In this document: piece by piece, positions 1-35,312 of the stretch | How the letters are laid out: each line of letters starts with the position of its first letter | Numbering within the stretch: position 1 is the stretch's first letter | Translations under genes and position numbers: made by a program | Notes under the pieces: model-generated | The model's input: only the letters and a program-made list of their open reading frames with translations | What the model was told of the DNA's origin: nothing | Databases searched by the model: none | From: Candidatus Rokubacteria bacterium 13_2_20CM_69_15_1 | GTDB taxonomy: Bacteria; Methylomirabilota; Methylomirabilia; Rokubacteriales; CSP1-6 | NCBI GenBank assembly: GCA_001914535.1 | Contig: MNCR01000003.1 | Span: 1-35,312, forward strand | Length of the DNA stretch: 35,312 nucleotides | Direction: 5' to 3'

Positions 1-1
1 C

Positions 2-94
2 AAGATGATGGAGGACGCGATCACGCGCGAGCAGGTGCCGCGCGACTATCACGACCAGATCAGGAATTACTTCCAGGCGCTCGACGAGCGATAG
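2..94 (+). CDS. C-terminal end of an unidentified upstream gene
   Basis: The window opens inside a reading frame that runs without a stop to TAG at 92-94. It encodes about 30 residues, ending in a charged, aromatic-rich tail (RDYHDQIRNYFQALDER). The next gene starts 6 bases later, so it is probably the preceding member of the same operon. DUF58 and VWA genes often follow large membrane proteins or MoxR ATPases, but this tail is too short to name. The 5' part lies outside the window. Confidence 0.6.
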   Translation, partial: KMMEDAITREQVPRDYHDQIRNYFQALDER

Positions 95-100
95 CGCGCG

Positions 101-988
101 ATGCCCGCCACGCGCCCCGCGCTCTTCTCCTCGGAGTTCCTGGCGCAGCTCGAGCGCCTAGCGCTACTCTCGCGTCGCACGTTCCGTGGGCGCGTGAGGG
201 GTGAGCGGCGGAGCCCACGCCGTGGGCACAGCGTCGAGTTCTGCGACTACCGTGCCTACGGGGTCGGTGACGACCTCCGGTACGTCGACTGGAACATCTA
301 CGGGCGCCTCGACCGGCTTCACGTCAAGCTCTTCGTGGACGAGGAAGACCTCTGCCTCCACCTCCTTTTGGACGCCTCGGCGTCCATGGATTTCGGCGCG
401 CCCACGAAGCTCGAGTACGGGGCGCGTCTTGCAGCCGCGCTCGGGTTCATCGGGCTCGTGAACATGGAGCGCGTCGGCGTCGGTGTCCTGCGCGAACGCG
501 TCGCCGAGGGGTGGCCGCCCACGCGCGGGCGCAACCAAGTGGTGAACCTGTTCGACTTCTTGAGCCGCGTCGGGCCGGCCGGTGGCACGAGCCTCAACGA
601 CGGGCTCGGCAACTACGCGATGCGGGCGCGCGAGCCGGGGCTCGCGGTCCTGATCTCTGACCTCATGGATCCCGACGGGTTCGAGAAGGGACTGCGGGCC
701 TTGCTCGAGCGGCGGTTCGACGTCCACCTGATCCACGTGCTGGCTCCCGAGGAGATGGACCCCGAGCTCCAGGGCGACCTGCGGCTGGTGGACGTCGAGA
801 CCGGCGAGACGCGCGAGCTCTCCGTCGACGGCGAGGCGATCCGTGCCTATCGTGAGCGCCTCCGGCGGTTCCTCGACCGCGTCGAGACGTTCAGCCGCAC
901 GCAGGAGATCGGGTACCACCGCGTGACGGTCGACGCCCCGGTGGAGGAGTTCGTGCTCTCCCAGATTCGAGGCCGTCTGCTCGTATGA
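101..988 (+). CDS. DUF58 domain-containing protein
   Basis: A 295-residue soluble protein of the DUF58 family, which is VWA-like and normally encoded beside MoxR ATPases and BatA/VWA membrane proteins. The DUF58 signature is clear at about residues 47-70 (YGVGDDLRYVDWN). A MIDAS-like DASAS follows at about residues 91-95 in a hydrophobic strand (LLLDASASM). There is no signal peptide or membrane segment, so it is cytoplasmic. The ATG lies 6 bases after the previous stop, and the last codons overlap the next gene (ATGA at 985-988), which implies translational coupling. Members of this family are thought to act in folding or stress responses at the envelope; the exact role is unknown. The family assignment is firm, the function is not. 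Confidence 0.9.
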   Translation: MPATRPALFSSEFLAQLERLALLSRRTFRGRVRGERRSPRRGHSVEFCDYRAYGVGDDLRYVDWNIYGRLDRLHVKLFVDEEDLCLHLLLDASASMDFGAPTKLEYGARLAAALGFIGLVNMERVGVGVLRERVAEGWPPTRGRNQVVNLFDFLSRVGPAGGTSLNDGLGNYAMRAREPGLAVLISDLMDPDGFEKGLRALLERRFDVHLIHVLAPEEMDPELQGDLRLVDVETGETRELSVDGEAIRAYRERLRRFLDRVETFSRTQEIGYHRVTVDAPVEEFVLSQIRGRLLV

Positions 989-3900
989 GCTTCCTCTCGC
1001 CGCTTGCGTTTGCCCTCACGGCGCTGGTCCTGCCGCTCGTCCTGCTCTACTTCCTCAAGGTCCGTCGGCGCGAGCGACGGGTGCCGAGCCTGCTCCTGTG
1101 GGATCCGTCGCTCCGCGACCGCGAGGCGTCCGCGTTCTTCCAGCGGCTCCAGCGCGATCCGCTCCTGATCCTCCAGATCCTGGCCCTCCTCGCGCTGTCC
1201 GTCGCGCTCGCGCGGCCGGCCGTCACGGTGACGGGCGACGGCGCCCGCAAGGTCGTGCTGGTGCTCGACACCTCGGCGTCCATGAAGGCGCGCGATGTCG
1301 GTCCCTCGCGCTTCGACGTTGCGAGGGCGGAGGCCACGCGGCTCGTCGGGCGGCTGGGCGAGGGCGCCGAGGTCATGGTGATCGAGACGGGCGTCCAGCC
1401 CAAGGTTACCGCCGCGCTCGGGCGCGACCGCCAGCGCGCCCTGGCCGCGATCGCCCAGGCGCAGGCCCGGGACCTCCCCAACCGGCTCCCCGAGGCCGTC
1501 CGCACGGCGCGCGCGCTGGTGGGCACCGACCCGCGCGCCGAGATCCACGTCTTCACCGACGGCGCGTTCGCGCTGCCCCAGAGCCTCGCGGCCGCTGACC
1601 CGCGCATTCGCTGGGTCGGCGTCGGACGGCGGAGCCAGAACGTTGGCATCACGAACCTGGCGATCCGACGGAGCTCCTTCGGCTCCGCCGACTACCAGTC
1701 CTTCGTCTCGCTCGTGAACTACTCGCCCGAGCCGCAGACCTTCGCGTTCGCCCTCGAACTCGACGGCCGGACGATCGCCGAGAAGGACGTGACGCTCGAG
1801 CCGAGCGTGCGGCGCTCCATCGTGCTCCCGTTTGGCCACGGCGGGGGCGGCGTCGTCACGGCGCGCCTTCGGATCGATGACGACCTCACGGTCGACGACG
1901 TCGCGTATGCCGTGCTGCCGCCGCCGCGCAAGATGAACGTCCTGCTCGTGAGCGCGGGTAACCTCTTTCTCGAAAAGGTCCTCAGGACCGACCCTCAGGT
2001 CTCGCTCGAGGTACGCACCCCGGACCAGTACCAGGGCGGGATGGCCGACGCCGACATCGTCGTCCTGGACTCCGCCACGCCGCCGCGTGTGGGCTCGGGG
2101 CGTTTCGTGTTCGTCAACGTGGTGCCGCCCGACGTGCCGCTCGAGGTCCTCGGCCGGATCGAGCGGCCGACCATCATGGACTGGGACCGCGGGCACCCGA
2201 TCATGCGCCACGTGGAGTTTGCGAAGGTCGCGATCGAGGACGCGCTGCGGATCCGCCCGCTCGCCGCGGGGCGGCCGCTCGTGGAGGCCGTGGGCGGCCC
2301 GCTCATCTACGCGCTCGAGGAGCCCGAGCGGAAGGCGGTCTTCATCGGCTTCGACCTCTTCAAGACGGACTTCCCGCTGCGCGTCGCGTTCCCGCTGATC
2401 CTCTCTAACAGCCTGCGCTGGCTGCACCCGGCCGGACTCGACCAGTCGAGCCTGCAGCTCGCGGCGGGCCAGCCGATTCTGCTGCCGGTGGCGCACGGCG
2501 TGACGAGCGTGACCGTGACGACCCCGCGCGGTCGCATCGTCAAGGCGCTCGTGACCCGCGGCGTGGTGAGCTTCACGGAGACGGACGAGGTTGGCGTCTA
2601 CACGCTGACCAGCGCGCGGGGCGAGACGCGGGTCGCGGTGAATCTGATGGACGCCGAGGAATCGAATCTCCAACCGCGGCCCCTGCCGGCGTCCTCCGGG
2701 CCCGATGCCCGGGCGCCGGCGCCCGTGCCGATCCAGCGCGAGCTCTGGCCGCTCTTCGTGCTCATCGCCGCGCTGCTGCTCGCCGCCGAGGGAATGCTCT
2801 ACTGGTGGCGCCAGAGCGCGGGGCGGCTTCGGGCGCCTTCGGGCTCGGGGGACCGCTGGGCGCTCCTGCTCCGGGGCGCGCTCGTCGTCATCCTCCTCCT
2901 GACGCTCGCACGCCCGGCGTTGCCGCGCTGGGTGGACCGGATGAACGTCGCCTTCCTCCTCGACTTGTCGGACAGCGTGAGCCTCGCCGCACGCGAGCGG
3001 GCGAATCGGTTCGTCGCCGAGGCCGTCAAGGCGATGAAGCCCGGCGACCGGCACAGCGTGATCGTGTTCGGCGCCGCTGCCGTCGTCGACCAGGAGCTTG
3101 CGAGCCGCCCGACGGTGGAGCGCCCGAAGGCGCAAGTGGACGGGCACGGGACCAACATCGCCGAAGCGATCCAGCTCGCCCTCGCGATTCTGCCGCCCGG
3201 GCAGGCGAACCGGATCGTGATGCTGACGGACGGACGACAGAACTCGGGGAACGCACTCGCCGGAGCCCAGTCTGCGAAGAACGCCGGCAGCGACATCTAC
3301 TACGTCCCTGCACCCCTGACCTTCACGCAGGAGGTGGTGGCGGAGGCGCTCGTCCTGCCGCAGGAGGTGAAGTACGGCGAGCCGTTCCAGGCGAAGGTCG
3401 TGGCGTGGAGCCACAAGGACACGCCTGGCCGCCTCTCCCTGTTCCGCAACGGCGAGTTCCTCGGCTCGCAGGTGGTCCGCCTCGCCGCGGGCAAGAACGT
3501 GTTCAGCTACCGCCAGGCGCTCGACGCGAGCGGCATCCACGTCTACCAGGCCTCGATCGAGGTCGAGGGTGACACGATCGAGGAGAACAACCGCGCCGTC
3601 GGCACCGTGGTCGTTCGCGGCCGGCCGCAGGTGCTCCTCGCGGATCGCGATCGGAGCCACGCGCAATCGCTTGCCGGCGCACTCCGGTCGCAGAACATCG
3701 AGGTCACCGTCGTCGAGCCGCAGCAGATCTCGACTGATTTGGCGGGCCTGCAGAAGTACGACGGCATCATCCTCTCCAACGTCTCGTCGCTCAAGCTCAC
3801 ACGGACGCAGATGGGACACATCCGCGACTATGTCCGTGACGGGGGCGGCGGGCTCCTGATGGTCGGTGGCGAGGAGAGCTTCGGGCTCGGCGGCTACTAC

Positions 3901-5361
3901 CGCACGCCGATCGAGGAGGCGCTCCCGGTCACGATGGAGGTCAAGCAGAAGGTCGAGATCCCGAGCCTGGCCGTCGTGCTGTCGATCGACCGCTCTGGTT
4001 CGATGGCGATGGCGACCGACGAAAAGGTCACCAAGCTCGACCTGGCGAAGGAGGCCGCGCACCTCGTCGTGGATCTGCTCGACGAGCGCAACGAAGTCGG
4101 CGTCATGAGCTGGGACACCGAATTCATCTGGGACGCCCAGGTGAGGTCGGCGAAGGACAGGCAGGCGATCCACCACGCGATCGCGACGATCAAGGCGGGT
4201 GGCGGCACGGACGGCTACCCCGCGCTCAAGGAATCGTACGCGGTGCTCTTTGACCGGCCCGCCCTCCTCAAGCACGTCATCTTCCTCTCCGACGGCCAGA
4301 TGACACGCGGCGACTTCCAGGGCCTCCTGCGGCGGATGGCGAAGGACAAGATCACCGTGTCGACGGTGGCGATCGGCAAGGACGCCGACGTGCAGCTCAT
4401 GGTGGACATCGCCAAGTGGGGGAAGGGACGCTTCTACTACACCGAGGATTCGCAGACGATCCCGCGCATCTTCACGCTCGAGACGCAGCTCGCGTCGAAG
4501 GCCTCGCTCATCGAGCAACCGTTCAAGCCCCAGCTCACGTCGCCAAGCCACGAAGCGATGCAGGATATCGACTGGAAGAACGTCCCGCCGCTCGGCGGCT
4601 ACGTCGCGACCACGCTCAAGTCCACGGCCGAGCTCGTCCTGATGAGCCACCAGGAGGACCCGGTGCTCGCGACGTGGCGTTACGGGCTCGGCCGCTCCGC
4701 CGCGTTCACCTCCGACGCCAAGGCGAAGTGGGCGGTGCTCTGGCTCCGCTGGCGCGACTTCAACAAGTTCTGGGCGCAGCTCGTCCGATGGACGCTGCGG
4801 AGCGGCTCGCGCAACGACACCGTGGCGCTCGTCGAGCGCCACGACGACGTCGGCGAGCTCGTCGTCGACGCGGTCGACGCGAAGGGCGAGTTCATCAACT
4901 TCCTGGACTCCCAGGTGGGGGTCGTCGCCCCTAACCGAGAGCGCACGGTGATTGACCTGGAACAGGTCGGGCCGGGCCGCTACCGGGGGCGCTTCCCGAT
5001 CGCCCAGGAGGGCGTGTACCTGGTCGGCATGGCGCAGCGGCGGGGCGACCGGGTCATCGGCTCGCAGCTCGCAGGGCTGGTGGTGCCGTACGCTCAGGAG
5101 TTGCGCGATCTTGGGGTGGACGAGGCGCTCCTCCGGGAGCTGGCCGAGCTCACCGGCGGATCGGTGCTCGAGTCCGCGCGCGACACCTTCCTCAAGGCGC
5201 GCCGGCGATCGCGCATCGCGGTCGAGATCTGGCCGTGGCTCGTCGGGCTCGTCGCGTTCCTGCTGATCCCGGACATCGCGCTCCGCCGGCTCGGCCCTGG
5301 CGCGCTCGGGCGGCTAGCCGGTCTCCTCCGTCGGGGAGGGAACCGGAAGGAGGTGCAGTGA
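985..5361 (+). CDS. BatA-type N-terminus fused to multiple VWA domains and a GATase1-like domain, membrane protein
   Basis: A 1458-residue protein that looks like two proteins joined end to end. Residues 1-80 are the BatA/aerotolerance N-terminus, with two membrane segments and the LYFLKVRRRERRVPSLLLW signature. A VWA domain follows, with MIDAS DTSAS at 95-99. A membrane segment at about 587-608 and another at about 625-645 mark the start of the second half. This half has a second VWA-like domain (LLDLSDS near 658-664), an adhesion-like beta region, a GATase1-like domain (about 880-990) without an evident catalytic Cys, a third VWA domain (DRSGS, 1002-1006) and a C-terminal membrane segment (about 1414-1432). 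BatA-like and VWA/GATase-like proteins are usually separate. It probably sits in the inner membrane with periplasmic VWA domains. The ATG overlaps the DUF58 stop. Confidence 0.88.
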   Translation: MSFLSPLAFALTALVLPLVLLYFLKVRRRERRVPSLLLWDPSLRDREASAFFQRLQRDPLLILQILALLALSVALARPAVTVTGDGARKVVLVLDTSASMKARDVGPSRFDVARAEATRLVGRLGEGAEVMVIETGVQPKVTAALGRDRQRALAAIAQAQARDLPNRLPEAVRTARALVGTDPRAEIHVFTDGAFALPQSLAAADPRIRWVGVGRRSQNVGITNLAIRRSSFGSADYQSFVSLVNYSPEPQTFAFALELDGRTIAEKDVTLEPSVRRSIVLPFGHGGGGVVTARLRIDDDLTVDDVAYAVLPPPRKMNVLLVSAGNLFLEKVLRTDPQVSLEVRTPDQYQGGMADADIVVLDSATPPRVGSGRFVFVNVVPPDVPLEVLGRIERPTIMDWDRGHPIMRHVEFAKVAIEDALRIRPLAAGRPLVEAVGGPLIYALEEPERKAVFIGFDLFKTDFPLRVAFPLILSNSLRWLHPAGLDQSSLQLAAGQPILLPVAHGVTSVTVTTPRGRIVKALVTRGVVSFTETDEVGVYTLTSARGETRVAVNLMDAEESNLQPRPLPASSGPDARAPAPVPIQRELWPLFVLIAALLLAAEGMLYWWRQSAGRLRAPSGSGDRWALLLRGALVVILLLTLARPALPRWVDRMNVAFLLDLSDSVSLAARERANRFVAEAVKAMKPGDRHSVIVFGAAAVVDQELASRPTVERPKAQVDGHGTNIAEAIQLALAILPPGQANRIVMLTDGRQNSGNALAGAQSAKNAGSDIYYVPAPLTFTQEVVAEALVLPQEVKYGEPFQAKVVAWSHKDTPGRLSLFRNGEFLGSQVVRLAAGKNVFSYRQALDASGIHVYQASIEVEGDTIEENNRAVGTVVVRGRPQVLLADRDRSHAQSLAGALRSQNIEVTVVEPQQISTDLAGLQKYDGIILSNVSSLKLTRTQMGHIRDYVRDGGGGLLMVGGEESFGLGGYYRTPIEEALPVTMEVKQKVEIPSLAVVLSIDRSGSMAMATDEKVTKLDLAKEAAHLVVDLLDERNEVGVMSWDTEFIWDAQVRSAKDRQAIHHAIATIKAGGGTDGYPALKESYAVLFDRPALLKHVIFLSDGQMTRGDFQGLLRRMAKDKITVSTVAIGKDADVQLMVDIAKWGKGRFYYTEDSQTIPRIFTLETQLASKASLIEQPFKPQLTSPSHEAMQDIDWKNVPPLGGYVATTLKSTAELVLMSHQEDPVLATWRYGLGRSAAFTSDAKAKWAVLWLRWRDFNKFWAQLVRWTLRSGSRNDTVALVERHDDVGELVVDAVDAKGEFINFLDSQVGVVAPNRERTVIDLEQVGPGRYRGRFPIAQEGVYLVGMAQRRGDRVIGSQLAGLVVPYAQELRDLGVDEALLRELAELTGGSVLESARDTFLKARRRSRIAVEIWPWLVGLVAFLLIPDIALRRLGPGALGRLAGLLRRGGNRKEVQ

Positions 5362-6713
5362 TGTGTGGACTCGGACGGCGATGGAGGCTCTGCGTCCTGG
5401 TGCTCGGGAGTTCGATCGCGCTCTTGCAGCCGGTGGATGCGGCGACGAGCGTCAAGCCGCGCGTGCTGCTCATCGCGCCCTTCGACGCAACCGCCCTCGA
5501 TCGCGAGGAGCAGTGGATCGGCGAGGGGGTCGCTCAGATCCTGTCGCTCGGGCTCGCGCAGCATCCCGCGTTCGTCCAGATCGAGCGGTCGCGCTTGCGT
5601 GCCTACGGCCAGCCAGACGCGTGGGGCGATACGGCGCTAGGCCAGGCGGCCCGCGCGGTGCGCGCCGAGGCCGTGCTGTTCGGCACGCTCACGCGGCGAC
5701 CCCCGGAGCTCGTGATCCAGGCACGGCTTCTGGAGATCAAGGGGGCGGGTGGTGAGGTCGTGCTCCTCGAGCCGATCACGGCACCGGAGGGCGAGCTGCT
5801 CGCGAAGATCGTGGGGCTCCCGGTTGCGTTCGCGAGGGCACTCAAGGTGCCGCTCACGGCTTCCGAGACCGCGCAGATCGAGCGCGCGGCGCTGCCCACG
5901 CGGTCGCCACGCGCCTTCGAGCTTTTCACACGTGGCGCGATGGCGCTCCAGCGCGGGACGCAGGAGGCCAACGAGACCGCAGTGGACCTGCTGGCGCGCG
6001 CGATCGAGGCCGACCCCAACTTCGTCGTCGCCCACTACACCCTCGGGGCGGTGCATCAGACGCTCGGGAACCGCTGGAAGGCGGCCGCGCAGTTCCGTGC
6101 CTCGACCCAGCTCGACGCGGTGTATCCCGAGCCGTTCAAGGCGCTGGGAGACCTCTTCCTCGCGGCGCCGCGGCGCCTGTTCGACCAGGCCGTCGAGGCG
6201 TACAACAAGGCGATCGAGCTGCGGCCCTTCTACGCCGACGCCTACGTCGGCCTCGGGGACGCCCGCGCCGCCAAGGGCGAGATCGACCCGGCGATCGCGG
6301 CCTACCAGAAGGCGCTCGTGTTCAATCCGGTCAACCCCAAGGTCTACCTGAGCCTCGGCAAGATCTACTATGCCGAGAAGGGGCTCTACTACGAGTCCGT
6401 CAACGCGTATAAGAAGGGGATCGAGCTCGACCCGCAGCTCGTCGAGGCGCGCATGGGGCTCGGCGAGGTCTACGAAGAGAAGGGGCTCTACAAGGAGGCG
6501 GTGGAGGAGTACAAGCGGGTGATCGAGCTGGACAGCGCGCACACGGGCGCCCTGTATAACCTCGCCCTCGTCTACGAGAAGATCGACCCCAAGGAAGCGG
6601 TCTCCCACTGGGAGCGCTACATCCAGCTCGCGTCACCGCTACAGTCCGAGAAGGACTGGGTGGACGTTGCTCGGCAGCACCTGCGAAAACTGAAGGGTCA
6701 GATCAAGGAGTAG
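5361..6713 (+). CDS. Secreted TPR-repeat protein with FlgO-like N-terminal domain
   Basis: 450 residues from the ATG that overlaps the preceding stop (TGATG); a strong GGAGG at 5349-5353 supports this start over upstream in-frame codons. The N-terminus (RRWRLCVLVLGSSIALLQPVDAA) is a signal peptide. Residues about 30-165 resemble the FlgO/GNA1162-type fold that precedes TPRs in many secreted proteins (VLLIAPFDATALDREEQWIG). From about residue 190 to 430 there are roughly seven TPR units with the typical W/Y-G-A-Y-P spacing (for example YVGLGDARAAKGEIDPAIAAY). It is probably a periplasmic scaffold acting with the VWA fusion protein, since both are in one translationally coupled operon. BatE/BatB-type TPR partners are known in Bat operons. 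Confidence 0.85.
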   Translation: MCGLGRRWRLCVLVLGSSIALLQPVDAATSVKPRVLLIAPFDATALDREEQWIGEGVAQILSLGLAQHPAFVQIERSRLRAYGQPDAWGDTALGQAARAVRAEAVLFGTLTRRPPELVIQARLLEIKGAGGEVVLLEPITAPEGELLAKIVGLPVAFARALKVPLTASETAQIERAALPTRSPRAFELFTRGAMALQRGTQEANETAVDLLARAIEADPNFVVAHYTLGAVHQTLGNRWKAAAQFRASTQLDAVYPEPFKALGDLFLAAPRRLFDQAVEAYNKAIELRPFYADAYVGLGDARAAKGEIDPAIAAYQKALVFNPVNPKVYLSLGKIYYAEKGLYYESVNAYKKGIELDPQLVEARMGLGEVYEEKGLYKEAVEEYKRVIELDSAHTGALYNLALVYEKIDPKEAVSHWERYIQLASPLQSEKDWVDVARQHLRKLKGQIKE

Positions 6714-6945
6714 CCAGGAGCGTCTGGAGCTTCGCCCGGTCGAAGCCGACCACGACCTGACCATCGACGACGATCACAGGAACGGCCATGCGCCCGGTGA
6801 GCCGTACGAGCTCCTCCCGCGCGTCCGCATTCTCCATCACGTTGACGTCCTCGAACGGCACGCCCTGAGACGAAAGAAACTCTTTCGCCGCTCTGCAGGG
6901 CCCTCAGGTGGGGCTCGAGTAGACGGTGACGGCGTGAGGACTCAT
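6703..6945 (-). CDS. Glutaredoxin-like selenoprotein (in-frame UGA read as selenocysteine)
   Basis: An 80-residue minus-strand gene interrupted by TGA at 6906-6904, so it is invisible to standard gene calling. Translating the TGA as Sec gives a complete thioredoxin-fold glutaredoxin/NrdH-like protein. It has an N-terminal beta strand (HAVTVYSSPT), the redox motif Sec14-Gly-Pro-Cys17, a helix (RAAKEFL), the cis-proline strand MAVPVIVVDG (Pro56) and a C-terminal GFDRAKLQTLL helix. The TGA falls exactly where the first Cys of CxxC belongs, and the reading frame stays conserved for 66 codons beyond it. The ATG at 6945 has GGAGG five bases upstream. A bSECIS-like hairpin follows the TGA. The 3' end overlaps the convergent TPR gene by 11 bases. 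It probably catalyses thiol/disulfide or selenenylsulfide exchange in the cytoplasm. A decayed Cys version is the alternative, but the hairpin and intact frame argue against that. Confidence 0.88.
6862..6901 (-). promoter_or_regulatory. Bacterial SECIS-like stem-loop downstream of the UGA
   Basis: Read on the minus strand, the lower stem GCCCTG (6901-6896) pairs with CAGGGC (6867-6862). AGA (6894-6892) can pair with TCT (6870-6868). The apical stem CGAAAGA (6887-6881) pairs perfectly with TCTTTCG (6877-6871) around a GTT loop (6880-6878). The apical loop begins 23 bases after the UGA and its first base is G. Both match the known bacterial SECIS rules: a loop 16-37 nt from the UGA, with G among its first two bases. 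It would recruit SelB with Sec-tRNA. No sel genes are in the window. Confidence 0.8.
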
Positions 6946-7038
6946 CCGGGCCTCCGCGTTAAACTGTGCCGGCCGCCGCGCGGCCATAGGTATCATATTT
7001 CAGATGCCGGCAATCGCCATATCGTTTCGGGGGATCGG

Positions 7039-8040
7039 GTGGACGAGCTGAGGAAGGATCCGACGCGGGGGCACTGGGTGCTGATCCGCCCTGCGGGCAA
7101 AGGATCGTCTTCGGGCGACTGCCCCTACTGTCCTGGCGCCGAGGACCTTGCCGGGCCGGAGATCGCGGCGTACCGCAAGGATGGCTCTCCGCCAAACGGC
7201 CCGGGTTGGTCCGTGCGTGTCGTCCCCGAGGGCGATGCGTATTTCCGGATCGAATGGGAGCTGGTGCGCGAGGGCGTGGGGATGTTCGACATGCTCACGC
7301 CTCGCGGTGCCTCCGAGCTCGTCGTCGAGTCACCCCGTCACGACGACACGCTCGCGACGATGGCGCCCGAGGCGCTCGAGGCCGTGCTGTGGATGTACCG
7401 CGATCGGCTCGTGGACCTCAAGCGCGACAGCCAGATTCGTGACATCCTCGTCTCGCGGCGCCACAGGAAGCCTGGCGTGCCGCCGCACCACCCGTACTCG
7501 CGCCTCAGCGCGATCCCGATCGTGTTCGACGAGATGCGCCGAGAGCTCCGAGAGGCGCGCGAGTACTACCAATACAAGCGTCGTTGCCTCTACTGCGACA
7601 TGCTCCGTCAGGAGATCGCCGCCCAGGAGCGCGTCGTGCGCCTGACGTCCGCCTTTGCGGCGCTCGTGCCGTACGCGGCGCGCGGTCCGCTCGAGACCTG
7701 GATCCTCCCGCGCCAGCATGGCTGCTCGTTCGAGGAGGGGCTGACCGCGGAGACCGCACGCGATCTCGCGCGCCTGCTCTCGGACTACTTTCGCACGCTC
7801 GCCGCGGGCCTCGGCGATCCAGGCTACGAAATGGTGCTCCACACGGCGCCAAACCTCCGGTCGCGAATATTGCAGGGGGACTGGGCGACGATTCGCGACG
7901 ACTATCACTGGCACCTCGAGGTCGTCGTGCAACCCGAGCATGCCAACCGGGTCGGCGGGATCTTCGTCAACGAGACCGCGCCGGAGGTCTCGGCGGGGCG
8001 ACTGCGCGACGCCTGGCCACGCGTCAGCGGCGAAGGGTAG
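7039..8040 (+). CDS. Galactose-1-phosphate uridylyltransferase-like protein (HIT superfamily) with altered active site
   Basis: 333 residues from GTG 7039, whose protein begins VDELRKDPTRGHWVLI as in GalT; an upstream in-frame GTG (6934) would run through the divergent promoter region. Zn-ligand pairs are visible as C28-PY-C31 and, in the second half, C183-LY-C186. The C-terminal half keeps the GalT-like HWHLEVV strand. The catalytic segment that reads HPHGQ or HPHSQ in active GalT enzymes is here H151-P152-Y153-S154-R155. The structural His is kept, but the nucleophilic His that becomes uridylylated is Tyr and the following Gln is Arg. It may therefore bind a nucleotide sugar, or catalyse a different reaction. 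The gene is monocistronic and divergent from the selenoprotein gene, separated by 93 bases. Confidence 0.82.
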   Translation: MDELRKDPTRGHWVLIRPAGKGSSSGDCPYCPGAEDLAGPEIAAYRKDGSPPNGPGWSVRVVPEGDAYFRIEWELVREGVGMFDMLTPRGASELVVESPRHDDTLATMAPEALEAVLWMYRDRLVDLKRDSQIRDILVSRRHRKPGVPPHHPYSRLSAIPIVFDEMRRELREAREYYQYKRRCLYCDMLRQEIAAQERVVRLTSAFAALVPYAARGPLETWILPRQHGCSFEEGLTAETARDLARLLSDYFRTLAAGLGDPGYEMVLHTAPNLRSRILQGDWATIRDDYHWHLEVVVQPEHANRVGGIFVNETAPEVSAGRLRDAWPRVSGEG

Positions 8041-8058
8041 AGCCTTCACCCCTCCCTT

Positions 8059-8080
8059 GGAGCCACCACGGAGCCACCAC
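8059..8080. repeat. Two tandem 11-bp units
   Basis: GGAGCCACCAC occurs twice without a gap (8059-8069 and 8070-8080), just after the GalT-like gene. There are only two copies and no known role. Confidence 0.6.
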
Positions 8081-8117
8081 AGGGAGACCGACCGGGGCGC
8101 AGCGTTCCGATAGCCGT

Positions 8118-8135
8118 GGAAAACCTCGGTTTTCC
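8118..8135 (+). terminator. Small hairpin after the GalT-like gene, possible terminator
   Basis: GGAAAAC (8118-8124) and GTTTTCC (8129-8135) form a perfect 7-bp stem with a CTCG tetraloop. No U-run follows, so factor-independent termination is doubtful. It lies 78 bases after the GalT-like stop and upstream of the isc promoter region. Confidence 0.35.
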
Positions 8136-8206
8136 CGCCGTCACCGCCGACCTGGATCGAGACCAGCAGGGGCCATTGACCGTGCCGGTGCACTCTCAGT
8201 CGAAGT

Positions 8207-8218
8207 CGGATATATCCG
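8207..8218. promoter_or_regulatory. 12-bp perfect palindrome, operator-like
   Basis: CGGATATATCCG at 8207-8218 is a perfect AT-centred palindrome in GC-rich DNA, about 50 bases upstream of the IscR-like operator. It may bind a dimeric regulator, but no family can be assigned. Confidence 0.35.
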
Positions 8219-8236
8219 TTATCTCAGCCAATTCGC

Positions 8237-8242
8237 TTGACA
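8237..8242 (+). promoter_or_regulatory. Putative -35 element of the isc operon promoter
   Basis: A consensus TTGACA lies 78 bases upstream of the iscR start. The best -10 candidates at normal spacing (GAGAGT at 8260-8265) are poor. The promoter is either weak, depends on an activator, or initiates elsewhere. The IscR-like operator at 8268-8280 would lie close to the transcription start, a position suited to repression. Confidence 0.4.
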
Positions 8243-8267
8243 GGCTGCCCAATCGGTGTGAGAGTAC

Positions 8268-8280
8268 GACTAGATTAGTC
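8268..8280 (+). promoter_or_regulatory. IscR type-1-like operator
   Basis: GACTAGATTAGTC is a perfect inverted repeat (GACTA-gat-TAGTC). The core of the E. coli IscR type-1 site is GACTRWWWYAGTC, and this sequence departs from it at only one of the three W positions. It sits 39 bases upstream of the iscR-like start. In characterised systems [2Fe-2S]-IscR binds such a site and represses its own operon when clusters are plentiful. The flanking bases match the extended consensus less well. Confidence 0.75.
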
Positions 8281-8319
8281 GCCGATCGAAAAGGTCGCCA
8301 TTGAGCAAGGGCTAAGCGG

Positions 8320-8751
8320 ATGCTCCGTTTCACCAAGCGCGCCGACTACGGCCTGATGGCGATTCATTATATTGCCGTCCACGACGATGTCGGGGCGGTG
8401 AGCGCCAAGCGGATTGCCGAGAAGTCCGGCATTCCGCCGGAGCTCCTCGCGAAGATCCTGCAACGTCTCGCGAAGCGGCGGCTGATTGTGAGTCAAAACG
8501 GGCCGAAGGGTGGGTACGTGCTCTCGCGCCACCCGGGCAAGATTACGGTGGGCGAGGTGATCCGGGCCCTGGAGGGACCCATCAGCATCGTGAGCTGTCT
8601 GGACCACGGAGGGTGTCCGCAGGAGCCGCGGTGTAGCCTGCGCCGACCGGTCCAGAAGCTCCAGGTGGCGATCACCCAGCTGCTCGACACGATGAGCCTG
8701 GCGGAGCTGACGAACGACAACGTTCCGGAACTTTTGTCGATCCGGGCGTGA
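8320..8751 (+). CDS. iscR: IscR, Rrf2-family [2Fe-2S] transcriptional regulator
   Basis: A 143-residue Rrf2-family regulator. The N-terminal winged helix-turn-helix is typical (MLRFTKRADYGLMAI, then SAKRIAEKSGIPPELLAKIL and the GPKGGYVLSR wing). The cluster ligands C93, C99 and C105 have the C-x5-C-x5-C spacing of E. coli IscR (C92, C98, C104), so it should bind a labile [2Fe-2S] cluster through these plus a His. It is the first gene of the isc operon and lies just downstream of an IscR type-1-like palindrome, which implies autoregulation according to Fe-S supply. Its stop is 14 bases before the iscS-like start. The assignment rests on family, ligands, operator and operon together. Confidence 0.93.
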   Translation: MLRFTKRADYGLMAIHYIAVHDDVGAVSAKRIAEKSGIPPELLAKILQRLAKRRLIVSQNGPKGGYVLSRHPGKITVGEVIRALEGPISIVSCLDHGGCPQEPRCSLRRPVQKLQVAITQLLDTMSLAELTNDNVPELLSIRA

Positions 8752-8765
8752 AGGAGACCGCGCCG

Positions 8766-9992
8766 ATGGCCCTGAAGTTTCCGATCTTCATGGACGCGCA
8801 ATCGACGACGCCGTGCGACCCGCGGGTCGTCGACGCGATGCTGCCCTACTTCGTCGAGAAGTTCGGCCATCCGGCGAGTCGGAACCATCCCTTCGGATGG
8901 GAGGCCGAGGGCGCCGTCGACGCCGCGCGGGCGAAGATCGCGCGCCTCATCAACGCGCGCGACCCCAAAGAAGTCGTGTTCACGTCGGGTGGCACCGAGG
9001 CGATCAACCTCGCGCTCAAGGGCGTCGCCGAGATGTACCGCGAGAAGGGCAATCACATCGTGACGACGGCGATCGAGCAGCGGGCGGGGCTCGACACCTG
9101 CAAGCGGCTCGAGCGTCTCGGGTTCGAGGTGACGTACGTTCCGGTCCAGCCGAACGGCCTCGTGGACGTGGACGACGTGAAGAAGGCGCTGACGGACAAG
9201 ACAATCCTCATCTCGGTCATGTTCGCGAACAACGAGATCGGCGCGATCCAGGACATCGCCGCGATCGGGAAGCTCGCGAAGGAGAAGGGGATCATCTTCC
9301 ACACCGACGCCACCCAGGCCACCGGCAAGATCCCGGTCGACGTCGAAAAGATGGGGATCGACCTGTTCTCGTGCACGGCGCACCTGATCTACGGGCCCAA
9401 GGGCGTCGGCGCGCTCTACGTTCGGCGCAAGGCGCCGCGCGTGCGGCTTGCGCCCATGATCGACGGCGGCGGGCACGAGCGCGGGATGCGCTCGGGGACC
9501 TTGCCGGTACCGCTCGTCGTGGGCTTCGGGCGGGCGGCGGAGATCTGCGAGGAGGTCATGCCGGAGGAGAGCGCACGGCTCGGCAAACTCCGCGACAGAC
9601 TCCAAGACGCGATCCTCGGGAGCGTGGACGAGGCATTCCTGAATGGCGATCCGGAGCGGCGCCTGCCGCACAACCTGAACATCTCGTTCGCGTACGTGGA
9701 GGGTGAGTCGGTCCTGATGGGGCTCAACAAGGAGACCGCGCTATCGTCCGGCTCGGCGTGCACGTCGTCCACCCTCGAACCGTCGTACGTGATCGCCGCG
9801 CTCGGCGCGAGCGCAGAGCTGGCGCATTCGTCGATCCGGTTCAGCCTCCACCGGTTCAACACCGAGGAGGAGGTGGAGTGGGTCGCCAAGCGTACGATCG
9901 AGGTCGTCAGGCGGCTTCGGGACATGTCGCCGCTCTACGAGTTGGCGAAGGAAGGTGTTGATATCAAGTCCATCCAGTGGAAGGCTGAGTAA
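8766..9992 (+). CDS. IscS-like protein lacking the PLP-binding lysine (probably no desulfurase activity)
   Basis: 408 residues from ATG 8766, with AAGGAG nine bases upstream; a GTG at 8748 is a weaker alternative. The sequence follows E. coli IscS throughout (NNEIGAIQDI, GGGHERGMRSGT, ELAHSSIRFSL, C-terminal DIKSIQW). However, the segment that reads SGHKIYGPKG in IscS is TAHLIYGPKG here: Leu207 replaces the Lys that forms the Schiff base with PLP. Gln105 also replaces the catalytic His104 (EQRAGLDTC against EHKAVLDTC). The persulfide-carrying Cys332 is retained (SSGSACTSS). Archaeoglobus fulgidus IscS, also lacking the PLP Lys, is reported to have no desulfurase activity and to donate a Cys ligand to a cluster on IscU. 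This protein may likewise be a structural or cluster-holding partner of IscU. An intact paralogue lies at 14815-15987. Confidence 0.88.
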   Translation: MALKFPIFMDAQSTTPCDPRVVDAMLPYFVEKFGHPASRNHPFGWEAEGAVDAARAKIARLINARDPKEVVFTSGGTEAINLALKGVAEMYREKGNHIVTTAIEQRAGLDTCKRLERLGFEVTYVPVQPNGLVDVDDVKKALTDKTILISVMFANNEIGAIQDIAAIGKLAKEKGIIFHTDATQATGKIPVDVEKMGIDLFSCTAHLIYGPKGVGALYVRRKAPRVRLAPMIDGGGHERGMRSGTLPVPLVVGFGRAAEICEEVMPEESARLGKLRDRLQDAILGSVDEAFLNGDPERRLPHNLNISFAYVEGESVLMGLNKETALSSGSACTSSTLEPSYVIAALGASAELAHSSIRFSLHRFNTEEEVEWVAKRTIEVVRRLRDMSPLYELAKEGVDIKSIQWKAE

Positions 9993-10004
9993 AGGGGGAC
10001 GGGG

Positions 10005-10418
10005 ATGGCGTACAGCGAGAAGGTCGTCGATCACTACAACAACCCACGCAACGTCGGGTCCTTCATGAAGGACACGCCGGGGGTCGGCACGGGTCTCGTC
10101 GGCGCGCCCGAGTGCGGCGACGTGATGAAGCTGCAGATCAAGGTGAACCTCCAGACCGGGGTCATCGAGGACGCGAAGTTCAAGACGTTCGGGTGTGGCA
10201 GCGCGATCGCGTCATCGAGCCTGGCCACCGAGTGGCTGAAGGGCAAGACGGTCGACGAGGCTGGCAAGATCAAGAATACCGACATCGTGAACGAGCTGAA
10301 GCTCCCGCCCGTCAAGATCCACTGCTCGGTGCTCGCCGAGGACGCGATCAAGGCGGCGCTGGCGGACTACAAGACGAAGTGGATCAAGGAGGGCGCGGCC
10401 GCCGCGTCCTCGACGTAA
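10005..10418 (+). CDS. iscU: IscU, Fe-S cluster assembly scaffold
   Basis: A 137-residue IscU. The three cluster ligands are present: C37 in APECGDVM, C64 in TFGCGSA and C107 in KIHCSVLAEDAI. The Asp39 that promotes cluster release and the His before the third Cys are also kept. The LPPVK motif recognised by HscA directly precedes that His, so chaperone-driven cluster transfer should work. It accepts iron and sulfur, assembles [2Fe-2S] clusters and passes them to carriers. The gene starts 12 bases after the IscS-like gene and has a GGGG-rich ribosome site. The canonical ligands here contrast with the altered IscU/NifU-like protein at 15984. Confidence 0.96.
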   Translation: MAYSEKVVDHYNNPRNVGSFMKDTPGVGTGLVGAPECGDVMKLQIKVNLQTGVIEDAKFKTFGCGSAIASSSLATEWLKGKTVDEAGKIKNTDIVNELKLPPVKIHCSVLAEDAIKAALADYKTKWIKEGAAAASST

Positions 10419-10434
10419 GGGACTGGGGAGCCGT

Positions 10435-10764
10435 ATGGCGGTGACGCTGACCGAAGCCGCGGCCAATCAGGTGAAGGAGCTCAAGCGGGCCCAGAGCCTG
10501 CCCGACACCGTCTTCTTGAGGATGGGCGTCAAGGGTGGGGGGTGTTCGGGGCTCTCGTATTCGCTGGAGTTCGACAGCGAGATCGGGCCGCACGACAAAG
10601 AGTTCGAGCTCGACGGCATCAAGGTCGTCGTGGACAAGAAGAGCTACCTGTACCTCAACGGCACGACACTCGACTACGTGCAGCAGGGGTTGACGGGGGG
10701 GTTCACGTTCCTGAACCCCAGCGCGAAGTCGAGCTGTGGATGCGGCACGTCGTTCTCGGCGTAG
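10435..10764 (+). CDS. iscA: IscA/ErpA-type A-type Fe-S carrier
   Basis: A 109-residue HesB/IscA family protein with the three conserved cysteines C37 (GGGCSGLSY), C101 and C103 (SCGCGTSF). These bind a cluster or iron at the dimer interface and hand it to target apoproteins. It follows iscU by 16 bases and has GGGGAG before the ATG. It could be called IscA by position or ErpA by sequence; the window alone does not distinguish them. A strong terminator-like hairpin follows within the operon. Confidence 0.93.
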   Translation: MAVTLTEAAANQVKELKRAQSLPDTVFLRMGVKGGGCSGLSYSLEFDSEIGPHDKEFELDGIKVVVDKKSYLYLNGTTLDYVQQGLTGGFTFLNPSAKSSCGCGTSFSA

Positions 10765-10785
10765 CCGGGTCGGCCGAACCACCAA

Positions 10786-10818
10786 GAACGGGCCCGGCGG
10801 AGGGCCCGTTCCTATTTT
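10786..10818 (+). terminator. Terminator-like hairpin inside the isc operon
   Basis: GAACGGGCCC (10786-10795) pairs perfectly with GGGCCCGTTC (10802-10811) around a 6-base loop and is followed by CTATTTT. This is a good factor-independent terminator between iscA and hscB. It would reduce expression of hscB-hscA-fdx-iscX relative to iscR-S-U-A, unless an unseen promoter serves the second half. Confidence 0.75.
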
Positions 10819-10847
10819 GACAGGGTGAGCGGGAGGGCGTGAGCGGG

Positions 10848-11438
10848 ATGGACCACTTCCAGGTGTTCGGGTTGCCGCGGCGGCTCGCCATCGACACGGT
10901 GGAGCTGCAGCGGAAGTTCTACGAGCTGTCTCGGCTCCACCACCCGGACTTCCACCAGGCGGCGTCGCCGGAGGAGCAGGCGCGGACGCTCGAGGCCTCG
11001 GCGAGGTTGAACACCGCGTACCGCGCCCTCCGGGATCCGATCGCACGCGTCGAGTACCTCGTCCGCCTCGAGGAGGGCCGTGACACGAAGGAGGGCGCTA
11101 CGGTCAAGCCCAAGGCGCCGCCCGAGCTGCTGGAGGAGATGTTCGAGATCCAGGAGGCGCTCGCGGAGGCGAAGGTGGGTGGCCTCGACGAGGCCGGCCG
11201 CGCCGCGCTCGTCGCCCCGCGCGATCGTCTGATGGTCCGGTTGGAGCAGGAGAACGCCCGGCTCGTGGGGCCTCTCACCCAGGGGTGGGATGCCGCCGCG
11301 CCGGCGGAGCGGCAGCGCGTGCTCGCCGCCATGAAGGAAGCGTTGGCGACGCGCGCGTACCTCGGCACGGTGATCGACGACCTGAACGACGCCCTCGGGG
11401 AAAGCCTGGAAGGCTATGTCACGCATCGTCGGCATTGA
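10848..11438 (+). CDS. hscB: HscB, J-domain co-chaperone of Fe-S assembly
   Basis: 196 residues from ATG 10848, with GGGAGGG about ten bases upstream; GTG 10839 is a three-residue longer alternative. The N-terminal J-domain begins DHFQVFGLPRRLAID and contains the HPD triad at 32-34 that stimulates Hsp70 ATPase. The C-terminal helical part (EEMFEIQEALAEAK and onward) is the IscU-binding domain of HscB. There is no N-terminal zinc-finger extension. It delivers IscU to HscA. The hscA start lies 23 bases inside this gene, so the two are probably translated together. Confidence 0.93.
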   Translation: MDHFQVFGLPRRLAIDTVELQRKFYELSRLHHPDFHQAASPEEQARTLEASARLNTAYRALRDPIARVEYLVRLEEGRDTKEGATVKPKAPPELLEEMFEIQEALAEAKVGGLDEAGRAALVAPRDRLMVRLEQENARLVGPLTQGWDAAAPAERQRVLAAMKEALATRAYLGTVIDDLNDALGESLEGYVTHRRH

Positions 11439-13248
11439 TCTCGGGACCACCAACAGTCTCGTCGCGTACGTCGACGAGAAGACGGGTCTCCCGAGGGTGA
11501 TCCCCGACCAGGAGGGGCGTGTGCTCCTGCCGTCGGTGGTGTCGTTCACGACTGAGGGCGTGGTGGTCGGCGAGGCGGCGAAGCGGCTGCTCGTGCGGCG
11601 GCCGGCCACGACCGTCTACTCCGTCAAGCGGCTCATGGGGCGAGGGTACGAGGACGTCAAGGAGGAGCTCTGCTACCTCCCCTTCAAGGTTGCTCCGTGC
11701 GATGGGATCGTGAAGATCCAGATCGGGGACCGCGAGGTAACGCCGCCCGAGGTGTCGGCGATCGTGCTGAGATCGCTCAAGGAGCGCGCCGAGGCTCACT
11801 TCAGGGAGCCGATCGAGAAGGCCGTCATCACGGTCCCGGCGTATTTCAACGACAGCCAGCGCCAGGCGACGAAGGACGCCGGACGGATCGCCGGCCTCGA
11901 TGTCGTGCGCATCGTCAACGAGCCGACCGCGGCGTCGCTCGCCTATGGGCTCCATCGACTCAAAGAGGGTGTCATCGCCGTGTACGACCTCGGCGGCGGG
12001 ACCTTCGACATCTCGATCCTGCGTGTGAAGGACGGCGTGTTCGAGGTGCTCGCGACCAACGGCAACACGCACCTCGGCGGCGATGACTTCGACCGTGCGA
12101 TCGTCGTCTGGCTCCTGGACGACATCCTCTCCGAGCACGGCGTCTATCTCGGGCGCGACACCGAGGCGATGCAGGAGCTGCGCTTGGCAGCCGAGGCGGC
12201 CAAGGTTCGCCTGTCCGCGGAGGACCGGACGACGCTCACGATCCCGTTCGAGGAGTTTACGTACCGCCGCGCGATCACGCGTGCCGAGCTCGAAGGGCTG
12301 ATCGAAAAGCTCGTCGACGCCACGCTCGGACCGTGCCGGATGGCGATCGCCGACGCGGGCGTGGCGCCGTCGGACATCGATGAGGTCGTCCTGGTCGGCG
12401 GCTCGACGCGCGTGCCACTCCTCCGCCGCCGCGTCCAGGAGCTGTTCGCGAAGACGCCGCACAGCCAACTCAACCCCGACGAGGTCGTCGCGCTCGGCGC
12501 CGCGGTCCAGGCGCACATCCTGGCGGGTGGGATCACGAGCATGCTGCTCCTTGACGTGACGCCGCTGTCGCTCGGGATCGAGACGCTCGGCGGCATCGTG
12601 AGCGTGCTGATCCCACGCAATACGACGATCCCGACGAGCGCGCGGGAGATGTTCACGACGTCGGTGGACGGGCAGACCATCGTCGACCTGCACGTGGTCC
12701 AGGGCGAGCGCGAGCTCGCCAAGGACTGCCGCTCCCTCGCGCGCTTCGAGCTGTCCGGGATCGACCCGATGCCGGCGGGGATGCCGAAGATCGAGGTCAC
12801 ATTCCTCATCGACGCCAACGGCATCCTGCAGGCCCAGGCGAAAGAGCTCCGGACTGGGAAGGCCACGGCGATCGAGGTGAAGCCGACGTACGGGCTCTCG
12901 GAGACCGAGGTCGAGCGGATGGTGGAGGAGTCGTTCGCGTATGCGGAGGCCGACGTCGAGGCGCGGCTCCTGATCGAGACGCGCAACGAGGCGGACACGG
13001 TGATCACCCACGTCGAGCGTGCCCTGCGCCAGGGAGGCGAGCTCGTGCCAGTCGAGGAGCGGGAGGCGATCCGGGAGGCGCTCGAGGAGCTTCGGCGAGC
13101 GCGCGCTGGCGACGACCGGGGGCGGATCCGCGATACCACCGCGGCCCTGAACCGTGCGACGGAGCACCTCGCGGACGTGATGATGGACGCGGCGCTCAAG
13201 GCGGCGCTCGGCAGCAAGCGTGCGGCGGAAATCATGGAGTCGGACTAA
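11416..13248 (+). CDS. hscA: HscA, Hsp70-type chaperone of Fe-S assembly
   Basis: A 610-residue Hsp70 of the specialised HscA class. The nucleotide-binding domain starts VGIDLGTTNSLVAYVD and includes VITVPAYFNDSQRQAT, the phosphate loop VYDLGGGTFDISIL and VVLVGGSTRVPLL. The substrate-binding beta domain (about 380-500) begins LLLDVTPLSLGIETLGG. Length and gene neighbours (HscB before, ferredoxin after) separate it from DnaK. It binds the LPPVK motif of IscU and uses ATP to drive cluster transfer. The ATG is preceded by GGAAGG and overlaps the end of hscB. Its stop overlaps the fdx start (TAATG). Confidence 0.95.
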   Translation: MSRIVGIDLGTTNSLVAYVDEKTGLPRVIPDQEGRVLLPSVVSFTTEGVVVGEAAKRLLVRRPATTVYSVKRLMGRGYEDVKEELCYLPFKVAPCDGIVKIQIGDREVTPPEVSAIVLRSLKERAEAHFREPIEKAVITVPAYFNDSQRQATKDAGRIAGLDVVRIVNEPTAASLAYGLHRLKEGVIAVYDLGGGTFDISILRVKDGVFEVLATNGNTHLGGDDFDRAIVVWLLDDILSEHGVYLGRDTEAMQELRLAAEAAKVRLSAEDRTTLTIPFEEFTYRRAITRAELEGLIEKLVDATLGPCRMAIADAGVAPSDIDEVVLVGGSTRVPLLRRRVQELFAKTPHSQLNPDEVVALGAAVQAHILAGGITSMLLLDVTPLSLGIETLGGIVSVLIPRNTTIPTSAREMFTTSVDGQTIVDLHVVQGERELAKDCRSLARFELSGIDPMPAGMPKIEVTFLIDANGILQAQAKELRTGKATAIEVKPTYGLSETEVERMVEESFAYAEADVEARLLIETRNEADTVITHVERALRQGGELVPVEEREAIREALEELRRARAGDDRGRIRDTTAALNRATEHLADVMMDAALKAALGSKRAAEIMESD

Positions 13249-13571
13249 TGGCGGTCCACAAGATCACCTTCCTGCCGATGAACGTCACGGTGGAAGTGGA
13301 CGACGCGAAATACCCGCTCGCCGATCATGGCAAGCCCGGGTCGCTCCTCGACATCGCGCTCGCCCACGACATCCCGCTCGAGCACAACTGCGGTGGCAGC
13401 TGTGCGTGCACCACGTGCCACGTCGTCGTCCGAGAGGGCGAGGAGAACCTCTCTGAAATGCAGGCCGACGAGGAGGACCGTCTGGACATGGCCGAGGGGC
13501 TGACGATCCACTCGCGGCTCGGCTGCCAGGCGGTCGTGCGCGGGAACGTGATCGTGGAGATCCCGGAGTGA
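13248..13571 (+). CDS. fdx: ISC-type [2Fe-2S] ferredoxin
   Basis: A 107-residue adrenodoxin-type ferredoxin. Ligands C48, C54 and C57 (CGGSCACTTC, with an additional C52) and C93 (RLGCQAV) bind the [2Fe-2S] cluster. It supplies electrons for sulfur reduction or reductive coupling of clusters on IscU. It is translationally coupled to hscA (TAATG) and its last bases overlap the iscX start. An acidic helix (MQADEEDRLDMAEG) typical of partner recognition is present. Confidence 0.95.
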   Translation: MAVHKITFLPMNVTVEVDDAKYPLADHGKPGSLLDIALAHDIPLEHNCGGSCACTTCHVVVREGEENLSEMQADEEDRLDMAEGLTIHSRLGCQAVVRGNVIVEIPE

Positions 13572-13771
13572 TCACATGGCGGGACACCGAGGACATCGCG
13601 ATCGCGCTCGCCGAGCGCTTTCCCGACCTCGACCCGTTGACCGTGCGGTTCACGGATCTCCACAAGTGGGTGACGGAGCTGGCGGAGTTCTCGGACGATC
13701 CGAAGGGGTCCAGCGAGAAGACGCTTGAGTCCATTCAGATGGCGTGGCTCGACGAGTACCGAAACCGATGA
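13568..13771 (+). CDS. iscX: IscX, small Fe-S assembly regulator
   Basis: A 67-residue acidic protein matching IscX: MITWRDTEDIAIALAERFPD, DPLTVRFTDLHKWV and the terminal IQMAWLDEY are all typical. In E. coli IscX binds iron and sits on IscS at the site shared with frataxin and ferredoxin, where it tunes desulfurase activity. The GTG start overlaps the fdx stop. Its retention in an operon whose IscS seems catalytically dead is odd. It may act on the intact desulfurase encoded nearby, or on the complex structure. Confidence 0.95.
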   Translation: MITWRDTEDIAIALAERFPDLDPLTVRFTDLHKWVTELAEFSDDPKGSSEKTLESIQMAWLDEYRNR

Positions 13772-13824
13772 GCGTGACCGGCCGGGCCTCCGCCCGCACC
13801 CGTATCGCCATCGAGCCGGCGCGC

Positions 13825-14049
13825 CTACCAGGTCAGGACTTGGTCGGCTTGGAAGATGAGGTCGAGGAGCTGGGTATAAGAGAGATCGCTGCCGACGCGA
13901 CGCAGCGTCACGCCGGGCGGCAGCGCGGGCGCGGCGCCGCCGGGCAGGAGGGCGACGGTGACGCGGTCGCCGGCATCGACGTGCTGCTCGATGACCGTAC
14001 GCGCGAGGGCGGCGTCGGCGCTCTTGATCAGGTGCAGGACCGTGGGCAT
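13825..14049 (-). CDS. DsrH/TusB-like sulfur relay protein
   Basis: A 74-residue protein starting MPTVLHLIKSADA and ending in LIFQADQVLTW. The LHLIKS beginning and the terminal Val-x-x-Trp are features of DsrH/TusB. The family usually has about 95 residues, so this is a short member, and it has no Cys. In TusBCD or DsrEFH hexamers this subunit has a structural or docking role. The ATG overlaps the stop of the DsrF-like gene (ATGA), making it the last gene of a three-gene minus-strand unit that converges on iscX. Confidence 0.72.
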   Translation of the reverse strand: MPTVLHLIKSADAALARTVIEQHVDAGDRVTVALLPGGAAPALPPGVTLRRVGSDLSYTQLLDLIFQADQVLTW

Positions 14050-14462
14050 CAGAACGCCAGGAAGCGTCGGCCCTGTCGCACGAGCTCCGCGATCCGCTCT
14101 CGCGTGATCGGAACGACCTCGTGGCGGTCGGCGTTCCAGTCGGTGTCCGACGGGATTGCGTCCGCCTCGACGTGGAAGGGGATGCCGAGCGCCCTGAGAT
14201 TCGCGCGGAACCTGGCGATATCGTCACCGTCCACGAGCTCGTCGGTGTCGGCGTCGAGCAGGTGCACGCCCGGGCCCGTGAGCACGAAGGTCACGTCGTT
14301 CTCGCCCGCGACGACGCCGAGCCCGATGCGCATGGCCTCGTTCGCGCGATGCGAGCGGCGCGGATCGGCCGAGATCAGGACGACGACCGGCGCAGTGTCG
14401 GGCACGGACCCGGCCTCGCCCGACACGCCGGCTCCGCCCGACACGCCGGCTCCGCCAGACAC
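14049..14462 (-). CDS. DsrE/DsrF-family protein (second gene of a relay-like trio)
   Basis: Up to 137 residues from GTG 14462; GTG codons within the following repeats or at VPDTAP are equally possible starts, so the Gly/Ala/Ser-rich N-terminus is uncertain. The folded part begins VVVLISADPRRSHRANEAMRI and continues with VTFVLTGPGVHLLD, the alternating strands and helices of a DsrE/DsrF fold. No Cys is present, so it cannot itself carry persulfide and is more like the DsrF/TusC position. It lies directly after the DsrE-like gene and overlaps the DsrH-like gene. Confidence 0.65.
   Translation of the reverse strand: MSGGAGVSGGAGVSGEAGSVPDTAPVVVLISADPRRSHRANEAMRIGLGVVAGENDVTFVLTGPGVHLLDADTDELVDGDDIARFRANLRALGIPFHVEADAIPSDTDWNADRHEVVPITRERIAELVRQGRRFLAF
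14421..14456. repeat. Two perfect 18-bp tandem repeats
   Basis: CGACACGCCGGCTCCGCC occurs at 14421-14438 and 14439-14456, and a degenerate third unit (AGACACG) follows. On the minus strand it encodes repeats of Gly-Gly-Ala-Gly-Val-Ser at the start of the DsrF-like gene. Each unit carries an in-frame GTG, giving several alternative start codons. Slippage could change copy number without breaking frame. Confidence 0.85.
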
Positions 14463-14463
14463 G

Positions 14464-14787
14464 TCAGTTGAGCGCGATGAAGCGCTCGGTGCCGTTGAGC
14501 AGGTCGGTGAGCACGACCAGACCACAGTAGGTGAGGCGGTCGGAGTCGCGCAGCGGGATCCCGCGCTTCTGGCAGCCGTACGCGCACACGAACATCTTCG
14601 CGCCGCGCTCGGGCAAGGCACGAATGCGTGGATCGTCGAGCGCGCGCACGCCCTCGTCGATGAGGTAGAGATACACGTCGGCGCCACGGTCGAGCGCCGT
14701 CTGCGTGAGCGCGACGGCAGTCTCGAGATTGGGATGCTCGAGCCCCGTGGACAGGAGCACGCCGAGTCTTTTCTTCGTGAGATCCAT
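14464..14787 (-). CDS. DsrE/TusD-like sulfur relay protein with conserved Cys
   Basis: 107 residues from ATG 14787 (MDLTKKRLGVLLSTGLEHPN). It has the DsrE fold, with a cysteine-containing loop MFVCAYGCQKRGI (C68 and C72) where DsrE/TusD carries its active-site persulfide Cys, then LTYCGLVVLTDLLN. It is the first gene of the minus-strand trio and the only member with candidate sulfur-carrying Cys residues. Only 27 bases separate it from the divergent desulfurase gene at 14815, which suggests a shared control region and a common role in moving sulfur. Peroxiredoxin-like DsrE relatives are the alternative. Confidence 0.75.
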   Translation of the reverse strand: MDLTKKRLGVLLSTGLEHPNLETAVALTQTALDRGADVYLYLIDEGVRALDDPRIRALPERGAKMFVCAYGCQKRGIPLRDSDRLTYCGLVVLTDLLNGTERFIALN

Positions 14788-14814
14788 CGCGAGTCGAGCG
14801 TAGCATCGTGAGAA

Positions 14815-15987
14815 ATGGAGAGCAACCGAATGAACCGTCGCGTGTACCTCGATCACAACGCGTCGACCCCGATCCACCCCGAGGTCCTTGCCGAGATGCT
14901 CCCGTACTTCTCGGAGGTCTTCGGGAACCCCTCCAGCATCCACACGTTCGGCCGCGACGCGCGGGAAGGCGTCGAGCGCGCGCGCGAGCGCGTGGCGCGC
15001 TTCCTGGGCGTCTCGCCGCAAGAAGTCGTGTTCACCTCGGGCGGGACGGAGTCGGACAACTTCGGGGTGAAGGGGCTGGCGTACGGACGCGGCAAGGGGC
15101 ACCTCATCACATCGAGCGTCGAGCACCACGCCGTGCTCCGAGCGTGCCAGGCGCTCGAGGCGCAGGGATTCGACGTCACCTACGTCGGCGTTGACGAGTA
15201 TGGGATAGTCGATCCGGACGACGTCCGCCGCGCCATCCGACCCGACACGATCGCCATCAGCATCATGCACGCCAACAGCGAGGTGGGGTCGCTTCAGCCG
15301 ATCACGGCGATCGGTCGCATCGCGCGCGAGCATGGGGTCCCGCTCCACGTCGACGCTGTCCAGACCTTTGGCAAGATCGCCATCGACCTCGACGCCTTCG
15401 GGATCGACGCGTTGTCCTTCTCGGGTCACAAGATCTACGGACCCAAGGGCGTCGCCGGCCTCTGGATCCGCAAGGGCACTCGCATGGTCGCGATCCAGCA
15501 CGGCGGCGAGCACGAGCGGCGGCGCCGGGCGGGCACGGAGAACGTACCGGGTATCGTCGGCCTCGGCAAGGCAGCGGAGATACGGGGCCGTGACATGCAC
15601 GCGGAGGCCGAGCGCCTGACCGTGCTGCGGAACCGCCTGATCGACGGCGTCCGCGACCGCGTGCCCGACGTGCGGCTCTCCGGCCACCCGACCGAGCGGC
15701 TGCCCGGGACCGCGAGCCTCCTCTTCCGACATGTCGAGTCGGAATCCATCGTACTCGGGCTCGATCTCAAGGGCATCGGCGTGTCGGCCGGGTCGGCGTG
15801 CACGTCGGGCAACGTGGAGCTGTCGCACGTGCTCGTGGCGATGGGCGTCCCGCTCGACTGGGCGATCGGCGCCGTTCGCTGCTCGCTAGGCTGCTCGACG
15901 ACGGCGGAGGACATCGAGTACGTGATCGAGTGCATCGAGCCGCTCGTAAGGAAGCTCCGGCAGGCCATGCCGGCCGGCGTCGCATGA
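14815..15987 (+). CDS. Cysteine desulfurase, NifS/IscS class, catalytically intact
   Basis: 390 residues from ATG 14815; an in-frame ATG at 14830 (MNRRVYLDH) is an equally good start. This PLP enzyme takes sulfur from cysteine, giving alanine and an enzyme persulfide. The catalytic set is complete: H104 in VEHHAVL, K206 in SGHKIYGPKG for PLP, and the loop Cys C329 in SAGSACTSG. It has the class I NifS/IscS pattern (YLDHNASTPIHPEV, GGEHERRRRAGTEN). The stop overlaps the scaffold gene that follows (ATGA), and serine acetyltransferase comes next. It is likely the true sulfur source for both scaffolds, because the isc-operon paralogue has lost its lysine. Confidence 0.93.
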   Translation: MESNRMNRRVYLDHNASTPIHPEVLAEMLPYFSEVFGNPSSIHTFGRDAREGVERARERVARFLGVSPQEVVFTSGGTESDNFGVKGLAYGRGKGHLITSSVEHHAVLRACQALEAQGFDVTYVGVDEYGIVDPDDVRRAIRPDTIAISIMHANSEVGSLQPITAIGRIAREHGVPLHVDAVQTFGKIAIDLDAFGIDALSFSGHKIYGPKGVAGLWIRKGTRMVAIQHGGEHERRRRAGTENVPGIVGLGKAAEIRGRDMHAEAERLTVLRNRLIDGVRDRVPDVRLSGHPTERLPGTASLLFRHVESESIVLGLDLKGIGVSAGSACTSGNVELSHVLVAMGVPLDWAIGAVRCSLGCSTTAEDIEYVIECIEPLVRKLRQAMPAGVA

Positions 15988-16364
15988 GGTACAGTCCGAC
16001 GCTCGTGGACCACTTCCTCAACCCCCGCAACGCCGGCCTCATGCGCGCCCCCGACGGCGTCGGCGAGGACGAGTACGCTGGCTGCGGCGACCTCACGCGC
16101 TTCTTCCTGCGCGTGCGCGACGGCCGGGCGGTCGAGGTTCGCTTCCAGACGTACGGATGCGGCCCAACGATCGCGGCCGCGAGCGCCGCGAGCGAGCTCT
16201 GCCAGGGGCGGCCCGTGGACGACCTCTGCCAGCTCAAAGCGGAGGAGATCGAGCGGATCCTCGAGTGGCTGCCCGACGACCGCAAGCACGCGGCCGAGGT
16301 AGCCGCGGGCGCGCTTCGGGCGGCGGCCCGTGACCACCTGAGCCGTAGGCGCCGCGATGTTTAA
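15984..16364 (+). CDS. NifU/IscU-like scaffold lacking the third cysteine ligand
   Basis: 126 residues from ATG 15984, which overlaps the desulfurase stop. The N-terminus is clearly NifU/IscU-like ([17 protein letters not shown]). C34 and D36 (AGCGDLTRF) and C59 ([10 protein letters not shown]) match the first two ligands. The third ligand is missing: E. coli IscU has His105-Cys106, whereas this protein has H102-A103 (RKHAAEV). The LPPVK chaperone site is also absent (LPDDRK). It may therefore hold a cluster through the His, borrow a ligand from its partner, or act in another way and independently of HscA. Position after the active desulfurase supports an assembly role. Confidence 0.85.
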
Positions 16365-17019
16365 GGCTCTTCGCCGCGACATTCGAGCGGTGCTGGAGCG
16401 TGACCCGGCCGCCCGCTCCGCGATCGAGGTGCTGCTCTGCTACCCGGGTGTGCACGCACTCGCGTACCATCGGCTGGCGCATCGGCTGTGGAGTCACGGC
16501 TGGCTCACGACGGCGCGTCTCGTCTCCCACATGGCGCGGTTCATGACTGGAATCGAGATCCACCCGGCGGCGAAGATCGCGCCCGGTCTCTTCATCGACC
16601 ACGGGATGGGGGTCGTGATCGGCGAGACCGCGGAGGTGGGCGAGAACGTCACACTGCTCCAGGGCGTGACCCTGGGCGGGACGAGTCTCAGGCGCGAGAA
16701 GCGCCACCCGACCCTCGGCAACAACGTCGTCGTTGGCGCCGGCGCCAAGATCATCGGGGGCTTCAAGATTGGTGACGGGAGCCGCATCGGCGCCGGCTCC
16801 GTGGTCGTGCGCGAGGTGCCGCCGAACTCCGTTGTCGTGGGCGTTCCGGGCCGGGTAACATATCGCGACGGCCAGCGTGTCGCCGGGGAGATCGACCTGA
16901 ACCAGACGGATCTCCCCGACCCGGTCAGCAAGGCAATCGAGCAGCTGGTCGAGCGGATCCGCGGGCTGGAGGCCGAGCTCGAGACTGTGCGCAAGAAGAT
17001 GGAGGAGGAGCGCCCGTGA
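16357..17019 (+). CDS. cysE: Serine O-acetyltransferase
   Basis: A 220-residue CysE/EpsC-type enzyme. It makes O-acetylserine from serine and acetyl-CoA, the committed step of cysteine synthesis. The N-terminal helices lead into left-handed hexapeptide repeats (about 65-165) with the family motifs [43 protein letters not shown] and [19 protein letters not shown]. The C-terminal helix is charged and coiled-coil-like. The ATG overlaps the scaffold gene by 8 bases, tying cysteine supply to the desulfurase that consumes it. It is the short bacterial form rather than the 270-residue E. coli type. Confidence 0.94.
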
Positions 17020-17195
17020 CCCCGAAGGACGTGCTGAGCCTCAAGGAAGCCTCGACCTACCTCGCCATGGACGAGGCGGCCCTCGCGCGGCTGGCCGCGG
17101 AGCGCCGCATCCCGTCGATCCAGCTCGAGGGAAGCTGGGTTTTCTCGAGGAAATCGATCGACAAATGGCGGAGCCAGCAGCAGCAGCGCACGTGA
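17016..17195 (+). CDS. Small excisionase-family (HTH_17-like) DNA-binding protein
   Basis: A 59-residue gene starting at GTG 17016, overlapping the cysE stop (GTGA), and ending at TGA 17193-17195. The sequence [21 protein letters not shown], followed by [24 protein letters not shown], is the MerR/excisionase-like winged helix pattern: a helix-turn-helix, then a beta hairpin and a tryptophan at the end. It consists of the DNA-binding domain only. Overlaps on both sides suggest it is translated with cysE and the HD gene. Its target is unknown; local autoregulation is possible. Confidence 0.75.
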
Positions 17196-17755
17196 TCCCG
17201 CGCGAGCGCGCCTGGTCGATCCTCACCGAGTTCACCAAGAGCGACAGTCTCCGCAAGCACGCCCGCACTGTCGAGGCCGCGATGCGCGCCTACGCGGCGA
17301 GATACGGCGAGGATCCTGACACGTGGGGGGCGGCGGGCATGCTTCACGACTTCGACTACGAAATGCACCCGCGCGCCCCGCATCACCCGGTGAAGGGCGG
17401 GGAGATCCTCCTGGCGCGCGACGTGCCGCACCCGATCGTTTACGCGGTTCTCGCTCACGCGGACTATGCCGGGATGCCCCGCGTCTCGCGTCTCGACCGC
17501 GCCCTCTACGCGTGCGACGAGCTGTCGGGCTTCGTCCACGCCGTCGCGCTCGTCCGGCCCGGGCGCGTCATCACGGGGCTCGAGCCGTCTTCGGTGCGGA
17601 AGAAGCTCAAGGACAAGGCGTTCGCTCGCACCGTTAACCGCGACGACGTCCACCGCGGCGCCGCCGAGCTCGGCGTGGATCTCGACGAGCATATCGCGTT
17701 CGTCATCGCCGCGTTGACCTCTGTCGCCCCCGAGATCGGTCTGGCCCGGGGCTGA
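17192..17755 (+). CDS. HD-domain (HDIG-type) phosphohydrolase-like protein
   Basis: 187 residues from GTG 17192, which overlaps the previous stop (GTGA) as in several other junctions of this window. ATG 17165 would add nine residues of low complexity. The HD signature is present: His in SLRKHARTVEAAM, the HD pair in GMLHDFDYE and His-x-Asp in LAHADYAG. This family is metal-dependent and often hydrolyses phosphate esters of nucleotides. The related short proteins SLRKHALAVE/LLHDFDYE are widespread and uncharacterised. No membrane segment is seen. The link to the sulfur genes is by position only. Confidence 0.85.
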   Translation: MIPRERAWSILTEFTKSDSLRKHARTVEAAMRAYAARYGEDPDTWGAAGMLHDFDYEMHPRAPHHPVKGGEILLARDVPHPIVYAVLAHADYAGMPRVSRLDRALYACDELSGFVHAVALVRPGRVITGLEPSSVRKKLKDKAFARTVNRDDVHRGAAELGVDLDEHIAFVIAALTSVAPEIGLARG

Positions 17756-17763
17756 CGCGGGCC

Positions 17764-17877
17764 GTGGCCGAGAACACGCTCGCGTTCGGCATTGTCATCG
17801 TGGTATTCCTCGTGCGTCGCGAGGCGCGCCTCGGGGACGCGCTCGAGGAGCCCGGGCGACGCGGAGGTAATCGTTGA
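17764..17877 (+). CDS. Possible 37-residue single-span membrane peptide
   Basis: GTG 17764 to TGA 17875-17877 gives a 37-residue peptide with one hydrophobic stretch (TLAFGIVIVVFLV) followed by a basic/acidic tail (RREARLGDALEEPGRR). Its end overlaps the TTG start of the next gene, the coupling pattern common here. There is no clear ribosome site, so it could be a chance frame. Confidence 0.35.
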   Translation: MAENTLAFGIVIVVFLVRREARLGDALEEPGRRGGNR

Positions 17878-18845
17878 CATCCGTCGTGCTCGCCCCAGAA
17901 ATTCGTGGCCGGCGCGCCTGGATGCAGGGCACGATCTCGGCGTCCGACTGGACGGTGCCCTTTCCCAAGGCCGCCGTGGACGAGCTTGAGCAGGCGCTGC
18001 ACCGGCTCCGTCGGGATCCACTCCCGCTTCTGCTGCTCTCACCGGCGCAGTTTGCCCTGTCGGCCTGCGCGACGGTGATGACGGCGGTCGGTCGGAAGCT
18101 CCGCCGCTCCGTCGGGCTCGCGGTGATCGACAGGATCCCGGTGGAGCGCTACTCGGCGGACGAGAACCGCGCCCTGTACTGGCTGCTCGGGTCGCTGCTC
18201 GGTCGGCCAGTCGCGCAGAAGTGGGACGGCACCATGATCTACGACGTCAGGGACACGGGGAAGGCCCTCGCGTACGGGGTGCGCCGCTCCGTGACCAACC
18301 TGGAGCTTCAGTTCCACACGGACGCGCCCTGGCTCGCCCTCCCTCCCGAGCGTGTGGGGCTCTTCTGTCTCAACCCGGCGCGCGAAGGCGGAGTGAGCCA
18401 GATCGTCAGCCTCGTCACGGTGCACAACGAGCTACGCCGCCGGCATCCCGATCTTCTCCCACGGCTCTACCGTCCCTTCCCCTGGGATCGGCAGGCCGAG
18501 CACGCGTCCGCCGACGCCAAAATCGCCTGGCAGCCCGTGTTCCACGCCGACGGCCGGGACATCGTGGCCCGCTACAACGAGACCCTGATCGCGAACGCGG
18601 AGGCGCTGACGGATACGACCTTGGACCGCGAGGGGCAAGAATCCTTGGCCGCCATGCGAGCCATCGCCGACTCGCCGGAGCTCCGGGTGGAGTTCACGAT
18701 CGAGAAAGGACAGATCCAGTACCTCGACAATCTTTCCGTCGCGCACAGCCGCACCGCGTTCAAGGACGCCGACGAGCCACACCTCAAGCGCCAACTGATT
18801 CGTGTGTGGAACCGTAACGAGGGGCGTCAGACCTTCCACGGATAG
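17874..18845 (+). CDS. TauD/TfdA-family Fe(II)/2-oxoglutarate-dependent oxygenase
   Basis: 323 residues beginning at TTG 17874, chosen because a GGAGG lies seven bases upstream at 17863-17867. The iron-binding triad is visible: H148-T-D150 (QFHTDAPW) and distal H291 (NLSVAHSRTAF). R310 (RQLIRVW) is the usual 2-oxoglutarate-binding arginine. The fold and length fit the TauD/clavaminate-synthase-like group, which hydroxylates small molecules. The substrate is unknown. It is followed by two ferritin-like genes that have their own promoter. The family also includes taurine dioxygenase, but nothing here points to taurine. Confidence 0.85.
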   Translation: MTSVVLAPEIRGRRAWMQGTISASDWTVPFPKAAVDELEQALHRLRRDPLPLLLLSPAQFALSACATVMTAVGRKLRRSVGLAVIDRIPVERYSADENRALYWLLGSLLGRPVAQKWDGTMIYDVRDTGKALAYGVRRSVTNLELQFHTDAPWLALPPERVGLFCLNPAREGGVSQIVSLVTVHNELRRRHPDLLPRLYRPFPWDRQAEHASADAKIAWQPVFHADGRDIVARYNETLIANAEALTDTTLDREGQESLAAMRAIADSPELRVEFTIEKGQIQYLDNLSVAHSRTAFKDADEPHLKRQLIRVWNRNEGRQTFHG

Positions 18846-18868
18846 TGGTCCGCTCACGGGAGCGCGGT

Positions 18869-18897
18869 TTGCCTCGGCTCGGCGCTTCGGCTACACT
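18869..18897 (+). promoter_or_regulatory. Sigma-70-type promoter of the ferritin-like operon
   Basis: TTGCCT (18869-18874), a 17-base spacer and TACACT (18892-18897) form a good housekeeping promoter. The start would be near 18904, 34 bases upstream of the first ferritin-like ATG. Confidence 0.6.
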
Positions 18898-18900
18898 CAC

Positions 18901-18914
18901 TGAACAGCGGTTCA
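18901..18914. promoter_or_regulatory. Operator-like palindrome at the predicted transcription start
   Basis: TGAACAGCGGTTCA is an inverted repeat with 5-bp arms (TGAAC/GTTCA) and a 4-base centre. It covers the expected start site of the promoter at 18869-18897, a position suited to repression by a dimeric regulator. The regulator is not identified. Confidence 0.5.
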
Positions 18915-18937
18915 TTTCGCGTCGGGGGGGAGTTCCG

Positions 18938-19693
18938 ATGGATCGTCCGATCGCCTACGACAAGCTCGCGCGCGAAGACCGTTGGGTGCGGATGCGCGCC
19001 CGTGAGGTCGCGGAGCTGAAGGTCGAGCAGGGGTTGCCGCCGTTTCCCGACCTCTCGACGCGCGACTCGATTCGGGAGCGGGTCCACGGGATCCTCGTGG
19101 GCGAGATGCAGGCGATGGAGGGGGCCGGGCGGACTGTCTGCGACTTCCCCGACGCGCCGTGGGAGTTCACGATGGACATGGCGCGCCAGGTCTGGGACGA
19201 GTCGCGCCACGTCGAGATCTATCTCCGCCTCCTGGAGCACTTGGGTGGCTATCCGGGCGAGTTCCCCGAGACCACCATCCTCTGGCGGTGCGCGTGCGCC
19301 GAGGACGCGGCGGCGCGGGTGGCGGGCGTCAACCGCGGGCTGGAGGGTCTCGCCTGCGACGTCTTCAACCAGCTGGTCCACATCGCACGGAGGATTGGCG
19401 ACCCGATCCTCGAGCGGGCCGTCGAGTTCGTCCTTGCCGACGAGATCACGCACGTGCGGATGGGGTCCAAGTGGCTCACCAAGCTCACGGAAGGAGACCC
19501 CGAGCGCCGGCGCAAGGCAATCGAGTTCCAAGAGAACATCGACGAGCGCTTCAATCTCGGCGGGATCCGGCAGGACGGCGACCACGAGGCCGTCTCGATC
19601 TCCGTCGCCACTGACGTGCGGCGCATGGCCGGCTTCACCGAGGAAGAGATCGAGCGCCTCATCAAGACGACCCAGCGATCGCAGGCTTACTAG
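18938..19693 (+). CDS. Ferritin-like protein (DUF455-type), probable diiron protein
   Basis: 251 residues from ATG 18938, which has a GGGGGAG ribosome site and lies downstream of a good promoter. It has two ExxH-type metal motifs: E88-x2-H91 (DESRHVEIY) and E169-x2-H172 (DEITHVRMG), with additional Glu at E56/E61 (EMQAMEG), in long helices. This is the arrangement of a ferritin-like four-helix diiron fold. It is not a classical iron-storage ferritin and resembles the DUF455 group, some of which are oxygen-activating enzymes. It is followed three bases later by a second ferritin-like gene. The reaction is unknown. Confidence 0.78.
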   Translation: MDRPIAYDKLAREDRWVRMRAREVAELKVEQGLPPFPDLSTRDSIRERVHGILVGEMQAMEGAGRTVCDFPDAPWEFTMDMARQVWDESRHVEIYLRLLEHLGGYPGEFPETTILWRCACAEDAAARVAGVNRGLEGLACDVFNQLVHIARRIGDPILERAVEFVLADEITHVRMGSKWLTKLTEGDPERRRKAIEFQENIDERFNLGGIRQDGDHEAVSISVATDVRRMAGFTEEEIERLIKTTQRSQAY

Positions 19694-19696
19694 CGC

Positions 19697-20686
19697 GTGG
19701 GACTCCCTCTCACGGGACACGTCTCGGTCGACGACTCCGCCCGCCTGATCCGCAACTACCGCTACGCCGTCGAGCGCGCGATGCGGGCGCTGGGCGGCTG
19801 GATCGCACTCACGCCCGATGTGTCCGCAAAGCTTCTGATGGGTCGTCACGTCTGGGACCTCGCCCAGCACGCGGAGGCCTTCGGCAAGCGGCTGCCGGAG
19901 CTACGCGCCCCCGCCCAGGTCTCGGAGCCGGCGAACGAGCGCGTCGTCGCCTTCATGGACGCTCTCGAGGAGCCAGAGACGCCTCAGCAGACCGTGGAGC
20001 GGCTCGTCGGCGTGTACCGGGTCCTCAAGCCGCACCTCCGGGCGAGCTACCACGACTATCTGCTGCGGGCCAATGCCGTCTACGAGCCACCGACGCGGCG
20101 GATCCTCTCACGCTGCATCGACGATGAGCGACGCCACATCGTGGCGGGAGAGACGATCATCGGCCACCTCTGCGCCACACCCGCGCTCACGGCGCGTGCG
20201 CTCGCCTGGCAACGGAGGCTCGAGAGACTGCTCGCGGCGGCCGGCGGGGTGACCGGCGACGGGCTGCCGCCCAGTCCGCCCGGCGCCGGCGACGCGCCCA
20301 TGGAAATGAGTGATGACGCGCGCGAGTTCATCCGCCTCGAAGCGCCCATGGCGAGTTGGCCGGTCCCGCAGGACCTGCGCGACGCCCTCGACTCCTTGGG
20401 TAGTTCGCTGCTCGCGCGGAACCGGGCAGCGCTCGCGCGCTGGCTCGCGGCGGGAGTCTCTCCCGACCCCGTGTGCCTCGCGCTCGGTGCGGCGACACTG
20501 ACGAGCCATCGCCTTGTCGCGATCGCGCGGCTGGGACATCAGCGCCTCGTGAAGTGGAGACTCGAGGGGCCGGACGCGTCCGTCACGGTCCTCGGCCGAT
20601 GGGTACCAGGGCCAGAGGGCTGGCGCGTCGTCACGCTCGACGTCGCCCGGATCGAGCTGCCCGGTCTCGCAGAGCCGCGTCGCTGA
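19697..20686 (+). CDS. Second ferritin-like protein with extra C-terminal domain
   Basis: 329 residues from GTG 19697, three bases after the previous stop. The N-terminal 180 residues are helical, with metal-type motifs RHVWDLAQHAEAFGKRL and CIDDERRHIVAGE, consistent with a divergent ferritin-like domain. A Gly/Pro-rich linker (about 190-205, PPSPPGAGD) leads to a C-terminal part that I do not recognise; it ends in beta-like segments (HQRLVKWRLEG, GWRVVTLDVARIEL) resembling a small beta domain. It is probably a partner of the preceding protein. Confidence 0.65.
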   Translation: MGLPLTGHVSVDDSARLIRNYRYAVERAMRALGGWIALTPDVSAKLLMGRHVWDLAQHAEAFGKRLPELRAPAQVSEPANERVVAFMDALEEPETPQQTVERLVGVYRVLKPHLRASYHDYLLRANAVYEPPTRRILSRCIDDERRHIVAGETIIGHLCATPALTARALAWQRRLERLLAAAGGVTGDGLPPSPPGAGDAPMEMSDDAREFIRLEAPMASWPVPQDLRDALDSLGSSLLARNRAALARWLAAGVSPDPVCLALGAATLTSHRLVAIARLGHQRLVKWRLEGPDASVTVLGRWVPGPEGWRVVTLDVARIELPGLAEPRR

Positions 20687-20720
20687 TCCGCACGGGTCGC
20701 CGGTCGGGGAGCGATCGCGC

Positions 20721-20798
20721 GACGAGATGAACACGCGGCTCCAGGTGGAGCATACGGTGACCGCGGAGGTCTCCGAACAAGGAGCGTTCTATGGCTGA
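20721..20798 (+). pseudogene. Remnant of a biotin carboxylase gene
   Basis: The frame from 20721 reads DEMNTRLQVEHTVTAEVSEQ, then stops at TGA 20796-20798. EMNTRLQVEH is the highly conserved active-site motif of acetyl-CoA/propionyl-CoA carboxylase biotin carboxylase subunits. Nothing recognisable of the enzyme remains before it. The fragment lies directly in front of, and overlapping, a biotin-carrier gene, which suggests deletion of a former carboxylase gene. A chance match of this length is unlikely. Confidence 0.75.
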
Positions 20799-21006
20799 GG
20801 AGCTCAAGGCTCACATCACGGGGGTGGTGTTCCAGATCGCCGCGAAGCCCGGCGACCGGGTCGCCGCTGGCGACGCGGTCATCATCCTCGAGTCCATGAA
20901 GATGGAGATTCCCGTGGAGGCGCCGCGAGCGGGTGCGGTCAAGGCGATCAAGGTCCACGAGGGTCAGACCGTTCAGGAGGGAGACGTCGTCGCCGTGCTG
21001 GAGTGA
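20791..21006 (+). CDS. Stand-alone biotin carboxyl carrier protein-like domain
   Basis: A 71-residue single biotinyl/lipoyl-type domain with ESMKMEIPV (K37), the site biotinylated in carboxyl carrier proteins, and the second half-repeat GQTVQEGDVVAVLE. AAGGAG precedes the ATG by six bases. The ESMKME form is common in short stand-alone carriers. No biotin carboxylase or carboxyltransferase is intact nearby; only a remnant of a biotin carboxylase lies upstream. It may serve an enzyme encoded elsewhere, or be a leftover. The DinB-family gene follows after ten bases. Confidence 0.88.
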   Translation: MAEELKAHITGVVFQIAAKPGDRVAAGDAVIILESMKMEIPVEAPRAGAVKAIKVHEGQTVQEGDVVAVLE

Positions 21007-21016
21007 GGAGGACGTG

Positions 21017-21520
21017 ATGGGCCTCGAGATGATCCGAGGGTTGTACGGTTATCACCGATGGGCGAACCGGCGGCTCTTCGACGTCGCCACGGGGCTCGGC
21101 GAGGATCTCGCATCGCGCGACGTCGGCAAAGCCTTCAGCTTCCCGACCGTCAGGCGGATGTTCGGGCACCTCTACGGGGCGGACTGGATCTGGCTCTCGC
21201 GCTGGACGGGAGTCTCGCCCGCGAAGCTCCCGGGCGCCGAATTCCCGACGCTCCCCTCCATTCGGATTGCGTGGGACAGCCTCGAACGAGAGCAGCAGGC
21301 CTTCGTCGAGGGGCTCACTCCAGGCGACCTCGCGCGGGTGATCGAATACAAGAACACCGACGGCAAGCCGTTCAGACTGACGCTCTGGCCGCTGCTTCAG
21401 CACGTGCCGAACCACGCGACCCACCACCGCAGCGAGATCGCTACGATGATCACGATGCTCAGCGGCTCGCCGCCGGACACGGGCATCAATACCTACCTCC
21501 TGCAGCAGACCGGACAGTGA
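21017..21520 (+). CDS. DinB/YfiT-family metal-binding protein
   Basis: 167 residues from ATG 21017, preceded by GAGGAGG; GTG 21014 adds one residue. The DinB four-helix bundle is recognised from the start (MIRGLYGYHRWANRRLFD), the metal ligand helix HLYGADWIWLSRW and the C-terminal HATHHRSEI, which supplies two or three His for a divalent metal. Family members include bacillithiol-type thiol transferases and DNA-damage-induced proteins of unknown role. It is the last gene of this plus-strand unit and converges with rpoD. Confidence 0.88.
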   Translation: MGLEMIRGLYGYHRWANRRLFDVATGLGEDLASRDVGKAFSFPTVRRMFGHLYGADWIWLSRWTGVSPAKLPGAEFPTLPSIRIAWDSLEREQQAFVEGLTPGDLARVIEYKNTDGKPFRLTLWPLLQHVPNHATHHRSEIATMITMLSGSPPDTGINTYLLQQTGQ

Positions 21521-21614
21521 CCCGTCGGAGGAGCCGGGCGCGGAGGAACGACCTCGTCGGCGAGCTCACCCCGGCCCGAGCGGAAGCCTCGCGGGAGGTC
21601 TGAAGGAGGCTGGG

Positions 21615-21638
21615 CTGGGGGGCCCGCGGGCCCCCCAG
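21615..21638. terminator. 24-bp perfect palindrome between convergent genes
   Basis: CTGGGGGGCCCG and CGGGCCCCCCAG are exactly complementary and adjacent, so any folded loop must open at the centre. It sits between the DinB gene and the rpoD end, where a bidirectional terminator is expected. There is no T-run on either side, so termination may depend on Rho. Confidence 0.6.
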
Positions 21639-21643
21639 TGAGG

Positions 21644-23137
21644 CTAATTCTCGACGAAGGCGCGGAGGTTGCGGCCGCGCAGCGGGTGGCGCAGCTTCCT
21701 GAGCGCCTTGGCCTCGATCTGCCGAATGCGCTCACGGGTGACCGCGAAACGCTTGCCGACCTCCTCGAGGGTGTGCTCGCCCTCTTCGCCAATGCCGAAC
21801 CGGAGACGCAGAATCTCCTTCTCCTTCGGCGACAGCGTGGACAGGGCCCGCTCGATCTGCGTCGTCAGATCCTGGTTGAGGAGCGAGTCGTTGGGCGAGC
21901 CGGCGGACTTGTCCTCGAGGAAATCGCCGAGCTCGGAGTCTTCACCGATCGGCGTCTCGAGCGACAGCGGCTTGCGCGACGACTCGAGGATGAGTCGGAC
22001 CTTCTTCGACGGGACGCCCGTGCGTTGAGCGAGCTCCTCCGGCGTCGGCTCGCGCCCGATCTCGTTGACCATGTTCCGGTTCACGCGCGAGATGCGGTTG
22101 AGCGTCTCCACCATGTGGACCGGGATCCGGATCGTCCGCGAGTGGTCGGCGATCGCCCGGGTGATGGCCTGGCGGATCCACCACGTCGCGTACGTCGAGA
22201 ACTTGAAGCCGCGGCGGTACTGGAACCGGTCGACGGCCTTCATGAGCCCGATGTTGCCTTCCTGGACGAGGTCGAGCAACGTCAGGTCACTGCCCAGGTA
22301 GCGCTTGGCGACCGAGACGACCAATCGAAGATTCGCCTCCATCAGCTCGCGCTTGGCCTGGCGCACGGTGCGGTCGCTCCGCTCGATCTGCTCGAGGAAC
22401 TGGCTGAGCTGGCGGCGCGGCAGGCCGACCTCCTTCTGGAGCTCGGAGAGCTCGCGGGCGGCGGCGGTCCGGTTCCGCCGAGCCTCTTCGGCGAGCTGGC
22501 CGATGCGCTCCCAGCGCCGGCGGACTTGCGCCACGATGTCGTCGATCAACGCCGGCTTGAGGGGCATGTCGGCGACGACCTTTTGGATCTTTTCGCGAGC
22601 CGCCGCGATCGTCTTGCCTCGGCTGGCGCGGCTCGTCTTCGACTGTCGCTTGTCTCGGAGCGAACCATTGAGCTGGGCGATCTTCCGCTCGAGCCTCCGA
22701 AGTCGCCCGAACGCCAGCAGCACCGGCCGCAGCTCCTTGGCGTCCAGCTCGCCGCCCTCGGCCAGGACGATGACGTCGTCGGCGGGGATCTCGCCGCGGC
22801 GAAGCTTGTCGCCCACTTCGAGAAGCGTCGTGACGGCCACCGGGATGCCGGCCAGCGTACGCCGGAGGGCGATCTGGCCAACCTCGATGCGCCGGCCGAT
22901 CTGCACCTCTTGGGCGGCCGTCAGCAGGGGGACTTTGCCGATCTCTTTGAGGTAAAGACGAACCGGGTCCTCGCCGCGCGGAGACGCGCCGGCCTCGACT
23001 GGCTCTGGCCGCGGGGTCTCCTCGGCTTCCTCTTCGAGGGCGACCCGCGTCTCAGGCTCCTCAGCGGTAGTAAGCCCGCCCGGAGCCACGGCCGTGATGC
23101 TGGGTTCCGCGTCGCGGGCAGTTTCTCTGAATGTCAT
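21644..23137 (-). CDS. rpoD: RNA polymerase sigma factor, RpoD (sigma-70 group 1-like)
   Basis: 497 residues on the minus strand. After an acidic, Pro/Glu-rich N-terminus comes region 1.2 ([16 protein letters not shown], about 57-72) and a variable non-conserved region. Region 2 follows ([47 protein letters not shown]), then region 3 ([14 protein letters not shown]) and region 4 ([29 protein letters not shown]). It recognises housekeeping promoters. Region 1.1 is poorly conserved, so a group 2 factor is a possible alternative. AGGAG lies ten bases before the ATG. A lower-GC 577-base region upstream probably contains its promoter. Confidence 0.93.
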
Positions 23138-23160
23138 CGTGTCACCACTCCTATTTACGT

Positions 23161-23174
23161 GTCATACTTATGAC
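23161..23174. promoter_or_regulatory. 14-bp palindrome upstream of rpoD
   Basis: GTCATACTTATGAC is a perfect inverted repeat (GTCATA-ct-TATGAC) 24 bases before the rpoD start, close to its ribosome site. It is a likely operator or an mRNA hairpin affecting translation. Confidence 0.45.
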
Positions 23175-23677
23175 GCAAAAATCGATGCTCGCGTTTCCGG
23201 CAGAACCCTCAAAATTCTTGCGGTCTTTCCCGGCAAGGTACGCAGCTACACTACCTGCCTGTCTGACCGGACAATCGGCCTCATCTATTCAGCCGGAACC
23301 AGCCAGGCCAAACCAGAAGCCCTGATACGCTTACTTCGATCACCCCCAAAGGGACAGGCATCTGCCGGCCGAAGCCACTGCGGTTGGATCGTCAGAGGTG
23401 GGCGATTATGACCAAGCATTTCAAAAGGATCTGGATCAGCCTCGTCTCCGAGGCCACCATCGGCGCACCAGGCGGCCTTCGCCAGGCAGGTCCTGAGGGG
23501 CCTTGGGGGGGCATGCCCATCTGGGTCAGGGCGTCTGGACGGCGCGAAGGGCGGCCACCTCGGTGCGGCGGAGCGGCAGCCGTTGGCGACACCCTCGCCC
23601 GCGACTTCGACTCGGTGAGGATCCGGGCGGGGACCTTGCTCCCGGACCATCGGGAGATCGCTACCGGGGGCTCGGGT

Positions 23678-23707
23678 TTGACAGGCGTCACGCCGAGAGG
23701 GTAGAAG
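23678..23707 (+). promoter_or_regulatory. Candidate promoter of the malic enzyme gene
   Basis: TTGACA (23678-23683), an 18-base spacer and TAGAAG (23702-23707) precede the ATG at 23715. The predicted start lies within a base or two of the ATG. Either the mRNA is leaderless or transcription begins further upstream. GGGAG at 23709-23713 is too close to act as a normal ribosome site. Confidence 0.4.
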
Positions 23708-23714
23708 CGGGAGA

Positions 23715-25148
23715 ATGAAGTCGCCGAGCGCCTCTTACAGCTTCACGATCCGTCTGCAGATCTCCAACCGTCCGGGCATGCTGGGCCGCGTCGCGTCCGC
23801 CATCGGTGAGGCGGAGGGGGACATCGGGGCGGTCGACCTCGTCGAGACCACGCGCGACCGGACGGAGCGCGACATCACCGTCAAGGCTCGCGACAGCGTC
23901 CACGCCCAGCAGATCGTCACCCGGCTCCGCCACATCGCCGGCGTCCGCGTCGGCCACATCTCCGACCGGACCTTCCTGATGCACCGCGGGGGAAAGATCG
24001 AGGTGCACAACAAAGTGCCGATCCGCACCCGTGACGACCTCTCGATGGTGTACACGCCGGGGGTCGCCCGGGTCTGCCTGGCGATCCGCGACGATCGAGC
24101 GCGCGCGTTCTCGCTGACGATCAAGCAGAACATGGTCGCCGTGGTCACCGACGGTACGGCGGTGCTCGGCCTGGGCGATATTGGGCCGGAGGCGGCGCTC
24201 CCGGTGATGGAAGGCAAGGCGATGCTGTTCAAGGAGTTCGGGGGCGTGGACGCCTTCCCGATCTGCCTCGCGACGAAGGATGTCGACAAAATCGTCGAGA
24301 CCGTCAAGCTCATCGCCCCGGCCTTCGGCGGCATCAACCTCGAGGATATCGCCGCACCCCGCTGCTTCGAGGTCGAGGAGCGCCTCCGCAAGGAGCTCGA
24401 CATCCCCGTATTCCACGACGACCAGCACGGCACCGCCGTCGTCGTCCTCGCCGCACTGCTCAATGCGCTCCGGATCGTGAAGAAGGATCTGCGGCGGATC
24501 CGTGTCGTCGTCACCGGCGTGGGCGCCGCGGGCACGGCCGCGATCAAGATCCTCCAATCGAGCGGTGTGCGCGACATGATCGGGGTCGACGAGCACGGCA
24601 CGATCTATCGCGGGCGCGAGCAGGGCATGGACTTCATGAAGCGCTGGGTCGCGTCGACCACGAACTCTCGCCGGGTCAAGGGCACGCTCGGCGACGCGCT
24701 GGCAGGCGCCGACGTCTTCATCGGCCTCTCGGTGCCAGGGATCCTGACCGTCACGGACATCAGGCGTATGGCGCGGGATCCGATCGTATTCGCCATGGCG
24801 AATCCGGAACCGGAGATCCGGCCGGAGGACGCCGAACCGCACGTTCGCGTGATGGCGACGGGGCGGTCCGACTATCCGAATCAGATCAACAACGTGCTGT
24901 GCTTCCCCGGCTTCTTCCGTGGCCTGCTCGACTCGCGCGCGCGGGCGGTCAACGACGAGATGAAGGTCGCGGCGGCGCGGGCACTCGCGGCGTGTGTCAG
25001 CCGGAGCGAGCTCAGTGCGGAGTACATCATCCCGAGCGTCTTCAACAAGAACGTCGCGCCGGCCGTCGCCGAAGGCGTCGTGCGCGCCGCCCACGAGACC
25101 GCCGCGGCCCGTCGTCGTCGAAGCTCGGACCTCTCAGCGCTCCGGTGA
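23715..25148 (+). CDS. NAD(P)-dependent malic enzyme with N-terminal ACT domain
   Basis: 477 residues. An ACT domain (about 8-85; FTIRLQISNRPGMLGRVASAIGEA) precedes the malic enzyme body. Malate-binding and catalytic segments are present: YTPGVARVC, the Lys in LPVMEGKAMLFKEF, and the metal region FHDDQHGTAVVVL. A Rossmann loop (VVTGVGAAGTAAIKIL) binds the nucleotide. It converts malate to pyruvate and CO2 with reduction of NAD(P). ACT domains usually confer amino-acid control, so an amino acid may regulate it. The stop overlaps the next gene's GTG. Confidence 0.93.
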   Translation: MKSPSASYSFTIRLQISNRPGMLGRVASAIGEAEGDIGAVDLVETTRDRTERDITVKARDSVHAQQIVTRLRHIAGVRVGHISDRTFLMHRGGKIEVHNKVPIRTRDDLSMVYTPGVARVCLAIRDDRARAFSLTIKQNMVAVVTDGTAVLGLGDIGPEAALPVMEGKAMLFKEFGGVDAFPICLATKDVDKIVETVKLIAPAFGGINLEDIAAPRCFEVEERLRKELDIPVFHDDQHGTAVVVLAALLNALRIVKKDLRRIRVVVTGVGAAGTAAIKILQSSGVRDMIGVDEHGTIYRGREQGMDFMKRWVASTTNSRRVKGTLGDALAGADVFIGLSVPGILTVTDIRRMARDPIVFAMANPEPEIRPEDAEPHVRVMATGRSDYPNQINNVLCFPGFFRGLLDSRARAVNDEMKVAAARALAACVSRSELSAEYIIPSVFNKNVAPAVAEGVVRAAHETAAARRRRSSDLSALR

Positions 25149-25867
25149 CGGCGACACGCTGGTCGGTCGTCATCCCGGCGTTCAACGAAGCACGGCGCCT
25201 GCCGCCTTACCTGGACGACGTCGTCGCGTTCTTCGAAGGCCGCGGCGAGCCGTACGAGGTCATCGTGGTGGACGATGGATCGACCGACGACACGCACGCC
25301 GTGGTCGAAGCGCGCGTTCGCGACGTCGGATCAGTCCGGCTCCTGCGGCTTCCCCGCAACAGCGGGAAGGGCATGGCGGTGCGCGCGGGGATGCTCGCCG
25401 CGCGTGGCGCCTACCGATTGTTCACCGACGCCGACGGCGCCACGCCGATCGGCGAGGTCAAGCGTCTCGAGCCCGTGCTCTTGGCGGGCGCCGACGTCGT
25501 GATCGGCTCGCGCGTCCTCGTCGACGCTTCCGTATCGGTTACGGCGCTCCCGCATCGGGTGGCCGCGGGCCGGGTCTTCAACTGGTTCGTCGCTCGGCTC
25601 GGCCTCCGGGCGGTGGCCGACTCGCAGTGCGGGTTCAAGGCCTTCACTGCCGCCGCAGCCGAACGCCTCTTCGGCGGGCTTCGGACGCGGGGCTTCGGGT
25701 TCGACGTCGAGCTCCTGCTCGCGGCGCAGGCGGCCGGGTGCCGAATCGTCGAGGTCCCCGTGAACTGGGCCGACCAGCCGGGGAGCAAGGTCGGGGTGTT
25801 ACGACACGGTCCGGGGATGGTCTGGCAAATCGTCAAGGCAAGACTTCGCAGCGAGCGGCGAAGGTGA
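25145..25867 (+). CDS. Family 2 glycosyltransferase, dolichyl/polyprenyl-phosphate glucosyltransferase-like
   Basis: 240 residues from GTG 25145, overlapping the malic enzyme stop. The GT-A fold motifs are visible: SVVIPAFNEARRLP, the nucleotide-binding VVDDGSTDDT (D43-D44) and the metal-binding D95-A-D97 (FTDADGATP). The later DSQCGFKAFT and RGFGFDVELLL match the ALG5/DPM1-like group, which loads a sugar onto a polyprenyl phosphate. There are no C-terminal membrane helices, unlike GtrB. Its product could be the donor for the GT39-like membrane transferase downstream. Confidence 0.88.
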   Translation: MTATRWSVVIPAFNEARRLPPYLDDVVAFFEGRGEPYEVIVVDDGSTDDTHAVVEARVRDVGSVRLLRLPRNSGKGMAVRAGMLAARGAYRLFTDADGATPIGEVKRLEPVLLAGADVVIGSRVLVDASVSVTALPHRVAAGRVFNWFVARLGLRAVADSQCGFKAFTAAAAERLFGGLRTRGFGFDVELLLAAQAAGCRIVEVPVNWADQPGSKVGVLRHGPGMVWQIVKARLRSERRR

Positions 25868-27021
25868 CATTCGCGCGACGGATCCGGGCGATCGAGCCGT
25901 TCCTCGCGGTCGAGATGGGGGAGCGGGCGCAGGCGCTCGAGCGCGCGGGCGTCGACGTGGTGCACCTCGAATTTGGCGAGCCGGACTTCGAAGCGCCAGC
26001 GGTGATTCGCGAGGCGGTCGAGAAGGCGCTCAAGGACGGCCGCACGCGCTACACTCACAGCCTCGGCATCCTCCCGCTGCGCGAGGCGATCGCCGAGCAC
26101 TACGCGTCGACGTACCGCGTCCGCGTGTCGCCAGACCAGATTCTCGTGACCGCGGGGACCTCGCCAGCGATGCTCCTTCTCTTCGGCCACCTCCTCGACC
26201 CGGGCGACGAGGTCGTGCTGAGCGATCCGTACTATGCCTGCTACCCGAACTTCATCCGCTACGCCGAGGGCCTGCCCGTCTACGTCGGGGTGACCGAGGA
26301 GGATGGCTTTCAGTACCGCCCCGAGGCGATCCGAGACCGCCTGAGCCCGCGCACGAAGGCGATCGTCATCAACTCGCCGGCCAACCCCACCGGCACCGTG
26401 CTGTCCGCGGAGCGCATGGCGGCGATCGCGGCGCTCGCGAGCGCCGGGGGGCCGCTCGTCGTGTCCGACGAGGTCTACCACGGCCTGAGCTACGCGGAGC
26501 CGGACCGGACGATCCTCGAATTCACGGACCGCGCCTTCGTCCTGAACGGCTTCTCCAAGGCGTACGCGATGACCGGCTACCGGCTCGGTTACGTGATCGC
26601 GCCGCGCGAAAGGATCCGCGCGCTCCAGACCCTCTACGGCAACTTTTTCATCTCGACATCCGAATTCGTCCAGTGGGCGGGCGTGGCGGCGCTGCGCGAG
26701 GCAGGGTCGGAGCGCCGCCGCTTCCGCGCCGTCTTCGACGAACGGCGGCGCGTGATGATCGCGGGCCTGCGCGCGCTTGGGCTCGGCGTCGGCTGTGAGC
26801 CTACGGGCGCCTTCTACGTGCTCGCCAACGCGCGCCACCTCGGCATGGACTCGGTGCATCTCGCGCGCGAGATCCTCGAGTCGGTGCACGTCGCGGTGAC
26901 GCCGGGCGCGGCCTTCGGTGCCAACGCTGAGGGGTATATCCGGTTCTCGTACGCCGCGTCGCTCGACCGCATCCGGGAGGGGCTCGCCCGGCTCGGGCGG
27001 TTTCTCGCCGCGCGACGGTGA
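25864..27021 (+). CDS. PLP-dependent aminotransferase, class I/II
   Basis: 385 residues from GTG 25864 (overlapping the previous stop). The aspartate-aminotransferase fold is clear: LEFGEPDFEAPAVI, TAGTSPAMLL, NSPANPTGTVL, SDEVYHGLSY and the PLP lysine K232 in NGFSKAYAMTGYRLGY. C-terminal PGAAFGANAEGYIRFSYA positions the substrate carboxylate Arg. It probably transaminates an aspartate- or aromatic-type amino acid; the substrate is not evident. Its position between two glycosyltransferase genes may be incidental. Confidence 0.9.
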   Translation: MTFARRIRAIEPFLAVEMGERAQALERAGVDVVHLEFGEPDFEAPAVIREAVEKALKDGRTRYTHSLGILPLREAIAEHYASTYRVRVSPDQILVTAGTSPAMLLLFGHLLDPGDEVVLSDPYYACYPNFIRYAEGLPVYVGVTEEDGFQYRPEAIRDRLSPRTKAIVINSPANPTGTVLSAERMAAIAALASAGGPLVVSDEVYHGLSYAEPDRTILEFTDRAFVLNGFSKAYAMTGYRLGYVIAPRERIRALQTLYGNFFISTSEFVQWAGVAALREAGSERRRFRAVFDERRRVMIAGLRALGLGVGCEPTGAFYVLANARHLGMDSVHLAREILESVHVAVTPGAAFGANAEGYIRFSYAASLDRIREGLARLGRFLAARR

Positions 27022-27058
27022 GCGCCGGCGGCCGCCGCGCGGTTGGCACGTGACCGGA

Positions 27059-27778
27059 ATGGACCCCGCGTACGTCGCGACCCACGTCGAGGAGGACCGG
27101 CGGCACTGGTGGTTTCGTGGCCGTCTGGCGGTGCTTCGGGCCACACTGCGCCGCCTGCTCCCGCCGGGACGCGCGCGTCTCCTCGAGCTCGGTTGCGGCA
27201 CCGGCAATGTCCTCGCCGCGCTCGCCGAGTTCGGCGAAGCGGTGGGCATGGAGGCGCATCCGGACCTCGCCGCGGCGGCGCGCGCCGCCGGCCTCGACGT
27301 GCGCCAGGGTCGGCTCCCGGACGATCTCGTCGTGGAGCCGGGCTGGGCCGACGCCGTCCTCCTCCTTGACGTGATCGAGCACCTCGACGACGACGTGAGG
27401 GCGCTCGAGACGGGCCGCCGCGCGCTGCGCCCCGGCGGCCTCCTCGTGATCACCGTCCCCGCCTATCCGTGGCTCTGGAGCGGCCACGATGTCGCGCTCG
27501 GCCACCGGCGGCGCTACACCGCGCGCGGGCTCTCCCGCGTGGTGGAGCGGGCGGGACTCAGCGTCGTCCACGCGAGCTACTTCAACACGCTCCTCTTCCC
27601 CGCGGTCGCGCTGACGCGCGCGTGGAAGCGGCTCGTCGGCGACGCGAGTCACGACCTCCGGCGGTCCTCGCCCGCGCTCAACCGGTGGCTCGAGCAGGTA
27701 TTCGCCCTCGAGCGTCACCTCGTCCCACGGGTGGCGCTCCCGTTCGGTGCCTCCCTGCTCCTCGTCGCCCGGCGATGA
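27059..27778 (+). CDS. Class I SAM-dependent methyltransferase
   Basis: 239 residues from ATG 27059; GTG 27050 is a three-residue longer alternative. Motif I for S-adenosylmethionine is LLELGCGTGNVL (about 44-55), followed by the acidic residue in GMEAHPD and motif IV LLLDVIEHLDDD. The opening EEDRRHWWFRGR is typical of the UbiE/COQ5-like methyltransferases found in polysaccharide and glycolipid clusters. The acceptor is unknown. The stop overlaps the next start (ATGATG). Confidence 0.9.
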   Translation: MDPAYVATHVEEDRRHWWFRGRLAVLRATLRRLLPPGRARLLELGCGTGNVLAALAEFGEAVGMEAHPDLAAAARAAGLDVRQGRLPDDLVVEPGWADAVLLLDVIEHLDDDVRALETGRRALRPGGLLVITVPAYPWLWSGHDVALGHRRRYTARGLSRVVERAGLSVVHASYFNTLLFPAVALTRAWKRLVGDASHDLRRSSPALNRWLEQVFALERHLVPRVALPFGASLLLVARR

Positions 27779-29931
27779 TGCGCGCGCCGGCGTGGCGGGG
27801 GCGCGAGGCGATCCTGGCCGCCGCGGTCTTCACGACGCTGGTTGCGGTGGCCGCCGTCTGGCTCGCGCTCGATCGGCGGCCGCCCGAGTGGGACCACGCC
27901 AACCACCTCGAGCGCGCGGTGACCTGCGCCGGCGACCTCGCGCGCGGCGACCTCCGCGCGGTCCTCGCGCGCTCGTCGTTCTACCCTCCTCTCGTCCTCT
28001 GCGCGGCCGGGCTCGCGTACCGGCTCGCGCCGTCGGACGTCGCCGCAGCCCAGACCGTCATCCTGGCCTTTCTGGCGCTCGGGATGGGCGCGGTCTACGT
28101 GCTGGCGCGCGACGTCGCCGGGGCGCCGGCAGGCGTCGTCTCGGCGCTCGTGTTCGGAACCGCCCCCTTCGTCGTCTTCTCCGCGCTACGCTTTCAGCTC
28201 GATCTTCCACTCGCGTCGATGGTCGCCCTGACCCTCTTGGTCCTGACGCGGGTCGTCGCCTTCGAGCACCGCGGCTGGTCGGTGGTCGCCGGCCTCGCTC
28301 TGGGGCTCGGCATGCTCACCAAACCGCCGTTCGCCGCCTACGTGTTGGCGCCGCTGGTTCTCACGGCCGCACGGATTCGCTCCCGCCGTGCGGTCGCAAA
28401 CCTGGCCCTCGCCTGGCTGATCGGCGGTGCGCTCAGCCTGCCCTGGTACGGCCCGCGCCTGCTCGGGCTTCTACCCGAGGTCGCGAGCCGCGGGTTCCGG
28501 CAAGCCGCAGAGTCGGGCCACCCCGACCCGCTGACCGCCACCGCGCTCACGCTCTACCCGCGATGGTTTCCGACCCAGTTCGGGCTCGTCGCCGTTGTGC
28601 TCTTCGTCCTCGGACTCGGCGTGGCGGCGTGGCGGCGCCACTGGCTTCTGCTCGCGGCGGTCGTGCCGGCGTTCGGGCTCGTGGAGCTGCTGCAGAACAA
28701 GAATCTGCGCTACACCCTCCCGCTTCTGCCGGTCGTCGCCGTTCTGGCCGGCATCGGCGCTGGCGCGTTCCCGGCGCGCTCGCGCGTGGGCGTCTACCTG
28801 CTGCTCGTCGTCGCCGGGATGGTGCAAGTGAGCGCGACGGCGTTCGGCGTCCCCCACATCTCGCTCCCGGGGCTCGACGTGCCCTTTGCCGTCGAGACAC
28901 CGCCGGTGCGCGACGACTGGCGCCAGCGGGAGATCCTGGCCCTTCTCGCCCGCGAGAGTCGGGGCGCCCCGGCCACGGTAAGCGTGGTGCCGAACGCCGC
29001 CCTCTTTTCGGTGAGCAACTTCCGCTACTACGCGCTCCGCGAGGGCCTTCCGCTCAGGTTCGCCCGCGCGTGGGACGGGGAGCCGGTCGGGATCGCCTAC
29101 ATGATTTTGAAGTCCGGCGACCAGGGGCCGGTGTGGACGGCCGAGCGTCCGCGGCGCATCGCCGAGCGGTTCGCGGCCGATCCGCACCTCGCCCGCGTCT
29201 TTCCCGTGATCGGCGAGTTCCCACTGCCGGACGGCTCCACCGCGACCGTGAGGGCGCGTCGGCTGGACCACGGACCCGCCGTTCCGGCGGCCGCGATGGC
29301 CCGTGCCGTCGAGCGTGCGATCCGTGCTCGCCTTCCCGAGGTCGCGCGGGACGTCGAGGGCCTCGAGATCAGGCTGACCTACGATGACGCGATCCTCCGT
29401 GGACGGATCCGCCGGGTCGAGCTCCGTGCCGGCGCGGCGACGATCGGGGATCTCACACGCCGAAACGCCGCGCTCGCGCGCGTTCGCGACCTCCAGGTCG
29501 GAATCGACGACCTCCGCGTCAACCCGTTCAGCGCGTCCGCGGAAGGCCGGCTCGATCCGCTCGACGCCGAACGAGTGCGAATCGAGCGGGCGACGATCCT
29601 CGCCGCCGACTTCAGCACGTTCCTCCGTCAGCTCAAGGGCTTCACGCGCGTGACGGCGACGCTCGGGCAGGGGGCCGTGGCCTTCAGCGTGTCTCAGCCA
29701 GGTCCCGACGTGACCGCGCGGGTGCGCCTCGTGCCCGCGAACGACCGGCCGTTCGCGCTCGCGTTCGAGGGAGTCCGCGCGGCCGGCATCCCGCTACCCG
29801 ATCCGCTCGTGGACTGGGTGGTTCGCGGCTATGATCCCTCGCTGGGGCTCGCGAGCCGACTGCCTGTCCGGCTGGAGGTCGGTCGCGTCGAGATCACGCC
29901 CGACGCCCTCCGCGTCGCCGCCGGCCCCTGA
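27775..29931 (+). CDS. GT39/ArnT-like membrane glycosyltransferase fused to an LmeA-like (DUF2993) domain
   Basis: 718 residues from ATG 27775 (or 27778), overlapping the methyltransferase stop. Residues 1 to about 390 hold roughly ten membrane helices. The first loop has WDHANHLERA, which carries the acidic catalytic-type residue of the PMT/ArnT superfamily; sugars come from polyprenyl phosphate donors. Residues from about 503 to the end read as an LmeA/DUF2993-like lipid-binding domain (VGIDDLRVNPFSASAEGRLD, ATILAADFSTFLRQL). These two families are normally separate. With the GT2 gene upstream it may build or modify an envelope glycolipid. Confidence 0.75.
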   Translation: MMRAPAWRGREAILAAAVFTTLVAVAAVWLALDRRPPEWDHANHLERAVTCAGDLARGDLRAVLARSSFYPPLVLCAAGLAYRLAPSDVAAAQTVILAFLALGMGAVYVLARDVAGAPAGVVSALVFGTAPFVVFSALRFQLDLPLASMVALTLLVLTRVVAFEHRGWSVVAGLALGLGMLTKPPFAAYVLAPLVLTAARIRSRRAVANLALAWLIGGALSLPWYGPRLLGLLPEVASRGFRQAAESGHPDPLTATALTLYPRWFPTQFGLVAVVLFVLGLGVAAWRRHWLLLAAVVPAFGLVELLQNKNLRYTLPLLPVVAVLAGIGAGAFPARSRVGVYLLLVVAGMVQVSATAFGVPHISLPGLDVPFAVETPPVRDDWRQREILALLARESRGAPATVSVVPNAALFSVSNFRYYALREGLPLRFARAWDGEPVGIAYMILKSGDQGPVWTAERPRRIAERFAADPHLARVFPVIGEFPLPDGSTATVRARRLDHGPAVPAAAMARAVERAIRARLPEVARDVEGLEIRLTYDDAILRGRIRRVELRAGAATIGDLTRRNAALARVRDLQVGIDDLRVNPFSASAEGRLDPLDAERVRIERATILAADFSTFLRQLKGFTRVTATLGQGAVAFSVSQPGPDVTARVRLVPANDRPFALAFEGVRAAGIPLPDPLVDWVVRGYDPSLGLASRLPVRLEVGRVEITPDALRVAAGP

Positions 29932-29943
29932 CGGGAGAGTCCC

Positions 29944-30600
29944 ATGCGCGAGTCGCGTGACGCAAAGCGGGCGCGCGCGCGGAAGATCATCCGCGCGCTC
30001 AAGCGCGCCTATCCCGACGCGAAGATCGCCCTCGACTTCTCGAACCCGCTGGAGCTCCTGGTCGCGACGATCCTGTCGGCCCAGTGCACCGACGAGCGCG
30101 TGAATCTGGTGACGCCCGCGCTCTTCGCGAAGTACACGAGCGCCCGCGACTGGGCGAAGGCCGACCTCGCGACGCTCGAGCGCCTCGTCCACTCGACGGG
30201 TTTCTTCCGGGCGAAGGCTCGCGCGATCGTCGGCATGGCGCAGGCGCTCGTCGAGCGCCACGGGGGTGAGGTGCCACAGACGCGCGATGCGCTGACGGCG
30301 CTGCCAGGCGTCGGCCTCAAGACGGCCAACGTCATTCTCGGTAACGCCTTCGGCCAACAGGCGATCGCCGTGGACACGCACGTCTTCCGGGTCTCTCAGC
30401 GCCTGGGGCTGGCGCGGTCCGAGGACGCCGACGCGGTCCATGACCAGCTCGTGGACACGCTGCCCCGGAAGGAGTGGACGCTGGCCACCCACCTCCTGAC
30501 GACTCACGGGCGCCGCACCTGCACGGCGCGGAAGCCAGCGTGCCCGGCGTGCCCAGTCCGCGCGCTCTGCCCCTGGCCCGACAAGACCAGGATTCGTTGA
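29944..30600 (+). CDS. nth: Endonuclease III, DNA glycosylase/AP lyase
   Basis: 218 residues. It removes oxidised pyrimidines and cuts the abasic site. The helix-hairpin-helix LPGVGLKTANVILG contains catalytic K126, and VDTHVFRV contains D144, matching E. coli K120 and D138. The [4Fe-4S] loop has C-x6-C-x2-C-x5-C (CTARKPACPACPVRALC), so it is a client of the Fe-S machinery encoded upstream. GGGAGAG is close to the ATG. The promoter of rplM overlaps its stop codon. Confidence 0.95.
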   Translation: MRESRDAKRARARKIIRALKRAYPDAKIALDFSNPLELLVATILSAQCTDERVNLVTPALFAKYTSARDWAKADLATLERLVHSTGFFRAKARAIVGMAQALVERHGGEVPQTRDALTALPGVGLKTANVILGNAFGQQAIAVDTHVFRVSQRLGLARSEDADAVHDQLVDTLPRKEWTLATHLLTTHGRRTCTARKPACPACPVRALCPWPDKTRIR

Positions 30601-30625
30601 CAGGGCGTGGGTTTTCCAATAAAGT
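30597..30625 (+). promoter_or_regulatory. Strong sigma-70-type promoter of rplM-rpsI, with leader
   Basis: A consensus TTGACA (30597-30602), exactly 17 bases, then TAAAGT (30620-30625). The -35 box overlaps the nth stop codon. Transcription would start near 30632, giving a leader of about 66 bases before rplM. A short hairpin (CGAA and TTCG around about 30635-30655) is possible in it. Ribosomal protein leaders are often autoregulatory, but I cannot match this to a known L13 leader. Confidence 0.8.
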
Positions 30626-30698
30626 AGGTCGTTGCGAATTTTTCTGTTCGGACGCCCACTTAGAACCGTCGTAGGGCCACAGCCGTCGAGGGAACGCG

Positions 30699-31148
30699 AT
30701 GCCGACGCCGATGCCGCAGGAGAATGAGATCGAGCGGAAGTGGTTCGTCCTCAATGCCGACGGTCAGGTCCTCGGTCGCCTCGCCAGTCGTGTCGCGTCT
30801 ATCCTCCGTGGGAAACACAAGCCGACCTTCGCGCCGCACCTCGACGTGGGCGACCACGTCGTGGTCGTGAACGCCGAGAAGGTCCATCTCACGGGACGGA
30901 AGCTTCGCGACAAGATGTATCGCTGGCACTCGGGGTACATCGGGGGCCTCCGTGAAGTGCGAGCGGAGACCATGCTGAAAACCCATCCGGAGCGCGTCAT
31001 CGAGTGGGCGGTGCAAGGGATGCTGCCGAAGAGCCGGCTCGGCCGGGCGATGGCCAAGAAGCTCAAGGTCTACCGCGGCGCCGCCCATCCCCACCAGGCG
31101 CAGCAGCCGGTCGCGATGCCGGGATCCACCCAGTCGGAGGTTCGCTGA
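30699..31148 (+). CDS. rplM: 50S ribosomal protein L13
   Basis: 149 residues. L13 signatures are present: [29 protein letters not shown], the [16 protein letters not shown] strand and [20 protein letters not shown] near the C-terminus. GAGGG lies nine bases before the ATG; ATG 30711 is a shorter alternative. The stop overlaps the rpsI start, as is usual for this pair. Confidence 0.97.
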
Positions 31149-31546
31149 TGGCCGCAGTGGTCGACAGGTTCTATGGAACCGGGCGGCGCAAGACGTCAGT
31201 CGCCCGCGTGTGGTTGCGTCCCGGCTCCGGGCGCATCTCCGTCAACGGACGCGCGTTCGAGGACTACTTCCCGCGCGAGACTCTGCGCATGATCATCGCG
31301 CAGCCGCTCCAGGTGACGAACACCGTCGGGCAGTTCGACGTGTCCGCCACCGTCGGCGGCGGTGGTCCGACGGGGCAGGCGGGCGCCGTTCGCCACGGCC
31401 TCGCCCGCGCGCTGGCGCGGTTCGACGACAAACTCCGGTTGCCGCTCAAGAAGGCGGGGCTGCTGACGCGCGATCCGCGCATGCGGGAACGGAAGAAGTA
31501 CGGTCAGCCGGGCGCCCGCCAGAAGTTCCAGTACTCGAAGCGCTAG
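31148..31546 (+). CDS. rpsI: 30S ribosomal protein S9
   Basis: 132 residues from the ATG overlapping the rplM stop (TGATG). S9 features: [50 protein letters not shown] and the basic C-terminus [11 protein letters not shown], whose terminal Arg reaches the P-site tRNA. argC follows with a one-base overlap (TAGTG). Confidence 0.97.
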
Positions 31547-32613
31547 TGCCCGAGCGGCGTGACGTGGTGCGCGTTGCCGTTGCCGGCGGAAGCGGCTACA
31601 TCGGAGCCGAGCTCCTGCGCCTCCTGCTCGGCCACCCGACGATCAATGTCACCGGTGTGACCTCCGACCGGCTCGCTGGCGAGCCGCTCGCCCGCGCGTA
31701 TCCGCATCTGCGGGGGCTGACCGAGCTCTCCTTCCACGACCTCGACGCCGGGTGGCTCGCCGAGGTCGCCGACGCGGTCGTCCTCGCGCTGCCCCACCTC
31801 GAGTCGCAGCGCGTGGTTCCCGTGCTCCGCCGCCGTGGCGTGAGGGCGGTCGACCTTTCCGCCGACTACCGGCTGCGCGACCCGAACGACTACGTGACGT
31901 GGTATCAGGCGCCGCACACCGATCTGGCCGGACTCGCCGAGGCGGTCTACGGCCTGCCTGAGCTCCACCGGAAGGCGATTGCGAGCGCGCCGCTCGTGGC
32001 GTCGCCGGGCTGCTACCCGGCCGGCGCGATCCTCGCGATCGCGCCCCTGCTCAAGCGCGGGCTTGCGCGCCCCGAGGGCATCGTGATCGACGGCAAGTCC
32101 GGCGTGACAGGCGCCGGGGCGCAGGGCCGCAAGATCGATCCGATGTACCTCTTCACCGAAGCGAACGAGAACATTCAAGCGTATGGGATCGCGACCCACC
32201 GTCACACGCCCGAGATCGAGCAGGAGCTCGGGGCGCTCGCCGGGGCTTCCCTCCGCGTGGCCTTCACGCCCCACCTCGTGCCGCTCAACCGAGGGCTCTT
32301 CACCACCGCCTCCGTGCCGCTCGGCAAGACGCTCGCGACGGCGGAGCTCCTCGGCGTCTACCGAGAGTTCTACGCGGGCGAGCCGTTCGTCCGCGTGCTG
32401 GATGAAGGCGACCGGCCCACGACGCGCGGGGTTGTCGGGTCGAACTACTGCGACGTCACGGTGGTCGCCGATCCCCGGACCGGTCGCGCGGTGTGCCTGT
32501 CGGCGATCGACAACCTCGGCAAGGGCGGCTCGGCGAACGGCGTCCAGAACCTCAACATCATGTTCGGCTGGCCCGAGCGAACGGGACTCGAGGCGCCCCC
32601 GGTGTATCCCTAG
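31546..32613 (+). CDS. argC: N-acetyl-gamma-glutamyl-phosphate reductase
   Basis: Up to 355 residues from GTG 31546; GTG 31564 or 31567 would start closer to the VRVAVAGGSGYIGAE Rossmann motif and may be the real start. It reduces N-acetylglutamyl phosphate with NADPH in arginine synthesis. The catalytic cysteine is C156 in SPGCYPAGA. Other family segments are HRHTPEIEQEL, TPHLVPLNRGL and the C-terminal IDNLGKGGSANGVQNLN. It is followed after four bases by argJ. Confidence 0.95.
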   Translation: MPERRDVVRVAVAGGSGYIGAELLRLLLGHPTINVTGVTSDRLAGEPLARAYPHLRGLTELSFHDLDAGWLAEVADAVVLALPHLESQRVVPVLRRRGVRAVDLSADYRLRDPNDYVTWYQAPHTDLAGLAEAVYGLPELHRKAIASAPLVASPGCYPAGAILAIAPLLKRGLARPEGIVIDGKSGVTGAGAQGRKIDPMYLFTEANENIQAYGIATHRHTPEIEQELGALAGASLRVAFTPHLVPLNRGLFTTASVPLGKTLATAELLGVYREFYAGEPFVRVLDEGDRPTTRGVVGSNYCDVTVVADPRTGRAVCLSAIDNLGKGGSANGVQNLNIMFGWPERTGLEAPPVYP

Positions 32614-32617
32614 CGCG

Positions 32618-33835
32618 ATGCCGCCGACCGAGATCGAGTGGCTTGAGGGTGGCGTCACGGCGGTGCCCGGGATCCTCGCGGGCGGCGTGGCGGCGGGCAT
32701 CAAGCCGAGCGGCAAGAAGGATCTCGCGCTGATCTACTCGTCCACGCCCGCGCGCGCCGGCGTGATGTTCACGTCGAACCAGGTGAAAGGCGCGCCGGTC
32801 CTCGTCTCCATGGAGCACGCGCGCGGCGGTCAGGCCCAGGCGATCGTCGCGTCGAGCGGGTGCGCCAACGTGTGCACCGGTGAGCGCGGCGTCGGGGACG
32901 CGCGCGAGATGGCCCGGCTCGTCGGCGAGCTGCTGCGGATTCCCGCCGCCCACGTCCTGGTCGCCTCGACGGGCGTCATCGGTGTCCCGTTGCCAATGGA
33001 CAAGGTCCGCGCCGCGCTGCCGAAGCTCGCGAAATCGCTCTCGCCCCAGGGTGGGCGCGCCGCCGCCGAGGCGATCCTCACGACGGATACGAAGCCCAAG
33101 GACGCGGCGCTCCGGCTCGAGGTCGACGGCCGTACCGTCACGATCGGAGGGATCGCCAAGGGTGTCGGCATGATCGAGCCCCACCTGGCGACGATGTTCT
33201 GCTTCGCGGCGACCGATGCGGTCGTGGCGCCGACCGCCCTCGACGCCGTCGTGCGTCGGACGGTGGACCGGTCGTTCAACCGCATCACGGTCGACTCCGA
33301 CCAATCCACGAGCGACACCGTCGCGGTGCTCGCCAACGGCCTCGCCGAGAACCGACCGCTCGAGCGGGGGCGGGGGCTCGCGCAGTTCGTCGTCGGTCTC
33401 GAGGCGCTGATGCAGCGGCTCGCACGGATGCTGGTCGCCGACGGCGAAGGCGCCACCAAGCTCGTGGCCATCGCGGTGCGCAGGGCGGTGAGCCGGCGGG
33501 ACGCGTTGCTCGCGGCCCGCAGCGTGGCGAACTCACCGCTCGTCAAGACCGCGCTCAACGGGGCCGACCCGAACTGGGGACGGATCATGATGGCGCTGGG
33601 GAAATCGGCCGCGCGGGTGGAGCAGGACAAGGTCGCGATCGCCTTCGGCGGCGAGCGGCTCGTCGAGCACGGTATGCTGCGGGAAGGCGTGCGCCTGGAG
33701 CGGGTTCGCGAGATCATGGGAGGCCGAGAGTACGAGATCACGATCGATCTGGGCCTCGGCCGCGGCGAGGACCGCGTCTGGACCTGCGACCTCGGCGAGG
33801 AGTACGTGCGGATCAACGGCAAGTACACGACGTAG
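32618..33835 (+). CDS. argJ: Bifunctional ornithine acetyltransferase/N-acetylglutamate synthase
   Basis: 405 residues from ATG 32618. ArgJ is made as a precursor and cuts itself before the catalytic Thr, here T192 in HLATMFCFAATDA. The oxyanion-hole segment VLVASTGVIG and the KGVGMIEPH loop are also typical. It recycles the acetyl group from N-acetylornithine to glutamate and, in bifunctional forms, uses acetyl-CoA. With argC next to it and ribosomal genes on both sides, it forms a translation/arginine cluster. Mono- or bifunctional status cannot be decided from sequence alone. Confidence 0.95.
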   Translation: MPPTEIEWLEGGVTAVPGILAGGVAAGIKPSGKKDLALIYSSTPARAGVMFTSNQVKGAPVLVSMEHARGGQAQAIVASSGCANVCTGERGVGDAREMARLVGELLRIPAAHVLVASTGVIGVPLPMDKVRAALPKLAKSLSPQGGRAAAEAILTTDTKPKDAALRLEVDGRTVTIGGIAKGVGMIEPHLATMFCFAATDAVVAPTALDAVVRRTVDRSFNRITVDSDQSTSDTVAVLANGLAENRPLERGRGLAQFVVGLEALMQRLARMLVADGEGATKLVAIAVRRAVSRRDALLAARSVANSPLVKTALNGADPNWGRIMMALGKSAARVEQDKVAIAFGGERLVEHGMLREGVRLERVREIMGGREYEITIDLGLGRGEDRVWTCDLGEEYVRINGKYTT

Positions 33836-33916
33836 TTCACCATCACGCACGCCGCGCGCTTTCGGTCGGGCGCAGCGCGTCCCGTGGCGCGGCGGAGGCA
33901 AACCGAAGGAGGAGTC

Positions 33917-34687
33917 ATGGCCGCATTGACGATGAAGGAGCTGCTGGAGGCCGGGGTGCACTTCGGCCACCAGACCAAGCGGTGGAACCCGAAGATGCAG
34001 AAATACATCTTCGGGGAGCGCAACGGCATCTACATCATCGATCTCCAGAAGACGCTCAAGAAGTTCCGGGAGGCGTACGCGTTCGTCCGCGACCTGGCCG
34101 CCGGCGGTGGCACGTTGCTCTTCGTCGGCACCAAGAAACAGGCGCAGGAGACCGTCTTCGAGGAGGCGGCCCGCTGCGGGATGTTCTACGTGAACCAGCG
34201 CTGGCTGGGTGGGACGCTGACGAACTTCGCGACGATCCGCAAGTCGATCGCCCGACTCAAGAAGCTCGAGGAGATGAAGGAGACGGGCGAGTTCGAGCGA
34301 GTGCCGAAGAAGGAGGCGCTCGAGCTCGACCGCGAGCGGGAGAAGCTCGAGAAGGCGCTCGTCGGCATCAAGGCGATGGAGCAGCTGCCCTCCGCGGTCT
34401 TCATCATCGACCCCCGGAAGGAGCGAATCGCCGTCGCGGAAGCGCAGCGGCTCGGGATCCCGATCGTCGCGATCGTCGACACCAACTGCGACCCGACTGG
34501 AATCGACTACCCGGTCCCGGGGAACGACGACGCGATCCGAGCGGTTCGGCTGATCACGTCGCGCATCGCGGACGCCGTCAACGAGGGGCGTGGCACCCTG
34601 GCCAAGGACGAGACCGAGGCGGCGGCCGACGCGGCCGAGACGCCCGCGGAGCCCGTCGGGATGGCCGCGATCGAGACGGAGAGCTAG
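33917..34687 (+). CDS. rpsB: 30S ribosomal protein S2
   Basis: 256 residues from ATG 33917, with a strong GGAGGAG site. S2 signatures: [44 protein letters not shown] and [15 protein letters not shown]. The C-terminal tail is acidic and Ala-rich. It is followed by tsf two bases later. The 81-base gap before it holds GC-rich self-complementary stretches but no clear promoter. Confidence 0.97.
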
Positions 34688-34689
34688 CG

Positions 34690-35295
<606 letters not shown>

Positions 35296-35298
35296 GGG

Positions 35299-35312
35299 AT
35301 GGCGGCGGGTGC
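35299..35312 (+). CDS. First codons of the next gene, possibly uridylate kinase
   Basis: An ATG at 35299 begins MAAG and runs off the window. In bacteria rpsB-tsf is usually followed by pyrH and frr, so pyrH is the expected gene. The four visible codons cannot confirm it. Confidence 0.3.

Follow-up and report, generated by a model that had tools for sequence, protein, structure and literature searches.

A probable selenocysteine-containing glutaredoxin-like gene, interrupted by an in-frame UGA codon, in a Rokubacteria genome

The minus-strand frame at positions 6703–6945 of the window analysed here (the whole 35,312-nucleotide stretch of Candidatus Rokubacteria DNA) is very probably a functional selenoprotein gene, in which, judging from sequence comparisons, codon 14 would be read as selenocysteine (U14) through SelB, tRNA-Sec, and a hairpin in the mRNA. 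The gene is almost certainly intact despite its apparent break by this UGA: with near certainty, the codon specifies a catalytic selenocysteine in a small glutaredoxin-like redox protein. Stop-to-stop gene calling would cut such a real gene at codon 13, and it is probably unannotated so far.

Reading frame and genomic surroundings

The frame runs on the minus strand from an ATG at 6945–6943 to its own stop, a TGA at 6705–6703, and comprises 80 codons plus the stop. Its sole internal stop is the TGA of codon 14 (6906–6904, minus strand), at the first redox position, which gives the active site U14-G-P-C17. With this TGA read as U, the product is MSPHAVTVYSSPTUGPCRAAKEFLSSQGVPFEDVNVMENADAREELVRLTGRMAVPVIVVDGQVVVGFDRAKLQTLLATP, including a cis-proline (Pro56) and a GFD motif at residues 67–69. 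A Shine-Dalgarno sequence, GGAGG (6951–6955, minus strand), was read from the sequence 5 nt before the ATG, and many of the homologues carry a comparable GGAGG or GAGG upstream. An earlier note on this DNA, made from the sequence alone, had described an 80-codon minus-strand frame with a single internal TGA at the first redox position, a ribosome site, and the cis-proline, all of which were borne out by the translation and the features just listed. The same note had also argued from the 66 codons left open past the TGA; this argument carries no weight and open-frame length was dropped as evidence for a gene, because at the 69% G+C of the window such stretches are common (P ~0.25, with 206 of them in the six frames).

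The gene lies between two genes of the plus strand, both with approximate starts. One, at 5363–6713, encodes a TPR-repeat protein (PF13414, E 1.1e-38), is convergent with the glutaredoxin-like gene, and overlaps its 3′ end by 11 bp; the other, at 7024–8040, encodes a galactose-1-phosphate uridylyltransferase-like (GalT-like) protein (PF02744, E 2.7e-8) and is divergent from it. When checked by motif, the TPR neighbour was found in six and the GalT-like neighbour in seven of nine Rokubacteria contigs, and neither was conserved in Nitrospinota or Deltaproteobacteria. Since this arrangement is conserved in Rokubacteria only, it suggests no partner for the protein, and the gene neighbourhood was set aside as a clue to function.

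Elsewhere in the window, inspection of the ORF translations by eye revealed an Rrf2/IscR-like regulator gene followed by IscS, IscU, IscA, HscB, HscA, and ferredoxin-like genes (8320–13571), which by eye make up an entire ISC operon for iron-sulfur clusters, close to the glutaredoxin gene. A second pair of cysteine desulfurase-like and IscU-like genes, followed by a serine acetyltransferase-like gene, was seen in the same way at 14815–17019.

Family assignment and conservation of the TGA codon

When cysteine was placed at U14, the best Pfam match of the protein was Glutaredoxin (PF00462), with 76.5 bits against a gathering cut-off of 22.9 and an E value of 1.8e-21. The Cys-substituted protein also matched the NCBI model GlrX_YruB (TIGR02196) over its full length, with 93.5 bits against a cut-off of 88.55, and passed narrowly that of the Uxx-star family (NF041212), with 67.9 against 66 bits. 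Scores for Uxx-star sub-families 1, 2, and 3 were far below their cut-offs, and that for NrdH-redoxin (TIGR02194) did not reach its own (58.1 against 85.75 bits). The Uxx-star family shares with the present protein the selenocysteine at the first redox position, whereas the description of the TIGR02196 model itself makes no mention of selenocysteine. NrdH-redoxins (PDB 1h75, 1r7h, and 4fiw) have the same fold and length and a probable dependence on thioredoxin reductase, but carry cysteine where selenocysteine would stand here.

A single-sequence fold of the protein was poor (pLDDT 53.5) and was replaced by an AlphaFold model built from 19 homologues, which reached a pLDDT of 93 and has the glutaredoxin fold. 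Together with the PF00462 match, this agrees with the complete glutaredoxin-like fold that had been read from the sequence. The best PDB match of the model was 7c10, the dithiol form of Grx1 from Clostridium (Alkaliphilus) oremlandii (cGrx1; also 7c12), with TM scores of 0.86/0.94, an rmsd of 1.0 Å, and 52% identity, and this protein is the closest solved relative by both sequence and fold. In their native form, both cGrx1 and MsrA, its proposed partner, are selenoproteins; for crystallography their selenocysteine was replaced by cysteine (PMC7642778). The two glutaredoxins are of similar length and have the stretches MAVPVI and VVVGFDR in common; Cys13 of cGrx1 aligns with U14 and its Cys16 with C17. 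They differ in the middle residues of the motif (UPHC in cGrx1, UGPC here), and cGrx1 comes from an anaerobic Firmicute, with Sec-MsrA as its proposed partner. The TGA thus takes the place of the catalytic residue, as had been claimed: the catalytic cysteine of the solved glutaredoxins aligns with U14, and so do the homologues. The earlier note was also right that Sec-containing glutaredoxin-like proteins form an established class: since NF041212 already models the family and cGrx1 has been characterised (PMC7642778), the Rokubacteria gene is not a new class but a very well supported addition to a known one.

Conservation of the TGA was followed in three sets of sequences. Peptide patterns omitting the redox position, run against 84,980 species genomes, returned 17 loci; 16 of them were relatives of the gene, all 16 with TGA at the matching codon, and the 17th was a distant ArsC-like protein. 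The Cys-substituted query, which biases a search toward Cys forms, was run against 95 genomes of the phylum. The gene or a paralogue was present in 91 of these genomes, and each of the 62 best matches had exactly one internal stop, a TGA. Some weaker matches, distant or partial, had no stop at all, and no Cys form of the gene was found in the 95 genomes. Finally, codon-by-codon reading of 36 loci, representing 35 distinct homologues from Rokubacteria, Nitrospinota, and Deltaproteobacteria, showed TGA in all 35, followed by x-P/S-C. No fewer than three phyla are covered by this conservation. Purifying selection acts both before and after the TGA, with dN/dS values of 0.05–0.14 downstream of it for most of the closer relatives. 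Since both the TGA and the frame behind it are conserved, the gene stands far above chance; random stops and frameshifts in close relatives, named beforehand as what would speak against it, were not found.

These data also bear on the simplest alternative, a pseudogene or a sequencing error in which a cysteine codon (TGC or TGT) had been mutated or misread as TGA. A single base separates TGC from TGA, and the genome is a metagenome bin with a fragmented assembly; however, the same TGA occurs in independent assemblies across the 35 homologues and in the 62 best phylum matches, and dN/dS is low among the closer relatives. Because the TGA is universal in the homologues and dN/dS is low, both an error and a dead gene are excluded; on these comparisons the alternative is already refuted by the conserved TGA and the conserved frame behind it, and we assign it practically no probability.

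A frozen hairpin and the selenocysteine machinery

The strongest internal evidence for selenocysteine, overlooked in the first reading of the sequence, is a putative bSECIS hairpin within the coding sequence at 6869–6889 (minus strand), GGCGAAAGA-GUU-UCUUUCGUC, with a stem of 9 bp located 22–23 nt after the UGA. Counted from the first base of the UGA, it can fold from 18 nt onward, with −9.2 kcal/mol and a z score of −3.75; the 45-nt region folded alone gave a z score of only −1.92. As quoted in PMC13188914, the bSECIS model has a loop of 3–9 nt with a G in its first two positions, a stem of 4–16 bp, a distance of 16–37 nt from the UGA, and a minimum free energy of −7.5 kcal/mol or lower, the loop often being N1-G-[G/U]-N-N2 with N1 and N2 paired. 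The hairpin falls within all the constraints quoted there, with its 9-bp stem, its GUU or AGUUU loop, its spacing of 22–23 nt, and its −9.2 kcal/mol, and if A-GUU-U is taken as a loop of 5 nt, the quoted loop pattern is matched exactly. The Rfam scan of the window gave no match at the gathering threshold.

The codons that make up stem and loop hardly vary at synonymous sites. Among the 35 distinct homologues, K21 is AAA in 32, E22 is GAG in 35, F23 is TTT in 34, and L24 is CTT in 35, so that GC3 at codons 21–24 is 0.09, 1.00, 0.03, and 0.00, compared with 0.7–1.0 at most other positions. When the window was paired with each of 17 relatives, codons 21–25 showed a synonymous difference of 0.00 in 15 of the 17 pairs, whereas over codons 27–78 the same pairs gave 0.32–0.74. 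This freezing argues for selection on the RNA, and not on the protein alone, exactly where a SECIS element is required. It was used in place of covariation, which was set aside as evidence because the hairpin is too invariant: in 31 distinct sequences, 96.8% of the pair cells are kept and no double compensatory change was found in the stem, an absence that reflects how little the stem varies and is a limit, not a contradiction. Pairing was likewise not clearly better than in column shuffles (28/500), and sliding the partners breaks it.

The exact 15-mer of the hairpin occurs once in the genome, at this gene only. That the hairpin might be common to other selenoprotein genes was rejected, as this 15-mer is unique and the stem in selD is different.

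The selenocysteine genes, whose presence had been suggested as a check on the reading, were all detected above their cut-offs in the organism's own genome, a bin of 146 contigs that is about 76% complete. The genes selA (595.6 bits), selB (379.8 bits), and selC (69.8 bits), the last encoding a tRNA-Sec with a UCA anticodon, lie within 5 kb on the same strand of contig C135, and selD (327.5 bits) is on contig C23. This selD (G000:C23:5510-6451; L029, L064) is itself a selenoprotein gene, with an in-frame TGA in YSSCAG-U-ASK followed by a strong hairpin (−29.5 kcal/mol). In the phylum, selA was found in 84 of the 95 genomes. Those lacking it are mostly incomplete bins, although two (G060 and G087) are rated 95–100% complete; both carry TGA-containing Sec-glutaredoxin genes with no selA match, most likely as the result of assembly gaps. 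In addition, a relative of the same order has a thioredoxin reductase match of 385 bits with one internal TGA (G094:C147:3667-4569), possibly a selenocysteine form or an assembly error. For comparison, 63 predicted selenoprotein genes are given for one Methylomirabilota MAG in work cited in PMC13188914.

Both hairpin and machinery speak against recoding of the UGA as tryptophan or cysteine, or its readthrough by a near-cognate tRNA, instead of selenocysteine insertion. We found nothing specific in favour of such decoding, although a selenium shortage might conceivably lead to some cysteine being inserted at the UGA. Against this reading, the gene's own stop is also TGA, SelA, SelB, SelC, and SelD are all present, the hairpin is frozen at synonymous sites where a SECIS belongs, and the TGA aligns with the catalytic cysteine. 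We therefore regard it as very improbable, and selenocysteine as the preferred meaning of codon 14.

Proposed reaction, electron donor and related redoxins

In the mechanism that we propose, SelB and tRNA-Sec (UCA anticodon) would decode the UGA of codon 14 as selenocysteine, directed by the hairpin 22–23 nt downstream inside the coding sequence, the product being a YruB/Uxx-star protein of 80 residues with the glutaredoxin fold. The selenolate of U14 would attack disulfides in its targets, or oxidised substrates; the intermediate would be resolved by Cys17, leaving a U14-Cys17 selenenylsulfide that would then be reduced. This reaction is put forward by analogy with C. oremlandii Grx1 and with glutaredoxins in general.

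As for the source of electrons, the protein is likely a thiol/selenol reductase fed by thioredoxin reductase. In 40 relatives, the organism's own genome included, trxB was above the cut-off in all 40 and gshB in none; 14 of them gave weak ATP-grasp matches to gshB, which may represent other ATP-grasp enzymes. Because of these counts, an NrdH-like role fed by thioredoxin reductase is favoured over a glutathione-fed one, and is perhaps considerably the more probable of the two. The same selenoprotein could instead be a true glutathione-dependent glutaredoxin, as Glutaredoxin is its best Pfam match and the disulfide in glutaredoxins of the cGrx1 kind is reduced by glutathione (PMC7642778). Apart from the distribution of gshB and trxB, two observations run counter to this: the relevant motif near the end of the molecule is GFD, not GGxDD, and a TGA-containing paralogue adjoins trxB in three of nine loci. 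Glutathione-binding glutaredoxins of the E. coli type end in GGxDD. A glutathione-dependent enzyme thus seems rather unlikely to us, and the link to thioredoxin reductase remains the preferred reading.

A group of TGA-containing paralogues was found next to all seven ferredoxin:thioredoxin-reductase genes detected in the 40 relatives. Paralogue and reductase were adjacent in each of the nine loci inspected, with trxB directly upstream in three of them, and no gene of the ferredoxin:thioredoxin-reductase type was found in the organism's own genus. Such a pairing of glutaredoxin and reductase has a precedent, since PDB 7pwe is a natural fusion of glutaredoxin and ferredoxin disulfide reductase; a selenocysteine form beside a reductase of this type was not found in the literature searched. 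A tentative idea, to which we give a rather low probability, is that in the glutathione-poor Rokubacteria (Methylomirabilota) small Sec-redoxins might have assumed the role of general electron carriers, the one described here fed by thioredoxin reductase and its paralogue group by the adjoining ferredoxin:thioredoxin-reductase-type enzyme.

In conclusion, the gene adds one more solid selenoprotein to a phylum already reported to be rich in them, and its frozen SECIS hairpin offers a clean, testable target of SelB for this phylum. The position of the paralogue beside the ferredoxin:thioredoxin reductase hints that electron transfer may have a selenium-based branch, which is open to assay; if the tentative idea above were true, these redoxins would constitute a lineage-wide, selenium-run disulfide-reducing system with no cysteine form as a backup.

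Follow-up and report, generated by a model that had tools for sequence, protein, structure and literature searches.

Positions 20683–20798 of the window (the whole 35 312-nucleotide stretch analysed here) are very probably what remains of a biotin carboxylase (BC) gene that was once functional and supplied the BC subunit at an acyl-CoA carboxylase locus; the locus has no carboxyltransferase (CT), and its intact biotin carrier is most likely served in trans. The window is contig C116 of a metagenome assembly of 2.8 Mb in 146 contigs, listed as 75.86% complete. The frame DEMNTRLQVEHTVTAEVSEQGAFYG, closed by a stop codon, occupies 20721–20798, and its stop overlaps the start of the carrier gene (ATG at 20791) by 8 nt. 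The original prediction of a BC motif remnant that stands before an orphan carrier and ends inside the start of its gene was borne out. A degenerate pattern of the motif (44 nt, up to three mismatches) matched once in the window and in 0 of 100 dinucleotide-preserving shuffles, and chance similarity was thereby ruled out. The likeness to BC extends over residues 289–305 at an 82% amino-acid match (E = 1.3e-4). The final eight codons of the frame (SEQGAFYG, then the stop) are also of BC origin and match the C-terminus of the protein in relatives, which ends in (V/I)EQGAFNG.

Lesion coordinates were taken from a strict alignment to G003, a genome of the same genus; with nearly free gaps the pieces scatter over the whole gene. 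Window 20621–20692, comprising the end of the upstream gene ferr2 and the start of BC, aligned at 55/72 positions. It is followed by 5 missing nucleotides, by 20693–20721, by 815 missing nucleotides, by 20722–20773, by 411 missing nucleotides and by 20774 onward. The 5′ piece of the gene (20683–20721, forward strand) begins with CTG in place of the TTG that is the presumed start codon in G001–G003 and runs into the VANRGEIARR region, which carries the 5-nt deletion; after a stretch common to both genomes it was aligned to positions −1324 to −1296 of G003 (21/29). Shuffled sequences scored as high in 2/2000 cases against G003, 2/2000 against G002 and 40/2000 against G001, where the best placement is elsewhere in the gene and breaks into unconvincing bits under strict alignment. 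Being short and weak and lacking a convincing alignment to G001, the 5′ piece is the part of the remnant with the weakest evidence. The middle piece EMNTRLQVEHTVTAEV (20722–20773, forward strand; 46/52 to G003) belongs to a conserved catalytic stretch of biotin carboxylases and contains the substitutions P to T and E to A at two positions that are P and E in nearly all of the 40 BC rows compared. The 3′ end of the gene (EQGAFYG and the stop; 20774–20798, forward strand) was aligned together with the carrier start (20774–20820) at 43/47 to G003.

The lesions (the 815-, 411- and 5-nt deletions and the change of TTG to CTG) leave no functional BC possible. About 26 codons had been expected to survive one large internal deletion that spared the carrier. 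These codons are present and the carrier is intact, but the codons consist of the motif piece plus the last codons of the gene itself, the weaker 5′ piece lies further upstream, and the erosion of the gene took two or more large deletions as well as small lesions, with its end preserved.

A full-length BC was found at this place in relatives. G003 encodes an uninterrupted protein of 449 amino acids with the three BC domains, which ends in VEQGAFDG and a stop across the carrier start and has the same neighbours as far as the contig reaches. Its score falls below the cut-off of the accC equivalog model TIGR00514 (586.2 versus 626.5 bits) and exceeds that of the broader model NF006367 (607.2 versus 597 bits). 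In all, 57 genomes of the family were searched and the carrier was recovered at E up to 1e-22 in 51; G025, which has a run of N at the junction, is not among these 51. An uninterrupted BC adjoins the carrier in 37 of the 51 genomes with a complete carrier; in the remaining 14, BC is intact at a distance of 3.7 kb from the carrier (G005, locus L045), is cut by a contig end (G075) or is broken or gone (12 genomes). A search for a complete AccC or PccA elsewhere in the window genome (G000) returned a single BC match, a paralogue on contig C54 that is 52% identical to the G003-type protein; no other copy of the local orthologue was present in this 75.86%-complete assembly. The genomes of G001–G003 measure about 4.1–4.6 Mb.

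The gene order DUF455 gene, ferr2, BC or its remains, carrier, DinB-family gene and, on the opposite strand, a sigma-70 family gene is common to the window and G001–G003 as far as the contigs reach. The gene labelled ferr2 by us (19697–20686, forward strand, 329 amino acids) has a stop that overlaps the presumed old BC start, and it directly precedes BC or the carrier in most relatives compared. Pfam and NCBIfam gave no match to it (E up to 0.001); to the preceding DUF455 gene it shows a weak likeness (about 22.8%, E about 3e-4). The DinB-family gene (21017–21520, forward strand) was assigned by Pfam PF05163 and synteny; CT lies behind it in many relatives and is absent here. The sigma-70 family gene that closes the locus (21644–23137, reverse strand) scores above the cut-off of TIGR02937 and served as a marker for synteny and for the tree; its best score to RpoD models falls below their cut-offs. 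Further upstream, window 8320–15987 holds a run of iron–sulfur assembly genes (Rrf2 regulator, IscS-like class-V aminotransferase, NifU_N, Fe-S_biosyn, HscB-like DnaJ, HSP70 and Fer2 ferredoxin) that includes a second class-V aminotransferase at 14815–15987; behind the run stands a frame judged by eye to be IscU-like.

Erosion of BC recurs in the genus and the family. Among the four genomes of the genus only G003 has an intact gene. What G002 retains is the 5′ piece, the 3′ tail and, from a different region of the gene, an island of 29 nt (28/29). That of G001 is nearly full length and contains a one-base insertion relative to G003 that shifts the frame. Its substitutions include E88K, K117E and N291T, at residues that we take to be the counterparts of E87, K116 and N290 in E. 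coli AccC, and six of 132 positions invariant in 38 other proteins are changed, versus none in G003. Leave-one-out controls gave counts of 0 to 7 (7/139 for G011, 5/137 for G012), so that G001 is no outlier by number and the case for its inactivation lies in the frameshift and in which residues changed.

The 12 of 51 genomes in which BC is broken or gone are G000, G001, G002, G014, G018, G019, G022, G023, G029, G074, G076 and G079. Remains are clear in eight of them; G014, G019 and G022 keep about eight tail codons and G023 nothing clear. A broken copy is still in place in G001 and G018. In the latter, two parts of BC lie in different frames, a break that may be a sequencing error; G018 was counted among the 12 broken genes and as kept in the tree and in the Shine–Dalgarno count. 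In nine of the ten genomes with a carrier and no BC in place, the best BC matches elsewhere, among those listed, reach only 52–58% identity (G079 aside). Relocation of BC or CT was rejected: among the matches listed, no orthologue was found elsewhere in genomes that lack a local copy (G079 aside for BC; E up to 1e-150 for CT). At two loci, L170 and L190 (in G076 and G029), a permease-like gene (judged by eye; ending in LLGHEFKERV and a stop) stands directly before the BC tail in place of ferr2; the same ending is also found before the carrier in G036, which belongs to another family.

A tree was built from the sigma and carrier proteins of 49 genomes, ten of them labelled as having lost BC (G019 was left out as it had no sigma match). 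The kept and lost labels require at least seven state changes. The tree alone cannot separate loss from gain, and it is the BC remains that identify the changes as losses. A single loss common to G000, G001 and G002 may have occurred, since the branch that joins G000 and G003 has a support of only 72.

An orthologue of CT was found in 27 of the 57 genomes; 26 of these show 74–100% identity, and in G011 the gene is partial and lies at the edge of a contig. It adjoins a complete carrier in 26 of 51 genomes; contig C153 of G024 carries a partial carrier and CT. Orthologues (74% or more) occur only at this locus, and other CT matches do not exceed 49% (among the matches listed, E up to 1e-150). 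Among the 51 loci, those with an intact BC have CT in 21 cases, lack it in 14 and are of unknown CT state in two; the corresponding numbers for lost BC are three, six and two. Of the rest, G005 and G018 (the latter with its BC marked 'frameshift?') have CT and G075 does not. BC and CT are thus missing in every combination while the carrier stays. No linked loss of BC and CT appeared in six independent pairs (CT changed in the same direction in 1.9 on average, median p = 0.5). A BC or CT outlasting the carrier was not seen on an assembled locus in the 57 genomes; G060 has BC without the carrier, but its contig ends there.

As CT lies downstream in 26 of the 51 loci, the ancestral locus probably encoded the whole acyl-CoA carboxylase (BC, carrier and CT), in what would have been the order DUF455 gene, ferr2, BC, carrier, DinB-family gene and CT. 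In the proposed course of events the locus in this lineage would have come to lack CT, and BC would have been eroded by the two large deletions, the 5-nt deletion and the presumed start-codon change.

The carrier (20791–21006, forward strand, 71 amino acids) contains the biotinylation motif ESMKMEIP and scores above the curated cut-off of PF00364 (69.5 versus 22.1 bits) and above that of NF004547, 'biotin/lipoyl-binding carrier protein' (89.3 versus 75 bits). Its closest named relatives come from Candidatus Rokuibacteriota genomes. The dN/dS values, rough because the gene is short, were 0.094–0.153 in five pairs of genomes without BC, 0.167–0.235 in three pairs of a genome without and one with intact BC, and 0.04–0.43 in seven intact pairs. 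The pair G029–G076 (dN/dS 0.10, dS 0.32) has the same permease-like gene before the BC tail and therefore probably diverged after BC had been lost.

The carrier would still be made and biotinylated, and its partners are most likely BC and CT enzymes whose genes lie elsewhere: the AccC on C54 would charge it and an unlinked carboxyltransferase would use it. The C54 protein, the one BC of the window genome, scores above the cut-off of the accC model TIGR00514 (669.9 versus 626.5 bits); about 1.3 kb from its gene is that of a carrier above the cut-off of the BCCP model (117.6 versus 115.2 bits). CT-family matches number 5, 6, 5 and 5 in G000, G001, G002 and G003, and PF03099, which does not separate biotin from lipoyl ligases, matched once in G000 and twice in each other genome of the genus. 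A second small carrier (frames of 76–83 amino acids) was noted on contigs C27 of G001, C60 of G002 and C175 of G003, beside a BC in G001 and G002; it had no match in the incomplete window genome.

The strongest competing explanation holds that the carrier functions independently of any biotin carboxylase or is simply being lost in its turn. The carrier does outlast both BC and CT, and outside the phylum 42 of 52 fetched relatives have neither in the fetched stretch (some stretches being short), so that standing alone seems common for this type of carrier. Against a BC-independent role, the biotinylation lysine in MKM is present in 55/55 aligned carriers, of which three come from other families and one is partial; this is consistent with use in carboxylation, and decay is disfavoured by the low dN/dS of G029 and G076, which probably share one loss; the explanation is accordingly considered unlikely, though it deserves more weight than those below. 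Beyond trans partners for this one protein, we tentatively suggest, at somewhat less than even chances, that it is a shared general-purpose biotin carrier maintained by selection independently of its operon, whose BC and CT are lost again and again; Rokubacterial acyl-CoA carboxylases would then be assembled from unlinked, interchangeable BC, carrier and CT components, or the carrier would have a job other than carboxylation.

The remnant might instead be an assembly artefact in which reads were joined through the conserved BC motif and the gene was dropped. The draft state of this metagenome assembly and the position of the surviving island among the most conserved stretches of BC would suit such a join. 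It is made very improbable by the ordered pieces, which carry substitutions where nearly all of the relatives compared are conserved, and by different lesions at the same place in G002 (228-kb contig) and G014 (356-kb contig); the distinct deletion in G002 argues against an assembly join at this point.

The Shine–Dalgarno sequence of the carrier, AAGGAG (20779–20784, forward strand), lies inside the last BC codons (EQGAF), 6 nt before the ATG. All 51 family carriers with a complete start have a site containing GGAG, at a distance of 6 nt except in three genomes with 8 or 9. These were divided into 40 loci with BC kept (G018 included) and 11 with BC lost. In 36 of the 40 the site falls within a frame whose end resembles the BC tail and overlaps the start of the carrier, and in G004, G005, G018 and G035 it is outside BC. 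A similar short tail with its stop remains in ten of the 11 and is lacking in G023. The position and conservation of the site suggest that the 3′ end of BC survived because its last codons hold the ribosome-binding site of the carrier. Deletions that removed the site would silence the carrier, and selection on it would thus have fixed the 3′ breakpoint.

The 23-codon frame at 20727–20798 could also be read as encoding a leader peptide whose function is translational coupling to the carrier. It has an ATG start, is open throughout and overlaps the carrier by 8 nt, as the full BC does in several relatives; as a peptide this frame is absent from the 29 other loci compared and from the other eroded loci, and the BC pieces of G002 and G079 lie in different frames. 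A dedicated leader peptide is therefore scarcely credible, and the frame may couple translation by accident.

By itself the 48-nt motif does not identify its source gene, because the paralogue on C54 matches it at 40/48, which is also the median value for 42 local orthologues. That the motif was copied in from this paralogue by templated repair is nevertheless extremely improbable, since it sits between the 5′ and 3′ pieces of BC in the right order and at the orthologous place, the best local orthologues reach 45/48 (G003 44/48) and other eroded loci (G002, G079) hold islands from different parts of BC.

Parallels with known systems were drawn from portions of the published accounts. Intergenic spacers of Buchnera contain pseudogenes that decay while functional elements are kept (PMC3164680, in part). 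As in those spacers, the remains of the gene are recognizable here, relatives have a full-length orthologue and the Shine–Dalgarno sequence is conserved; unlike in Buchnera, as described in that portion, it is placed within the final codons of the gene that was lost, and the genomes of the relatives are not of the obligate-symbiont type. The biotin/lipoyl attachment protein of Bacillus subtilis (yngHB) is a small stand-alone carrier that is biotinylated by BirA in vitro; the part of the account used here goes no further than to suggest that it serves some biotin enzyme as carrier (PMC4016012). The likeness, which was drawn without sequence comparison, extends to small size and stand-alone form; the neighbours of yngHB are annotated as carboxylase subunits, whereas here the adjacent BC is destroyed and the locus has no CT. 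Precedent for trans partners comes from AccA3 in mycobacteria (PMC4064979, in part) and from AccA1/AccA2 in Streptomyces (PMC13118682, in part), biotin-bearing subunits that serve several carboxyltransferases; in these BC and carrier form one protein, whereas here the carrier is a separate gene. TB7.3, likened without sequence comparison, resembles the window carrier as a very small single-domain carrier. It is presumably covered by NF004547/PRK05889. Rv3221c is called 'putative' in the part of the literature consulted. No description of the present locus was found among the titles and abstract starts listed from the open-licence literature. Gene erosion and the sharing of carboxylase subunits are already known, and the locus itself is a new example.

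The locus thus represents ordinary gene decay, yet provides a useful natural experiment on orphan biotin carriers. It suggests how a ribosome-binding site that overlaps a dying gene may determine which of its ends is kept. Across the family the carrier occurs beside both BC and CT, beside either of them alone or beside neither, and selection on it looks alike in each case; the presence of all four contexts makes possible a direct test of which BC and CT serve the orphan carrier.
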